Program-made: the position numbers and the translations under genes
Source of the DNA: Muribaculaceae bacterium Isolate-110 (HZI)
Lineage (GTDB): Bacteria; Bacteroidota; Bacteroidia; Bacteroidales; Muribaculaceae
Reading direction: 5' to 3'
DNA length: 63,357 bases
Assembly (NCBI GenBank): GCA_003762875.1
Contig: RIBL01000017.1
Location: 1 to 63,357, forward strand
The notes under the pieces: generated by a model
The model's database searches: none
What the model was told of the DNA's origin: nothing
Seen by the model: only the letters and a program-made list of their open reading frames with translations
Shown here: positions 1 through 63,357 of the stretch, in pieces
How positions within the stretch are numbered: position 1 is the first letter of the stretch
Layout: each line of letters opens with the position of its first letter

Positions 1-114
1 ACCAATGCCTCCGCCGAAGCCTTCAACTCTAAAGTCAAGATCTTCCGCTCGCAAATGCGCGGTGTCCGAGATCGCGATTTCTTCATCTTCCGCCTGGTCA
101 AACTATACGCCTGA
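1..114 (+). pseudogene. C-terminal end of an ISL3-family transposase (cut by window edge)
   Basis: The first 37 codons run open from base 1 to a TGA. They read as the C-terminus of an ISL3/IS204/IS1001-type transposase: an N-A-S-A-E-A-F-N start followed by K-I-F-R-S-Q-M-R-G-V-R-D and F-F-I-F-R-L, the usual last block of these proteins, where the final catalytic Glu (in AEAFN) lies. Only the tail is visible, so it cannot be said whether the upstream gene is intact; it may be a live insertion sequence beginning outside the window. It would place a mobile element just upstream of the arginine operon. Confidence 0.7.
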
Positions 115-148
115 ATATTTAACACTTCGTTCTGCTCAATTTAACATA

Positions 149-202
149 TGCACCGGAATTTCGGCTTGAGCCTGAAAAGTGCACCGGCATTTAGGCTTGC
201 CC
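149..202. repeat. Two direct copies of a ~20-bp motif at the IS right end
   Basis: TGCACCGGAATTTCGGCTTG (149 on) and TGCACCGGCATTTAGGCTTG (180 on) differ at two positions and lie 31 bp apart, 35 bp after the transposase stop. They could be transposase-binding repeats at the right end of the element. The exact IS terminus cannot be fixed without the left end. Confidence 0.35.
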
Positions 203-310
203 CGTTAATATATGGACGCAAAAAAAATACGACGTGTTCCGATTTTGTTCCGGTTGAAAATGAGAATCGCCCGTAATTGATTAAATTACAGACGATTCTT
301 ATAAAGGCTG

Positions 311-383
311 TCGGGGTGAGAAGACTCGAACTTCCGACCTCCACGTCCCGAACGTGGCGCGCTGCCAACTGTGCTACACCCCG
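311..383 (-). tRNA. tRNA-Pro (anticodon CGG)
   Basis: On the minus strand a 73-nt cloverleaf is readable. The acceptor arms are CGGGGTG and CACCCCG with discriminator A. The anticodon stem CCACG/CGTGG encloses the loop TTCGGGA, giving anticodon CGG. The T-arm contains TTCGAGT. A GTTGGC D-loop is present. CCA is not encoded. It decodes CCG. It has its own promoter at 414-445. Confidence 0.93.
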
Positions 384-413
384 ATTGACATTTTCGTAGT
401 CGTTTTGCGGTCA

Positions 414-445
414 CAAAGGTAACGCTTTTTCGAGGAATTACCAAA
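414..445 (-). promoter_or_regulatory. Promoter of tRNA-Pro
   Basis: On the minus strand TTTG (442-445), a 20-base spacer and TACCTTTG (414-421) match the Bacteroidetes -33/-7 consensus exactly, about 30 bp upstream of the tRNA. Confidence 0.75.
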
Positions 446-586
446 TTTTTTTCAATACATATTTTATAGATATTTTTATCCGTGCTTTTCGTGACCCTTT
501 TGTACATGTCTTGTGTTCTATACAAAACACTCGTTTATGTATCACAAAAGTTATGCAATCACCTTAATTATTGGAAAAATTTTCTC

Positions 587-600
587 CAAAGCGCGCTTTG
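587..600. promoter_or_regulatory. Perfect palindrome CAAAGCGCGCTTTG upstream of the arginine operon
   Basis: A perfect 14-bp inverted repeat lies 56 bp before the -7 box of the first arginine gene, beside a weaker imperfect palindrome at about 571-589 (TTGGA...TCCAA). It is a candidate operator. It does not resemble the AT-rich ArgR box, so the cognate regulator is unknown. Confidence 0.35.
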
Positions 601-656
601 ATGGCAATTATTTACAAAATACACCCTATATAATGAAATATTGTCATAAAAATGCG

Positions 657-664
657 TAACTTTG
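657..664 (+). promoter_or_regulatory. -7 box of the arginine operon promoter
   Basis: TAACTTTG matches the TAnnTTTG consensus. No clear TTTG lies 19-21 bp upstream. Its position rules out the in-frame TTG at 662 as the translation start and supports the ATG at 719. Confidence 0.55.
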
Positions 665-718
665 CACAATTCTTTTAATTTTTCATTAACAACAATTTCT
701 AAGTACCGCAACAGTCAG

Positions 719-1333
719 ATGAACAATGACCAGATTAAGGTGATGTTTGCTCAGGAAGAACACTGCAAGTATGCCGAGCAGATAGTCAACCTCATCTATG
801 AATCGGCCTTGCAGCGCGGCACCGGCATAGCCCGGCGTTCGCCCGAGTACATCGCCCGCAAAATCAAGGGCGGAAAGGCTGTAGTTGCTCTCTGTGACGA
901 CCGTCTGATCGGATTCAGTTACATAGAGAGCTGGGAACATGGTGATTATGTGGCCACCTCGGGCCTCATTGTCGACCCGGAGTTCCGACGATTGGGGCTG
1001 GCTGCACGTATCAAGGCCAAGACATTTGAGCTTGCGAGGCTTAGATTCCCGTTTGCCAAGATTTTCTCTATCACGACTTCTCTCCCGGTGATGAAGCTCA
1101 ATTCGCAGATGGGTTATCGTCCGGTGACTTTCTCTGAGCTTACCGACGACGAGGAGTTCTGGGCCGGATGCAAGGGTTGTGTCAACTATGATATACTCCA
1201 GCGCAACAACCGCCGCATGTGTCTCTGTACAGGCATGCTCTACGACCCGAAAGCCAAGCTTGAACGCCCCTCCAAAAGCCGACCCTACATGATGTGGCTC
1301 AAAAACCGTCTCGTCAAGATATTCAAGCACTGA
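719..1333 (+). CDS. GNAT acyltransferase, probable N-acylglutamate synthase of the arginine pathway
   Basis: 204 aa. The start is the ATG at 719; the frame extends upstream only through a TTG inside the promoter. The GNAT fold is visible as a strand block around residues 50-85 (AVVALCDDRLIGFSYIES), then motif A with V-D-P-E-F-R-R-L-G-L-A, the acyl-CoA pyrophosphate-binding loop, and a helix. There is a Cys-containing C-terminal extension (about 130-204). In Bacteroides a homologous GNAT gene sits directly before argG and is the proposed first enzyme, acylating glutamate with acetyl- or succinyl-CoA (recalled family knowledge). No classical ArgA or ArgJ is in this window, so this gene fills the first step by elimination. 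The acyl donor is not determinable from sequence. It is first in the operon, 86 bp before argG. Confidence 0.75.
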   Translation: MNNDQIKVMFAQEEHCKYAEQIVNLIYESALQRGTGIARRSPEYIARKIKGGKAVVALCDDRLIGFSYIESWEHGDYVATSGLIVDPEFRRLGLAARIKAKTFELARLRFPFAKIFSITTSLPVMKLNSQMGYRPVTFSELTDDEEFWAGCKGCVNYDILQRNNRRMCLCTGMLYDPKAKLERPSKSRPYMMWLKNRLVKIFKH

Positions 1334-1419
1334 CACGCCCCCTCTCTCCACTCCCACATCAGCCCGTTAAGGGCATATACATTATTAAATAAGAAAAAAC
1401 TCCTCCAATTATAACAGTT

Positions 1420-2625
1420 ATGAAAAAGAAAGTAGTTCTCGCCTTCAGCGGCGGTCTTGACACATCGTTTGCCGCCAAATATCTCTCGGAAGACCTCGGT
1501 TATGAGGTACACACCGCCATCGCCAACACCGGCGGATTCAGCCCCGAGGAGCTCGAGCGCATCGAGCAGCGCGCCATGGCTCTCGGAGCCGCATCACACG
1601 CCACTCTCGACGTCACAGGCGACTATTATGACAAGAGCATACGCTACATGATAGCCGGCAATGTGCTCCGCAACGGCACATATCCCATCTCGGTGTCATC
1701 CGAACGCATCTTCCAGGCCATCGCCATCATAGAATATGCCAAGAAAATCGGTGCCGACGCCGTGGCACACGGTTCTACAGGTGCCGGCAACGACCAGGTG
1801 CGCTTCGACCTGACATTCCAGATACTCGCTCCCGAGATTGAAATCATCACCCCGACCCGCGACATGACCCTCACCCGCGAGTATGAAATCGACTATTTGC
1901 GCAAGCACGGCATCGAGGCCGACTATAAGAAGATGGAATACTCCATCAATAAGGGGCTCTGGGGCACAAGCATCGGCGGCAAGGAGACTCTCCATTCCGA
2001 GCAGACTCTCCCCGACAGTGCCTATCCCAGCCAGGTCACCGCTCAGGGCGAGGAAAAGATGACCATAACTTTTGACAAAGGTGAGGTAGTGGCCGTTAAC
2101 GGCAAGCCTTATGCCGACCGCATCGAGGCCATACGCGAAGTGGAGCGTCTCGGCTCGCGCTACGGCATAGGTCGCGACATGCACATCGGCGACACCATCA
2201 TCGGCATCAAGGGCCGCGTAGGCTTCGAGGCCGCCGGACCCATCCTCATCATCGCCGCCCACAAGATGCTTGAGAAGCACACTCTCACCAAGTGGCAGCA
2301 ATACTGGAAAGACCAGATTGGCACATGGTATGGAATGTTTCTCCACGAGTCACAGTATCTCGAGCCGGTGATGCGCGACATGGAGAAATTTCTCGAAAAC
2401 TCTCAGCGCAACGTCTCTGGTACGGTCGAGATTACGCTCCGCCCGCTCGGCTACACCCTCGTGGGTGTCGACTCGCCCTTTGACCTCATGAAGACCGATT
2501 TCGGCGAATATGGCGAGGTCAACAAGGCCTGGAGTGCCGACGACGTGAAGGGATTCACCAAAATCCTCGGCAACCAGATGAAGATATATCACAACGTGCA
2601 GAAACGTAACGGTCTCGACGAATGA
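1420..2625 (+). CDS. argG: Argininosuccinate synthase
   Basis: 401 aa, the usual size for the shorter bacterial ArgG. It ligates citrulline and aspartate using ATP in the cytoplasm. The N-terminus carries the PP-loop A-F-S-G-G-L-D-T-S (residues 8-16), the ATP-binding signature. Further family blocks are HGSTGAGNDQVRFDL (near 126-140) and the Y-S-I-N-K-G-L-W-G segment (near 173) that shapes the citrulline/aspartate site. Start ATG at 1420 follows an AT-rich leader. The stop overlaps the argC start by 4 bases (ATGA), so translation is probably coupled. Having argG second in the operon, ahead of the early-pathway genes, matches the Bacteroides order. Confidence 0.96.
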   Translation: MKKKVVLAFSGGLDTSFAAKYLSEDLGYEVHTAIANTGGFSPEELERIEQRAMALGAASHATLDVTGDYYDKSIRYMIAGNVLRNGTYPISVSSERIFQAIAIIEYAKKIGADAVAHGSTGAGNDQVRFDLTFQILAPEIEIITPTRDMTLTREYEIDYLRKHGIEADYKKMEYSINKGLWGTSIGGKETLHSEQTLPDSAYPSQVTAQGEEKMTITFDKGEVVAVNGKPYADRIEAIREVERLGSRYGIGRDMHIGDTIIGIKGRVGFEAAGPILIIAAHKMLEKHTLTKWQQYWKDQIGTWYGMFLHESQYLEPVMRDMEKFLENSQRNVSGTVEITLRPLGYTLVGVDSPFDLMKTDFGEYGEVNKAWSADDVKGFTKILGNQMKIYHNVQKRNGLDE

Positions 2626-3584
2626 TCAGGGCCGGAATCATAGGAGGCGCGGGCTACACAGCTGGCGAACTGCTCCGTCTCCTCATCAATCATCCCGAGG
2701 TGGAGGTGGCCTTTGTCCACTCCACCAGCAATGCCGGCGCGCCCGTCACCGATGTGCACGAGGGGCTCATAGGCGACACCGACCTGACATTTGCCGATAG
2801 CTATGACCTCACGGCGTGTGACGTGTTGTTTCTCTGCCAGGGCCACGGCTTCAGCCGCAAGTTTTGGGAGGAAAATGTCATGCCCGAGGGCCTCAAGGTC
2901 ATCGACTTGGCCCAGGACTATCGCGACGAGTCGGACGGCTATGTCTATGGCCTGCCCGAAGTGAAGCGTGAGGCCGTCAGGTCATGCTCGCGTCTGGCCA
3001 ATCCCGGATGTTTCGCCACAGCCATACAGCTTGCTCTGCTCCCGCTTGCGGCGGCCGGCAAGCTCTCGGGCGAGGTGCATGTGACCGGCATCACCGGCTC
3101 GACAGGAGCCGGAGTCAAGCCCGGAAGCACCACCCACTTCTCGTGGCGCAACAACAATATCTCGGTCTACAAGGCCTTTGAGCACCAGCATCTCAAGGAA
3201 ATCAAGCAGACACTCTCGGCCCTTGACGGCGGCAAGACCCACGACATCAGCTTCATACCCGTGCGCGGCGACTTTGCCCGCGGCATCTTCGTGATGGCCG
3301 ACGTCACCACATCAATGCCTCTCGACGAGGCCGTCAGGCTCTACAAGGACTTTTATGCCGATGCCGAGTTTACGCATGTATCCGACCGACCGGTCGATCT
3401 CAAGCAGGTGGTCAACACCAACAAGTGTGTCATCTCGCTTGAGAAGCATGGCGACAAGTTGCTTATACTCAGTGCTATCGACAATCTCCTGAAAGGAGCG
3501 TCAGGCCAGGCCGTCCAGAACATGAATCTCATGTTCGCGCTTCCCGAGCACACAGGTCTCGCCCTCAAACCATCAGCATTTTAA
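2622..3584 (+). CDS. argC: N-acyl-gamma-glutamyl-phosphate reductase (operon copy)
   Basis: 320 aa. It reduces N-acylglutamyl phosphate to the semialdehyde with NADPH. An N-terminal Rossmann motif G-I-I-G-G-A-G-Y-T-A-G-E (5-16), the catalytic Cys130 in N-P-G-C, the G-S-T-G-A-G loop (159-164) and the His motif H-Q-H-L-K-E-I (188-194) are all present, so it looks fully active. Residues 245-300 hold the V-V-N-T-N-K-C and D-N-L-L-K-G-A-S-G-Q-A dimer and active-site segments. It overlaps argG by 4 bases. A second copy (9852-10823, minus) keeps the Cys but has lost one of the two histidines, so this is the one expected to serve arginine synthesis. Confidence 0.95.
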   Translation: MIRAGIIGGAGYTAGELLRLLINHPEVEVAFVHSTSNAGAPVTDVHEGLIGDTDLTFADSYDLTACDVLFLCQGHGFSRKFWEENVMPEGLKVIDLAQDYRDESDGYVYGLPEVKREAVRSCSRLANPGCFATAIQLALLPLAAAGKLSGEVHVTGITGSTGAGVKPGSTTHFSWRNNNISVYKAFEHQHLKEIKQTLSALDGGKTHDISFIPVRGDFARGIFVMADVTTSMPLDEAVRLYKDFYADAEFTHVSDRPVDLKQVVNTNKCVISLEKHGDKLLILSAIDNLLKGASGQAVQNMNLMFALPEHTGLALKPSAF

Positions 3585-3590
3585 TTAATT

Positions 3591-3609
3591 AATTAGTAAT
3601 TACTAATTG
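3591..3609. repeat. AATTAGTAATTACTAATTG intergenic repeat, copy 1
   Basis: An AT-only palindromic block that fills most of the 32-bp argC-argD gap. The same words recur at 7640-7665, 28127-28158, 58650-58682 and 58712-58744. Confidence 0.7.
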
Positions 3610-3616
3610 ATCCAAG

Positions 3617-4762
3617 GTGACTTTATTTGACGTTTATTCCCTATATGACATAGAGCCGGTAAGCGGAAGCGGCTCATACGTGTTCACAGCCGACGGCACC
3701 CGCTATCTCGACCTTTATGGAGGCCATGCCGTCATATCCATCGGACATGCCCATCCCACATATGTCAAAGCTGTGAGCGACCAGGTGGGTCGTCTCGGCT
3801 TCTATTCCAATTCCGTAAAAAACAGTCTGCAGATGCGCATGGCCGAGAAACTCGGCCGCCAGAGCGGTTATGACAACTATTCGCTCTTCCTGTGCAACTC
3901 CGGAGCCGAAGCCAACGAGAACGCCATGAAACTGGCCTCGTTTGTCACGGGCCGCAGCAAGATTCTCGCCTTTGACCGCGCGTTTCACGGCCGTACTTCG
4001 GGAGCGGTTGCCGTGACCGACAATCCAAAGATACAGGCCCCGTTCAACACCACTCCCAATGTCGACTTTGTCAAGCTGGGCGACCTCGCTGCCGTGAAAG
4101 AGCGTCTCTCCACAGGCCAATATGCCGCAGTAATCATCGAAGGCATACAAGGTGTGGCCGGCATACGTATGGTCGAGGATGACTTCCTGCGCCAGCTCCG
4201 CACGGTGTCTGAGTGTACTAGTACACTATTAATCCTCGACGAGATACAGTCAGGCTACGGTCGCACGGGCAATTTCTTCGCCCATCAGCATGCCGGCATA
4301 CGTCCCGACCTCGTGACATGCGCCAAAGGCATCGCCAACGGTTTCCCGATGGGAGCCGTACTCATCTCCCCGGCCATCGAGCCGTGGAAAGGTATGCTCG
4401 GCACCACATTCGGAGGCAATCATCTGGCGTGTGCCGCAGCCATCGCCGTGCTCGACGTCATGGAGGCGGAACATCTCGTGGAGAATGCCGCCGAGGTGGG
4501 ACAATATCTCATCACGAGGCTCAACGAGATGGCCGGAGAGACCGATCAAATCGTCGAAGTGCGCGGCCGCGGCCTCATGATAGGCATCGAAATCAAAGGC
4601 TCGGCCTCCGAGCTGCGTAAACGCCTGCTTTTCGAGCACAGGATATTTACAGGCGGAGCCGGCGAGCACACCGTGCGCCTCCTTCCCGCCCTCGGCCTCA
4701 CAAAAGACCAGGCCGATGTTTTTCTCACCAACTTCAGACAATTGCTAACCGGCGATTGCTGA
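3617..4762 (+). CDS. argD: Acylornithine aminotransferase
   Basis: 381 aa, a PLP fold-type I class III aminotransferase converting N-acylglutamate semialdehyde to N-acylornithine with glutamate as amino donor. The start is GTG at 3617: it gives the N-terminus T-L-F-D-V-Y that Bacteroides homologues share, and no ATG fits. PLP-binding Asp and Lys are in I-L-D-E-I-Q-S-G-Y-G-R-T-G (about 206-218) and C-A-K-G-I-A-N-G (Lys near 237). The G-A-E-A-N-E-N-A-M-K-L-A block near 95-106 contacts the phosphate. It sits 32 bp after argC, separated by the repeat, and 16 bp before argF'. Confidence 0.94.
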   Translation: MTLFDVYSLYDIEPVSGSGSYVFTADGTRYLDLYGGHAVISIGHAHPTYVKAVSDQVGRLGFYSNSVKNSLQMRMAEKLGRQSGYDNYSLFLCNSGAEANENAMKLASFVTGRSKILAFDRAFHGRTSGAVAVTDNPKIQAPFNTTPNVDFVKLGDLAAVKERLSTGQYAAVIIEGIQGVAGIRMVEDDFLRQLRTVSECTSTLLILDEIQSGYGRTGNFFAHQHAGIRPDLVTCAKGIANGFPMGAVLISPAIEPWKGMLGTTFGGNHLACAAAIAVLDVMEAEHLVENAAEVGQYLITRLNEMAGETDQIVEVRGRGLMIGIEIKGSASELRKRLLFEHRIFTGGAGEHTVRLLPALGLTKDQADVFLTNFRQLLTGDC

Positions 4763-4778
4763 CAGCTATTAAGCCTCT

Positions 4779-5732
4779 ATGAAAAATTTTACGACAGTCA
4801 AAGATATAGGCCCGCATGATCTCGCAGTCAAGGAGGCCCTCGAGATCAAAGCCAACCGTTTTGCATATACAGATCTCGGCCGCAACAAGACGTTGATGAT
4901 GATATTCTTCAACTCGTCGCTCCGCACCCGTCTCAGCACTCAGAAGGCTGCGATGAATCTCGGCATGAACGTAATCGTGCTTGATGTCAACCAGGGCGCG
5001 TGGAAACTCGAGACCGAGCGCGGCGTAATCATGGACGGCGACAAGGCCGAACATCTGCTTGAGGCCATCCCCGTGATGGGATGCTACTGCGACATCATCG
5101 GTGTGCGCTCGTTTGCCGGGCTCAAGGACAAGGCCGAGGACTATGAGGAGCGTGTCATCTCACAGTTTATCAAATACTCCGGCCGTCCGGTCTTCTCAAT
5201 GGAAGCCGCCACCCGCCACCCGCTCCAGAGTTTTGCCGATCTTATCACCATTGAGGAATACAAGACCAAGCCACGTCCCAAAGTGGTGATGACCTGGGCT
5301 CCTCACCCCCGCGCGCTACCTCAGGCCGTTCCCAACTCATTTGCCGAGTGGATGAACGCCACCGACTATGAGTTTGTCATCACCCATCCCCGCGGCTATG
5401 AGCTTGCCCCCGAGTTTGTGGGCAATGCCCGTGTCGAGTATGACCAGCGCAAGGCTCTCGAGGGTGCCGACTTCGTGTATGCCAAAAACTGGTCGGCCTA
5501 CGCTGACCCCAACTATGGCAAGGTGCTCTCGACCGACCGCGACTGGACCGTCGATGCCGACAAGATGGCTCTGACCGACAACGCCTTCTTCATGCACTGT
5601 CTGCCAGTGCGCCGCAACATGATTGTCACCGACGATGTCATAGAGTCAGACCGTTCGATAGTCATTCCCGAGGCTGCCAACCGTGAGATTTCGGCACAGG
5701 TGGTGCTCAAGCGCATGCTCGAAAGCCTATGA
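4779..5732 (+). CDS. argF': N-succinyl/acetylornithine transcarbamylase (ArgF' type)
   Basis: 317 aa. It transfers the carbamoyl group to N-acylornithine instead of free ornithine, the Bacteroidetes variant of the pathway. The carbamoyl-phosphate motif is F-F-N-S-S-L-R-T-R (43-51). Other family segments are Q-G-A-W-K-L-E-T-E-R-G-V (72-83), F-S-M-E-A-A-T-R-H-P-L-Q (about 140-151) and M-H-C-L-P-V-R-R-N near 275. Residue 90, in D-G-D-K-A-E-H, is Ala. In the characterised Bacteroides fragilis succinylornithine enzyme this position is Pro90; in the acetylornithine enzyme of Xanthomonas it is Glu92. A small residue leaves room for succinyl, so succinylornithine is the likelier substrate (inference). 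The stop overlaps argB by 4 bases. Confidence 0.93.
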   Translation: MKNFTTVKDIGPHDLAVKEALEIKANRFAYTDLGRNKTLMMIFFNSSLRTRLSTQKAAMNLGMNVIVLDVNQGAWKLETERGVIMDGDKAEHLLEAIPVMGCYCDIIGVRSFAGLKDKAEDYEERVISQFIKYSGRPVFSMEAATRHPLQSFADLITIEEYKTKPRPKVVMTWAPHPRALPQAVPNSFAEWMNATDYEFVITHPRGYELAPEFVGNARVEYDQRKALEGADFVYAKNWSAYADPNYGKVLSTDRDWTVDADKMALTDNAFFMHCLPVRRNMIVTDDVIESDRSIVIPEAANREISAQVVLKRMLESL

Positions 5733-6517
5733 AGACATCCGAAGACATCAAAGTGGTGAAAATCGGCGGCAATATCGTCGACAATCCCGAGGCTCTCGGC
5801 CGCTTTGTCGCAGATTTCGCCGCCCTTCCCGGACGCAAGATACTGATACACGGCGGCGGCAAGGAAGCCACACGTCTCAGTGCCCGACTCGAGATACCCA
5901 CAGTCATGATAGAGGGGCGTCGTGTCACCTCGCGCGACACTCTCGATGTTGTGACAATGGTCTATGCCGGACTGGTCAACAAACGCATCGTCTCCAAGCT
6001 CCAGGCCGCCGGCTGCAATGCTCTTGGTCTCAGCGGAGCCGACGGCAACGCCATATGCGCCACACGTCGTCCGGCCGAGCCTGTCGACTATGGTTTTGTG
6101 GGCGACATCTCCCCCTCGGGAGTCAACACCGAGCTGATGTCCGCGCTGCTTGACGCAGGCATTGTCCCTGTCTACTGCGCCATCACCCATGACGGCAACG
6201 GCACGCTACTCAACTGCAACGCCGACACCATAGCTTCGTCGGTGGCAATCGGTGCGTCGACTCTTGCTCCGACCGACCTTATATACTGCTTCGAGCAGCC
6301 TGGAGTGATGCGCGACATCGACCGGCCCGACTCGCTCATAGCCCGCATCACTCCCTCGACATATGCCGACCTCAAGGCCGAGGGGGTGGTCAACAAGGGC
6401 ATGATACCCAAACTCGACAACTCTTTCCGCGCCATCGGTTCGGGCGTGAGAAGCGTCATCATCAAGCATGCCGCCAATCTCTCCAATCCGACCGGCACGA
6501 CACTCTCCCCGCAATGA
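5729..6517 (+). CDS. argB: N-acylglutamate kinase
   Basis: 262 aa, an amino-acid kinase fold enzyme phosphorylating N-acylglutamate, second step of the pathway. Seen: K-I-G-G-N (12-16) and H-G-G-G-K (41-45) for ATP phosphates; the acyl-glutamate site R-V-T-S-R-D-T-L-D-V-V (65-75); L-L-N-C-N-A-D-T-I-A near 160-169; and E-G-V-V-N-K-G-M-I-P-K-L (about 221-232) with the catalytic Lys. The N-terminal helix needed for hexameric, arginine-feedback-inhibited kinases seems absent because the protein starts directly before the first strand, so feedback control at this step is doubtful (inference). ATGA overlaps couple it to argF' before and argE after. Confidence 0.93.
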   Translation: MKTSEDIKVVKIGGNIVDNPEALGRFVADFAALPGRKILIHGGGKEATRLSARLEIPTVMIEGRRVTSRDTLDVVTMVYAGLVNKRIVSKLQAAGCNALGLSGADGNAICATRRPAEPVDYGFVGDISPSGVNTELMSALLDAGIVPVYCAITHDGNGTLLNCNADTIASSVAIGASTLAPTDLIYCFEQPGVMRDIDRPDSLIARITPSTYADLKAEGVVNKGMIPKLDNSFRAIGSGVRSVIIKHAANLSNPTGTTLSPQ

Positions 6518-7629
6518 ACGCCTCCTCCGCAACCGACCCGACCGACGGTCTCAGGGACATCAGTAACGAAGTCGACCTCCTGAGCCGCATGATTGCCACC
6601 CCCTCATTCTCACGTGACGAAGGGCGTACGGCCGACATAATATATGAGTATCTCGCCTGTCATGGAGCCGACCCTCAGCGACATGTCAACAACGTCTGGG
6701 CTCTGAGTCCGGGTTTTGACCCCTCGCGCCCGACCCTGATGCTCAATTCCCATCACGACACCGTGCGTCCGGCTGTGAGCTATACGCGCGACCCTTTCAT
6801 GCCTTCGGTCGAGGAGGGGAGTCTCTACGGGCTCGGGAGCAACGATGCGGGAGCGTCGGCAGTGTCGCTCATAAGCGTGTTTCTCGAGTTGCGCGAGTCA
6901 TCTCTACCCTTCAACCTGCTGCTTGCCGTCACGGCCGAGGAAGAGGTGGGAGGCGAGAACGGCATGCGGGCTTTCCTGCCGATGCTTGCCGGGCGAGGCG
7001 TTAAGGTCGACTGTGCCATAGTAGGCGAGCCGACCGGCATGCAGCCCGCCGTGGGCGAGCGCGGGCTGGTGGTGCTCGACTGTGTGACATCCGGTGTCAC
7101 AGGCCATGCGGCTCGCGGTGAGGGCATCAATGCCATATATCGTGCGATGGAGGATATCGAACTTCTGCGCACCTATGAGTTCCCGTCGGTGTCGCAGGTG
7201 CTCGGTCCGGTGAGTCTGAATGTCACACAAATCAATGCCGGGTGGCAGCACAACGCCATACCCGACGAGTGCAGATGGGTCACCGACATACGCACCACCG
7301 ATGCTCAGTCCAACGAAGAGGTGGTGAGCCTGCTGCGCGCGCGTGTCAGGTGGTCGACCCTCGTCCCGCGCTCTACCAGGGTGCGCGCCTCGGTGATAGA
7401 CGAGAGCCATCCGCTTGTGCAGACAGTCATTGGCCTCGGGCTGACCCCGTTTGTGTCGCCTACCACGAGCGACATGTCGCTTATGCACGGCTTCCCGTCG
7501 CTGAAGATAGGTCCCGGACAGTCGTCGCGCAGCCACTCGGCCGACGAATATATCTGCCTCAATGAGATTGCCGAAGCCATCGACATGTATGGCTGTATAA
7601 TAAAGAACCTTCAGCTTATAAAAGACTGA
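6514..7629 (+). CDS. argE: M20-family N-acylornithine/N-acylcitrulline deacylase
   Basis: 371 aa, a zinc-dependent M20 hydrolase. Because carbamoylation occurs on the acylated ornithine, its expected substrate is N-acylcitrulline, releasing citrulline for ArgG. Metal ligands and catalytic residues visible: L-N-S-H-H-D-T-V (about 77-84), G-L-G-S-N-D-A-G (about 107-114), catalytic E-E-E-V-G-G near 139-144, V-G-E-P-T-G near 173-178, and the final His in S-R-S-H-S-A-D-E near 345. A lid domain lies in between. Start ATG overlaps the argB stop. The short acidic N-terminus is not a signal peptide, so it is cytoplasmic. Alternatives in this family (DapE) are less likely in this operon. Confidence 0.88.
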   Translation: MNASSATDPTDGLRDISNEVDLLSRMIATPSFSRDEGRTADIIYEYLACHGADPQRHVNNVWALSPGFDPSRPTLMLNSHHDTVRPAVSYTRDPFMPSVEEGSLYGLGSNDAGASAVSLISVFLELRESSLPFNLLLAVTAEEEVGGENGMRAFLPMLAGRGVKVDCAIVGEPTGMQPAVGERGLVVLDCVTSGVTGHAARGEGINAIYRAMEDIELLRTYEFPSVSQVLGPVSLNVTQINAGWQHNAIPDECRWVTDIRTTDAQSNEEVVSLLRARVRWSTLVPRSTRVRASVIDESHPLVQTVIGLGLTPFVSPTTSDMSLMHGFPSLKIGPGQSSRSHSADEYICLNEIAEAIDMYGCIIKNLQLIKD

Positions 7630-7639
7630 AGTCGCAAGG

Positions 7640-7665
7640 AATTACTAATTGCTAATTACTAATTG
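7640..7665. repeat. AATTACTAATTG repeat, copy 2
   Basis: Two tandem AATTACTAATTG words, separated by CT, fill the gap between the argE stop and the argH start. Confidence 0.75.
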
Positions 7666-7666
7666 A

Positions 7667-8959
7667 ATGAAACTTTGGAGCAAAGGCTTTGAGCCTGACA
7701 AGATGATAGAGCAGTTTACCGTCGGCAATGACCGTGAGCTTGATCTGCGCCTTGCACGCTATGATGTGCAAGGCTCGATGGCACACATACGTATGCTCGA
7801 AAGCATAGGACTGTTGAAGTCCGACGAACTCGAAGTGCTGCTCAAGGCTCTCGGTGAAATAGCCGAGGTGATAGAACGCGGCGAATTTCGCATCGAGGAT
7901 GGTGTCGAGGATGTCCACTCGCAGGTGGAGTTCATGCTCACCGCCCGGCTCGGCGACATCGGCAAGAAGATACACTCAGGCCGTTCGCGCAATGACCAGG
8001 TGCTTGTCGATCTCAAACTCTTCATGCGTGACGAGCTGCGCCGTATAGCCAAGGCGGTCGAGCGTCTGTTTACGTGCCTCCAGGCTCTCAGCGAAGAGCA
8101 TAAAGACAAACTCATGCCCGGCTACACCCACCTGCAGGTGGCGATGCCATCGTCGTTCGGACTATGGTTCGGAGCCTATGCCGAGTCGCTTGCCGATGAC
8201 ATGCAGATGCTCGCCGCAGCCTATAATGTGGCCAATCAGAATCCTCTCGGTTCGGCCGCCGGCTATGGCTCGTCGTTTCCGCTCGACAGGGAGATGACCA
8301 CCCGTCTGCTCGGATTCGAGACGCTCCACTACAACGTTGTGGCCGCCCAGATGTCGCGCGGCAAGACCGAGCGCGCCGCCTCCATGGCCATAGCCTCGAT
8401 TGCATCGACGCTCGGCCATCTGGCTATGGATGTGTGCATGTGGATGTGTCAGAACTTCGGTTTCGTCTCTTTTCCCGACGAGCTCACCACCGGCTCGTCA
8501 ATCATGCCCCACAAGAAGAATCCCGATGTCTTTGAAATCATGCGCGGCAAGTGCAATCGTCTCCAGTCCATCCCCAACGAGATAGCCCTCCTGACGGCCA
8601 ATCTGCCTCTGGGCTACAACCGCGATCTCCAGCTTCTCAAGGACATCATTTTCCCGGCTACGACCGAGCTTATAGAGTGTCTTGACATGGCTGAGTTTAT
8701 GCTCCGTCACATACGTGTGAAGGACGGCATAGTCAACGACACGCGTTATGACTATCTTTTCACGGTCGAGGAGGTCAACCGCCTTGTGCTTGAGGGCATG
8801 CCCTTCCGTGAGGCCTACAAGAAAGTCGGGCTTGAAGTGCAGGACGGCACCTATCGTCCTGTGCGTGAGGTGCATCACACCCATGCCGGAAGCATCAGCA
8901 ATCTTTGTAACGAGGAGATAGCCCGTAAATTCCACTCCATAGCCGACAGGATAGTCTGA
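7667..8959 (+). CDS. argH: Argininosuccinate lyase
   Basis: 430 aa. It cleaves argininosuccinate to arginine and fumarate, the last step. It belongs to the fumarase/aspartase superfamily. Its signature loop G-S-S-I-M-P-H-K-K-N-P-D (about 278-289) holds the catalytic Ser. H-S-G-R-S-R-N-D-Q (about 104-112) and T-H-L-Q-V-A-M-P-S (about 151-159, catalytic His) are intact. It is somewhat shorter than the roughly 460 aa of E. coli ArgH, mainly at the C-terminus. It starts 37 bp after argE and is the last gene before a strong hairpin (9049-9082). Confidence 0.95.
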   Translation: MKLWSKGFEPDKMIEQFTVGNDRELDLRLARYDVQGSMAHIRMLESIGLLKSDELEVLLKALGEIAEVIERGEFRIEDGVEDVHSQVEFMLTARLGDIGKKIHSGRSRNDQVLVDLKLFMRDELRRIAKAVERLFTCLQALSEEHKDKLMPGYTHLQVAMPSSFGLWFGAYAESLADDMQMLAAAYNVANQNPLGSAAGYGSSFPLDREMTTRLLGFETLHYNVVAAQMSRGKTERAASMAIASIASTLGHLAMDVCMWMCQNFGFVSFPDELTTGSSIMPHKKNPDVFEIMRGKCNRLQSIPNEIALLTANLPLGYNRDLQLLKDIIFPATTELIECLDMAEFMLRHIRVKDGIVNDTRYDYLFTVEEVNRLVLEGMPFREAYKKVGLEVQDGTYRPVREVHHTHAGSISNLCNEEIARKFHSIADRIV

Positions 8960-9048
8960 CGATGCCGCTCCCCTTGTGTGAGGCGGTTTCAGCTCAGGCT
9001 CCGACAAGCCTGGCATGGACCTCAAAATTACATTTTTAACAAGAAACA

Positions 9049-9082
9049 GAGCCCGTTGGGATGCTTGCATCTCAACGGGCTC
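9049..9082. terminator. Hairpin ending the arginine operon
   Basis: GAGCCCGTTGGGATGC pairs with GCATCTCAACGGGCTC (15 bp, one G-U, loop CTTG), 90 bp after argH. No U-tract follows on the plus strand. On the minus strand it is followed by TCTGTTTCTTGTT, so it may also stop transcription from the other side. Confidence 0.6.
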
Positions 9083-9733
9083 ATCCACAGAGCGTCAGTA
9101 CGAAGCTGCGCTTTATTCTTCGCGCTCTTCAGTGTAAAAACAGTTTAGTTCTCTCATGTAATAAAGAATGGTGACATAAATGGTCATCTTTGGTAGTCAC
9201 CGAGGTAAGACAACGGTAAGAAGATTTTCTTGAATAGAGGACGCTTATAAAGCGTTGCTCATACGTGTATACGGCTGAAGGACGTGTACACGTGTGGCGG
9301 TGACATGCACCGACAGCGTGGCTTACGCGTGTGGACATGAAGGTAAGAGAGGGGGGAGTTGGGGTAGGTGTGTTACAGTACGAATGTCAAGTGTGAGATG
9401 TCAGACGCAAGTACACTCTTGAGGAGCAAGAGAGGAGAATTGTTTTACAAATCGGATGTGGAGTTTATAATGATGCGGTATTGATAATGTATGAACCAGA
9501 AGGGTGGGGAGGGGAGATACAGGTAATGCTTGGACGTTGTTTTTGAGAGTGGAAAAATTTTGTAGAGTCAAGGGTGTATCTTCATACGGTCCCGGGGGGA
9601 AGAGTGCGCTTCGGTAAAAAAACTGTAAGCGCGGGGAGCTAAAGGCATTCAGTTGTTTTTTATTATGACGAAAGTACTCCGCTTAGGGAAATCATTTTGT
9701 AGAGTTGAATTTTCGCTAAGAAGAATCAAATAA
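9083..9733. other. Gene-free, palindrome-rich gap between convergent operons
   Basis: No convincing gene is present. It is AT-richer than the flanks and contains several exact palindromes: ACGCTTATAAAGCGT (9241-9255), ACGTGTACACGT (9282-9293), and an imperfect hairpin GCGCTT...AAGCGC near 9607-9633 around an A-tract. A G-run block (9349-9369) and two copies of TTTTGTAGAGT (near 9558 and 9694) are also seen. The 69-codon minus-strand ORF here has no recognisable features. It could be decayed mobile DNA or an unrecognised structured RNA. Confidence 0.4.
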
Positions 9734-9780
9734 TTTGCCGTGACCTGCGGGGGATACTTGCCCCTACATGTCACGGCAAA
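9734..9780. terminator. Nested hairpin downstream of gltX-argC2
   Basis: TTTGCCGTGAC pairs perfectly with GTCACGGCAAA (11 bp) around an inner GGGG/CCCC stem. It lies 71 bp beyond the argC2 stop on the minus strand. The following U-tract is weak (AAATTATTTG), so a processing site or small structured RNA is also possible. Confidence 0.5.
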
Positions 9781-9851
9781 GGTATAGGTTTAAAATGTAT
9801 ATTCCAAATTTTTTGATAGATTTTTTTGAAATTTCTCAAAAAAACGACAGT

Positions 9852-10823
9852 CTAAAATGCCACCGGCTTCATGGTCAGACCCGTAGTCTCCTGGAGGCCA
9901 AACAGCAGGTTCATCGAGTGGACAGCGTTGCCGGCCGCGCCTTTGAGCAGGTTGTCGATGACAGCTGTTATGAGCAGCTTGCCGTCGATTTTGTCAAGGT
10001 GGATTATGCACTTGTTGGTATTGACCACATCCTTAAGATCGGGTATCTTGGAGGTGATAAACGTGAAGTTGTGGTCGTCGAAATAATCCTGATAGAGCTT
10101 GATTACCTCAGGCAGCTCAAGATTGCAGTCGAGATAGGTCACAGCCATTATGCCGCGCGAGAACGGCCCGCGCATAGGCACCATATGGAGCTTTGACGAG
10201 AAGCTCTGCTGCATGGCCGAGAGTGTCTGGACAATCTCGGCCTCCTGTGTGTGGCGAAAAGGCCTGTAGACTACCATATTGTCGTTGCGCCAGGCATAAT
10301 GGGTGGTTGGGCGCGCCTCGGCTCCCTCGCTTGTGGCCCCGGTGATTACGGTGGTGTGGATGTCGGAGTTGAGCAGCAGATTTTTGGCCAGCGGCACGAG
10401 CGAAAGCTCCACCACCATAGCCAGGCAGCCGGGATTGGCCACATGTCTGGCTCCGCGCACCATCGGTTTGCGGTTGAGTTCCGACAGTCCGTAGACAAAG
10501 TCGTGTGACGGGTCGGAGATGCGGTAGTCGCGCGACAGGTCGATGATGCACAGCGACTCGGGCACCTCGTTGGCGGCGAGAAACTCGCGCGTCTTGCCCG
10601 CCGGACGACAGCAGAACAGCACGTCGATCTCCTTGAGGTCATATGTGCTCGAGAAGTTCATGTCAGTCTCGCCGTGCAGGCCCTGATGCACATCCACCAC
10701 GCGCTGGCCGGCCACACTGCGTGAGTGTATCCATCTGAGGTCCACGTCGGGGTGGTTGATGAGTATGCGCACCAGCTCGCCGGCCGCATAGCCCGAGCCT
10801 CCTATTATGCCTGCCTTGATCAT
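9852..10823 (-). CDS. Divergent ArgC paralogue coupled to gltX
   Basis: 323 aa, clearly an ArgC homologue along its whole length, with roughly half of its residues shared with the operon copy by eye. It keeps the Rossmann motif [12 protein letters not shown], Cys133 in N-P-G-C, and V-V-N-T-N-K-C. Two active-site segments differ. The G-S-T-G-A-G loop is G-A-T-S-E-G (162-167). The H-x-H-x-x-E-I motif is H-T-Q-E-A-E-I (191-197), so the second His is Gln193. It overlaps the gltX stop by 4 bases (ATGA), so it is translated with glutamyl-tRNA synthetase and outside the arginine operon. It may be an ArgC with altered activity or substrate, or a non-catalytic partner. Function is not established. Confidence 0.85.
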
Positions 10824-12358
10824 GACTGCACCGGTTTGATTTCGGCCATGCCGCGCTCCATACGGCGCACGGTCTCATCGAGCCCGAGCAGTTCGGTGAT
10901 GTCGAAGATATGGGGGCCCTTGCATTCGCCCACCAGTGTCAGACGCCAGGCGTTCATCACGTTGCCAAGATGATAGCCGTTGTCCTCGACCCATTTGAGC
11001 ACCACGGGCTCGGCTTCGGCTCCCTTGAACGAGGGGAGAGCGCGCAGCACGCCGATGAGTTCGGTCATGATGGCCGGAGTCTCCTCCTTCCAGCGTTTGC
11101 GTATATCCTTCTCGGCATAGGTGTCGGGTGCGGTGAAGAAGAAGCGGGCCTGGTCCCAGAGGTCGGCCACAAAGTTGATGCGGCCCTTCACGAGACCCAC
11201 CACGCGGGTGATGTATTCGTCGCTGAAGTCGGCCGGATTCACGCCGTGGGCTTCAAGCACGGGGCGGAACAGCTCGGCCAGACGCTCGTCGGAGGTATTC
11301 TGAAGATATTCGTGGTTAAACCAGCGTCCTTTCTCGTAGGCAAACTTGGCTCCGGCGCGCGAGCAGTGGTCGAAGGAAAATTTGCTGATAAGCTCGTCCA
11401 TCGACATGATTTCGGTGTCGTCGCCCGGGCTCCATCCGAGCAGCGCGAGAAAGTTGATTACCGCTTCGGGAAGATAGCCCGACTCGCGATAGCCTGACGA
11501 CACGGCTCCCGACGCGGGATCGTGCCATTCGAGAGGAAACACCGGGAAGCCCAGACGGTCGCCGTCGCGCTTTGAGAGCTTGCCCTTGCCGTCGGGCTTG
11601 AGCAGCAGCGGCAGGTGAACGAAGTCGGGGCGTGTGTCGGCCCATCCGAAGGCCTCGTAGAGAAGCACATGGAGCGGAGCCGAGGGGAGCCACTCCTCGC
11701 CGCGTATGACGTGGGTGACCTCCATCAGATGGTCATCCACGATATTGGCGAGGTGATAGGTGGGCAGGTCGTCGGCACTCTTGTAGAGCACCTTGTCGTC
11801 GAGTATCGACGAGTTGATGGTCACCTTGTCGCGGAGCAGGTCGTTGACCACCACGTCGCGTCCAGGCTCGATGAGGAAGCGCACCACGTAGGGGGTGCCG
11901 CCATCCATCAGAGCCTTCACCTCTTCGGCGGGCATGGAGAGCGAGTTGCGCATCGACAGGCGTGTCGAGGCGTCATACTGGAAGTTGGGAGTGGCCGCTC
12001 GGGCGGCGTCAAGCTCGGCGGGGGTGTCAAAGGCGATATATGCCTTGCCGGCGTCGAGAAGCATATTCACGTGCTCGCGATAGATGTCGCGACGCTCGCT
12101 CTGCTTGTAGGGGCCATAGGCTCCGCCCTCGCGCACACCTTCGTCAATCTTTATGCCAAGCCATGCGAGCGACTCGTTGATATAGTCCTCGGCTCCGGGC
12201 ACAAAACGCTGAGAGTCGGTGTCCTCGATGCGGAGTATCATGTCACCGCCGTGACGGCGGGCGAAAAGATAGTTATAAAGGGCAGTGCGCACTCCTCCGA
12301 TATGAAGGGGGCCTGTGGGAGAGGGGGCAAATCTTACTCTGACTTTACGGTCCATCAA
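10820..12358 (-). CDS. gltX: Glutamyl-tRNA synthetase
   Basis: 512 aa, a class I aminoacyl-tRNA synthetase charging tRNA-Glu. The HIGH-type motif [12 protein letters not shown] (11-22) and KMSKS-type motif K-L-S-K-R-D-G (about 259-265) are intact. R-I-E-D-T-D (43-48) follows the first motif as in all GluRS. The C-terminal all-helical anticodon-binding region is full length. No GluQRS-like truncation is seen. It is followed by the argC paralogue with ATGA overlap. A possible minus-strand -7 box TAATTTTG lies at 12384-12391. It is divergent from rex across 126 bp, so Rex control of both sides is possible but no clear Rex operator was recognised. Confidence 0.95.
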
Positions 12359-12445
12359 TATTTAATTTACAAAATTTTAGCAACAAAATTAGCGAAAAAA
12401 CATGGCATAACTGTGATGTCGGGATGATTTTTAGCAAAAAATTTG

Positions 12446-12453
12446 TACTTTTG
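12446..12453 (+). promoter_or_regulatory. -7 box of rex
   Basis: TACTTTTG fits TAnnTTTG and lies 31 bp before the rex ATG. The -33 element is not clear. Confidence 0.5.
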
Positions 12454-12484
12454 CGCTATTAACAGGTATAAAACAGTCTGACCG

Positions 12485-13120
12485 ATGGAATCATCCAAGC
12501 CCCCATATGTCCCCGAGCCGGCCATACGCCGTCTGCCGTGGTATCTTGCGAGCGTGCAACGGTTGCGTGCACAGGGCGTGGAGCATGTATCCTCCACCGC
12601 CATATCAAAGATGCTCAACGTGGATGCTTCGCAGATAGCCAAAGACCTTTCTTACCTCAATATCAAGGGCAAGACCCGCATCGGATATGAGGTGGCCGAG
12701 CTGGAGTGCGGACTCAACGACTTCCTGGGTTTCCACCAGTGTCACCGGGCTGTCATGATGGGCGTGGGCAGTCTCGGACGTGCCTTGATCACCGACTCGG
12801 GTCTCTCGCGCTACGGCCTGAAAATCGTGGCCGGATTTGATGTGGACCCCGATGTGATAGGCACCGAAATCGGTGGCACACCCGTTTTTGACATCTCCGA
12901 GCTCAAAGCGCGCCGCCAGGCTCTGAACGCCGAGATTGCAGTCATAGCCGTGCCAGTGGAAAATGCGGCCGAGGTGGCCGACCTGTGTGTGGAGTCGGGC
13001 ATCAAGGCTCTCTGGAACTTCACACCGTTTCATATCAAGACATCTCCCGAAATCACGATCGAGAACACATCAATCTATGCCCACCTGGCCTTGATGTACA
13101 ACCGCATGGAGCAGAAATGA
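12485..13120 (+). CDS. rex: Redox-sensing transcriptional repressor Rex
   Basis: 211 aa, the normal Rex length. An N-terminal winged helix (about 10-80) includes V-S-S-T-A-I-S-K-M-L-N-V-D-A-S-Q-I-A-K-D (40-59), the DNA-reading helix region. A Rossmann domain follows, with G-V-G-S-L-G-R-A-L (97-105) for NADH, and a C-terminal domain-swap helix. Rex represses fermentation and respiration genes and leaves DNA when NADH/NAD+ is high. Start ATG at 12485 follows a good -7 box. The stop overlaps the next start by 4 bases, so the following FAH-like protein is co-translated with it. Confidence 0.93.
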   Translation: MESSKPPYVPEPAIRRLPWYLASVQRLRAQGVEHVSSTAISKMLNVDASQIAKDLSYLNIKGKTRIGYEVAELECGLNDFLGFHQCHRAVMMGVGSLGRALITDSGLSRYGLKIVAGFDVDPDVIGTEIGGTPVFDISELKARRQALNAEIAVIAVPVENAAEVADLCVESGIKALWNFTPFHIKTSPEITIENTSIYAHLALMYNRMEQK

Positions 13121-13665
13121 AAATAATACGACTGACAGGCTCTGAGCCTCTATCCGACATTGACTTTCATCCCGACTCGGCACTCCTGCTGCCGGGTCGC
13201 CCTTTGTTTTACCCCGACTTTGGCGGAGACTGGCATGCATGTCTCTTCCTGGCTATACGCATCAACCGTCTGGGCAAGAGTGTGAGCGAGAAGTTTGCCT
13301 CGAGATATTACGACTCTTTTTCGCTCGCGCTTCACTTCATTCCCGTCGACCCTTCGGCCATGCCTCCAGGAGTCCTGTCGGGGCTTGACAGCTCCATCAC
13401 CCATGGATCATGGCTCTCTGCGGCACAGTTGGCCGGAGGCGTTACGATAGCCGCTGACTGCCAGCCTTGCTGCCCGGCAGGTTTCACCCTCCCCTCCGAC
13501 ACGGATGTCAACCGTGTCATCGCGCGCGTCAGCACCTACACCACCCTGCGCATGGGCGACATCCTGCTTCTCCCGCTCCCCGTGTCGCCTCTGCCTCTGA
13601 GTCCGCGCACCCACATCGCGCTCTCGGCCGCCGACACCGCAATCATCAGTCTTAAAATCGTCTGA
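13117..13665 (+). CDS. FAH-fold protein lacking metal ligands, coupled to rex
   Basis: 182 aa. The segment Y-P-D-F-G-G-D-W-H through R-I-N-R-L-G-K-S-V-S-E-K-F-A-S-R-Y-Y-D (32-66) matches the core of Bacteroidales fumarylacetoacetate-hydrolase-family proteins. In active relatives this reads H-Y-E-x-E-L and later G-I-D-F-T-A-R-D, supplying two Glu and one Asp for Mg2+. Here the positions are Cys42, Phe44 and His73. The usual catalytic Lys in K-x-F-D-G is also missing (S-G-L-D-S, 88-92). The N-terminal strand is shortened. It therefore looks like a non-catalytic FAH relative. The ATG at 13117 overlaps the rex stop (ATGA); a longer frame upstream runs inside rex and is not used. Confidence 0.65.
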   Translation: MKIIRLTGSEPLSDIDFHPDSALLLPGRPLFYPDFGGDWHACLFLAIRINRLGKSVSEKFASRYYDSFSLALHFIPVDPSAMPPGVLSGLDSSITHGSWLSAAQLAGGVTIAADCQPCCPAGFTLPSDTDVNRVIARVSTYTTLRMGDILLLPLPVSPLPLSPRTHIALSAADTAIISLKIV

Positions 13666-13675
13666 ACGACAGATG

Positions 13676-13746
13676 TACATACCACACACACGATAGGGCG
13701 AAAATCTCACCGCGAGATTTTCGCCCTATCGTGTGTGTGGTATGTA
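13676..13746. terminator. 33-bp perfect hairpin between convergent genes
   Basis: TACATACC...AAAATCTC (13676-13708) and its exact reverse complement (13714-13746) flank the 5-base loop ACCGC. It lies between the rex operon (plus) and the HD gene (minus) and should stop both transcripts. A perfect 33-bp stem is far longer than a normal intrinsic terminator. Confidence 0.85.
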
Positions 13747-13751
13747 ACAGG

Positions 13752-14366
13752 TTACAGACTGTTGCGCTCGAATATCTGCGAGGCAATGGTGTCGGCCGTG
13801 TGGATTAGCGGCAGCAGCGGCGAGTTGGCTATCGACTGACGATAGCTCTTGTCCTGCTCGATCGAAGAGGTGTCGACGGCCCACGGGCCCATGTGCCATC
13901 GTATGGCGCATATCTCGTCGTCCTCCAGGTCGAGCCCCATGCGCAGCAGCATCACCACCGACTTCTCGCCGTGGCCTATGGGGAGCTGAGAATAGTTCAC
14001 CTCATATTCCTGCACCTCTTCCCACATGCCTATCTCGTTTTTGCGCTTGCGTGTCACCAGGCGATATATGTTGGCCTTGCACACGTCATGGAGCAGCGAG
14101 GCAAGTGTCAGCGCGTCCATCGGCAGAGCTTTCTCCATATCGGGACGACGCTTGATTATGCCCTCGCGGAGCATGACAGCCGCGTCATAGACATTGAGAG
14201 AGTGTTCGACAAGTCCTCCGGGGGTGTTGAGATGATTGCGCACCGAGGCCGGAGCCTCGAAAAATCCATAGGTCTCGAGGTCTTCGATGACATACTCGAT
14301 GTTTTCGCGACCTGTCGCGCGAAGCAGCTCGCAGAAACGTTGTTTGTTATTATCTGACTGTGACAT
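13752..14366 (-). CDS. HD-domain phosphohydrolase
   Basis: 204 aa. HD-superfamily metal-binding residues are visible in order: His of G-G-L-V-E-H-S-L-N-V-Y (50-60), the HD pair in L-A-S-L-L-H-D-V-C-K-A (88-98), G-H-G-E-K-S (130-135) and I-R-W-H-M-G (about 154-159). Proteins of this shape in Bacteroidales are annotated as HD hydrolases, and the pattern also resembles the HD domain of YhaM-type nucleases, though no OB-fold is present here. The substrate is likely a nucleotide or nucleic acid (inference). Cytoplasmic. It stands alone between two long inverted repeats. Confidence 0.8.
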   Translation of the reverse strand: MSQSDNNKQRFCELLRATGRENIEYVIEDLETYGFFEAPASVRNHLNTPGGLVEHSLNVYDAAVMLREGIIKRRPDMEKALPMDALTLASLLHDVCKANIYRLVTRKRKNEIGMWEEVQEYEVNYSQLPIGHGEKSVVMLLRMGLDLEDDEICAIRWHMGPWAVDTSSIEQDKSYRQSIANSPLLPLIHTADTIASQIFERNSL

Positions 14367-14405
14367 TTAAATAGCGGATTAAATACTCTACAAAAATAGT
14401 AAAAA

Positions 14406-14527
14406 AGGAGATACATAAAGACAAAAGTCTCAAAAGAAACAAAAGTTTTTGATAATCCGCAAAAACGGATGTTTAATGTGGTTAAAACTTTGGTTTCTTT
14501 TGAAACTTTTGTCTTTGTGTGTCTCCC
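14406..14527. repeat. ~45-bp imperfect inverted repeat (terminator or MITE-like)
   Basis: The left arm from 14406 (GGAGATACATAAAGACAAAA...) and the right arm to 14527 (reverse complement GGGAGACACACAAAGACAAAA...) match over about 45 bp with a few mismatches. The loop of about 32 nt contains a small hairpin TCCGC-AAAAA-CGGA. It directly follows the stop of the lipoprotein gene on the minus strand. Confidence 0.6.
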
Positions 14528-14529
14528 TA

Positions 14530-17303
<2,774 letters not shown>

Positions 17304-17366
17304 TCAGAGTTAATAAAGTTGTAAAACGTTAAAATAACGATCGCTTAATGCAGTTTATAGCAAGAG

Positions 17367-17400
17367 TTAGTCCCGATACTTTTAAAAGTATCGGGACTAA
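17367..17400. terminator. Perfect 34-bp palindromic terminator
   Basis: TTAGTCCCGATACTTTT and its exact reverse complement form a 34-bp perfect palindrome between the propeller-like gene and GH97, ending the SusCD operon transcript. Confidence 0.75.
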
Positions 17401-17427
17401 CAATTATGCATTATCTTTGATTGTCGG

Positions 17428-19014
17428 TTATTTTACGAGGATTTTCTCTACCTTGTTGCCCTGACGGCGGATATAGAGACCGTTTTCGGGATTGTCCACG
17501 CGGATGCCCTGGAGGTTGAAGTATTCTACGGGTGCGTTGGGGTCAAACTCTGCCTCGATGTCGGTGATGCCGGTCTGCTTTGACTCGTAGGTATAGGTCT
17601 GATAGTCTACCTTGGTTGCGTCGCTGCTGACCAGAGCCATAACGCCGTTGCCTACAGCTATGCCGCATCCGGTGGCAGGTGCCATCGAGAAGGCTGTGCC
17701 GTCAAACCAGTAGGAACCGCCCACTTTCGAGCCGATGGTGTTGATATAGAGCGCGCCGTCCACGAGTGCGGTCGACGATACCTTTTCGCTGCCATTCTCA
17801 CCTTCATCAATGCCGTTGGCATATATCTGACCTACGCTAAGATCGGCAGCTCCGAATTTTGCAACAAATATGTCGCTCTTACCCACAGGAGCCACGGTTG
17901 CGGCGGCTGCTTCAGCTGCCGGAGCGGCTGTATCGAACGAACCGACCATATACACGTCATTGCCGTTGATTACAAGGTCTTTCAAGCTGTCATAAGAAAT
18001 TAATGATTCGGATGTGGCTTTCTTGATAGATGAAACAGTTCCATCCTTTACAATCACATAATCAACCACACCGACCGTAGGTGTCAGCGATGTCTTATAG
18101 GAGCCTATTTCTACATTTACGGCATTGGTTGCCTCGCTTGTCGACATGATGAAACCGGCTATCACCTGGCCATCCTTTACTGTTACGACAGGGGAACTGA
18201 GCGAGGGAGTTGTATCGGCAAACGGGCCGGTAAGTTCCATTTTGGCTACGATTTCGGCTGTGCCAAGTGTAGCGCAGTCTACCGAGAAGACTCCGATGTT
18301 AGGCACGTCAAAGTACATGAAATCAAACAGGTTGCTGTATGCTCCGTCGAAAGTTCCATTGCCGATGGTAGTCTGGCCTGTGAACGAGGCAGTGGCATAG
18401 ACTTTACCGCCGGCCACCTTTATATCAGATATAGTGAAATACAAATCCTGGGCTGTAGGTGAGTACATGCCGGTGGCCACGAGTTCGGGAAGAGATTCGG
18501 GCACAAACGATGTCACCTCGACAATCTTGCCGTCCTTGTCGTATTTTGCTATAAATGTTGAAGACTGTTCGCTTCCAAACTCACCGTCGATTTTAAGTCC
18601 CTCTTTGCTGATGGCAGGCTCGCCGTCGGCCGATGAAGAGAGAAACTCTACTTTGCCGGCAAATGTGCCGCCTACATATATATTGCCCTCGGCATCGGTG
18701 GCAATACCTTTGATTTCAGCAGAGCCGGCGAGAGATGCGCCCCATTTGGGGGTGTTGGTGGCGTCATATTTCAGAATATATGCATTCTTTACGCCTTCAC
18801 CGAACACTTCCTTGTCTGCAAATGAGAAATCCTCTTTGAACGATCCAGTGATGATGAGGTTGCCCTGGGCATCGTATGTTGACGGGTTGGAATAGGTTAC
18901 AGTCTCGGGGGTTACGTTGACAGAGCCTTTGTACTGCTCTTTGAGCACAGGCACAGCGGCCGACATGCCCATGCATGTCACGGCTGCCGATAATGAAAGT
19001 AAAAGTTTTTTCAT
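17428..19014 (-). CDS. Secreted propeller-like protein with T9SS-type C-terminal module
   Basis: 528 aa. Signal peptide (M-K-K-L-L-L-S-L-S-A-A, cleavage near S-A-A). The body holds repeated blocks of the form A-x-G-N-I-Y-V-G-G-T-F (SBBP-like beta-propeller repeats) at about 50-150 and 330-390, where phrases such as N-L-I-I-T-G-S-F, N-I-Y-V-G-G-T-F and D-V-Y-M-V-G-S-F recur. A low-complexity Ala run (A-A-P-A-A-E-A-A-A-A) lies near 358-367. The last 35 residues (Y-F-N-L-Q-G-I-R-V-D-N-P, then G-L-Y-I-R-R-Q-G-N-K) are a T9SS-like sorting module. It is third after susC and susD, where SusE/SusF-type surface proteins usually lie, so a ligand-binding role is possible. Specific function unknown. Confidence 0.75.
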   Translation of the reverse strand: MKKLLLSLSAAVTCMGMSAAVPVLKEQYKGSVNVTPETVTYSNPSTYDAQGNLIITGSFKEDFSFADKEVFGEGVKNAYILKYDATNTPKWGASLAGSAEIKGIATDAEGNIYVGGTFAGKVEFLSSSADGEPAISKEGLKIDGEFGSEQSSTFIAKYDKDGKIVEVTSFVPESLPELVATGMYSPTAQDLYFTISDIKVAGGKVYATASFTGQTTIGNGTFDGAYSNLFDFMYFDVPNIGVFSVDCATLGTAEIVAKMELTGPFADTTPSLSSPVVTVKDGQVIAGFIMSTSEATNAVNVEIGSYKTSLTPTVGVVDYVIVKDGTVSSIKKATSESLISYDSLKDLVINGNDVYMVGSFDTAAPAAEAAAATVAPVGKSDIFVAKFGAADLSVGQIYANGIDEGENGSEKVSSTALVDGALYINTIGSKVGGSYWFDGTAFSMAPATGCGIAVGNGVMALVSSDATKVDYQTYTYESKQTGITDIEAEFDPNAPVEYFNLQGIRVDNPENGLYIRRQGNKVEKILVK

Positions 19015-19070
19015 TAGCGAATAATTTGTTGGTTAATAATGTTTGTCAGACTATATATGGAAATATGTAT

Positions 19071-19103
19071 CACGTAGTGACGGTTTGGTCCCGTCACTAC
19101 GTG
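19071..19103. promoter_or_regulatory. 13-bp intercistronic hairpin between susD and the propeller gene
   Basis: CACGTAGTGACGG pairs with CCGTCACTACGTG around a 7-base loop in the 107-bp gap. On the minus strand no U-tract follows. It may protect the susCD message or lower expression of the downstream gene. Confidence 0.65.
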
Positions 19104-19121
19104 AAATTATTCATGAAACAA

Positions 19122-20441
19122 TCAGTTGGCAAGCGAGGGATTGGCCTCGATGGCAGCCGCAGGGATGGGGATGGTGTAACGCGAGTCGCCCTGTTCGAGC
19201 ACGAAAGTCTCGACTCGGAATGTTTTCTCGATGCGGGGCTGGGTGGTGCGGCGCAGGTCAAACCAGCGGTGACCCTCAAACGCAAGTTCCCTTGCACGTT
19301 CAACATATATCTCCTCGATAAGTTCATCGGGAGTCATGGCTCTCACGGCAGTCTCCTTGGATGTGTAGCCTGAGGCGGTAAAGCGGGCTTTCTGGAGTGT
19401 GAGCAGATAGTCGGCGGCGGTGTCATATTCATTCTGATTCCAAGCGGCCTCGGCGGCATTGAGATACATCTCTCCTGTACGCATCGAGCACGAAAACTCG
19501 TTGCTGCCCCCTTTGCGAATGGTGATTACGGCGTCGTTCTTGTAATAGGTGCTTCGGCGGCGGTCGGTGCGCGTGTACAGAGCGTAAAGATTGTCGCTCA
19601 CAAGCGATGCCTTCTCATAGTTGTTGGTCATCACTTTCTCGAGGGCCACGATGTTTTCGGGCGAGTTGTAGGCATTGGGGAGTATGACAGACACATCGGC
19701 CAGCTCGCTCTTCACGGCCAGCACACGGCGTGAAGCCGCGAGACTCTCGGCCCACTCGCCCATGTAGAGATACACGCGCGAACGGAGAGCGTCGACGCTG
19801 AGTGTGTTGAAGCGATAGTTATACCCGAGGTCCCAGGTGTCGACATTGAGTCGCTGCTGTGCGGCGTCAAGGTCGGCGAGTATCTGTGCATAGATGTCCG
19901 AGAGCATCGAGCGTGAGAGGGTGGCTTCAACATTGCTGTCGACCTTGAGGGGCACAGCTTTGGTCACCGCCGGGTCACACTTGGTGTAGGCCGGCGCGTG
20001 GAGGTTGGACAGGATGAAGTGCATGTAGGCACGCAGCATATAGGCCTCGCCCACCATCTGGCTTATCTCCTGCGGAGTGCCGTCGGTCATGGTCGACTCC
20101 GACTCTATCACGTAGTTGGCTATGAAAAGCACGTGATAGAAGTTGCGCCACGAGAATGTCGAGGTGTTCTCGCTCGCCGCATTGTCATTCCATATCCATA
20201 TGTCCTTGTATGACTCTATGTCCATTGGATTGGTGACATCGAGCTTCATCTCGTCGCCTCTGAACGATGCCAGTCCGCGGTCGTCGGGCACGGTCACATA
20301 GGCCTCGGTCATGAGCGCGCGAAACTCGGTGGCGGTCGTCGGTATCACCTTGCCCACGGGCTGGATGTCAAGATAGTCGTCACACGCACTGAGGACAAGC
20401 ATCAGCGGTGCAAACAGCATATATAAGAGTGTTTTCTTCAT
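19122..20441 (-). CDS. SusD/RagB-family surface lipoprotein
   Basis: 439 aa. Lipoprotein signal with L-S-A-C at 17-20, then D-D-Y-L-D-I-Q-P-V-G-K, the typical start of mature SusD proteins. Helical tetratricopeptide-like segments follow (N-Y-V-I-E-S-E and E-A-Y-M-L-R-A-Y-M-H-F near 130-145). The C-terminal SusD block includes E-I-Y-V-E-R-A-R-E-L-A-F-E-G-H-R-W-F-D-L-R-R (about 390-411). SusD closes the lid of the SusC transporter on the outer surface and presents the ligand. At 439 aa it is shorter than starch SusD (about 550), closer to the RagB/NanU size range. It lies 18 bp after susC. Confidence 0.93.
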   Translation of the reverse strand: MKKTLLYMLFAPLMLVLSACDDYLDIQPVGKVIPTTATEFRALMTEAYVTVPDDRGLASFRGDEMKLDVTNPMDIESYKDIWIWNDNAASENTSTFSWRNFYHVLFIANYVIESESTMTDGTPQEISQMVGEAYMLRAYMHFILSNLHAPAYTKCDPAVTKAVPLKVDSNVEATLSRSMLSDIYAQILADLDAAQQRLNVDTWDLGYNYRFNTLSVDALRSRVYLYMGEWAESLAASRRVLAVKSELADVSVILPNAYNSPENIVALEKVMTNNYEKASLVSDNLYALYTRTDRRRSTYYKNDAVITIRKGGSNEFSCSMRTGEMYLNAAEAAWNQNEYDTAADYLLTLQKARFTASGYTSKETAVRAMTPDELIEEIYVERARELAFEGHRWFDLRRTTQPRIEKTFRVETFVLEQGDSRYTIPIPAAAIEANPSLAN

Positions 20442-20459
20442 ATTCGGTCGAGTGAGAGA

Positions 20460-23400
20460 TTAGAATTTGAGATTAAGACTGAATGTATAGGTCTTGGGGA
20501 TGGGCTGGGCGAAGGGGTTGCCCATGGTCTCGGGGTCGAGGAAGTTTTTGTAGTTTGAACCGAACACCCAGAGGTTTCTTGCCTCGAAAGCCACGGTGAG
20601 GATGCTCATGCGCAGGGGCTTGAGCACGCTCGGGGGGATGTTGTAGGCCAGACGCAGGCTCTGCAGACGGAAGTAGTCTGACTTCTTCACCCATGTGTCG
20701 AGCATCGAGTAGGCGTTGCCATACTGCGCGTAGTAGCTGTAGACGGGCGAGGTGGTGTCTTCGGGCATGAGAGCCGGCAGTGAGCCTGTCGGATTGGATG
20801 AGGTCCAGCGGTCGAGGATATCGCGGTTGGTGTTCATGCCGCGGTCAAAGTAGGTGTTGCTGTAGGAGGGCTGGATGCGGGTATACATGCCCAGGTTGAA
20901 GGCGAAGTTGACCGTGAGGTCAAAGTCGCGATAGGAGAAGTTGTTGATGAAGCCTCCCGTCCACAGCGGGTCGCCCGAGCCGATGTAGGTGTAGAGGTCG
21001 CGCTGCTCCTCGGCTGTAAGGGTGGACGCGCCGGCCGCGTTGAGTTTGAAAAACTCCTGTGCGGTCTGCTTCGAGCCGTCCTTGGCAAGATAGAGCACGT
21101 TGCCGTTCTCATCGAGTCCGGCAGTCTTGTAGGCGAAGATGGCGTTGACGGGATAGCCCTCGCGCGAGGGTGTGGTCTGGTTGGACGGCACGGTCTCCTG
21201 GAGCACGGTGTTCTCGTTGTAGGCGAGGTTGAAGTTGGTGGTCCAGCGGAAATTGCGTGTGGCTATGTTGCGTGTGGCCAGTCCGACTTCAAAGCCCTGG
21301 TTGCGCATCGAGGCCCAGTTGACCATATATGACATGAAGCCTGTCTCGAGCGGGAGCATCTTGAGTGCGATGAGGTCGTCGCCCTTGCGGTGATAGTAGT
21401 CGGCCGTAAGAGAGATGGCGTTGTCGATGACCGAGATGTCAAATCCGGCATTGGTCGTATAGGTCTTCTCCCAGCGCAGGCGGCGGTTGGGGGCCGAGCC
21501 GAGCACGATGACGTCCTCGGTCACGCCGGGGAGGATGGAGGCGTTGTTATAGTTACCCATCACAAACGATGAGGTGTTCTTGTCGATGTTGCCTTGTATA
21601 CCGTAGGATGCGCGGAAGGCAAGGTTGTTGATTACGGTCGACTCGCGCAGCCAGGGCTCGTCGCTCGCGCGCCACAGTCCGCTGAACGAGTAGAGCGGCA
21701 GGAAGCGGTATTTCTTGGCCACACCGTAGAGGTCGCTGCCGTCAAAACGCACGCTCGCTCCGAGGGTGTAGCGGTTCATGAGCGTGTAGGACCCTGTGGC
21801 GAAGAATGAGGCATAGGCGTTTTCGCTCACGCTCTCGGAGTGGAGCGGGAACTGGCGCGCCCAGTCTTCGTTGGGAAACATCACCGGCTTGTTGGTCAGT
21901 GTCTTGGGGTCGTAGCCATAGGCGGTCGACGAGAAGTAGTCATACCACGTCTTGCGAAGCTCGGTGCCAAGCATCACTTCCAGATCGTGGCTGTCGGTAA
22001 ACTTGTTGCTGTACTCGAGCTGTCCCTTCCAGGTGAGCTGCTTGTTGGTCGACTTGTTCTGTATGTGACGTCCGCCATAGGGGAGAAACGACGCGCTCAC
22101 GCCGTCATTGCCTCTGATGGAGGTGCGGTAAAACTCTTTGCGCATGGCATAGGTCTCGGCCGAGGCATAGCTCTCGGTGTTGGAACTGTCGAGCTGGAAA
22201 CCTACCTGAGTATAGGCACGTAGCCAGTCGTTGAAGCGCAGGCTTGCGTCGAGCAGGGCGGTGACGCCGGTGGTCTCCTGGACACGCTTGGTGTTGGCGC
22301 GCTCCTCAAAGATGTTAAACTTCAGGTCGCTGTCCTCACGGCCCTGGATGTCGGTGTCATAGATATAGTTGCCGTCGGCGTCATAAGGCTCCTGATAGGG
22401 ATTGGCGCGGCGCGAGTAGTAGACGGGGTTGGTAAATCCGTCGTTGTCGGTGATATAGGAGTTGTTTTTGCGGTGGTTGACAAAGACCGATGCGCCCACC
22501 TTGAAGTGACGGGTCACGTTATAGTTGGTCTTGAGCGTAAGGCTCAGGCGGTTCATGTCCACGCCTGTCACGTTGCCGTTCTCCTCCTGATAGCCGAGCG
22601 AGGTGTAGTAGGTGGCACGGTCGTTGCCGCCCGAGAGGCTGAGGTTATACTCCTGATTGAAGGTGTCGCGAAACAGTATGTCGTTCCAGTCGGTGTTGAT
22701 GGCGCGCAGGGCGTTGATCTGCGACTGCACCGATGCGGGGAGCGCGCCCCATCCGCCGGTCTTGTAGACGTCGGTGAGTCCGGCGTTGGCGAGTATGCGT
22801 GCCACCGCGCCCTTGTTCTCGCGATAGGTGTAGTCCGAGTTGAGCAGCGACAGCTCCAGGTCGACTTTTTCGTCTGACGAGAGCAGGTTGAGGCGGTCGA
22901 TGTCAGGACGGGGCGAATAGGTGAGACGGGTCGAGAAGTTGATTTCAGGCGCGCCCGAACGGCCCTTCTTGGTGGTCACCACGATCACACCGTTGGCGGC
23001 GCGTGTGCCGTAGATGGCTGTTGCGGCGGCGTCCTTCAGTACGGTTATGCTCTCGATGTCGGCGGGATTGAGGCCGGCTATCGACGACTGGTAAAGGTTG
23101 TCGATATCGTTAAGCTCTTCGAGCGTGGGCACCTCGGTGCCGTTGACGGGTATACCGTCGATGACCCACAGAGGGTCCTGTGTGCCGTTGAGCGAGGCCG
23201 TGCCTCGGATACGTATCTTCATCGGTGCGCCGGGCGAGCCGCTGCTCTGTATCGCCGAGAGGCCTGCCACCTGACCTGCCAGAGCCTGGTCGACGGTCAT
23301 TATCGAGCCGAGCTTGCTGTCGTCAAGCTCCACCTTGGTAATCGAAGCGGTGAGTTTGCGCTTCTCGATGTTCTGGTAGCCCGTCACCACTACGTCGCTC

Positions 23401-23750
23401 AGTACTTCCGACGCGCGGTCGAGCTGGAGGTCATAGTTGTCAAGGCCGGGTACGAGCTCTATCGTGCGGGGATTATAGCCCACATAACGAATTTCGAGCT
23501 GTTTCACTGCGTCAGGAATGGTTATGGAGAATTTTCCGTCGAGGTCAGTCACTACTCCGAGGGTCTTCAGCGAGCTGTTGGCTTCCTTGAGCTGCGACTG
23601 CGATACGGCCACCGAGGCACCTATCAGTGGCTCGGAGTCTTCCGACGAAACTACCACACCTGTCACCACCCTGTCGGCCGCAAGCATGTTGGGCGCGGCG
23701 AGGAGAGTGACTATCAGGATGGTAAGACTGGTTATAAAATGCTTTGCCAT
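20460..23750 (-). CDS. SusC/RagA-family TonB-dependent transporter
   Basis: 1096 aa. Signal peptide (1-24), an N-terminal carboxypeptidase-D regulatory-like domain (about 27-110: V-V-T-G-V-V-V-S-S-E-D-S-E-P-L-I-G-A), then a TonB-box-like stretch S-D-V-V-V-T-G-Y-Q, the plug domain (V-D-Q-A-L-A-G-Q-V-A-G-L; R-I-R-G-T; P-L-W-V-I-D-G-I-P-V) and a 22-strand barrel ending in F-S-L-N-L-K-F with the aromatic last residue of outer-membrane proteins. It imports a large ligand through the outer membrane using TonB energy. The gene begins only 62 bp after the metalloprotease stop with no terminator seen, so both may share one transcript. Confidence 0.95.
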   Translation of the reverse strand: MAKHFITSLTILIVTLLAAPNMLAADRVVTGVVVSSEDSEPLIGASVAVSQSQLKEANSSLKTLGVVTDLDGKFSITIPDAVKQLEIRYVGYNPRTIELVPGLDNYDLQLDRASEVLSDVVVTGYQNIEKRKLTASITKVELDDSKLGSIMTVDQALAGQVAGLSAIQSSGSPGAPMKIRIRGTASLNGTQDPLWVIDGIPVNGTEVPTLEELNDIDNLYQSSIAGLNPADIESITVLKDAAATAIYGTRAANGVIVVTTKKGRSGAPEINFSTRLTYSPRPDIDRLNLLSSDEKVDLELSLLNSDYTYRENKGAVARILANAGLTDVYKTGGWGALPASVQSQINALRAINTDWNDILFRDTFNQEYNLSLSGGNDRATYYTSLGYQEENGNVTGVDMNRLSLTLKTNYNVTRHFKVGASVFVNHRKNNSYITDNDGFTNPVYYSRRANPYQEPYDADGNYIYDTDIQGREDSDLKFNIFEERANTKRVQETTGVTALLDASLRFNDWLRAYTQVGFQLDSSNTESYASAETYAMRKEFYRTSIRGNDGVSASFLPYGGRHIQNKSTNKQLTWKGQLEYSNKFTDSHDLEVMLGTELRKTWYDYFSSTAYGYDPKTLTNKPVMFPNEDWARQFPLHSESVSENAYASFFATGSYTLMNRYTLGASVRFDGSDLYGVAKKYRFLPLYSFSGLWRASDEPWLRESTVINNLAFRASYGIQGNIDKNTSSFVMGNYNNASILPGVTEDVIVLGSAPNRRLRWEKTYTTNAGFDISVIDNAISLTADYYHRKGDDLIALKMLPLETGFMSYMVNWASMRNQGFEVGLATRNIATRNFRWTTNFNLAYNENTVLQETVPSNQTTPSREGYPVNAIFAYKTAGLDENGNVLYLAKDGSKQTAQEFFKLNAAGASTLTAEEQRDLYTYIGSGDPLWTGGFINNFSYRDFDLTVNFAFNLGMYTRIQPSYSNTYFDRGMNTNRDILDRWTSSNPTGSLPALMPEDTTSPVYSYYAQYGNAYSMLDTWVKKSDYFRLQSLRLAYNIPPSVLKPLRMSILTVAFEARNLWVFGSNYKNFLDPETMGNPFAQPIPKTYTFSLNLKF

Positions 23751-23812
23751 TCAGAATTTGATCGATTATAGTTACTACATTTTGTGTGTTTATTCATAGC
23801 TTGGACTTCGGC

Positions 23813-26476
23813 TCACTCCAGCGGCAGACCGAGAGCTGTGTTGATGCGCATCAGCATGTCGGCATAGTGATAGCGGGAGGTCTTGTCGGCCGTTCCGGTG
23901 CGGCTCTTCAGGAGCGAACGCACTCTCATGAGCTCTCCGCGCTTGATGGAGATGGCGTCTGACACGCGGTTGGCCTGAGTGGAGCTGAAATTAAGTTTGC
24001 GGCCGGCGCATGTCTGCTCGCCGAGCGCGTGGTTGTGACCGCAGAGGTCGGGGGTCTTTGCATTGATGGCCGGAAGGTCTGACTCCATGGCCCGCAGTGC
24101 CACGCCGTCCTTCACACCCTGCTTCTCACAGGCGGCGATAATGAGGGCGTCGATATAATTTTTCTGCAGCGAACGCTCGCGCACACCGGGTGTGCGGCCC
24201 TGGATGGTCGACTTGAATATGCCGTTGTGGAGCATGTCGGTCATCTCTACGGCCGTAAAAGCGTCGCGTCCGTTGCGGGCTTCGTTCTCGAGCATGCGCA
24301 CGAGTCGGTCGTTGTGTAGCAGATCCCACAGCAGATAGCTCTGATAATTGGTGAGCATGAAGGAGGGAGCCTGTTCGATGCGGCCTATCGGGGTGTTCTG
24401 TACGAGATAGGTGTAGTCGGAAATCTCGTTGTTGAAGAGCCAGTCGGTGTCGGTGAAAGCCTCGTCAATGAGAAATTTCACCGCGTCGCGCTGACGCTCT
24501 TTCTCGACAAACGTGTAGGCCTTCTTGCCGTTGTCGATAGTGGCGTTGTCGATATATATGCCGCCTACATTCGCAAGGGCGTGATACATGAATCTGTTCC
24601 ACTGTCCGAGCACCGAGCTGTAGAGGTTGGAAGCCTCGTCGTAGTTCTGTCCGGGCTCGCCTGTGGTGGTCCACTTGATGATGTTGGGCACCACACGGCG
24701 CAGATTGGCCAGACCATAGCGCGATGCCTTGATATTGTTGTCGCCGAGGTCTTCGCTCAGGGCGCGGGGGTCGACGGCCTCGCGCGAGTCCTGTGCCTCG
24801 CTGTAGCGGTAGAGGGGATTGTCGGCATAGCACGAGAGCAACTGCTCGAGATGCTTATGCTCGGCCTCGGGGTCGCGCTCGGGATACCAGCGGTAGCCAT
24901 ACTCGATGGCAAACATGTCATACGGGCCGAGGTTGGGTGTGAGCATCTTGACACCGTCGCCAGGCTGGGCCACGAAATTAAAGCGCGCATAGTCCATGAT
25001 TGATGCGGCCGTGCCGCCTATCATTGTGGTGAAACGCTCGGAGCGGAGCGAGTCGACGGGGATGGATGCCGATGCTATCATGTTGTGACGCAGACCAAGC
25101 GAATGGCCCACTTCGTGACAGGCCACAAAGCGCATGGCGTCGCCCATCACTTCGTCGGGGAGCTTGGGGGCACGCACTCGCGGATCGACGGCTCCGGTCT
25201 GGACCACAATCCAGTCGCGGAGTATGTCGAGCACGTTGTGCCACCATATGATGTCGGCCTCGATAATCTCGCCCGAACGGGGGTCGGTAATCGAGGGGCC
25301 CATGGCGTTTGACATCTTTGAGGCCACATAGGTCAGAGTGGAGTAGTTGATGTCGTTTTCGTCGGCCTCCTCCCCTTCGGGAAGTTCGCGCACCTGGATT
25401 GCGTTTTTGAATCCTGCCATCTCAAAGGCTTTCTGCCAGTCGAGTATGCCGGTCTTGATATACGGTACCCATTGGGCGGGGGTGGATTTGTCAATATAGA
25501 ACACGATTGGTTTCACCGGCTCCACGAGACGTCCGGCCATATAGTCGGCCACATCCTCGGGGCGGGGTTCGAGACGCCAACGGGTGATGAGGTTTTGACG
25601 CGTCACACGCTGCTGGTCGTCCGAGTAGCGGAGATTTGACTCGGTGAAATAGCCCACACGCGATGAGCTGTAGCGTCCGGGCATCGGTGTCTCGGGTAGG
25701 AGCACTATGCTTGAGCCTATCTCTACGGTCACATTGACCTTGCCGCCCGGCTCAGACACGCTGGTGGTGAGCTCGGAGACGGCATAGACGTTATTGTCAA
25801 ACGCCTTGATGCTCACAATCCTCGAGAGGTCTTTTACAGCGGGGGTGCCGATGTTGATGTCGTTGAACACGTCGCCAAACGTGCTTTTCGAGCCGTTATA
25901 CAGGTCATTTACCTTTATCACCACGGCGGTCGAGTCAGGATTTTGGGCCTCGATGAGAAACGAGGCTATGAGCGGGTCGATGTAGTTGTTGTCGACGCTG
26001 CGTGCTATGGCATCCTTGTCTTTGACGGTAGGACGCACACGGGCTTCGCGCACGAGCACACGCTTGTCATTCTTGTCGAGTTCGAAGCGCACCATGACAT
26101 TCGATGTGTTGATGCCGCGGTTGACGCCGGCCTCGTTGAGCTCGCGTGGCACACGCACCAGTTTGTTGACTATGAGCATGTCGCGTCCCATAAGGTCGCG
26201 GGGTATCTCGAAATAATAGTCGTCGCCGTTATGGATTACTCCAAACATGCCTCGGCTCACGGTGGCCGTGTCGGTGAGGATTTTTTCGTAAGAGTTTTTG
26301 GCAGATGCCGACGACTCTGTTCCCTCGCCGTCTTTCATTGATGATTTCTTTTTCTTCTTTCCGAAGAAGAGGAAGCTCTTTTCGTTGTCAGAAACGGTCG
26401 AGCCAATAGCGTCGGCGTGAAATGAACCAATCACTCCAGCCAATGCGACCGATAATACAATCTTATTAAATTTCAT
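23813..26476 (-). CDS. Secreted zinc metalloprotease (DUF5117/DUF5118 family)
   Basis: 887 aa from the ATG at 26476; the frame extends five codons further only through a TTG. A signal peptide (M-K-F-N-K-I-V-L-S-V-A-L-A-G, to about residue 23) is followed by a Lys-rich stretch (G-K-K-K-K-K-S-S). The zinc site H-E-V-G-H-S-L-G-L-R-H-N is a full HExxHxxGxxH metzincin signature, supported by a Met-turn-like S-I-M-D-Y. The upstream part, with R-V-P-R-E-L-N-E-A and G-Y-F-T-E-S-N-L, is the DUF5117/5118 region. Substrate unknown. Its place directly ahead of susC/susD suggests protein- or peptide-directed uptake (inference). Confidence 0.88.
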   Translation of the reverse strand: MKFNKIVLSVALAGVIGSFHADAIGSTVSDNEKSFLFFGKKKKKSSMKDGEGTESSASAKNSYEKILTDTATVSRGMFGVIHNGDDYYFEIPRDLMGRDMLIVNKLVRVPRELNEAGVNRGINTSNVMVRFELDKNDKRVLVREARVRPTVKDKDAIARSVDNNYIDPLIASFLIEAQNPDSTAVVIKVNDLYNGSKSTFGDVFNDINIGTPAVKDLSRIVSIKAFDNNVYAVSELTTSVSEPGGKVNVTVEIGSSIVLLPETPMPGRYSSSRVGYFTESNLRYSDDQQRVTRQNLITRWRLEPRPEDVADYMAGRLVEPVKPIVFYIDKSTPAQWVPYIKTGILDWQKAFEMAGFKNAIQVRELPEGEEADENDINYSTLTYVASKMSNAMGPSITDPRSGEIIEADIIWWHNVLDILRDWIVVQTGAVDPRVRAPKLPDEVMGDAMRFVACHEVGHSLGLRHNMIASASIPVDSLRSERFTTMIGGTAASIMDYARFNFVAQPGDGVKMLTPNLGPYDMFAIEYGYRWYPERDPEAEHKHLEQLLSCYADNPLYRYSEAQDSREAVDPRALSEDLGDNNIKASRYGLANLRRVVPNIIKWTTTGEPGQNYDEASNLYSSVLGQWNRFMYHALANVGGIYIDNATIDNGKKAYTFVEKERQRDAVKFLIDEAFTDTDWLFNNEISDYTYLVQNTPIGRIEQAPSFMLTNYQSYLLWDLLHNDRLVRMLENEARNGRDAFTAVEMTDMLHNGIFKSTIQGRTPGVRERSLQKNYIDALIIAACEKQGVKDGVALRAMESDLPAINAKTPDLCGHNHALGEQTCAGRKLNFSSTQANRVSDAISIKRGELMRVRSLLKSRTGTADKTSRYHYADMLMRINTALGLPLE

Positions 26477-27029
26477 AATTACTGTGCTCAAAAATATCAG
26501 TTACTGTGCTTCAATTATCGTATTCATCTCCACATTGCGTCACCCTCGTGGCGCAAAGTTTACAAAATTAGCTATTTATTCGCAAAATTCCGTCACATCG
26601 ACAGGTAAACTTTCTCATAGTTAAGCATTTTTAAACTTTTGTGGCCATTTTGACAAAACAGGTTAACTCCTTGCGCAAATCCGTCACATAATTCCCACGG
26701 ATAAAAGCGTGTGAGCCCCGATACTCCCATTAATCCTGTCTCAACTCGACATAAACGATAAAAAGGAACTGCTTCACGCAGCTCCTTTTCATGAGTTTCC
26801 AATAGGTACAATTTCTAAGGTAAAAAAGATTGTTTTAGGTTCGTGATGCAAAAGTAGGGCTATTTGCGTGAGCAGTGAAATATTTTTATATGTTATCCAA
26901 CATATTTTCACCTTCCCGGATTTTTCGATGTCGCGAAAATCTAGCCCAACTTGTTGTATTACAATTTAGTGTATTGTTGATGTTTGGATTTCTCATCCCG
27001 TTAAAATACGTTAAAATAGTAATTTCGTA
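26477..27029. other. Intergenic region without a gene
   Basis: AT-rich DNA holding the upstream region of the metalloprotease (an imperfect TAAACTTTG box on the minus strand near 26556) and the terminator at 26761-26789. The 72-codon minus-strand ORF overlaps the terminator hairpin and has no family features, and the 70-codon plus ORF runs into lpxH; both are judged spurious. Confidence 0.5.
26761..26789 (-). terminator. Terminator of the polA-DUF59-lpxH operon
   Basis: Read on the minus strand, AAAAGGAGCTGC, loop GTGA, GCAGTTCCTTTT followed by further T residues. Stem of 11-12 bp with one wobble, 240 bp beyond the lpxH stop. Confidence 0.7.
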
Positions 27030-27770
27030 TCAATTTTTTATCGTAAAAGTATCAATTTTGAGACTCTCTCCGTCCCATACGGCATAGGAAAATTTCGATA
27101 TCCAATCGCCGAGAACGACCATTTTAGCACCGTCCGGCAGGGCTTTTTCCACGAGCACATGCAGGTGTCCGAAGACGAAATAATCGACCTTTTCGGCGGC
27201 TGCGGCATTGTAGTCGATTGCAAATCGTGTCAGGTTGTCACACACAGTGGCCGGGGGAAGATAGCCGCCCGACTTGCGGCTGTGTGACGACCATGCATGA
27301 GCGAAGCCAACGGTCCACCGGGGATGTATGGCGGCAAACATCCGCTGGGCTACGCGACATCTGAATAACTTGCGCAACGCCCTGAATGACCACGGCAACC
27401 TACCGACGCCGTCGCCATGCTCAAGAAGAAAACGCCGGCCGTCAATCTCCGTGACCATCATGCCGTCGTGAACTTTCAGGCCTATTTCCTGCGGGAGATA
27501 ATCAAAAATCCATATGTCGTGATTGCCCTTGAACCATATTATCTCCACGCCCTTGTCGGCAAGCCGTGCGAGCTCTCCGAAAAAGCGTGTAAACCCTCTT
27601 GGCACCACATCGCGATATTCCCACCAGTAGTCGAGTATGTCGCCAAGCAGAAATATTCTCCTGGCTGTCGGCTCGATAGAGCGCAGAAACTCCACCACCA
27701 TGCGCTCGTGGGCACGATGGTCGGCTATATATCCGGCTCCGAGATGCAGGTCGCTGATAAAATAGGTCAT
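27030..27770 (-). CDS. lpxH: UDP-2,3-diacylglucosamine diphosphatase-like metallophosphatase
   Basis: 246 aa, a calcineurin-like phosphoesterase. Metal motifs in order: S-D-L-H-L-G-A-G (6-13), L-G-D-I-L-D-Y-W-W-E (about 41-50), G-N-H-D-I-W (about 78-83), L-E-H-G-D-G (about 112-117) and G-H-L-H (about 197-200). This set fits LpxH, which makes lipid X for lipid A at the inner membrane. The ATG at 27770 puts the first motif near the N-terminus; the longer frame begins with a TTG. It follows the DUF59 gene in the same direction, downstream of polA. A general phosphoesterase role cannot be excluded. Confidence 0.82.
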   Translation of the reverse strand: MTYFISDLHLGAGYIADHRAHERMVVEFLRSIEPTARRIFLLGDILDYWWEYRDVVPRGFTRFFGELARLADKGVEIIWFKGNHDIWIFDYLPQEIGLKVHDGMMVTEIDGRRFLLEHGDGVGRLPWSFRALRKLFRCRVAQRMFAAIHPRWTVGFAHAWSSHSRKSGGYLPPATVCDNLTRFAIDYNAAAAEKVDYFVFGHLHVLVEKALPDGAKMVVLGDWISKFSYAVWDGESLKIDTFTIKN

Positions 27771-27798
27771 CGGGGGGAGTGTATATGACAATTCAGGC

Positions 27799-28119
27799 TC
27801 AGAGAAATCCGAGGTCGAGTTTGGCCTCTTCGCTCATCATGTCCTTGGTCCATTCGGGCTCAAAGACGATGCGTATGTCCACACTCTTTATGCCGTCGAT
27901 GCTTTCGAGCTTGATGCGGGCATCGTCTATGATAAAATCGGCCGCAGGACAGTTGGGCGCGGTCAAAGTCATGTCGATATGCAGATTGCCGTCATCATCC
28001 AGGTCGATGCCATAGATAAGGCCGAGATTGTATATATCGACAGGTATCTCCGGGTCAAAGACTGTTTTGAGCATCTTGACCACCTTCTCCTCAATCACAA
28101 GTTTCTCTTCTGAAGACAT
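27799..28119 (-). CDS. DUF59/MIP18-family Fe-S cluster assembly factor
   Basis: 106 aa, the minimal MIP18 fold. The family signatures D-P-E-I-P-V-D-I-Y-N-L-G-L-I-Y (22-36) and T-L-T-A-P-N-C-P-A-A (51-60) are present, with the conserved Cys at 57. Relatives (SufT, PaaD) help mature or repair Fe-S proteins. No suf genes are adjacent, and it sits between polA and lpxH in one operon. Confidence 0.88.
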   Translation of the reverse strand: MSSEEKLVIEEKVVKMLKTVFDPEIPVDIYNLGLIYGIDLDDDGNLHIDMTLTAPNCPAADFIIDDARIKLESIDGIKSVDIRIVFEPEWTKDMMSEEAKLDLGFL

Positions 28120-28126
28120 TTATTTT

Positions 28127-28158
28127 AATTAGTAATTGGCAATTGGTAATTAGTAATT
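28127..28158. repeat. AATTAGTAATTGG... repeat, copy 3
   Basis: AATTAGTAATT GGC AATTGGTAATTAGTAATT fills part of the gap between polA and the DUF59 gene, immediately upstream of the DUF59 start on the minus strand. Confidence 0.7.
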
Positions 28159-28191
28159 TTTTTACTCTCAACTCTTGACTTTCAGCTCTGA

Positions 28192-30984
28192 TTAATGCGC
28201 TTCGAGCCAGTTGGCTGCGACGCCGGCGGCCACTTCGAGCGGTACGGCTCCGGCATATGCGCCCTCCATGCCCTCGAAAACTATGCGTTTGAGCTCGTCG
28301 AGTTCCTCGGGCACTACGTTGAATATCAATTCGTCATGCACCTGCATAATCATACGCGAGCGGAGCGAACGCCGCTGCATTTCGGCGTATATCCTCACCA
28401 TCGCCACCTTTATGATGTCGGCTGCCGAACCCTGGATCGGGGCGTTGACTGCATTGCGCTCGGCATAGCCGCGCACCACGGCATTGCGTGAATTGATGTC
28501 GGGCAGATAGCGGCGGCGGCCCATGCGTGTGGTCACATATCCTCGCTCGCGGGCATCGGCCACGGCCTTGTCGAGATATTCGCGCACATGGGGATAGGTA
28601 GCGAAATATCCGTCAATGAGTTTTTTTGCGTCGGGACGTGCGATGCCGAGACGCTCCGAAAGCCCGAAGGCCGAAATGCCGTAAATGATGCCGAAATTGG
28701 CTGTCTTTGCATGGCGACGCTCGTCGTCGGTCACTTCCTCGAGTGGCTTCTTGTAGACCTTGGAGGCTGTGATGCGGTGTATGTCGTCACCCGACAGGAA
28801 TGCTTCGATCATATCCTTGTCATTGCTCAGGTCGGCTATGAGACGCAGCTCTATCTGTGAATAGTCGGCACTCATCATCAGGTCGCCGTTGTCGGGGATA
28901 AACGCGCGGCGTATCTCACGTCCGTCATCGGTGCGGATGGGGATGTTCTGCAGATTGGGATTGGTCGACGAGATGCGCCCTGTGGCTGTGACAGTCTGGT
29001 TGAATGATGTGTGTATCTTGCCGGTCTCGGGGTTGATTAGTGCCGGGAGGGCGTCGAGATAGGTGGTTATGAGTTTGCGCAGACGTCTTATCTTGAGTAT
29101 CAGTCCCACGAGCGGCACCTTGTGGGCATACTTCTCCAGCACCTGCTCTGTGGTTGAATAAGAGCCCTTGGCCGTGCGTTTGGCCTTGGGGTCGATGGCC
29201 AGACGGTCAAACAGCACCATGCCCACCTGAGCGGGCGAGGCGATGTTGAAGGGGCCTCCGGCCATCTCGTAAGCCTCCAGCTCGAGCGCGCTGACCTGCT
29301 CCTTGAGTTTGGCGGAGAGGTCGGTGAGCACCGAGGGGTCGATTCTTACGCCGGTCCACTCCATGTCAGCGAGCACGCGTATGAGCGGAAACTCCACCTC
29401 CTCGAGCAGACGTGTCATATCGCGCTCGGCCACTTCTGCCTGAAGGCGCGGCCGCAACCGCAGGGCCAGGTCGGCCTCTTCGCAGTAACGGGTCACGGCA
29501 GCCTCCGGCTCGAGCGAACTCTTGGGGTGGCCCGGACGGCTGTCGGCCGGCACACCCTGAAGGGGCATGTCGAGATATTTGAGCGAGATGGTGGCCACAT
29601 CGTGCTTCATCTCGGGGTCAATCACATAATGGGCCACCGACACGTCAAAATAGGGCATGTCGAGCGATATGCCTTCGTGGCGCATCAGTAGCAAGGTGCG
29701 CTTCACGTCAAAGCTCACCATAAGCGGAGCCTTGCCGCTGAAAAGCGGCGACACGATAGCACGGATTTCGGCACGGGCCGCAGTATCATCCTTGGGAAAG
29801 GGGATGAAATATCCGCCACACGGCTCCCATGACAATGCCAGACCCTCGAGGCGGCCCGTCATGGCCTCTTCGCCGGGAGCATAGGCGGCTATGCCGATCA
29901 TCGGTTGAGCAGAAGCGAGTCTTACAATCTCGGCCGCGCGCGCCGGGGTCGACACCGTCTCATAGTGACGTTCCTCGCAGACTTCCAGAGCTGTCGGTCC
30001 GTCGGCCGGGGTGTCAAACAGTGACCCCATGCCCGAACCGTCATCGGCCGGAGCGGCCTGAGCCGGAGCGGTCTGTGAGGCCTTGTCCACAGCTTCACCT
30101 GATGCTATCTGAGCCTTCAGACGTCCCATGAGCGACTTGAAATCCAGCTCACGAAAAACTTCCATCAGGCTGTCGGCGTCAATCGGACGTCTCACGAGGT
30201 CATCGACCTCGATATCAATGGGCGCATCGGTGCATATTGTGGCGAGCCACTTCGACATGCGTATCTGGTCGGCGTTCTCTATGACGCGACGCTGCAGGGC
30301 TCCTTTGAGTTTGTCGGTATTTTCGAGAAGATTCTCCACGCTGCCCCATTCGTCAATGAGTTTGCGGGCGGTCTTCTCGCCCACACCGGGACATCCGGGG
30401 ATATTGTCGGAGGCATCCCCCTCGAGAGCCAGGAGGTCTATCACCTGGCGGGGCTCGGCTATGCCGTAACGCTCACACACCTTTGCGACATCTCTTACCT
30501 CAAAGCCCTCGCCTTTTAGCGCGGGCCTATACATATATATATGTGGAGCTACGAGCTGACCGTAATCCTTGTCGGGGGTCATCATGTAGGTGTCATAACC
30601 CTTGGCGGCCGCGCGCGTGGCCAGAGTGCCTATCACGTCGTCAGCTTCATAGCCGGGCACCTCGATGACCGGGATGCGGTAGCCCTCGAGTACGCGCTTT
30701 ATATAAGGTATGGCCAGAGTGATGTCCTCGGGCTGCTTGTCGCGCTGGGCTTTATAGGCCTCAAACTGCTCGTGGCGGAATGTGCGCCCGTGGGGCGGGT
30801 CGAAACATACTGCTATGTGAGAGGGATTCTCCTTGCGCAGCAGATCGTCAAGAGTGTTGCAGAAGCCAAATATGGCCGACGTGTTGAATCCCGCGGTCGT
30901 TGCAAACCGCGGAGAGTGAATCAGCGCGTAGTAGGCGCGGTATATAAGGGCGTAGGCGTCCAGTAGAAATAATCGCTTTTCCAT
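28192..30984 (-). CDS. polA: DNA polymerase I with a degenerate proofreading domain
   Basis: 930 aa. The N-terminal 5' nuclease (1-290) has intact acidic residues, for example E-A-D-D (113-116) and L-E-G-D-A-S-D-N-I-P-G (187-197). The polymerase domain is complete: D-Y-S-Q-I-E-L-R (motif A), R-R-H-A-K-T-A-N-F-G-I-I-Y-G (motif B) and V-H-D-E-L (motif C). The middle 3'-5' exonuclease domain (about 345-530) is present as a fold but its active site is changed. Where E. coli has D355 and E357 there is I-A-A-Y-A (365-369). The N-x-x-x-D motif is D-V-K-R-T (426-430). Only the final Asp (H-D, 461-462) remains. So proofreading is predicted lost. An acidic, Ala/Pro-rich linker (300-335) joins the nuclease to the rest. 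Confidence 0.95.
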   Translation of the reverse strand: MEKRLFLLDAYALIYRAYYALIHSPRFATTAGFNTSAIFGFCNTLDDLLRKENPSHIAVCFDPPHGRTFRHEQFEAYKAQRDKQPEDITLAIPYIKRVLEGYRIPVIEVPGYEADDVIGTLATRAAAKGYDTYMMTPDKDYGQLVAPHIYMYRPALKGEGFEVRDVAKVCERYGIAEPRQVIDLLALEGDASDNIPGCPGVGEKTARKLIDEWGSVENLLENTDKLKGALQRRVIENADQIRMSKWLATICTDAPIDIEVDDLVRRPIDADSLMEVFRELDFKSLMGRLKAQIASGEAVDKASQTAPAQAAPADDGSGMGSLFDTPADGPTALEVCEERHYETVSTPARAAEIVRLASAQPMIGIAAYAPGEEAMTGRLEGLALSWEPCGGYFIPFPKDDTAARAEIRAIVSPLFSGKAPLMVSFDVKRTLLLMRHEGISLDMPYFDVSVAHYVIDPEMKHDVATISLKYLDMPLQGVPADSRPGHPKSSLEPEAAVTRYCEEADLALRLRPRLQAEVAERDMTRLLEEVEFPLIRVLADMEWTGVRIDPSVLTDLSAKLKEQVSALELEAYEMAGGPFNIASPAQVGMVLFDRLAIDPKAKRTAKGSYSTTEQVLEKYAHKVPLVGLILKIRRLRKLITTYLDALPALINPETGKIHTSFNQTVTATGRISSTNPNLQNIPIRTDDGREIRRAFIPDNGDLMMSADYSQIELRLIADLSNDKDMIEAFLSGDDIHRITASKVYKKPLEEVTDDERRHAKTANFGIIYGISAFGLSERLGIARPDAKKLIDGYFATYPHVREYLDKAVADARERGYVTTRMGRRRYLPDINSRNAVVRGYAERNAVNAPIQGSAADIIKVAMVRIYAEMQRRSLRSRMIMQVHDELIFNVVPEELDELKRIVFEGMEGAYAGAVPLEVAAGVAANWLEAH

Positions 30985-31053
30985 ATATCAGCACACCGGC
31001 CTGCACCTGTGCAAGCCGAAATTGCTGTAAAGTTAATGATTAAATTTCATAAA

Positions 31054-31086
31054 TTTGGACTTTTTACAGAAGATTTTGTAAATTTG
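31054..31086 (+). promoter_or_regulatory. Promoter of the polyprenyl synthase gene
   Basis: TTTG (31054-31057), a 21-base spacer and TAAATTTG (31079-31086). Transcription would begin almost at the ATG at 31096, so the message is nearly leaderless and upstream in-frame starts are excluded. Confidence 0.7.
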
Positions 31087-31095
31087 CACTCCGTT

Positions 31096-32073
31096 ATGAC
31101 CGACATCCATACCATACGCCGAGCACTTGCCCCCGACCTTGAGAGCATCAACTCTCTGATAGCCGACAGGCTCAGTTCGACCAATCCCCTTATCAACGAG
31201 GTGATAGGCCGATACCTCAGTCATAAAGGCAAGCAACTCCGCCCCATGATGGTAGTGCTCACGGCCCGTCTGCTCGGAGCCGCCGTCACCGACCGTGTCA
31301 TAGCCTCGGCAGCATCCATCGAGATGCTCCACAATGCCTCGCTCATACACGATGATGTTATCGACCAGTCGTCCACACGCCATAACTCGCCCACCATCAA
31401 TGCCATGTGGGACAATCATATCGCTGTGCTCGTGGGTGACTATTTCGTATCGTCGGCCCTCCAGCTCGTGATTTCGACAGCCGACCTTCGTGCCATCGAG
31501 ACCATCGCCTCGCTCGGACGTCTGCTCTCGACAGGCGAGATGGATCAGATACACAACGCCGCCAACAATTCAATCTCGGAAGAGTCATATTTCGAGATTA
31601 TCACCCACAAGACAGCTTCGCTCTTCGTGGCATGCGTCGAGATGGGAGCCTATGCAGCCGATGCCGACAGCCGCAAGCTCGACATCATGAGGCGTTTCGC
31701 ACTGCTTTTCGGGCAGTGTTTCCAGATTAAAGACGATATATTCGACTATTTCCACTCCGACTCGCTGGGCAAGCCCACAGGCAACGACCTGCGCGAAGGC
31801 AAGGTCACGCTACCGCTCATACATGCCCTTGGCCATACCGATTATCCGGGATGCCGGGATGCCGCCTCATTGCTCGCACGCGGCTCGCTCAATGACGATG
31901 AGATAGCATCGCTGATACGCTATGCCATCGAGGCCGGAGGTATAGACTATGCCGAGTCAACACTGCTGCGTCTGCGCGACAAGGCGGCCGAGACGCTTGC
32001 CCAGCTCGGCCCCGACGCCGACACCACTCCGCTCCTTACCCTTCTTGACTATATCATAGCCCGTGACAGATAA
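31096..32073 (+). CDS. Long-chain polyprenyl diphosphate synthase
   Basis: 325 aa from the ATG at 31096. A trans-isoprenyl diphosphate synthase that extends FPP with IPP to a long all-trans chain, in Bacteroidales probably for menaquinone side chains. The first Asp-rich motif is H-D-D-V-I-D (about 83-88), preceded by G-K-Q-L-R-P near 44-49. The second is F-Q-I-K-D-D-I-F-D-Y (about 211-220). The residue before the first motif, which sets chain length, is in M-L-H-N-A-S-L-I, all small, consistent with a long product. Its end overlaps the next gene by 11 bp. Confidence 0.9.
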   Translation: MTDIHTIRRALAPDLESINSLIADRLSSTNPLINEVIGRYLSHKGKQLRPMMVVLTARLLGAAVTDRVIASAASIEMLHNASLIHDDVIDQSSTRHNSPTINAMWDNHIAVLVGDYFVSSALQLVISTADLRAIETIASLGRLLSTGEMDQIHNAANNSISEESYFEIITHKTASLFVACVEMGAYAADADSRKLDIMRRFALLFGQCFQIKDDIFDYFHSDSLGKPTGNDLREGKVTLPLIHALGHTDYPGCRDAASLLARGSLNDDEIASLIRYAIEAGGIDYAESTLLRLRDKAAETLAQLGPDADTTPLLTLLDYIIARDR

Positions 32074-32896
32074 ACGTTCATGTACGCTTGACGTCGCGAT
32101 AATCACCCACACGCCTCAAGGCATAGACCGCGTGGCCTCCATGCGGCTGCCACACATTGATGGCGTGAGCTATGTCGTGTCATGGCAAGACCATCGCGAC
32201 ACACAGGTGCCCGACAGTCTGGCGTCGAGAGATGACGTGAAGGTGATACGCTTTGACCGGAGCGGTCTGTCGCTTAACCGCAACAACTCCTTCCGACACT
32301 GCACGTCCGACATAATCCTGTGTGCCGACGACGATCTTACTTATATGCCCGAAGGGCTCACGGCAATAATGAAACTGTTTGCCGACAATCCCGACGTCGA
32401 CCTCGCTACATTCATTTGCGACAGGCCGTTGGGCACGGTCGTCTATCCCGCCGAATCGTGCCGGCTCTCGATGCCTCTGCCAAGAAACTATTCAGTGGCA
32501 AGTGTCGAAATTGCATTTCGCAGGGCTACGGCCGGAGAGCTCGGATGTCATCCGCAGCTTGGACTCGGCTCGGCCTCCATGCATGGAGGCGAGGATGAGG
32601 TGTTGCTTCTCTCGGCCATCAGGCGCGGACTGCACTGCCGCTTCTTCCCGGTGACCATCTGCCGGCACCCTCACCTCTCAACGGGCTCGCGTCTGCGCCT
32701 CACGGATAAGAATCTCCGCGCCATGGGGTGTGTGATAGCCCTGACCTATCCTGTGACGTGTCTGCTCAGAATCCCCCTCAAGGCTTATCGGGTGCACTCT
32801 TCGCGACAATCATCTCTGGTCAAGGCCCTATGGTATCTGACCTCGGGAGCACTGCGCGCTTCGTGGCTTTTTCGCGACAGGAGATACTTGTGGTAA
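32063..32896 (+). CDS. GT2-like glycosyltransferase
   Basis: 277 aa with a GTG start inside the previous gene. An N-terminal beta-strand V-A-I-I-T-H-T-P (10-17) and the metal-binding triplet in I-I-L-C-A-D-D-D-L-T-Y (about 84-94) mark a GT-A fold. Later G-G-E-D-E-V-L-L (about 173-180) is the ED motif of family 2 enzymes. A hydrophobic segment near 217-235 (M-G-C-V-I-A-L-T-Y-P-V-T-C-L-L) may attach it to the membrane. Acceptor and donor sugars are not known. It is probably co-transcribed with the polyprenyl synthase. Confidence 0.7.
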   Translation: MTDKRSCTLDVAIITHTPQGIDRVASMRLPHIDGVSYVVSWQDHRDTQVPDSLASRDDVKVIRFDRSGLSLNRNNSFRHCTSDIILCADDDLTYMPEGLTAIMKLFADNPDVDLATFICDRPLGTVVYPAESCRLSMPLPRNYSVASVEIAFRRATAGELGCHPQLGLGSASMHGGEDEVLLLSAIRRGLHCRFFPVTICRHPHLSTGSRLRLTDKNLRAMGCVIALTYPVTCLLRIPLKAYRVHSSRQSSLVKALWYLTSGALRASWLFRDRRYLW

Positions 32897-32981
32897 AGAT
32901 TTACTGGCGAGGATGTGTTAATAAAGTGGTGATTTTGAGGATTTATTTTCAGTTTTTTACGGTCGTTTCGGGAAAATTCAT

Positions 32982-32989
32982 TACCTTTG
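32982..32989 (+). promoter_or_regulatory. -7 box of the glycogen operon
   Basis: TACCTTTG, 29 bp before the glycogen synthase ATG. The -33 region is T-rich without an exact TTTG. Confidence 0.55.
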
Positions 32990-33018
32990 CAACCTAAAAT
33001 CTATAATCTATAAGATAC

Positions 33019-34725
33019 ATGGACAAAAAACCTGCTACACGACGTCCCGAATTACTGTTTGAGGTAAGCTGGGAGGTGTGTAACAAGATTGGTGGCATAT
33101 ATACGGTACTTTCTACCAAAGCCAAGACTCTTCAGAAAATAAGCAAAGACACCACAATCTTTATCGGGCCTGACGTATGGTCAGAAGCCAATCCTTCTCC
33201 CTGGTTTACAGAATGTAATATCCCCGGACTTTCCAAATGGGCCAAAAACGCCAAGCTACCCGAGGGTGTCGGCATCAGAGTGGGCCGCTGGGAAATCCCG
33301 GGACGTCCTATAGCCGTGCTCGTGAAATTTGACGGTATGTATGCCGTCAAGGACGAATTTTACGGCGAGATGTGGTCGCGTTTCGGAGTAGACTCGCTTC
33401 ATGCCTATGGCGACTATGATGAAGGATGCGCTTTCGCACATGCTTCCGGCATAGTCATCGAATCAATCATACACTCGGGCTACGGTCAGGCCAATCCTAA
33501 GCCTGAAGCCCCGCGCCGCGGCCGTCCCAAAAAGACTCCCGCCACCATCGTGGCACACTTTGATGAATGGACCACCGGCATGGGTCTCCTTTATCTCAAA
33601 TGGAAGATGCCCCGCGTGGCCACGGTGTTCACCACCCACGCCACAAGCATAGGCCGCAGCATATGTGGCAACAACAAGCCTCTCTATGACTATATGTCGG
33701 GCTATAACGGCGACCAGATGGCACGTGAGCTCAACATGGAGGCCAAGCATTCGCTCGAGAAAGCGGCCGCCCATCAGGCCGACGCTTTCACGACGGTGAG
33801 CGAAATCACTGTCAGGGAGTGTGAGCAGTTGCTCGAGCGTCGTCCCGACGTGGTGACCCCCAACGGATTTGAAAAGAATTTCGTGCCCGCTCCGGCCAAG
33901 TTTGATGCCGTCAGGGCCGAGGCCCGCGCGTCGCTCATCGGAGTGGCCAATGCCCTCACCGGAGCCGAGTATGACGACAATGCCTTTGTGGTCATCACAA
34001 GCGGCCGCTGCGAATATCGCAACAAAGGCATAGACATATATATCGACATGGCCGACACCCTTCGTCACCTCGAGGCCTGCCGCAAGGTGATAGCCTATGT
34101 GATGGTGCCTGCATGGCCCAAAGAGGCCCGTGCCGACCTTCGCGCCCGTCTCGACAGCCAAGCCATGGCCGAAGGCGCACTTGACGAGCCTGTAGTCACA
34201 CATTGGCTCAACAATCCCGACAGCGACATGGTGGCCGGCCGCATACGTTCGCTCGGTTTCTGCAACATTGACTCCCGAGTGTCTGTTATATATGTGCCCT
34301 GCTATCTCAACGGCACCGACGGCATCTTTGGCCGCGACTACTACGACCTGCTCATAGGAGCCGACGCCACGGTGTTTCCCTCGTATTACGAGCCGTGGGG
34401 CTATACCCCGCTCGAGAGTGTGGCGTTTGGCGTTCCGACAGTCACGACGTCGCTCTCAGGTTTCGGACAGTGGGTGCTTGAATCGTTTGAGAACTACTTT
34501 GAAGAGTGTGGAGTCAATGTCATCGGACGCGGTGACTCCAACTATCATGACGTGGTCAACAATATAGCCAACTCCATACGCTATCTGACTTGTGCCGACC
34601 GGCGCACTATGTCGCGCATACGTCGTGCAGCCATGCGCACCGCCGCGGCAGCCTCGTGGGTCAACTTCATAGCCTACTATGACCGTGCCTATGACCTGGC
34701 ACTCTCCAAGGCTTCATCCCGATAA
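33019..34725 (+). CDS. Glycogen synthase, GT3 (eukaryote-like) type
   Basis: 568 aa. The opening F-E-V-S-W-E-V-C-N-K-I-G-G-I-Y-T-V (14-30) and later T-H-A-T-S-I-G-R, S-L-E-K-A-A-A and P-S-Y-Y-E-P-W-G-Y-T-P-L-E-S (catalytic Glu region, about 453-466) are those of animal and fungal glycogen synthases and their Bacteroidetes relatives, not of bacterial ADP-glucose GlgA. UDP-glucose is the probable donor. Residues about 158-175 hold an insertion with R-R-G-R-P-K-K-T-P, an AT-hook-like sequence not present in the Bacteroides homologues I recall. An Arg-rich helix near the C-terminus (R-R-T-M-S-R-I-R-R) resembles the regulatory glucose-6-phosphate site region. It precedes the phosphorylase by 73 bp. 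Confidence 0.9.
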   Translation: MDKKPATRRPELLFEVSWEVCNKIGGIYTVLSTKAKTLQKISKDTTIFIGPDVWSEANPSPWFTECNIPGLSKWAKNAKLPEGVGIRVGRWEIPGRPIAVLVKFDGMYAVKDEFYGEMWSRFGVDSLHAYGDYDEGCAFAHASGIVIESIIHSGYGQANPKPEAPRRGRPKKTPATIVAHFDEWTTGMGLLYLKWKMPRVATVFTTHATSIGRSICGNNKPLYDYMSGYNGDQMARELNMEAKHSLEKAAAHQADAFTTVSEITVRECEQLLERRPDVVTPNGFEKNFVPAPAKFDAVRAEARASLIGVANALTGAEYDDNAFVVITSGRCEYRNKGIDIYIDMADTLRHLEACRKVIAYVMVPAWPKEARADLRARLDSQAMAEGALDEPVVTHWLNNPDSDMVAGRIRSLGFCNIDSRVSVIYVPCYLNGTDGIFGRDYYDLLIGADATVFPSYYEPWGYTPLESVAFGVPTVTTSLSGFGQWVLESFENYFEECGVNVIGRGDSNYHDVVNNIANSIRYLTCADRRTMSRIRRAAMRTAAAASWVNFIAYYDRAYDLALSKASSR

Positions 34726-34798
34726 GAACAGAGATTATATCAATATATACCTAAACCGATTTTTACCAACCTATTGACAATTACTTAATCAGTTCAAT

Positions 34799-37360
34799 AT
34801 GAAACTACCCGTAAGCAATGCCAATGCTCCCGTATGGCGCGACATCACAGTGAAGTCGCAGCTTCCCGAAGCATTGAAATCACTTGAAAAATTGTCACGC
34901 AACCTCTGGTGGGTGTGGAACAGCGAGGCCAAAAACCTCTTCCGTGACCTTGACCATGACCTCTGGCGTGCCACCGGCGAGAACCCCGTAATGCTCCTCC
35001 AGCAGCTCCCCTCCGAGCGTCTTGACGAAATCATCGCTGACAAGGATATGATGGCCCGCATCGACCATGTGTGGAAAATGTTCCAGGATTACATGGCCCA
35101 GCCCATGCGCAGCGATATCCCCTCCGTGTCATATTTCTCCATGGAGTATGGTCTCTGCAACTGTCTCAAAATCTACTCCGGCGGCCTCGGTGTGCTCGCC
35201 GGCGACTATATCAAGGAAGCATCCGACTCGCGTGTCGACATGACCGCTGTCGGCTTTCTCTACCGTTACGGCTATTTCACCCAGACTCTCAGCGTCGACG
35301 GCCAGCAGATAGCCAACTACGAGCCTCAGAACTTCAACCAGCTCCCCATCGAGCAGGTGCTTGAGGAGAACGGCCACCCCATGATACTTGAGGTGCCTTA
35401 TCACGACCGCATCATCTACAGCCACATCTGGCGTGTGAACGTGGGCCGCATGAAGCTCTATCTGCTCGACACAGACTTTGACATGAACAGCGAGTTTGAC
35501 CGTCCCATCACCCACAAGCTCTATGGCGGTGACTGGGAAAACCGTATCAAGCAGGAGTATCTGCTCGGTATCGGCGGTGTGCTCGCACTCAAGAAACTCG
35601 GCATCAAGTCGGAGATATATCACGCAAACGAAGGCCACGCCGCACTTCTCAACCTCCAGCGTCTTGCCGACTATGTGCAGGAGCAGGGTCTTGACTTCAA
35701 CACCGCTCTCGAGCTGGTGCGCGCATCGGCTCTCTACACCGTGCACACTCCCGTGCCCGCCGGTCACGACTATTTCGACGAAGGTCTCGCTCATAAATAT
35801 CTCTCGCACTATCCCGCGCTTCTGGGCATCTCATGGCAGGAGCTCATGAACATGGGCCGCGAGAATCCCGACAGCAACGACCGTTTCTCGATGAGCGTAT
35901 TCGCTCTCAACACCTGCCAGGAGGCCAACGGCGTAAGCTGGCTCCACGGTGAGGTGTCAAAGAAGATGTTTGCCGGTCTGTGGAAGGGCTACTCCTGGGA
36001 GGAAAGCCACGTAGGTTATGTGACCAACGGTGTGCACATGCCCACCTGGGCCGCCAGCGAATGGAAGACTTTCTATGCCGATAAGCTCGGTGAACAGGTG
36101 TTTGCCCACCAGAGCGACCCCAAGGCCTGGGATGGTATCTTCAAGGTTAAGGATGACGAAATCTGGGCTATGCGCACACAGCTCAAGAACAAGTTTATCA
36201 ACTTTGTACGCCGCGACTTCAAGGAGAAGTGGCTCGCCAACCAGGGCGATCCCTCGGCAGTCATGAAGATTCTTGACCGCATCAACCCCAATGCTCTTAT
36301 CATCGGTTTTGCCCGCCGTTTCGCCACTTACAAGCGTGCCCACCTGCTTTTCACCGACCTCGAGCGTCTCGCCCGTATCGTGAATAACGAGCAGTTCCCC
36401 GTACAGTTTGTATTCTCAGGCAAGGCTCACCCCGCAGACGGTGCCGGCCAGGGTCTCATCAAGCGCATCATGGAGATTTCGCGCATGCCGCAGTTCCAGG
36501 GCAAGATTATCTTCCTGGAGGACTATAACATGATCGTTGCCAAGCGTCTTGTGACCGGTGTCGACATCTGGCTCAACACTCCGACCCGTCCTCTCGAGGC
36601 ATCGGGTACATCGGGCGAGAAGGCCGAGATGAACGGTGTTCTCAACTTTTCGGTGCTCGACGGATGGTGGTATGAAGGCTATCGTCTTGACGAGAAGGCC
36701 GGATGGGCTCTCACCGACAAGCGTACATTCACCGACCAGGCCCAGCAGGACAAGCTCGATGCCGCGACTATCTATTCGATGCTCGAGAACGAGATTATCC
36801 CCCTCTACTTTGCCAAAAATTCCAAGGGTTACTCGCCCGAGTGGATCCAGTATATTAAGCGTTCGATCGGTCACATCGCTCCCCAGTATACCATGCAGCG
36901 CATGATCGAGGATTACATCGAACGTTTCTATGCTCCCGAGGCCAAGCGTTTCGCCGCCCTTTCGGCCGACAACGACAAGCTCGCCAAGGAGATTGCCGCC
37001 TGGAAGCAGAAGGTGGCCGCCGCATGGGACGGTATCAAGGTGCTCGATGTCCACATCAAGGAGGATATCCACCAAAACAATATCACCGGCCAGCCTTTCA
37101 CCACTACAGTCAAAATCGACACCAACGGTCTTGCCGATGACCTCGGCCTTGAGCTCGTTGTCGACAAGATTGAGGACAACTCGGAGAAGCGTTGGGCCAA
37201 GATTCCTTTCAAGGCAGTGGCCAAGGAAGGCAGCATCGTCACCTTTGAGGTGGTCGACAAGCTGCGCGACCCGGGTGTGTTCCGCTTCGGCTATCGTCTC
37301 TATCCCGTAAATCCCAACCTGCCCCACCGTCAGGACTTCGCATACGTGCGCTGGATCTAA
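34799..37360 (+). CDS. glgP: Alpha-glucan (glycogen) phosphorylase
   Basis: 853 aa, GT35 family of the shorter, Thermotoga-like branch (N-terminal DUF3417 block: [10 protein letters not shown], about 34-43). It releases glucose 1-phosphate from alpha-1,4-glucans. The PLP-Lys segment is [14 protein letters not shown] (about 600-613). G-G-L-G-V-L-A-G-D (about 129-137) and H-A-N-E-G-H-A-A-L (about 276-284) are catalytic-site blocks. No signal peptide. Paired with the synthase it forms a storage-and-release unit. Codon use is strongly biased to C-ending codons, suggesting high expression. A terminator follows. Confidence 0.94.
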
Positions 37361-37392
37361 TATCCGCCTGACGATATTTCTTTAACAATATG

Positions 37393-37439
37393 CTTCCCGG
37401 TGTGACGAACCCTATCGTCTGCCGGGAAGTCTTTAAATT
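37393..37439 (+). terminator. Terminator after glgP
   Basis: CTTCCCGG pairs with CCGGGAAG around an inner GACGA/TCGTC stem, followed by TCTTTAAATT. Confidence 0.65.
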
Positions 37440-37446
37440 ATACCCT

Positions 37447-38073
37447 ATGAAAACATCGGCTATCATCACTTCTTTAATCGCATCGGTCATGACTCTTTCT
37501 TCGTGCTCTCAGTCTTCGTCAGACAATGTCGCTTCGAAGGCTTTCAATCCGGTTATCGAAAATATACTTACGCGTACGAGCGTGCGCCAGTATGAGGCCG
37601 GCCGCACTATTGCCCGCGATACTGTCGAGACTCTCCTGCGCGCGGCTATGGCTGCCCCGACTGCTGTCAACAAGCAGCCCTGGGCTTTTGTGGCTATTGA
37701 CAACCGCGAGGATCTGGACTCGCTTGCGGCTGTGCTTCCCTATGCCCGCATGCTTTCCTCGGCTCCGCTGGCTATCGTGACATGCGCTGATCTGTCCAAG
37801 GCTATCGAGAACGAGACGGCTGAACGCGGATTCTGGATTCAGGATGTCTCGGCTGCTACGGAGAATCTTCTGCTTGCGGCTCATGCTCTGGGACTCGGGG
37901 CTGTGTGGACGGGTGTGTATCCCGACGCTGACCGTGTCAAGGCTGTGCAGCAACGCCTCGGTATGCCTGACTCTATAATTCCGCTTGCGGTTGTGCCTGT
38001 GGGTTATCCTGCGGGTGAGCAGACTCCCAAGGAGAAGTGGAATCCGGAGAATGTACACTTCAACCGCTGGTAG
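37447..38073 (+). CDS. Lipoprotein-anchored nitroreductase-family oxidoreductase
   Basis: 208 aa from the ATG at 37447; the upstream part of the frame covers the terminator. The N-terminus is a lipoprotein signal (S-L-I-A-S-V-M-T-L-S-S-C, Cys near 20), uncommon for this normally cytoplasmic FMN family. The catalytic core follows: R-T-S-V-R-Q-Y (about 43-49, FMN phosphate), M-A-A-P-T-A-V-N-K-Q-P-W (about 68-79), and G-L-G-A-V-W-T-G-V-Y near 154-163. The end N-V-H-F-N-R-W is typical of this group. A periplasmic flavin redox function is likely; physiological substrate unknown. Confidence 0.85.
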   Translation: MKTSAIITSLIASVMTLSSCSQSSSDNVASKAFNPVIENILTRTSVRQYEAGRTIARDTVETLLRAAMAAPTAVNKQPWAFVAIDNREDLDSLAAVLPYARMLSSAPLAIVTCADLSKAIENETAERGFWIQDVSAATENLLLAAHALGLGAVWTGVYPDADRVKAVQQRLGMPDSIIPLAVVPVGYPAGEQTPKEKWNPENVHFNRW

Positions 38074-38153
38074 GCTGCGGCTTTTTTTGAATCAATAAGT
38101 CAAAGGTCACTTGCCGTGCGGTTTAGCTTTGGGCAGCGGAGCACGGCGTACCG

Positions 38154-38831
38154 CTAAAGAGAGGGAGGATGCGCTCCTTCTCTTTTTTTGTCGTCAATGA
38201 GTGTGTGCAGGAGGGGGACGATGCGGTCAATGACGGGGATGGTGATGACTGTGACGGGTGGCGGTGATTCGGGCGGGGGAGTCTTTGTGACTGTGAGGCG
38301 AGTGATGTGGCCTGTGTCGCATCCGTAGGGTGACCAGGGGTCGAGCCGCAGGTGGATGACGAGGAATCCGGAGGGGTCGAGGATGGGGTAGAGTGTGGAG
38401 CAGACGCGGCGGAAGTTGCGGGTGTCGCGTATGAGGGGTGAGTAGGTGCGGGCAAGGTGGGCGTCGAGCAGGAGCATGAATGAGGGGGTGGAGCCTCGGA
38501 CGGTTTCGATGCGCCGGTAGGTGATGTGTCGCAGACGTGGGATGCGCCGGGTCTTTTTGGGGTTGTCGGGGGTGCACAGGAGGGCTGTCGCGCCCTGTGG
38601 TGAGGTGGCGAGACGGTAGTTTTGATAGGCGCGGAGGATGGGGCGTGAGTCGTGGTGTCCGCTGTCGATGATGAGGAGGGGTGTGGGACGGGCGGTGCGG
38701 CTTTTTTCGAGGGCGGATATGACGATTTTCTCGGCGGGGGTGAGTTGCCTGCCGAGATAGCGCGAGAATCCGTGACACCAGATGTCGGGGATGCGTCGCG
38801 GTCGTGGGTGGTTGGTGGTGATGAGCCGCAT
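38154..38831 (-). CDS. Conserved-looking hypothetical protein, unknown function
   Basis: 225 aa, ATG start. I do not recognise the family. It is basic (many Arg) and Pro-rich at the end, with a possible alpha/beta core: P-L-L-I-I-D-S-G-H-H-D-S-R-P (about 50-63), A-T-A-L-L-C-T-P-D-N, S-F-M-L-L-L-D-A-H-L-A and G-F-L-V-I-H-L-R-L-D-P-W-S-P (about 162-175). The strand-turn pattern and the D-x-G-H-H motif suggest an enzyme, but no function is claimed. The coding strand is extremely C-rich. A longer overlapping frame on the same strand (38123-39232) runs through the repeats and is judged spurious. It reaches a terminator-poor gap with the nitroreductase. Confidence 0.55.
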   Translation of the reverse strand: MRLITTNHPRPRRIPDIWCHGFSRYLGRQLTPAEKIVISALEKSRTARPTPLLIIDSGHHDSRPILRAYQNYRLATSPQGATALLCTPDNPKKTRRIPRLRHITYRRIETVRGSTPSFMLLLDAHLARTYSPLIRDTRNFRRVCSTLYPILDPSGFLVIHLRLDPWSPYGCDTGHITRLTVTKTPPPESPPPVTVITIPVIDRIVPLLHTLIDDKKREGAHPPSL

Positions 38832-38898
38832 TTTCGCCTTTTTTTCGATGGCAAAGGTAGCGAGGATTTTGACGAAAAGGGTGCGGTAATGACGCGCG

Positions 38899-39077
38899 GA
38901 CTTTTCGCGCTCATGCTTTTCAAAGGGGGTGGCGAGCTGAAGCTCGCGAGCTGGGACAAAGCTGCGCGGTGGGGCCGGGGAGCTTGGGCTGGACTTTTCG
39001 CGCTTCCGCGCTCATACTTTTCAAAGGGGAGGGCGAGCTGAAGCTCGCGAGCAGGGGACAAAGCTGCGCGGTGGGGG
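38899..39077. repeat. Tandem ~80-90-bp direct repeat with internal palindrome
   Basis: Copy 1 (38899-38975) and copy 2 (38991-39077) share GGACTTTTCGCGCT, CTTTTCAAAGGGG, GGCGAGCTGAAGCTCGCGAG and GGGACAAAGCTGCGCGGTGGGG. Each contains the palindrome-like GCGAGCTGAAGCTCGC. Copy 2 has a 7-base insertion (TCCGCGC). They resemble REP-type intergenic units. Confidence 0.75.
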
Positions 39078-39169
39078 CAGATGAGGGGGGATGGGCCTAA
39101 TGGGGCGGATGGGGCTAATGGGACGGATGGGGGAGCCGGGGAGCAGAGGGGTGGGAAAATTGGGGGAGG
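39078..39169. repeat. G-rich, C-poor short tandem repeat block
   Basis: Imperfect ~18-bp units of the form GGGGCTAATGGGACGGAT repeat near 39085-39131, followed by GGGG runs to 39171. Strong G/C strand asymmetry and possible G-quadruplexes. Confidence 0.6.
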
Positions 39170-39210
39170 GTGGTTTTTTTGATTAGGATGGTTTTTTTGA
39201 TTATTTTTAT

Positions 39211-39218
39211 TATCTTTG
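39211..39218 (+). promoter_or_regulatory. -7 box of the pectinesterase/pectate lyase gene
   Basis: TATCTTTG, 32 bp before the ATG at 39251; no TTTG at the right distance. Two copies of GGTTTTTTTGATTA lie just upstream (39172 and 39190). Confidence 0.5.
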
Positions 39219-39250
39219 CGGTTGAAAACCACACACTATCAGTCTTTATC

Positions 39251-42200
39251 ATGAAAAAACTTTATTTTTTTGACCGCACGGCTGTTATCGCGTCGTCGAT
39301 TGTTGCCGTTTGTGCGCTAAGTCCGGTCAGTGTTTCAGCTATAGTTTGGAATGACCCGGCTTCGGTTGTTGAGCAATGGAGTAATGCTTCAACCTATCCT
39401 AAAGTAATCGATATCAATTTCAGCGATACGTCCTGGCCTAATACGTGGGGCAATTTCGGCTCGTCCATGCAGTGCCCGGAACCGACGGACGGGGTGTATG
39501 TCAATGCTTCGCTTTCAACTCCGGTGGTGACTTCGCCGGATGTTATGTATCCGATTAATTTCCACAATTGTACTTTTGCCACAAAGGAGTCTAACAACGG
39601 TCTCTCAGGTACAACTTCGGCTTTTGCCCGCCAATTCTACGAAGGACAGGGTGCCTGCAGATATAATGACTGGAAACAATCGGGCCATACCCATTATCTT
39701 GAGGATAATATACGTTATGATGATAATGGTAAAATCGTCTATGGTGAGGCGGGATATGTGCAGATGTGTCGTGCGGCCGCTATTGACGGTGTGTCTCAGC
39801 ACGGCTGGGTAGAGATTGACCATATTCCTTATGTGGAACGTGTGCAGTGGTCATGGTCGTCTACGTCATGGGGCCGCGGCATCAAGTGTGACATCAAGAT
39901 TGGCGACGGCGAGTGGAAACCGCTCGTGTGGATGGGGTCTGAAAAGCAGAAACAAAACTGGACTGTATTTGCCGATCAGGGCTATTTTATGGAGAATGTG
40001 ATCGATGCCAAGGATGTGTCACTGCGCTGGCGCGTGTGGGACGGTGACGGCAAGCAGAATGCGGCCGACCAGGTGCAGAAGGCTCCGTTTGACTGGCAGG
40101 CCATAGACCCTATGGCTCAGCGTCAGGCTCCGCGCGTGCATAAGATACAGATTTTCGGTTCGGAAATCACAGCCGAACAGGCCGCTTATGCCAAGGCCAA
40201 TCCGATAGGTGATGTCGGAGAGCTGTCGGACCTGGATAAATTTGGTTTCGCAGGTTCTGACTCCAAGCCTTCGCCCGATGCCAATGCACCGGTGGTGCTC
40301 TTGTATGTCAACCCCGACGGTTCGGGTGACTACGCAACCATACAGTCGGCCATCGACGCCGTGCCTTCGGGCTATCGCGGCATCATCTATATAGCTCCCG
40401 GAGTCTATGACGAGAATGTCTATGCCGGACGCAAGGGGGATGCTGACAAGTTTATCTCACTTATAGGTTCTGACCCCGCCACTACGATACTCACCTCGTC
40501 GGTGAGCCGAGGCAACGGTTCGACCAACACTTTCAACGACTGTGCCGCTCTCAATGTCTACACTCCGTGCTTTTATGCCGAGGGTCTGACCATACGCAAC
40601 ACTTCGGGTAACGTCGGTCAGGCCGAAGCCCTCTACACGGCCGGTGACGCCCATGTGTTCAAGAACTGCTATCTCTCAGGTTTTCAGGATACATACAAGG
40701 CCAATGTAGGTGCGCGCGGATATTTCAAGGGGTGTGTCATCGAGGGAGCCACCGACTTCATATATGACGGCGGCCTCGAGTGGTTTGAGGACTGCGAGAT
40801 ACGTTCGCTCAAGGGTGGACAGTATATCACGGCACCCGCCTCGGCCGGTCTGACTATGAGCAGCGTGCTCTATCCCGAACTGAGCTCGGCACCTTTCTAT
40901 GCAGGATTTTTCTTCAACGGATGTCGCCTCACGGCAGCCGACGGAGTGGCCGACGCTTCATATTATCTGGGCCGTCCATGGGACGACCGTTCAGGCTCGA
41001 TGTATATGAACTGCACACTGGGGGCGCATATCCGTCCCGAAGGATGGTATATATGGAACGCCGACCCGTCGAAGGTGTCGCTCTATGAATATCGCAACAT
41101 CACTCCCTCGGGCTCTCTTGCCGACACTTCGCGCCGCGCATCATTCTCGCGTCAGGCCTCGGAGGCAGAGGTAGAGGCTTATATGAATCCAGAGTTTCTC
41201 TTCAAGGCCATGTCGAAGACCACGTTTGACTACGAATCGACATTGCGAGGATGTGCCGCACCCTTCAACTTCAGCATCACAGCTTCGGCCATCACCTGGG
41301 AGGGTGATGACAAGACTGCCGGCTACATAATATATAAGGACGGAGTGTTGACAGCCGTGACCACAGAGGCCCGCATCATCAATCCCGACGCCACCGGTTC
41401 ATACAGCGTGCGTGCCATCTCGGACAAGGGAGTGCTATCGCCCGCAGTCAAGGCCGCGGACGCCACACAGGTGCTCGCGTTTCCGACGGCCGAAGGTTTC
41501 GGAAAATTTGCCTCAGGCGGCCGCGGCGGCAAGGTTGTGACCGTGACCTCGCTTGCCGACGACGGCGGGGAGGGTACGCTCCGCTGGGCTTTCGGACAGC
41601 ATAAGGGGGAGCCCATCACCATAGTGTTTGCTGTGAGCGGTGACATCGCCCTCGCGAGCGAACTGCGCGTGAACCGTTCGGACTGGACACTTGCAGGACA
41701 GACAGCACCCGGCGACGGCATCGTAATCACACGCAACAAGGTGAATCTTGGCGGCTCGCAAAACTTCATAGTGCGCAACGTACGATTCCGCATAGGCCAG
41801 AAAAATATGGCCGGTGACATCCAGGCCGAAAACGCCTGTGCGGCCGAGAACTGCGCCAACTTTATCTTTGACCACTGCTCGTTTGGCTGGTCGGTAGAGG
41901 AAAACATGAACACAGCCGACTCGCACTTCCTTACCGTGCAATACTCCATCATCCACGAAGGACTCTATGACGCCGGCCACTCCAAGGGAGCGCGCGGATA
42001 TGGCTGCCAGTGGGGTGGCTCACCGGCCACATATCACCACAACCTTCTGGCTCACAACAACAGCCGTTCGGCACGTATCAACGGAGCCCGCGGCGAGGAC
42101 TATGTGGTGTTTATGGAGTATGCCAACAATGTCAACTATAACTACGGCAAGCGCGGCGGATGTTACGGCGGAGAGAACACTGCGGCAGTATTGTCGTATG

Positions 42201-43135
42201 ACGGTAAGAATTCGGCCCACGAGTGTAACTTCATGGGCAACTACTACAAGCCCGGAGCCAATTCGGACAAGTCGAGAGTAGAGTTTGTCAACGCCTCTTA
42301 TGCCCGCGACGGCGCGACATCATGGGCCCCCTCCAAATGGTATGTCAGCGGCAACAAGGCCGAGGGCAACGCCACAGTCACGGCCGACAACTGGAGCGGC
42401 ATGGCCGCCGAGACCTATAGCCTCAATCAGATCAAGGCCGAGTCACGCATCACCACTGCCACACCCTGGTATCGTCACATCACTACCGGTCCCATCGGAA
42501 GCTATGTGCCCGAAAAGTATATGCTTGAAAACGTAGAGACGGCCGACCAGGCCTTTGCCACCGTGCTTGCCAAGGCCGGCACTATCAACCGCGACAAGGT
42601 GGAGACCCGTGTCATCAATGACACCCGCAACGGTGTCAATGCCAATCGCGGCGGCACGCTCGGCAATGGTATCATCGATGTCGAGAGCCAGGCCGAGGGC
42701 TTCTTTGCCTATCCGTCGGCAACAGCCAAGACTGACACAGACGGCGACGGTATGCCCGACGAATGGGAAAAGGCCAACGGGCTCAATCCCGAGCTTCCCG
42801 ACAATAATCTCGTAAATTCGGACGGTTATACCGCTTTGGAGGCTTATCTCAACTCGCTTATGGGCGAAAGCTATGCCGATGACTTCAAGCAGACCTCTAT
42901 CACGACCATCTCCATCAGCTCGGACATCAGCTATGACTCCAGCTCGGCAACGCTGAGTCTCGGCAACGATGCCATAGGCGCGACCCTCACGGTCTATACC
43001 ACTGACGGTCGTATTGTATCGGCCCGACGCGTGACCGATACTTCGGTGTCGCTTGCCTCGCTTACTGCCGGTATCTATCTCGCGAGACTTCACGGAGAGG
43101 GTATTCATCCCGCTGTAATCAAGATAGCCCGATAA
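39251..43135 (+). CDS. Secreted pectin methylesterase (CE8) - pectate lyase (PL1) fusion
   Basis: 1294 aa from the ATG at 39251. Signal peptide to about residue 32 (S-V-S-A-I). An N-terminal region of about 310 aa, Trp-rich and probably beta-sandwich, is not recognised. Residues about 350-635 are a CE8 esterase: G-D-Y-A-T-I-Q-S-A-I-D-A-V, then G-F-Q-D-T-Y (about 477), G-A-T-D-F-I-Y-D (about 500, nucleophile Asp) and Y-L-G-R-P-W (about 572). A short FnIII-like linker precedes a Bacteroidetes PL1-type lyase (about 743-1190: T-L-A-G-Q-T-A-P-G-D-G, F-D-H-C-S-F-G-W-S, Y-H-H-N-L-L-A-H-N-N-S-R-S-A-R). A Ca2+-type D-T-D-G-D-G-M-P-D-E-W-E follows, then a T9SS-like tail. Demethylation and cleavage of pectin are thus joined in one surface or secreted protein. 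Confidence 0.9.
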   Translation: MKKLYFFDRTAVIASSIVAVCALSPVSVSAIVWNDPASVVEQWSNASTYPKVIDINFSDTSWPNTWGNFGSSMQCPEPTDGVYVNASLSTPVVTSPDVMYPINFHNCTFATKESNNGLSGTTSAFARQFYEGQGACRYNDWKQSGHTHYLEDNIRYDDNGKIVYGEAGYVQMCRAAAIDGVSQHGWVEIDHIPYVERVQWSWSSTSWGRGIKCDIKIGDGEWKPLVWMGSEKQKQNWTVFADQGYFMENVIDAKDVSLRWRVWDGDGKQNAADQVQKAPFDWQAIDPMAQRQAPRVHKIQIFGSEITAEQAAYAKANPIGDVGELSDLDKFGFAGSDSKPSPDANAPVVLLYVNPDGSGDYATIQSAIDAVPSGYRGIIYIAPGVYDENVYAGRKGDADKFISLIGSDPATTILTSSVSRGNGSTNTFNDCAALNVYTPCFYAEGLTIRNTSGNVGQAEALYTAGDAHVFKNCYLSGFQDTYKANVGARGYFKGCVIEGATDFIYDGGLEWFEDCEIRSLKGGQYITAPASAGLTMSSVLYPELSSAPFYAGFFFNGCRLTAADGVADASYYLGRPWDDRSGSMYMNCTLGAHIRPEGWYIWNADPSKVSLYEYRNITPSGSLADTSRRASFSRQASEAEVEAYMNPEFLFKAMSKTTFDYESTLRGCAAPFNFSITASAITWEGDDKTAGYIIYKDGVLTAVTTEARIINPDATGSYSVRAISDKGVLSPAVKAADATQVLAFPTAEGFGKFASGGRGGKVVTVTSLADDGGEGTLRWAFGQHKGEPITIVFAVSGDIALASELRVNRSDWTLAGQTAPGDGIVITRNKVNLGGSQNFIVRNVRFRIGQKNMAGDIQAENACAAENCANFIFDHCSFGWSVEENMNTADSHFLTVQYSIIHEGLYDAGHSKGARGYGCQWGGSPATYHHNLLAHNNSRSARINGARGEDYVVFMEYANNVNYNYGKRGGCYGGENTAAVLSYDGKNSAHECNFMGNYYKPGANSDKSRVEFVNASYARDGATSWAPSKWYVSGNKAEGNATVTADNWSGMAAETYSLNQIKAESRITTATPWYRHITTGPIGSYVPEKYMLENVETADQAFATVLAKAGTINRDKVETRVINDTRNGVNANRGGTLGNGIIDVESQAEGFFAYPSATAKTDTDGDGMPDEWEKANGLNPELPDNNLVNSDGYTALEAYLNSLMGESYADDFKQTSITTISISSDISYDSSSATLSLGNDAIGATLTVYTTDGRIVSARRVTDTSVSLASLTAGIYLARLHGEGIHPAVIKIAR

Positions 43136-43166
43136 GACTATAATCACAGAAAACAATATCACGGAT

Positions 43167-43205
43167 AAAAAATCCCGGAGACAGATTGGCCTCCGGGATT
43201 TTTTT
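43167..43205. terminator. Bidirectional terminator
   Basis: AAAAAATCCCGGAG, loop, CTCCGGGATTTTTTT between convergent genes; A-tract and T-tract make it work on both strands. Confidence 0.88.
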
Positions 43206-43215
43206 ATCGGTGATG

Positions 43216-43746
43216 TTATTTTCTGTTTTCGAGATGGCGGGAGAGGGTCTCTGAGAGATGTCGTTTGAGAGGATTGGAGTAGTAGCGGAAATCGTTCATC
43301 TCGCGTATGGCTTTGGCGAGCTGCGGCTCGTATTCGTCCAGCATCATGCGCGAGTCGAGATAGGTGAGAGTCTCGGCAAAAAACTTGTTGACCGCCTCGT
43401 TAGTAGTGTCCTTGAGAGTCTCGTCGGCAGCCATTCGGCAAAATTCCAAGATTGTGAACACCATCAGTTGTCCGACGGCCTCGTCGCCGGGGTCGAGCAC
43501 AGTAAACTTTCTGATGGCGGAGCGAATGCGCTGCATGCGCGGACGGTAGGCGCGGCGAGAGTAACGCCACACCTCCTTGGCAATCGGCTTTTTGTATTCC
43601 TCGAGTTTTTTGGCTATGTCGGGCACGGCGTAGAAGTCAAGTATCTCCTTGGCTTCCTTGCTCTTGGCATAGAGGTCAAAAATGAGCTGACGCAGCTCGG
43701 CCGTGTCAAACTGTTCGAGCGATTTTCTGACGGTGGTCTTGGACAT
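43216..43746 (-). CDS. DUF6155-like helical protein
   Basis: 176 aa, predicted almost entirely alpha-helical and charged: E-Q-F-D-T-A-E-L-R-Q-L-I-F-D-L-Y near the start, then K-L-E-E-Y-K-K-P-I and Y-R-P-R-M-Q-R-I-R-S-A-I. It fits the small Bacteroidetes family DUF6155, of unknown function. No signal peptide or membrane segment, so cytoplasmic. It lies 84 bp after dsbD on the same strand but is separated from it by a terminator. Confidence 0.75.
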   Translation of the reverse strand: MSKTTVRKSLEQFDTAELRQLIFDLYAKSKEAKEILDFYAVPDIAKKLEEYKKPIAKEVWRYSRRAYRPRMQRIRSAIRKFTVLDPGDEAVGQLMVFTILEFCRMAADETLKDTTNEAVNKFFAETLTYLDSRMMLDEYEPQLAKAIREMNDFRYYSNPLKRHLSETLSRHLENRK

Positions 43747-43776
43747 ATATATAGAGAGTGAGACAAATAAAAGAAT

Positions 43777-43810
43777 AGAGGTTAAGGCTTGTGGACAAGC
43801 CCTAACCTCT
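43777..43810 (-). terminator. Terminator after dsbD
   Basis: On the minus strand AGAGGTTAGGGCTTG, loop, CAAGCCTTAACCTCT then ATTCTTTTATTTG; 15-bp stem with one mismatch. Confidence 0.8.
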
Positions 43811-43830
43811 AATACTTTATAAACTGCTAT

Positions 43831-45873
43831 TTACTTGGAATAGTTCTTGATGCCTTTTTCCAGGAAGTTGGTAAACTTGGGAATGTCTTCCTCATAAGAG
43901 AACGGGCCGGAGAGGAGACCACCCTTCTCGTCGAGCACGAGGTAGTAGGGCTGGGCGTTGGCGTTGAACTTGTAACGCTGCAGGTAGCTCCACTTGTCGC
44001 CATAGGTGTAGAGAGTGGTCTTCTTGCCATACTCTGTTACCTCGATAGGCTCGGGGAGATTGGCTTTCTCGTCGACCATGAGTTTGATTACGACGAAGTT
44101 GTCGGTAATCATGTTCTTGACGGTGGGATCGTCGAGGACTGCACCCTCCATCTTACGGCAGTTCACACATCCGTAGCCCGAGAAGTCGATGAGTACCGGC
44201 TTGCCCTGCTCGGCAGCGGCACGCATGCCCTCCTCATAGTTGTCATACTCGTGGAAGCTCTCGCCATAGAGGTTGAAGTCCTGAGTGTAGAGCGGTGGCA
44301 CGAACGCGCTCACGCCCTTGAGGGGTGCACCCCAGAGGCCGGGGAGAAGATATACCGACATCGACAGCGAAATCATCGCGAGGAAGAAGCGGAATACACC
44401 AACGCTTGAGTCGGCGGGACCGTAGTGTGAGAAGTTGAATTTGCCCAGCAGATAGAGACCGAGGAGAGCAAACATCACAATCCACAAGGCGAGGAATATC
44501 TCGCGGTCAAGTATGTGCCATCCGTAGGCGAGGTCGGCCACAGAGAGGAATTTGAGCGAGAGGGCGAGCTCGACAAAGCCAAGCACCACCTTGAGAGTGT
44601 TCATCCAGTTGCCTGAGCTGGGAGCAGCCTGAAGCATGGTGGGGAACATGGCGAAGAGCATGAAGGGGAGCGCGAGAGCGGTAGAGAATCCGAGCATTCC
44701 TATGGCCGGGCCCCACATGTTGCCCATCGAGGCGGCCTCGACAAGAAGTGTGCCGATGATGGGGCCTGTGCAGGAGAACGAAACGAGGGTGAGGGTGAAT
44801 GCCATGAAGAAGATGGAGAGCATGCCCGAGGTGCGCTCGGCCGATGCGTCCATGCGGTTGCTCCATGAAGCGGGGAGCTTGATGTCAAACGCTCCGAAGA
44901 AGGAGATGGCAAACACTACGAGGAGGAGGAAGAAGATGATGTTGAACGTAGCCGAGGTCGAGAGCTCGTTGAGCTTGCTGGCACCGAAGAGAGCGGTGAT
45001 GATAAGACCGAGGGCCACATATATTACTATAATGGAGATACCGTAGATGCTGGCGTCTCTGATCGACTTGCTGCGGTCTTTGCCTTTCTTGAGGAAGAAG
45101 CTCACGGTCATGGGTATCATAGGCCATACACAGGGGGTGAATAGGGCTACGAGACCGCCAAGGAAGCAGGTGAAGAATATGTACCAGAGCGAGCCCTGCG
45201 AGATGGGGGCTTCCGAGCCGGCATCCTCGTATTTTACGGGAGTCCAGAGGTCAGACTCGGCCTTGGTGTCCTCGACTACGGGAGCAGCCACGCTGTCGGC
45301 TGCTACGCTGTCGACTGCGACGGCCTCAGTCTCAACGGCTTTGTCGGCCACGAGCTCGACGGGAGCGGTAGCCTCTTCGGCTTTCTTCTCCTCAGCCTTG
45401 GGAGCCTTTACTTTGGCTGTGCCGGTGAAGTTGAATGTCTCGCGCGACGGGGGGATACAGTTTTCGTCGTTACATGCGCCGTAGCGGAGCATCACGTCGA
45501 TTGCAAACTCGGGCTTGGTGGCGGTGAAATTCTGGGTGAGGGTCACGCCGTCGGTCCACCAGGAGAGATCCATGTCAAACATTTCGTCATGCTGCTTGTG
45601 GGCAGCCTTGCCGGGGACAGGTTTGCCGTCGAGAGTCACGCCCTCGAGCTTAGGGAAGGTGATTTCGAGAGGCTGAGGGCCGACGCCTGCCTCAAAATCG
45701 TTTGAGTACATGTGCCAGCCGGGCGCGATGGTGGCTGTGAGCACTATCTTGCCTTTGTCATCGCCGGTCATGGTCATCTCTGATTTCCAAGTCACGGGCG
45801 TCATGATTTGAGCGGTCGCGGCGAATGTTATCGCCAGCAGTGCAGTGAACACTGCAAAGAAACGTTTAAACAT
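43831..45873 (-). CDS. dsbD: Thiol:disulfide interchange protein DsbD
   Basis: 680 aa. It carries electrons from cytoplasmic thioredoxin to the periplasm. Signal peptide (1-21); an N-terminal alpha domain with the redox pair Y-G-A-C-N-D-E-N-C (about 137-145); an acidic Ala/Val/Glu-rich linker (about 160-215); and a membrane beta domain of about eight helices with redox Cys in L-F-T-P-C-V-W-P-M and S-F-S-C-T-G-P. The C-terminal thioredoxin domain has G-Y-G-C-V-N-C-R-K. All three Cys pairs are intact, so it should be functional. The linker is unusually rich in A-V-D-S-V-A-A repeats. Its promoter is at 45924-45954. Confidence 0.93.
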   Translation of the reverse strand: MFKRFFAVFTALLAITFAATAQIMTPVTWKSEMTMTGDDKGKIVLTATIAPGWHMYSNDFEAGVGPQPLEITFPKLEGVTLDGKPVPGKAAHKQHDEMFDMDLSWWTDGVTLTQNFTATKPEFAIDVMLRYGACNDENCIPPSRETFNFTGTAKVKAPKAEEKKAEEATAPVELVADKAVETEAVAVDSVAADSVAAPVVEDTKAESDLWTPVKYEDAGSEAPISQGSLWYIFFTCFLGGLVALFTPCVWPMIPMTVSFFLKKGKDRSKSIRDASIYGISIIVIYVALGLIITALFGASKLNELSTSATFNIIFFLLLVVFAISFFGAFDIKLPASWSNRMDASAERTSGMLSIFFMAFTLTLVSFSCTGPIIGTLLVEAASMGNMWGPAIGMLGFSTALALPFMLFAMFPTMLQAAPSSGNWMNTLKVVLGFVELALSLKFLSVADLAYGWHILDREIFLALWIVMFALLGLYLLGKFNFSHYGPADSSVGVFRFFLAMISLSMSVYLLPGLWGAPLKGVSAFVPPLYTQDFNLYGESFHEYDNYEEGMRAAAEQGKPVLIDFSGYGCVNCRKMEGAVLDDPTVKNMITDNFVVIKLMVDEKANLPEPIEVTEYGKKTTLYTYGDKWSYLQRYKFNANAQPYYLVLDEKGGLLSGPFSYEEDIPKFTNFLEKGIKNYSK

Positions 45874-45923
45874 GATGATTGGTTGAGGTAACTGATTATA
45901 AACGTAATTACTTTTTATGTCTG

Positions 45924-45954
45924 CAAATATAGATATTAATTGCTTATGCTCAAA
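45924..45954 (-). promoter_or_regulatory. Promoter of dsbD
   Basis: On the minus strand TTTG (45951-45954), 19-base spacer, TATATTTG (45924-45931), 50 bp upstream of the ATG. Confidence 0.75.
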
Positions 45955-46115
45955 GACGTTTATGATAAATTTACGAAAGATAATTAAAAATTTTTCATTA
46001 CCGGTCTCGGTGTCACTTTGAGATGTATGCAGACTAATATATCAGATATTCAGTGGGTTGATAAAAAATCCACCTTCAATAACAATAAGTGGGACACGTA
46101 AGAGGCATTAACGGC

Positions 46116-46123
46116 TACTTTTG
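46116..46123 (+). promoter_or_regulatory. -7 box of the second pectate lyase gene
   Basis: TACTTTTG; an in-frame TTG lies inside it, so translation starts further on at 46157 or 46166. Confidence 0.5.
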
Positions 46124-46165
46124 CAGAATAAGGAAATCTTAAATAAATACCATCTTATGACCATC

Positions 46166-47995
46166 ATGAAAACCATCAAGAAACTATCTGTGTCGAGCCG
46201 GGTGGCGAGGGCCGCGGCTCTCGTTTGTATGCTGGCTCCGTCCGCAATGCATGCCCTGACATTTGACGAGACCGGCTCGGCGGCCGAAAGCATTTATGCA
46301 CGATGGCGTCCCGTGGCCGGGGCTGTGCGCTATGAGGTGACATACAGCGGAGCCGGTCTGGCCGATGTGGCCGCCGACTGTCAGCTCGTGCGCCGCTATC
46401 CAGAGGGATTGCGCGTCGACATCCCCGGACTTGCGGCCGGCGATTATGCTCTCACTGTCAGAGCCTATGGCAAGGACGGAATGAAGATAGACGAGGGATC
46501 GACAGAAAATATTAATGTCTATGCCCATACGCGCGAAGGGTTTGCATTTACCGGTGGCAATGTGCCTGGAGCCTATAATAGCGACGGCACACTGCGCGAC
46601 GGCGCGCGTGTGCTATATGTGTCGGCCGCTACGGTCAACAGTGTGACGCTCGATGTGACCAAGGACAAGAAGGGCAACACGGCAGTGCAGACCGGACTGG
46701 CCAATATACTCTCGGCCATAGGCAAAGGATTTGAGAAGCGTCCACTGGCGATACGCATCATCGGGACAGTGGCCGACTCGGAGTTTGAGGGTCTGAAGGA
46801 CGGCAATTATCTCAATCTGCAAGGCAACAACAACACCGACCGCATGATAGAGAACATCACTATCGAGGGTATCGGCTCGGATGCCACACTCTATGGCTAC
46901 GGCATATGCTTCAAGCGTGCACATAACATAGAGATACGCAATGTGGCAATAATGCTTTTTGGTGATGATGCCGTGTCGATGGATACTGACAACACCAATA
47001 TCTGGCTTCACAATATCGACTTTTTCTATGGCCGCCCCGGCCGCGACGCCGATCAGGTTAAGGGTGACGGCAGCATTGATATGAAATATCATTCAACCGA
47101 CATCACTATCAACAACAACCACTTTTTTGACAGCGGCAAGGTGATGGGGTGTGGCGGCACGACTGGCGAGGAGGAAAACCTGCGCATAACGTATCATCAC
47201 AACTGGTTTGACCACGCTGACTCGCGATGTCCGCGCCTGCACTACACGACGGCCCATGTTTATAACAACTATTATGACGGAGTGCCCGTATACTGCATCG
47301 GCAATACCACCGAATCGTCGGCCTTTATCGAAGCCAACTATTTCCGCAACTGCAAGCGTCCCATCATGACATCGGGCCAGGGCACCGATAAATATGACCC
47401 CAAGACAGGCACATATACGCTCAAAGGCACTTTCTCAGGCCAGGAGGGTGGAGTGAACAAGGTGTACAACAATATTTTTGCCGAAAATGTCCCGACCATT
47501 GTCTATCAGACCGGCCATCCCACACAATTTGACGCCTATATCGTCGATAAGCGTGACGAGCAGATACCATCGGATGTGAAATCGGTCAACGGCGGTTGGT
47601 CCTATTCCAACTTCGACACCGCCCCCGACATGTATCCATCGGTTCCCGATGCCCCCGAGGATGTCCCGGCCATAGTGACCTCGCGTGCCGGACGTGTGCA
47701 GGGCGGAGATTTCAAGTGGACCTTTGACAATACAAAGGACGATGCCGACCATGAGGTGAACACTGCGCTCAAAGCGGCTGTCACCAACTATAAAAGCTCG
47801 CTTGTAGCCATACAGGGCCCCGAAGGTTTTGCCGGCTCCACCAGCGCGATAACCGACATAACCATCTCTAATCCTTCAGGCCGCGCTGACATCTACGACC
47901 TCTCGGGCCGCCATATGGGCCGCGACTTCACAGCTCTTCCCGCCGGTCTCTATATAGTCAGGACATCAGAAGGCGTAGTGAAGATGAGAAAGTAA
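46166..47995 (+). CDS. Secreted PL1 pectate lyase
   Basis: 609 aa from the ATG at 46166, giving a typical signal peptide (M-K-T-I-K-K then a hydrophobic core to M-H-A); the ATG three codons earlier (46157) is an alternative. An FnIII-like domain (about 35-125) precedes a parallel beta-helix. Beta-helix motifs are N-I-T-I-E-G-I-G-S-D-A-T, I-W-L-H-N-I-D-F-F-Y-G, D-I-T-I-N-N-N-H-F-F-D, I-T-Y-H-H-N-W-F-D-H-A-D-S-R-C-P-R (catalytic Arg region) and H-V-Y-N-N-Y-Y-D-G. It cleaves polygalacturonate by beta-elimination with Ca2+. The last residues (I-Y-D-L-S-G-R-H-M-G, then G-L-Y-I-V-R) are a T9SS-like sorting end. It complements the fusion enzyme at 39251. Confidence 0.88.
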   Translation: MKTIKKLSVSSRVARAAALVCMLAPSAMHALTFDETGSAAESIYARWRPVAGAVRYEVTYSGAGLADVAADCQLVRRYPEGLRVDIPGLAAGDYALTVRAYGKDGMKIDEGSTENINVYAHTREGFAFTGGNVPGAYNSDGTLRDGARVLYVSAATVNSVTLDVTKDKKGNTAVQTGLANILSAIGKGFEKRPLAIRIIGTVADSEFEGLKDGNYLNLQGNNNTDRMIENITIEGIGSDATLYGYGICFKRAHNIEIRNVAIMLFGDDAVSMDTDNTNIWLHNIDFFYGRPGRDADQVKGDGSIDMKYHSTDITINNNHFFDSGKVMGCGGTTGEEENLRITYHHNWFDHADSRCPRLHYTTAHVYNNYYDGVPVYCIGNTTESSAFIEANYFRNCKRPIMTSGQGTDKYDPKTGTYTLKGTFSGQEGGVNKVYNNIFAENVPTIVYQTGHPTQFDAYIVDKRDEQIPSDVKSVNGGWSYSNFDTAPDMYPSVPDAPEDVPAIVTSRAGRVQGGDFKWTFDNTKDDADHEVNTALKAAVTNYKSSLVAIQGPEGFAGSTSAITDITISNPSGRADIYDLSGRHMGRDFTALPAGLYIVRTSEGVVKMRK

Positions 47996-48015
47996 GGACG
48001 ATTGTCCGACAAGAG

Positions 48016-48059
48016 GATGTTGCACAACTATCTCCTTCCGGGGGGAGTTGTGCAACATC
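48016..48059. terminator. Bidirectional hairpin between pectate lyase and the AraC sensor
   Basis: GATGTTGCACAACT and AGTTGTGCAACATC form a 14-bp perfect stem, with an inner TCTCC/GGGGA pairing, between convergent genes. Confidence 0.75.
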
Positions 48060-48063
48060 TTTA

Positions 48064-51000
48064 TCACTTTTTTGCTTTAAATGCGGCGATGTATTGTGTC
48101 GGGGTCATGGACATTTCGGCCTTGAAACATCGAGAAAAGTATTTAGGGTCGGCAAAGCCTGTCATGTAGGCTACTTCCGCGATGGTGTGTTTGCCACCTT
48201 CGAGCAGTTTTAATGCCCGTTTGATGCGCATCTGTCTGATGAAGTCGACCGGGGAGACTCCGGCGGCTTCTTTCATGCGGTTGTAATATGCAGTGCGGCT
48301 CATGCCGAGATGGCGGGCGAAGTCTTCGACCATGAGATCGACATTGTCGATGTTGTCGTTGAGAAATCCGAGCGAGGCTTCGATAAACAGTGTGTTGTCT
48401 TCACGTGGGGTCGGAACCGCGGGCTTTTCGGCGGCGGTCTTGCGGTAAAGCCGTTCGCTTACTGAGTTGACGGTCATCAGAAGTGAGTATTTGCGCTGTA
48501 GGGCGTTGCGCATTCGCTTGAAGTAGATGATGGCGGCAGTCAGTCCGAGCAGGAGTGCGACAAGCATGAACACAATCGTGAGCCTGAACCATATGGTCTC
48601 GGTAAAGGTGGGTGTCACGCTGACCGATACCCGGCTACCGGTGTCGCTCGGGCTTCCGTCTGGGTTCTCGCGTTGGATATTGAGCACATATTCTCCCGGC
48701 GGTATATTATTGTAGGTGGCTGTGGGCTGCGGGCCGTGGAGGTAGGTCCATCCGACATCGAGGCCTTCCATACGATAGCGCAGGCGGGCTGTGCGTACTC
48801 CGTCATAGTCCATGGCTGAGAGGAGCAGGGTGAAGCTGCGGCGGTCGGGGGTGATGACCAGAGAGGCGGGGTTATTGAGCGGGATTACACGTTTGTCGTT
48901 CTGATACTGTATGCCTGTCACCACTGGCGGAAGTGAAGAGGCAGTCGGTGAGGGGAGTGTGGGTGTGAAGGTGATGACTCCGTCGGTTGTGCCCAGTACG
49001 ATATCGCCATTGTCGGAGAGGGCGGGGGTGGCTTCGGAAAATGTGATGTGGTCGGATGGTGAGTCACACGACACTGTGTGCATGTGGCCGTCGGCGGGCG
49101 AAAAGCGCGTGAGTATGCTTCCTGCGGCTATCCATATCTCATTGCCGGTGGAGACGGCGGTACTTATCTGGCCGGCTTCGGCGGTAGCCGGTAAGTCGAA
49201 TGTCGTAAACCGTATGTCGGCAGTCAGCAGTGAGTCTGAGTCAATGCGGCTGAGTCCGCTGCCGAAGACACATGCGTAGTAACGGCCGTAACACTCGGCG
49301 AGGCCCATTATGTCGTTGCCCTTCAGTCCCCACGGTTCGTTGCGAAACTTGTTGACGAAAAATGACGGTCTTTCGCTGACGGGAGCATCGGTCGTGACAA
49401 GGCCGTCGGCTGTGGCTATGAGCAGATGGCCTTTACCGTCGGGGAGAATGCGTCGGATTTTCATTCCGTCAGGCTGACCGGCCACTTTGTCAAATTGCCA
49501 TCCGCCCTCGGCCGCTTTGCCCCGCGCCAATCCGCTGCCGTATGAGCCTAACCATATAAGGTCGTTGTCAAAGGCTATGGCATAGATGGAGTCGCTGTGT
49601 ATACGCCGGTTTTCCGACAGGGTATGGCGTGAGAGATGTGTGACGTTGTAGCTTACGGCCTGGTCCGATGTCGGGGCGAGCACATACACGCCGTCGCCCT
49701 TGGTGCCGACCCATATCTGTCCGTCGGGCGACTCGCTGATTGTGTAGGCAGGCGACGGGAGACGGTGAGAGAAGACTCCGCACGACAGCAGCCCCGAGCG
49801 GTCGGATGTCCATAGGCGTCCGTGCGAGTCAGTGGCGAGAGCTCGGGTCTCGGTGAGTGAACGGTTGGTGGTGTGGGTGAATGTGCGTCGGTCAAAGTTG
49901 ATGATATCGGAGCCTTCGGAGTGCAGTATCCACAGGTTGTCTGTGCGGTCGGCGATATATTTTTTGATGGCGTCGCGGTCATAACATCCCGAGGGAGTGG
50001 TGCTGAATGTCACATCGTCCAATGTTCCGGATGTCTCGTCGTAAAAGCTCAGTACACCCCCGGTAGGGCGCAGCAGTATGTCACCGCTTGCTGTCTCGAA
50101 GATGAGCTGCGGATTTTTGACGGGTGTTTTGTCGGAGCCGGTGGCGGGTGTGATTAGCGATGACCGCGGGGTGGCGGGGTCGGGTATTATGGTCACTCCA
50201 GGCTGAGGTCCGAAGCCCCATAACCTGTGGCGTGAGTCCTTGAAGAGATATGTGGAGGGGGATGAGGTGTAGCGGAGTGTTGCGCTGTCGCGAGTGTCGA
50301 CCGATGCGATGCCACGGTCAGAGGCCATGACGATGCGGTGGGCGTCGGTGCGCACATAGCTGACCGTGCTCTCGGCCGGTAATGGGGTGGGGTAGCGGCG
50401 GCTGTCGGCCGGACGCATTACCAAGCCGTCATAGGCGATGAGGTAGGTGGTCTTGTAGAGGCTTTCGACGTAGCGGTATCTGCCCGGATAGATACGGCCC
50501 GAGGTGTAGTTGAGTGCGCCGCTGTCGGTGAGCACCCATTCGTCACCGTTTTCGGCGAGACTGATGGCTGTTACGGAGCTGGCTCCGTTTACGAGACAGT
50601 CGGGCGAGATGTAACACTGGATGTCGCTGAGCGGCACGGTGTCGTTGAGGCGTGCGCATGTGCCGTCACGCATGGTCACCCATGTGTAGCCGTTTTTCAG
50701 TGGGGTGAGTGTCTTGACCTTACGTCCGTCGAACTGCGGGATGGCCGATGAGAGGTTGGTAAAAGTGAATGAGTCGGGGCTGAAAAGAAAGAGCCGGTTG
50801 TCGGATGACACACACCAGATGTCGCCCGTGGTGCTTATCTTTATATTATATATGCGGTTGGAGTCGATGGTGCCTTCAGAGCATTGTATCGGTTTGAAGC
50901 TGTGGGTGGTGTGGCCGTCATAGCGTATGAGTCCGTTCCATGTGGCAAACCATATGAAGCCGTTGCCGTCCTGTTGCAGATTGGATATGTGGCTTTGATG

Positions 51001-51129
51001 TAGCTGCGGGATTGCTGATATGTGGCCAGATATGTGGCCCGGGCGGTTGTCGGCCCTGAGCGTGGCCGTGAGCAGATGCAGTAATATTACAATATAATAT
51101 GTATATAGGCGGCAGGGTAGGTTTTTCAT
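48064..51129 (-). CDS. Membrane-spanning reg_prop/Y_Y_Y sensor fused directly to an AraC activator
   Basis: 1021 aa. Signal or N-terminal anchor (about 1-27); two seven-bladed reg_prop-type propellers (about 30-740; blades seen as G-F-I-W-F-A-T-W-N-G-L, D-I-W-C-V-S, R-L-W-T-S-D, Q-I-W-V-G-T-K-G-D-G-V-Y); a Y_Y_Y domain (about 770-840, ending P-P-G-E-Y-V-L-N-I-Q); one membrane helix (about 852-876, L-T-I-V-F-M-L-V-A-L-L-L-G-L). A short cytoplasmic linker leads to an AraC HTH (about 915-1020: H-L-G-M-S-R-T-A-Y-Y-N-R-M-K and A-Y-M-T-G-F-A-D-P-K-Y-F-S-R). Hybrid two-component systems have HisKA, HATPase and receiver domains between membrane and HTH; all three are absent. It likely senses a pectin fragment and controls the flanking lyase genes (inference). 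It starts 18 bp after the RSH gene. Confidence 0.9.
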   Translation of the reverse strand: MKNLPCRLYTYYIVILLHLLTATLRADNRPGHISGHISAIPQLHQSHISNLQQDGNGFIWFATWNGLIRYDGHTTHSFKPIQCSEGTIDSNRIYNIKISTTGDIWCVSSDNRLFLFSPDSFTFTNLSSAIPQFDGRKVKTLTPLKNGYTWVTMRDGTCARLNDTVPLSDIQCYISPDCLVNGASSVTAISLAENGDEWVLTDSGALNYTSGRIYPGRYRYVESLYKTTYLIAYDGLVMRPADSRRYPTPLPAESTVSYVRTDAHRIVMASDRGIASVDTRDSATLRYTSSPSTYLFKDSRHRLWGFGPQPGVTIIPDPATPRSSLITPATGSDKTPVKNPQLIFETASGDILLRPTGGVLSFYDETSGTLDDVTFSTTPSGCYDRDAIKKYIADRTDNLWILHSEGSDIINFDRRTFTHTTNRSLTETRALATDSHGRLWTSDRSGLLSCGVFSHRLPSPAYTISESPDGQIWVGTKGDGVYVLAPTSDQAVSYNVTHLSRHTLSENRRIHSDSIYAIAFDNDLIWLGSYGSGLARGKAAEGGWQFDKVAGQPDGMKIRRILPDGKGHLLIATADGLVTTDAPVSERPSFFVNKFRNEPWGLKGNDIMGLAECYGRYYACVFGSGLSRIDSDSLLTADIRFTTFDLPATAEAGQISTAVSTGNEIWIAAGSILTRFSPADGHMHTVSCDSPSDHITFSEATPALSDNGDIVLGTTDGVITFTPTLPSPTASSLPPVVTGIQYQNDKRVIPLNNPASLVITPDRRSFTLLLSAMDYDGVRTARLRYRMEGLDVGWTYLHGPQPTATYNNIPPGEYVLNIQRENPDGSPSDTGSRVSVSVTPTFTETIWFRLTIVFMLVALLLGLTAAIIYFKRMRNALQRKYSLLMTVNSVSERLYRKTAAEKPAVPTPREDNTLFIEASLGFLNDNIDNVDLMVEDFARHLGMSRTAYYNRMKEAAGVSPVDFIRQMRIKRALKLLEGGKHTIAEVAYMTGFADPKYFSRCFKAEMSMTPTQYIAAFKAKK

Positions 51130-51147
51130 GGAGTTTTTCTGCCGTCT

Positions 51148-53028
51148 TTAGAGTATGGCTCTCTTTACTTCGTCTACGCCGGGGATGATGGAGATGTGGC
51201 GCATGATGGATTGCAGTTCGGTAAAGGAGTGGACCGAGAATGTGATGGAGCAGGTCACGATGGCATCTTCCGTGACTGTGTGGAGGTTGTCGATGGAGAG
51301 GTTGAGATCGTTGGATATGCAGTCGACCAGGTCGATGAGCAGGTGGTAGCGGTCGACGGCACGGATGTTGATGGTGACTGGATAGAGGGTCTGGTCGGGC
51401 TTGAAGTCGACCGACACGATGTTGTCGCCTTTCTGCGAGGCGAGCCGTATGGCTATCGGGCAGTCGCGTTTATGAAGAGTGATACCGCCGTCGGCATCCT
51501 TGAATCCTACCACTTCCTCGCCGGGCATGGGGTTACAGTCGGGACACCGGTGATAGGGGGGCTTGGGCTGTTGCTTGAGATATTGTGAGATGGCCTTTCG
51601 GGCCTTGTAGGTCATGGCTGTGTCAAGCCAGTCGGCGGTGGGATGAATCTCCGGGTCGGTAAATATCTCCACTATGTCGCCGCGGTGGAGACGTGTCTTG
51701 ACCGAGGCGAGCAGTTGATTGTTGATGCGGGCATACTTGGCATGGAGTCCGAGCTGGGTGTGCACCTCAAAGGCGAAATCCATGACTGTGGCGCGCTGGG
51801 GGAGGATGATGGGTTTGCCCTGCGGGGTGAAGGTCATGATGTCGTCGTTGTAAAACGAACGCACTACCTCTTCGATAAAACTTGCTCCTTCCTGTCCGCG
51901 GGCAGCGATGTCGCGCAGTACCAGACGGAATTTTTTAATCCACTGCCATATGCTGTCGTCGTTGCGGCTGGCTATGCATCCAAGCTGGGAGTCGCGCACC
52001 ATACGTTCGCTGCTTATGTGCACCTCCTGCCAGCGGCCAAACGAGGCCAACAGCTTGACGTGATAACTCTGATATCCGTTTTCCTTGGGCGAGTCGATAT
52101 AGTTGGCAATGCCTCCGGGTTTTTCCTTGAAGCGGTCGGTGAGGATGGAGTAGATGTGCATCACCATCTCTTTTTCGGCCTTGCCTTCGGGGGCGTCGAA
52201 GACCACTTCGGTGAAGTGGCGGTATTTGAGATGATTGAAGTCGTCGCCAAATTTTCTCATCTTTCGCCATAGGCTGTAGGGGCGGCGATATTCGGTGAAG
52301 ACGCGTGTCTCGATGCCGTGTGCCAGGAGTTCGTCGTGTATCTCGCGGCAGAACTCTTTGAGACGGTCGTGCTGGAGTCTTTCGTCGCGCTCTATCATGG
52401 TGGTGAGGTCTTCAAACTCGTGAGGGCAGCGAAATTTCAGACTCAGGTTTTCCAGCTCGGTCTTGACGTTATAGAGGCCAAGGCGGTTGGCGAGCGGAGC
52501 GTAGAAGTAGTCGGTCTCGCCGGCTATCTTCATCTGCTTGTCGGGGCGCATGGAGTTGAGTGTGCGCATGTTGTGCAGACGGTCGGCCAGTTTGACCAGG
52601 AGCGCGCGGATGTCATATTGCACTGAGTCGAGCATCTGTTTGTAGTTGTCCACCTGCTTTGACTCGACATATTTGTCTTTTTTCTGCTTTGTAACGACTC
52701 TGACCAGAAACGCCACATCGCTGCCAAAACGGCTCTCGATGTCCTCGATGGTAAAGTCGGTGTCCTCGACCACGTCGTGGAGAAAGGCTGCAATCACGGG
52801 GTTGGCGTCGAGCATCAGCTCTTTGGCGCATATCGAGGCTACGGCTATGGGGTGGAGGATGTAAGGCTCGCCCGTCTTTCGTTTCTGGCTCGAATGGGCA
52901 TGGCGGGCAAGCTCGAAAGCATCGCGGATGCGTAGCATATCCTCGGGGGATACACGTGTCTGCATGGCCGCAAACACGGTTTCGGCCCGTTTGTCGATTA
53001 TCTTATCATAGTCCACAATGGTCTCCAT
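51148..53028 (-). CDS. RelA/SpoT homologue, predicted (p)ppGpp hydrolase only
   Basis: 626 aa, shorter than the usual 730-750. The N-terminal HD hydrolase is intact: H59 (Y-I-L-H-P), H84-D85 (L-H-D-V-V-E-D-T), D149 and N153 (K-L-A-D-R-L-H-N-M-R). The synthetase domain (about 235-370) is degenerate. The G-R-x-K-H block is T-E-Y-R-R; the catalytic Asp and Arg of D-I-x-A-x-R are Tyr269 and Glu274; E-V-Q-I-R-T is E-V-H-I-S-S; and the downstream A-H-W motif is missing. TGS (about 400-460), a Cys-rich zinc-finger-like segment (C-P-D-C) and a C-terminal ACT domain remain. It should degrade but not make (p)ppGpp, so a second RSH is expected elsewhere. The AraC sensor gene follows after 18 bp. Confidence 0.9.
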   Translation of the reverse strand: METIVDYDKIIDKRAETVFAAMQTRVSPEDMLRIRDAFELARHAHSSQKRKTGEPYILHPIAVASICAKELMLDANPVIAAFLHDVVEDTDFTIEDIESRFGSDVAFLVRVVTKQKKDKYVESKQVDNYKQMLDSVQYDIRALLVKLADRLHNMRTLNSMRPDKQMKIAGETDYFYAPLANRLGLYNVKTELENLSLKFRCPHEFEDLTTMIERDERLQHDRLKEFCREIHDELLAHGIETRVFTEYRRPYSLWRKMRKFGDDFNHLKYRHFTEVVFDAPEGKAEKEMVMHIYSILTDRFKEKPGGIANYIDSPKENGYQSYHVKLLASFGRWQEVHISSERMVRDSQLGCIASRNDDSIWQWIKKFRLVLRDIAARGQEGASFIEEVVRSFYNDDIMTFTPQGKPIILPQRATVMDFAFEVHTQLGLHAKYARINNQLLASVKTRLHRGDIVEIFTDPEIHPTADWLDTAMTYKARKAISQYLKQQPKPPYHRCPDCNPMPGEEVVGFKDADGGITLHKRDCPIAIRLASQKGDNIVSVDFKPDQTLYPVTINIRAVDRYHLLIDLVDCISNDLNLSIDNLHTVTEDAIVTCSITFSVHSFTELQSIMRHISIIPGVDEVKRAIL

Positions 53029-53398
53029 AATGCGCTTTATGACATTCCTGTATTTTAGAAATTGTTTTTAAACAACCGTTTAGGTGAGAAAACAAGGCGC
53101 AATTTAGTTATTTTTTTCCAAAAAAGCGTTAACTATCAGCAGTTTTAACGTTTCAAGAGGCAGGATGTTTGTGCCGCGGCAGTTAATACAGAGAGGAGGA
53201 ATGTGTGGCAATAGTCTGACAATAAGGCGTATAAAAAAGTAGAAGAGAGATGTCTCCCGACAGCTCTCTTTCATTTAAACCTTTATCTTAATCTAATACT
53301 ATGAAAAACACACATGCAAATGTAATCATTTATATTGTATAATCTGCAAGAGTGTAACAGTTATTTAACATTATTTCACTTGTGGTTTTGCGGGAGGG
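53029..53398. other. Intergenic region without a confirmed gene
   Basis: Holds the terminator at 53244-53270 and, at 53301-53342, a 13-codon ATG-initiated frame (M-K-N-T-H-A-N-V-I-I-Y-I-V). It is preceded by CTTAATCTAATACT, a leader sequence I associate with small Bacteroidetes peptides. Too short to call. Confidence 0.35.
53244..53270 (-). terminator. Terminator after the nitroreductase
   Basis: On the minus strand AAGAGAGCTGTC, loop GGGA, GACATCTCTCTT then CTACTTTTTTAT. One internal mismatch. Confidence 0.7.
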
Positions 53399-54151
53399 TT
53401 ATCGTTTTGGGTCGAAACCGCGGCGTTGCAGGGCCCGGAGCATGCCGTAGTTCATGGCTTCGCGATAGTAGCCTATGATGTGCGAGCCCCAGTCGTTGTC
53501 GGTCTTGTCGCCGGCACGGGTGCGGTTATACTCCTTAACGGTATCGTTATATTCCATCAGGTCGGCAGTCATTTCGGGGTCGTCCTGTGGGTAGTGGTTG
53601 TGAAAGACCACCAGTTCGCGAGGCTGTTTGGGCTTGAGGTCGGGCATTTCGCGCGGCACACCAATTGAGAGTCCACACACGACGAAAGTCTTTTTTGGGA
53701 GCCCGAGCAGAGTGGACACGGCTTCGGGGGCTACGGTGCGCGCATAACCGATAGGGCAGCATCCGAGGCCGAGCGACTCGGCCATGGTCACCGCGCTCAT
53801 CATTGCGAGAGATGCGTCGACGATGCCTACGGCGAGTCCGTCGACAGTGTTGTTGAAGTCGGGCATGTCCTCGCCGAGAGCTTCGGCCAAAAGACTTATC
53901 TTGTGGTAGTCGACAAGAAACAGGAGGAAGTGGCTGCATGTCTTGACCTGTTTCTGCCCGATGAGGGCATATAGTTTCAGTTTCATCTCGGGGTCGGTGA
54001 CGTCTATGACCGAGAATTGCTGTCCGTTGTAGCTTGTGGGCGTGTTGCGAATGGCCTCGAATATGAGGCGCATGTCATCTGGATTCACTTGTTCGCGTTC
54101 GTAGCGGCGTATGCTGCGCCGCTCGAGAAGGGATTCTTTTACGCTCTTCAT
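53399..54151 (-). CDS. NfsA-like flavin nitroreductase
   Basis: 250 aa, FMN-dependent NAD(P)H oxidoreductase of the NfsA/Frp type. The start L-L-E-R-R-S-I-R-R-Y (8-17) binds FMN phosphate. R-N-T-P-T-S-Y-N-G-Q-Q-F (35-46) contacts the flavin. G-L-G-C-C-P-I-G near 128-135 and G-L-S-I-G-V-P near 159-165 are family blocks. Cytoplasmic, no signal peptide. Physiological substrate unknown (quinones or nitroaromatics in relatives). Unlike the second nitroreductase at 37447 it is not a lipoprotein. Confidence 0.88.
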   Translation of the reverse strand: MKSVKESLLERRSIRRYEREQVNPDDMRLIFEAIRNTPTSYNGQQFSVIDVTDPEMKLKLYALIGQKQVKTCSHFLLFLVDYHKISLLAEALGEDMPDFNNTVDGLAVGIVDASLAMMSAVTMAESLGLGCCPIGYARTVAPEAVSTLLGLPKKTFVVCGLSIGVPREMPDLKPKQPRELVVFHNHYPQDDPEMTADLMEYNDTVKEYNRTRAGDKTDNDWGSHIIGYYREAMNYGMLRALQRRGFDPKR

Positions 54152-54285
54152 GATGTGTGGGATTGCAAAGTTTTGTAGGGTGATTGCACAATTGTATTAC
54201 TTTTCAACATCTGTCGGATATGAAAAGTTTTAAACATCATGTCAATAAAATAGATGAAAAGACGTGAAAGCCGCAAAAAACTTAG

Positions 54286-54293
54286 TAACTTTG
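54286..54293 (+). promoter_or_regulatory. -7 box of carAB
   Basis: TAACTTTG, 35 bp before the carA ATG at 54329. No exact TTTG at -33. Confidence 0.5.
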
Positions 54294-54328
54294 TAGCCCG
54301 AAAAAGTAACATAATACTCAATACCCTA

Positions 54329-55399
54329 ATGAGACAGTCCAAGCGCGCCCTCCTCATACTCGAGGACGGCACTACTTTTGAAGGGAAGTCATTTGGCCAC
54401 GAAGCGTCAACGGCCGGTGAAGTGGTGTTCAATACCGCAATGACAGGTTATCCTGAAAGCCTGACCGACCCCTCTTATGAGGGTCAGATATTAGTGACAA
54501 CCTACCCGATATTGGGTAATTACGGAGTGCCTCCTCACAGGGAGAAGAATGACGTAAGCGAGTATTACGAGAGCGACCATATACATTGCCGTGCTATAGT
54601 GGCGCAGGACTATTCGTTTGCCCATTCCCACTGGCAGGCCGACCGTTCTCTGGCACGGTGGCTCGAGGAGGAGAAGATCCCGGGTGTATATGGCATAGAC
54701 ACACGCGCGCTGACCAAGCATCTGCGCGAGCATGGCTCGATGCTCGGCAAGATTGAGGTCGAAGGAGCTGAAGAATGTGATTTCTATGACCCTAACAAGG
54801 AGAATCTTGTAGGGAAAGTGTCGTGCAAGGAAGTGGAAGTGCATGGCGAGGGCGACAAGACCGTGGTGCTTGTGGACTGCGGTGTGAAGCATAATATCAT
54901 ACGCTGTCTGACCCGCCGCGGCGTCAGGGTGGTGCGTGTGCCCTGGGATTATGACTTCACTACTATACCTTACGACGGCCTGTTCATATCCAACGGTCCC
55001 GGCAATCCCGATATGGCCGGCAAGACGGTCGAGAACATACGCAAGGCCATGGAGAACGGCAAGCCTATCTGTGGCATATGCATGGGCAACCAGCTTCTTG
55101 CCAAGGCGGCCGGCGCAAAGACCTATAAACTCAAGTATGGCCACCGCAGCCACAATCAGCCGGTGCGCCGTGTGGGCACCGAGCAGTGTTTCATCACTTC
55201 GCAGAATCACGGTTTTGCCGTTGACAACGCCACGCTTCCGGCCGACTGGGAGCCGCTGTTTGTCAACATGAACGACGGCACCAACGAGGGCATTCGCCAC
55301 AAGTCGAAGCCCTATTTCTCGGCCCAGTTCCATCCCGAGGCAAGCTCGGGCCCAAAGGACACCGAGTTTCTGTTTGACGAATTTATCAACATGCTTTAG
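54329..55399 (+). CDS. carA: Carbamoyl-phosphate synthase, glutaminase subunit
   Basis: 356 aa from the ATG at 54329; the upstream part of the frame includes the promoter. The N-terminal half (1-170) is the CarA-specific domain (E-D-G-T-T-F-E-G, F-N-T-A-M-T-G-Y-P-E-S). The C-terminal half is a class I glutamine amidotransferase with the nucleophile in G-I-C-M-G-N-Q (Cys near 247) and H-P-E-A-S near 333-337. It supplies ammonia to CarB. It is slightly shorter than E. coli CarA (382 aa). 27 bp precede carB. Carbamoyl phosphate feeds ArgF' and pyrimidine synthesis. Confidence 0.95.
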   Translation: MRQSKRALLILEDGTTFEGKSFGHEASTAGEVVFNTAMTGYPESLTDPSYEGQILVTTYPILGNYGVPPHREKNDVSEYYESDHIHCRAIVAQDYSFAHSHWQADRSLARWLEEEKIPGVYGIDTRALTKHLREHGSMLGKIEVEGAEECDFYDPNKENLVGKVSCKEVEVHGEGDKTVVLVDCGVKHNIIRCLTRRGVRVVRVPWDYDFTTIPYDGLFISNGPGNPDMAGKTVENIRKAMENGKPICGICMGNQLLAKAAGAKTYKLKYGHRSHNQPVRRVGTEQCFITSQNHGFAVDNATLPADWEPLFVNMNDGTNEGIRHKSKPYFSAQFHPEASSGPKDTEFLFDEFINML

Positions 55400-55426
55400 T
55401 CACCCCTCCTATATATAATAAGGTAT

Positions 55427-58400
55427 ATGCGTAACGAGAATATAAAGAAAGTGCTCCTGTTGGGGAGCGGTGCGTTGAAAATCGGTGAGGCCGGAGAGTT
55501 TGACTACTCAGGTTCGCAGGCTCTAAAAGCGATGAAGGAGGAGGGTATCACTACGGTGCTCATCAACCCCAATATCGCGACGGTGCAGACATCCGAGGGC
55601 TTTGCCGATAAGATATATTTCCTTCCCGTGACCCCTTATTTCGTGGAGAAGGTCATAAAGAAGGAGCAGCCCGACGGCATCCTGCTTGCCTTTGGCGGAC
55701 AGACGGCTCTCAACTGTGGCGTGGAGCTGTATCGAGCCGGTATTCTTGAGAAATATAATGTCGAGGTGCTCGGCACTCCCGTCCAGGCAATCATGGACAC
55801 CGAGGACCGTGAGCTGTTTGTGCACAAGCTCGACGAAATCGACGTGAAGACCATCAAGAGCGAGGCGGTCAATTCGGTGACCGACGCCATTGCTGCGGCT
55901 TCGGCCCTCGGCTATCCCGTAATCGTGCGTGCAGCCTACGCGCTAGGTGGTCTCGGCTCGGGATTCTGCGACAACGAGGAGGAGCTCGTGTCACTTGTGG
56001 AGAAGGCTCTGGCGTTCTCGCCCCAGGTGCTTGTGGAGAAATCGCTCAAGGGCTGGAAGGAGGTCGAGTATGAAGTGGTGCGCGACCGTTTTGACAACTG
56101 TATCACAGTCTGCAACATGGAGAACTTTGACCCTCTCGGCATCCATACGGGTGAGTCAATAGTGGTGGCTCCGTCGCAGACCCTCTCCAATGAGGATTAT
56201 CACTGGCTGCGCAAGCTCGCCATCAAAATTATACGCCACATCGGCATCGTGGGCGAATGTAACGTGCAATATGCCTTCGACCCTGAGTCGATGGACTATC
56301 GCGTCATCGAGGTCAACGCCCGTCTTAGCCGCTCGTCGGCTCTCGCCTCCAAGGCTACCGGCTATCCGCTCGCTTTCGTGGCAGCCAAGCTCGGTCTGGG
56401 TTACGGACTGTTTGACCTCAAAAACTCGGTGACCAAGGAGACGTCGGCTTTCTTTGAGCCGGCCCTCGACTATATAGTGTGCAAGATACCGCGCTGGGAC
56501 CTCGGAAAATTTCACGGCGTGCGCCGTGAGATAGGCTCGTCAATGAAGTCGGTGGGCGAGGTGATGGCTATCGGCCGCACCTTTGAGGAGGCTATTCAGA
56601 AGGGTCTGCGCATGATAGGGCAGGGTATGCATGGATTTGTGGGCAACAATCAGCGTGACCTTCCCGAACTGGAGCACGCTCTGAAGGAGCCGACTGACAA
56701 GCGCATACTCGCCATAGCCCAGGCGATGTTCAAGGGCTACACGGTGGAGCGCATACATGAACTCACGAAGATTGACCGATGGTTTCTTTACCGTCTGCAA
56801 AATATTATCGACACCGCCGCCGAGCTTCACGGCAATGACTCGCTCGAGTCGCTCCCCGAGCCACTTTTGCGTCAGGCCAAGGAGCAGGGTTTCAGTGACT
56901 TCCAGATAGCCCGCGAGATATTCAAGGGTAATATGGAGAATGCCGAGGAGGCCAATCTGCGCGTGCGTGCCCTGCGCAAGAGCCTGGGTGTGGTGCCTGT
57001 GGTCAAGCAGATTGACACGCTCGGCGCGGAGTATCCTGCCCAGACCAATTATCTCTATCTCACTTATAACGGCCGTGAGAATGACGTGAACTATCTCCAC
57101 GACCACCGCTCCATCGTGGTGCTCGGCTCGGGTGCCTACCGCATCGGTTCGTCGGTGGAGTTTGACTGGTGTTCGGTCAACGCGCTTCTCACCGTCAAGC
57201 GCGAGGGCTGGCGTTCGGTGATGATCAACTACAATCCCGAGACCGTCTCGACCGACTATGACATCTGCGACCGTCTCTACTTTGACGAACTCACCTTCGA
57301 GCGTGTCATGGACATCCTCGACCTCGAGCAGCCTCACGGCACTATACTTTCGGTGGGCGGCCAGATACCCAACAACCTTGCGACCCGTCTCGACGGACAG
57401 GGTGTGAACATACTCGGCACCTCGGCCCGCTGTATCGACAATGCCGAGGACCGCAACAAGTTCTCGGCCATGCTCGACCGTCTCGGCATCGACCAGCCCC
57501 GCTGGCGCGAGCTTACGAGCATGGACGACATCAACGAGTTTATCGCCGAGGTTGGATTCCCGGTGCTCGTGCGTCCGAGCTACGTGCTGTCGGGTGCGGC
57601 CATGAATGTATGCTACAATCAGGAGCAGCTCACACGTTTCCTGCGTCTGGCGGCCAATGTGTCCAAGCAGCACCCCGTGGTGGTGTCGCAGTTTATCTCC
57701 GGAGCCAAAGAGATCGAGATGGACGCCGTTGCCGACAAGGGTGAGATTGTGGCTTATGCCATATCGGAGCATATCGAGTATGCCGGCGTGCATTCGGGTG
57801 ACGCCACCATCCAGTTCCCGCCCCAGAAACTCTATGTCGAGACCATGCGTCGCATCCGCAAGATTTCGCGCCAGATAGCCGACGCGCTCGAGATTTCAGG
57901 TCCGTTCAACATACAGTTTCTGGCCAAGAACAATGATATCAAGGTCATAGAGTGTAACCTCAGAGCCTCGCGCTCGTTCCCCTTTGTGTCAAAGGTGCTG
58001 AAAATCAACTTTATCGACCTTGCCACACGCGTCATGCTCGGACTCGATGTCGAGAAGCCTCATAAAAATGCCTTTGACCTCGACTATGTGGGCATCAAGG
58101 CTTCGCAGTTCAGCTTCTCGCGTCTGCAGGGAGCCGACCCTGTGCTTGGTGTAGACATGGCATCGACCGGCGAGGTTGGCTGTATAGGCAACGACTCGTC
58201 CGAGGCACTCATCAAGGCCATGATTTCGGTGGGCAACCGTGTACCCTCCAAGGCAGTGCTCATGTCTACCGGAACGCCCAAGCAGAAGGCCGACCTTCTT
58301 GACGCCGCCCATGAGCTGGCCAACCGCGGGTATACCATCTATGCCACCGGCGGCACACATGCCTATCTCAATGACAACGGCATCCCTGCCATACGTGTCT

Positions 58401-58651
58401 ACTGGCCTTCGCAGTCCGACATGCAGCCCCAGGCCATCGAGCTGCTGCACGACCATAAGGTGGACATGGTGGTCAACATCCCCAAAAACTTTACCGACAC
58501 CGAGCTTAGCAACGGCTACAAGATACGCCGCGCGGCCATTGATCTTAACATCCCTCTGCTCACCAATGCCCGCCTGGCCTCGGCTTATATCGACGCTTTC
58601 ACGACCCATCCGCTCGACGAGATTGAAATCAAGAGCTGGGACGAGTACTAA
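55427..58651 (+). CDS. carB: Carbamoyl-phosphate synthase, large subunit
   Basis: 1074 aa, full length. Two homologous ATP-grasp halves: the first begins L-L-G-S-G-A-L-K-I-G-E-A-G-E-F-D-Y-S-G-S (11-30), the second V-L-G-S-G-A-Y-R-I-G-S-S-V-E-F-D-W (about 565-581). E-V-N-A-R-L-S-R-S-S-A-L-A and E-C-N-L-R-A-S-R-S-F-P-F are the metal- and carboxyphosphate-binding segments of the two halves. The C-terminal allosteric MGS domain (about 930-1074) includes T-G-G-T-H-A-Y-L. It ends directly at an AATT-repeat cluster. Confidence 0.97.
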   Translation: MRNENIKKVLLLGSGALKIGEAGEFDYSGSQALKAMKEEGITTVLINPNIATVQTSEGFADKIYFLPVTPYFVEKVIKKEQPDGILLAFGGQTALNCGVELYRAGILEKYNVEVLGTPVQAIMDTEDRELFVHKLDEIDVKTIKSEAVNSVTDAIAAASALGYPVIVRAAYALGGLGSGFCDNEEELVSLVEKALAFSPQVLVEKSLKGWKEVEYEVVRDRFDNCITVCNMENFDPLGIHTGESIVVAPSQTLSNEDYHWLRKLAIKIIRHIGIVGECNVQYAFDPESMDYRVIEVNARLSRSSALASKATGYPLAFVAAKLGLGYGLFDLKNSVTKETSAFFEPALDYIVCKIPRWDLGKFHGVRREIGSSMKSVGEVMAIGRTFEEAIQKGLRMIGQGMHGFVGNNQRDLPELEHALKEPTDKRILAIAQAMFKGYTVERIHELTKIDRWFLYRLQNIIDTAAELHGNDSLESLPEPLLRQAKEQGFSDFQIAREIFKGNMENAEEANLRVRALRKSLGVVPVVKQIDTLGAEYPAQTNYLYLTYNGRENDVNYLHDHRSIVVLGSGAYRIGSSVEFDWCSVNALLTVKREGWRSVMINYNPETVSTDYDICDRLYFDELTFERVMDILDLEQPHGTILSVGGQIPNNLATRLDGQGVNILGTSARCIDNAEDRNKFSAMLDRLGIDQPRWRELTSMDDINEFIAEVGFPVLVRPSYVLSGAAMNVCYNQEQLTRFLRLAANVSKQHPVVVSQFISGAKEIEMDAVADKGEIVAYAISEHIEYAGVHSGDATIQFPPQKLYVETMRRIRKISRQIADALEISGPFNIQFLAKNNDIKVIECNLRASRSFPFVSKVLKINFIDLATRVMLGLDVEKPHKNAFDLDYVGIKASQFSFSRLQGADPVLGVDMASTGEVGCIGNDSSEALIKAMISVGNRVPSKAVLMSTGTPKQKADLLDAAHELANRGYTIYATGGTHAYLNDNGIPAIRVYWPSQSDMQPQAIELLHDHKVDMVVNIPKNFTDTELSNGYKIRRAAIDLNIPLLTNARLASAYIDAFTTHPLDEIEIKSWDEY

Positions 58652-58682
58652 TTGGCAATTATCAATTAGCAATTAGTAATTT
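58650..58682. repeat. AATTGGCAATTATCAATTAG... repeat, copy 4
   Basis: Begins within the carB stop codon; variant orientation of the same AATT words. Confidence 0.7.
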
Positions 58683-58711
58683 GGGACGAGGGTGTAAAAA
58701 CTTCAAAAAAT

Positions 58712-58744
58712 AATTACTAATTGCTAATTACTAATTGCTAATTA
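58712..58744. repeat. AATTACTAATTG repeat, copy 5
   Basis: Tandem AATTACTAATTGCTAATTA words, opposite in order to copy 4, ending just before the enolase -7 box. Confidence 0.75.
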
Positions 58745-58765
58745 ATGAAAGAATTTGTACATTTG
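58734..58765 (+). promoter_or_regulatory. Promoter of eno overlapping the repeat
   Basis: ATTG (58734-58737, inside repeat copy 5), a 20-base spacer and TACATTTG (58758-58765), 54 bp before the ATG. Confidence 0.6.
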
Positions 58766-58795
58766 CATCGCATTTTCTGAATTGCAATAGGTTAA

Positions 58796-60130
<1,335 letters not shown>

Positions 60131-60164
60131 TCTTTGCCTCGAAGCATAACTTTGATATACATAT

Positions 60165-60202
60165 GCAGGGATTCCCCTATTGAGGGAGTCCCTGCTTTTT
60201 TT
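60165..60202 (+). terminator. Terminator after eno
   Basis: GCAGGGATTCCC, loop, GGGAGTCCCTGC, then TTTTTTT. Confidence 0.9.
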
Positions 60203-60216
60203 GTGTGCGATAGTGT

Positions 60217-60246
60217 TTTGACCGTCAGAAATTCTTGTTATCTTTG
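60217..60246 (+). promoter_or_regulatory. Promoter of the S9 peptidase gene
   Basis: TTTG (60217-60220), an 18-base spacer and TATCTTTG (60239-60246), 40 bp before the ATG. Confidence 0.6.
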
Positions 60247-60286
60247 CCTCACAAGTAACTACATATACCATTACACTGATATAATC

Positions 60287-62743
60287 ATGAAATTGCGTAC
60301 ATTTCCCACCCTCCTCGCGCTTGGCGTCAGTGCCGTGTGTGCGGCCGAGACCATTGACGTCACGACGTTCAGCTATGCAGGTCCCTATGCTGTCACATCG
60401 CCCTATATGATGGACAGTGTCGACATGTCGGCCCGGAAGTATGAGGTCAGGTCAAAACTGTCCACCCCCGTCTCGCTTGACCTTGCGGCGCGCGGCCGTC
60501 AGTTTACCGACTCGGTGCTTCCCGCCACCAAGGGCGATGCTCTCCATCTGCTGTCGTTCACGCTCGACAACTCCCATTACGCCTCAGCCCGTCTCAAGGT
60601 GACAGGCATCCGCAACTATGAGATGTATGTCGACGGCAAGAAGTATTCGGGCAATGAGCTCAAGCTCACCCCGCGCACTCGCGAAGTGGTGCTGAAGTGT
60701 CTTTCCGACAGTTCGGCCGCCGATACGCTCAAAGTAGCCGTCGAGACCTCGTCTCCACAGTATTTCACCGTCAACCCCTCGGGCGGACGTCGTTATTGTA
60801 CCCGCGACATCTTTACCGGCCGGTTTATCGGTTCGGTGTCGGTATCGCCGCGCGGCAGATATATGTATACGGGCTATTATCATGTCGAGGCTGACGGCAA
60901 GAACAGCGGATGGGAATATGTGCTCACAGACCTTTCAAGCGGTCGCGAACTTATGCGCGGCAATCGGTCGATGTCGTGGATGCCACGCAGCGAGCAGCTC
61001 TATTACACACGTGAACGTGGAGGCAAGACGCAGCTCGTTACGGTCGATCCGGCTACAGGCGCGGAGAAAGTGATGGCAGCCGGATTGCCCACACGTCAGT
61101 TTACGATAGCTCCGACTGAGGATTTCATTGTCTATTCCAATAAAATCAACGGGCCCAAGGAAAAGAACGACGGGCTCTATCAGATAATCACGCCCGAAGA
61201 CCGTCAGCCCGGATGGCGCGACCGCGGACAGTTGATGAAGTATGACTTTGCCACCGGCCTCTCGGTGCCGCTCACGTTCGGTCATAAACAGACATGGCTT
61301 TCCGGTATATCCGACGATGGTAACAAAGTGTTGTTTCAGGTGTCGGAAGACAATCTCGGCAAACGTCCGTCATCGCTCGTGTCGATGTATCTGCTCTCGC
61401 TTTCCGACATGAGTGTCGACACAGTGTGCAGCCGAGAGCCTTTTCTGGGTACCGCCATGCTGTCGCCCGACGCGACCAAAGTGGCTGTGATAGGTTCGCC
61501 CGAGGCTTTTGAAGGTGTGGGCCGCAATCTGCCCGACGATATGGTGCCGAGCATGGTCGACAATCAATTGTTTCTTATTGATGTCGCCACACGCAAGGCC
61601 ACTCCGCTTACCCGCGATTTTGATCCGTCGCTCGACCGCATGAGATGGAGCCGAGCCGACGGGTGTATATACTTCTCGGCCGAGCATCGCGACAGCAAGC
61701 CGCTCTATCGTGTGAACCCCTCCACGGGCAAGGTAGAGTCGCTTGGCGTGAATGAATATTATGTCAAAGGCTACGGCATAGCGTCCGACGCTCCGGTTCT
61801 CGCCTATTATGGCCAGGGAGCCGACAACGCCGCGCGTCTTTACACACTCGACACGCGTAAACTCCGCTCCACGCTGCGTGACGACCTCGCTCCTGAGCGT
61901 ACCGAAGGGGTGAACATCGTCCCGACCCACGACTGGACATTCAAGGGAAGCCGTGGCGACACCATCTATGCCTACTATAATCTTCCGCCGGATTTTGACC
62001 CGGAGAAGAAATATCCGGTCATAGTATATTACTACGGCGGATGCAGCCCTGTCGGCCGTTTTCTTGACACCACCTACAATCCCCACCTTTTTGCTTCTCA
62101 CGGATTCATCTCGCTCGTCATCAACCCCAGCGGGGCCACGGGCTTCGGTCAGGAGTTTTCGTCGCGTCATGTTGCCACGGCCGGCGAGGGGGTGGCCCAG
62201 GATATAATCGACGGTGTGAAACAGTTCTGTGCCCAACATCCCTATGCCGATGCCTCTAAGGTGGGATGTTGCGGTGCCTCCTATGGAGGTTTTATGACAC
62301 AGTATCTCCAGACGGTCACCGATATATTTGCTGCTGCCGTGTCGCATGCGGGCATAAGCGACCACACCAGCTATTGGGGTGAAGGTTACTGGGGCTATTC
62401 TTACAGCGAAGTGAGTATGGCCAATAAATATCCGTGGTCTGACCGTGAGCTCTATGTGGCCCGCAGTCCTCTTTACAATGCCGACAAAGTCAATACGCCG
62501 CTGCTCTTCCTCCACGGTGATGCCGACACCAACGTACCGGTCGGAGAGAGCATACAGATGTTTACAGCTCTCAAATTGCTCGGAAAGGAGACCGCGATGG
62601 TTGCTGTCAAGGGGCAAGATCATCATATTCTCGACTTTGACAAGCGTGAAAAGTGGCTTGACACTATGCTTGCGTGGTTTACCAAATATCTTCAGGATGA
62701 TCCGTCATGGTGGGATGACATGTATCCTCAGAAACAATTATAG
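60287..62743 (+). CDS. Secreted S9 (prolyl oligopeptidase/DPP-like) peptidase
   Basis: 818 aa from the ATG at 60287; earlier in-frame codons lie over the eno terminator. Signal peptide cleaved near V-C-A-A-E (18-22). A beta-propeller-type N-terminal part (about 180-560; P-R-G-R-Y-M-Y-T-G-Y, L-S-P-D-A-T-K-V-A-V) precedes the alpha/beta-hydrolase. The catalytic triad is visible: Ser in G-A-S-Y-G-G (about 660-665), Asp in H-G-D-A-D-T-N-V-P (about 744-752) and His in G-Q-D-H-H-I-L (about 779-785). It presumably cuts peptides in the periplasm. Specificity cannot be told from sequence. Confidence 0.9.
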   Translation: MKLRTFPTLLALGVSAVCAAETIDVTTFSYAGPYAVTSPYMMDSVDMSARKYEVRSKLSTPVSLDLAARGRQFTDSVLPATKGDALHLLSFTLDNSHYASARLKVTGIRNYEMYVDGKKYSGNELKLTPRTREVVLKCLSDSSAADTLKVAVETSSPQYFTVNPSGGRRYCTRDIFTGRFIGSVSVSPRGRYMYTGYYHVEADGKNSGWEYVLTDLSSGRELMRGNRSMSWMPRSEQLYYTRERGGKTQLVTVDPATGAEKVMAAGLPTRQFTIAPTEDFIVYSNKINGPKEKNDGLYQIITPEDRQPGWRDRGQLMKYDFATGLSVPLTFGHKQTWLSGISDDGNKVLFQVSEDNLGKRPSSLVSMYLLSLSDMSVDTVCSREPFLGTAMLSPDATKVAVIGSPEAFEGVGRNLPDDMVPSMVDNQLFLIDVATRKATPLTRDFDPSLDRMRWSRADGCIYFSAEHRDSKPLYRVNPSTGKVESLGVNEYYVKGYGIASDAPVLAYYGQGADNAARLYTLDTRKLRSTLRDDLAPERTEGVNIVPTHDWTFKGSRGDTIYAYYNLPPDFDPEKKYPVIVYYYGGCSPVGRFLDTTYNPHLFASHGFISLVINPSGATGFGQEFSSRHVATAGEGVAQDIIDGVKQFCAQHPYADASKVGCCGASYGGFMTQYLQTVTDIFAAAVSHAGISDHTSYWGEGYWGYSYSEVSMANKYPWSDRELYVARSPLYNADKVNTPLLFLHGDADTNVPVGESIQMFTALKLLGKETAMVAVKGQDHHILDFDKREKWLDTMLAWFTKYLQDDPSWWDDMYPQKQL

Positions 62744-62768
62744 AATGAAGTCAGGATAGAAATGCATG

Positions 62769-62818
62769 ATTATCGCGACGCGTTTTTATATAAAATAGAG
62801 CGTCGCGATAATTTTTTT
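62769..62818 (+). terminator. Terminator after the S9 peptidase
   Basis: ATTATCGCGACGC and GCGTCGCGATAAT form a 13-bp perfect stem followed by seven T residues. Confidence 0.9.
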
Positions 62819-63026
62819 GTGACTTGTGTGGTATATTTAGCGGGAGCATCCGCTATAATGAGGTGACGATAACTTGGCGGATGCAAATATTATTCCATAA
62901 AAAATGGCATAAAAAGCGTGTGCGGGAGTGTTTGGTGTATTAAATTGACACTCAGTGGTGTATAAAATATTGTCAAAAGCGAGTCTCAAAACAAGTGTTA
63001 AATAAGTGTTAAAATAGGTATGAAAA

Positions 63027-63058
63027 TTTGGAGGATAAATGGAAAGTGTCTACCTTTG
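63027..63058 (+). promoter_or_regulatory. Tandem promoter P1 of the leader
   Basis: TTTG, 20-base spacer, TACCTTTG: exact consensus. Confidence 0.8.
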
Positions 63059-63175
63059 CACTCGCTTTTGAGAAGCACCCCTCACAGCGGTGAGGCGGTT
63101 AAAAAGGAATAACGCTGGCAAGTATCTCAAAGTTGAGATGGAAATGTTAAAACGATGTTAAAAATTCGTTAAAGA

Positions 63176-63207
63176 TTTGCAGGAATGAAAAATTGTTCAT
63201 AACTTTG
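63176..63207 (+). promoter_or_regulatory. Tandem promoter P2 of the leader
   Basis: TTTG, 20-base spacer, TAACTTTG: exact consensus, 149 bp after P1 with identical spacing. Confidence 0.8.
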
Positions 63208-63357
63208 CAAAACATTTCGCAAGAGTTTTCCCGAATACCTCGGAAGCGCGGAAAGAGCACATTGAAAGAATTACAATAGACAAGATAGAAAGTAGTACAA
63301 GAGTCATTATTAATAATAGGTAATGATGTTCTCAAGTCAATTCTGAATATCCATATA

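Follow-up and report, generated by a model that had tools for sequence, protein, structure and literature searches.

The window, i.e., the whole stretch of 63,357 nucleotides analysed here, derives from Muribaculaceae bacterium Isolate-110 (HZI) and carries two genes for ArgC-like proteins, one of them within an arginine operon and the other, argC2, directly behind the glutamyl-tRNA synthetase gene gltX. The features that matter for the argument are the following, with the roles of the two substrate-binding motifs taken from PMC10170137.

1420-8959, plus strand: argG-argC-argD-argF'-argB-argE-argH operon (NCBIfam labels)
2622-3584, plus strand: argC1, intact ArgC gene of the arginine operon, grouping outside the native lineage (sequence, tree)
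9852-10823, minus strand: argC2, disarmed native ArgC homologue of 323 aa (TIGR01850; AlphaFold2 fold)
10425-10427, minus strand: Cys133 codon of argC2, kept in the genus (sequence)
10323-10340, minus strand: G162-A-T-S-E-G167 of argC2, in place of GSTGAG with the substrate-loop GAG motif (PMC10170137)
10245-10253, minus strand: H191-T192-Q193 of argC2, in place of HxH (PMC10170137)
10071-10076, minus strand: D250-H251 of argC2, part of the lineage signature (sequence comparison)
9918-9920, minus strand: H302 of argC2, part of the lineage signature (sequence comparison)
10820-12358, minus strand: gltX, glutamyl-tRNA synthetase, the upstream partner gene (PF00749 and PF19269; TIGR00464, 433.3 bits)
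10820-10823, minus strand: ATGA stop/start overlap of gltX and argC2 (sequence)

Among the NCBIfam labels of the operon, ArgG, ArgB, and ArgH lie above the curated cut-offs, and ArgD, ArgF', and ArgE are best matches below the cut-off. The argC gene of the operon lies 6.3 kb from argC2, and the 3′ end of the operon lies 0.9 kb from it; the first-pass annotation had placed a complete arginine operon with its own ArgC at 7 kb. The genes argH and argC2 are convergent, and the ~0.9 kb that separate them (8960-9851) contain no clear gene. Beside argG, at 662-1333 on the plus strand, lies a gene with a weak GNAT-type acyltransferase match (PF00583, E 1.5e-5); because neither ArgA nor ArgJ was seen in the operon, one may guess that this gene provides the first (acyl-glutamate) step. 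On the other side of argC2, a Rex redox-sensing repressor gene (12485-13120, plus strand) is divergent from gltX, and the Rex/gltX pair recurs in same-genus loci. A scan of 9500-12700 for promoters and terminators found no minus-strand signal above chance.

In the structure of the Denitrovibrio ArgC, as described in PMC10170137, the catalytic site consists of Cys149 and an HRH motif (208-210) that binds the substrate phosphate and carbonyl, and residues 182-184, a GAG motif, form part of the lining of the substrate channel; engineered DaArgC variants starting with G182V show ~0.1-0.2% of the native turnover, a single change in GAG being enough to reduce it to ~0.2%. ArgC1 of the window aligns with this enzyme at GAG and HRH, and all of its active-site elements are intact (C130, H188-Q-H190, GSTGAG). 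The argC2 protein, which is 50% identical to ArgC1 across 323 columns, belongs to the ArgC family by its TIGR01850 score (247.2 bits; cut-off 233.6), and its AlphaFold2 model (pLDDT 91.1, with loop 166-172 below 50) matches 1vkn best among PDB entries (TM 0.89), the top matches all being ArgC structures. The catalytic cysteine is present as C133 within NPGC. However, the HxH motif reads H-T-Q, and the GAG of the substrate channel reads S-E-G, suggesting that the argC2 protein is inactive as a reductase. These residues had been pointed out in the first-pass annotation, together with the overlap with gltX, and all of them were found as described: gltX ends in TCA TGA and argC2 starts with ATG ATC, so that ATGA is common to both. 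The reading frame lies on the minus strand, which the annotation had left unstated.

A search of 247 Muribaculaceae genomes, 27 of them from the genus of the window, found a homologue 70-100% identical to the argC2 protein in 23 of the 27 (the window's own genome included), and the four without one (G196, G225, G235, and G245) are 57-87% complete. All 23 homologues keep the catalytic cysteine and have replaced the second His by Gln (HTQ, HSQ, HPQ, HQQ, or HHQ); because none departs from this, the active-site change in argC2 is not due to chance. The substrate loop is conserved within the genus as T-G-[AS]-T-[SC]-x-G.

The family-wide census covered 225 Muribaculaceae genomes, each at least 90% complete, using an ArgC-like profile built from 34 disarmed proteins. 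An ArgC-like gene was found in 221 of them, compared with ArgG in 106, ArgH in 105, and ArgF' in 104. Among the 119 genomes without ArgG, 116 have an ArgC-like gene (the exceptions being G198, G212, and G254), none has ArgH, and a single one (G039) has ArgF'. Since this profile picks up intact and foreign ArgC as well, a match alone is no proof of disarming; sequences were therefore inspected for 75 of these 116 matches, and all 75 are disarmed. The cysteine itself is absent from 71 of them, and the other four, all from the window's genus, combine the cysteine with HxQ. That most relatives of argC2 have lost the cysteine had escaped the first-pass annotation. Its expectation that orthologues would lack HxH holds for the same-genus homologues and does not hold for the arg-operon orthologues from ArgG-positive genomes of the family, which keep Cys and HQH in 20 of 20 cases. 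Because these orthologues are intact, active-site loss accompanies loss or replacement of the pathway. In addition, arg-linked loci are intact at both sites (25/25; L012-L036), and a second, native-type copy inspected in 20 ArgG-positive genomes of other genera lacks the cysteine in every case. Four drafts, 90-95% complete, depart from this picture: G284 is ArgG-positive with no ArgC-like match; G018 has a single ArgC, intact and of the foreign type (A251, Q302), with the native copy absent; and in G079 and G266, both ArgG-positive, the one copy seen is disarmed, the same searches finding no ArgF' in either and no ArgH in G266. Since genomes that lack ArgG, ArgH, or ArgF' still retain disarmed relatives, a role outside arginine synthesis is strongly indicated.

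Two side observations may be added. In five cysteine-less loci of genus g22 (L154, L157, L164, L175, and L177), a long additional stretch replaces the substrate loop, and neither argR nor gltX is adjacent. Four records titled Paenibacillus, Staphylococcus, Bacteroides, and Lachnospiraceae (L005, L006, L008, and L016, respectively) contain Muribaculaceae-type genes, and their MAG titles look wrong.

To look outside Muribaculaceae, 295 genomes were drawn from across the order; they yielded 95 ArgC-like matches, five of them within the family, which leaves 90 matches for 290 genomes. Most of the outside genomes have no match at E 1e-15. Twenty of the 90 outside matches, mostly low-scoring ones, were inspected, and 18 are intact. 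The remaining two, L281 (G318), which lies beside argR, and L283 (G536), come from two other families of the order and are disarmed, showing that disarming is not strictly confined to Muribaculaceae, although it was seen to be nearly universal in this family alone.

Taken together, we consider it probable that argC2 is a native ArgC whose reductase activity has been switched off and which is kept for a second, non-catalytic job. Several other explanations have to be weighed against this one. The argC2 protein might instead be a new enzyme, in which NADPH reduces a Cys133 thioester and the SEG loop together with HTQ chooses a new acyl or acyl-phosphate substrate. In the tree, 12 of 12 same-genus rows retain Cys133, the GxxGxxG start, and the majority of the cofactor-side residues, the model folds well, and the loop is conserved within the genus; with Cys133 and the glycines of the cofactor loop kept, some chemistry may be possible there. 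However, such a role would be novel to the window's genus. None of the 91 disarmed rows that belong to other genera of the family has the cysteine, and the function that they share and retain therefore cannot use it. A new enzyme is thus an unlikely explanation.

The gene neighbourhood bears on two further explanations. Upstream landmarks were tallied within 6 kb of 100 loci from the same and other genera (99 disarmed loci plus L162): argR was found at 56, gltX-waaA at 16, gltX at 8, waaA at 2, gltX-waaA-argR at 1, and none of them at 17, with waaA (PF04413) and argR (PF01316, PF02863) assigned by Pfam on representatives. The frequent argR-argC' pairs, which often overlap, could mean that disarmed ArgC acts as a co-regulator with ArgR or as a sensor of an arginine-pathway ligand, and the disarmed L281 outside the family likewise lies beside argR. 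However, ArgR was found in only 3 of 20 genomes searched, and it was not found in any of the nine from the window's genus, which retain the protein. The adjacency is also expected, because argR was already part of the ancestral operon: native intact loci show the order argR-GNAT-argG-argC. A role tied to ArgR is therefore quite improbable.

The other neighbour, gltX, was the basis of the proposal that the argC2 protein and GltX are produced together through translational coupling, the former acting as partner or regulator of the latter. Within the genus, gltX is directly upstream in 17 of 23 loci and separated by waaA in another 5, a contig end cutting the remaining one, and several other genera also show gltX upstream. 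The linkage expected by the first-pass annotation thus holds for 22 of 23 same-genus loci, but argR takes this place directly upstream at the 56 tallied loci mentioned above. Moreover, the ATGA overlap (-4) occurs in just 9 of the 17 directly linked same-genus loci, the other 8 having gaps of -1 to +156 nt. The arrangement in intact relatives explains the adjacency. The genes gltX-waaA-argR-(GNAT-)argG-argC stand in a row in 4 of 20 native regions, three from one genus (L288, L290, and L307) and one from another (L301, in which GNAT was not detected); in L289, gltX lies ~5.7 kb upstream of argR, and G109 preserves an intermediate, gltX-waaA-argR-argC'. Because intact relatives show this single cluster, the gltX adjacency can best be read as a deletion leftover, and the gltX-argC2 link is most likely a relic of the older cluster. 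In the simplest reading of the gene orders, some lineages would have lost the arg genes lying between gltX-waaA and argC, and others just GNAT-argG. The adjacency may also have arisen through repeated insertion at the same site, given that the full gltX cluster is found in just 4 of 20 native regions, with three of these from one genus. The GNAT gene upstream of argG is kept in native loci. Coupling to GltX as the main explanation was rejected on the basis of the context tally, the intact cluster, and an ATGA overlap that is not general. From the earlier suggestion of a new role, a role outside arginine synthesis stands, but a link specific to GltX does not, with gltX, with or without waaA, and no argR at only 24 of the 100 loci. 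A partnership with GltX is accordingly very doubtful.

It is harder still to accept that argC2 encodes a working ArgC for arginine synthesis, perhaps a slow or conditional one. Its score above the NCBI equivalog cut-off and the retained Cys133 would fit, but HxH and GAG are both changed, an intact ArgC1 is encoded in the same genome, and the closest same-motif relatives belong to genomes without ArgG, ArgH, and ArgF' (G073, G130, G161, and G170). Neither the protein nor these relatives thus appear to serve the arginine pathway.

Least credible of all is a decaying gene without function, as the loss of active-site residues and the fast divergence of many family members might suggest (41% mean identity over 600 sampled pairs of cysteine-less rows), because the frame is open in 116 of 119 ArgG-negative genomes, dN/dS is well below 1, and at least 20 positions are invariant in the 91 diverged proteins. 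NG86 gave dN/dS of 0.020-0.196 for the 21 of 26 close-homologue pairs with finite dS (5 were saturated), ratios that are rough because many dS values exceed 1; one of the 26 pairs is repeated, L005 and L087 being the same locus, and YN00 gave no estimate for 11 pairs. More than 20 positions are invariant or nearly so across the 91 cysteine-less rows. The low ratios and the invariant positions show that the disarmed genes are not decaying, and the pseudogene reading of argC2 was rejected on dN/dS, unless the selection data should prove artefactual. Pseudoenzymes are an already known kind of protein, and the disarmed ArgC set resembles them in both respects, i.e., essential active-site residues are missing from 105 disarmed rows (103 without L281 and L283, which come from outside the family) and purifying selection acts on the genes.

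How often the active site was lost was estimated from a tree of 159 rows, computed after removal of the catalytic columns by a quick IQ-TREE search with SH-aLRT support only and excluding L162, a fragment of an intact ArgC. The disarmed/intact label requires four changes, four being also forced by branches with SH-aLRT ≥ 95, and the cysteine alone requires five; with an intact ancestor and no regain on the same topology, four losses result. The clear cases are L173, with the intact L250 and L251 beside it, and L179, with the intact L252 beside it. Because support for the deep branches is weak, four losses are a floor under this tree rather than an exact number; the active site was lost at least four times. 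In the same tree, ArgC1 of the window clusters with L063, L068, L080, and L081, outside the native lineage, suggesting that the arginine operon of the window was acquired by gene transfer.

The native lineage is marked by H251 and H302: all 105 disarmed rows and all 20 native intact rows have both residues, as compared with 1 of 34 other intact rows. This signature was selected from these very data and is in part explained by common descent. The foreign ArgC proteins inspected in the same genomes lack the pair. A gain of these residues after disarming was considered and rejected, since native intact ArgC also has both, which makes them a lineage mark. The pattern fits a role that predates disarming and is not met by foreign ArgC, and the two residues may be taken as a lead to the second role.

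The retention of a switched-off native ArgC for a non-catalytic job could have come about as follows. ArgC of Muribaculaceae would have had two jobs, i.e., synthesis of N-acyl-glutamate semialdehyde and a second one independent of the active site. When arginine synthesis was lost, the other arg genes would have disappeared and the ArgC protein would have been retained, subsequently losing its catalytic cysteine; in the window's genus, it would instead have lost the GAG loop and the second of the two histidines. The window's genus would later have regained arginine synthesis through a different, compact operon, whose ArgC1 has no native signature residues and was evidently no replacement for the old protein. 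The loss of argR-GNAT-argG (and waaA) from gltX-waaA-argR-GNAT-argG-argC would have left the gltX-argC2 pair. As to the mechanism, the folded and probably oligomeric ArgC scaffold may bind a ligand or a partner protein, with D250-H251 and H302 forming part of the binding surface. Disarmed ArgC is retained whether or not ArgR or arginine synthesis is present, and its neighbouring genes vary.

In its widest form, the proposal is that a second, non-catalytic function of ArgC was important enough to preserve the protein in nearly all Muribaculaceae genomes, across four or more separate losses of the active site and of arginine synthesis, that foreign ArgC cannot fill this function, and that the dead ArgC of arginine auxotrophs serves as a dedicated scaffold or regulator; towards this broader claim we lean only slightly. 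Pathway loss normally takes all its enzymes along. An enzyme that is repeatedly disarmed and yet retained while its pathway partners disappear points to a hidden second role of a textbook enzyme, and disarmed ArgC offers a clean natural separation of this role from the catalytic one. There is also a practical consequence: because the argC2 protein passes the NCBI equivalog cut-off despite its altered active site, the presence of argC in gut metagenomes does not equal arginine synthesis. The literature outside subscription papers reported neither an ArgC pseudoenzyme nor ArgC in Muribaculaceae, and a repeatedly disarmed, family-wide ArgC is new as far as searched.

Among known systems, ArgC itself (TIGR01850; 1vkn, 8afu, and 2i3g) shares with argC2 the fold, the catalytic cysteine, and a score above the cut-off; however, argC2 has HTQ for HxH and SEG for GAG, and its relatives are retained without the arginine pathway. 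Thermus LysY (5ein, 5eio) has the same fold as the argC2 model (TM 0.87-0.88) but, according to the alignment, keeps the HRH motif, and among the neighbours of argC2 no LysW gene of lysine or arginine synthesis was noted. The trypanosome AdoMetDC prozyme (PMC6221367) is like argC2 a dead relative of a biosynthetic enzyme that is retained by selection. However, the prozyme pairs with a live paralogue, whereas most disarmed ArgC proteins are not accompanied by a live ArgC in their genome.
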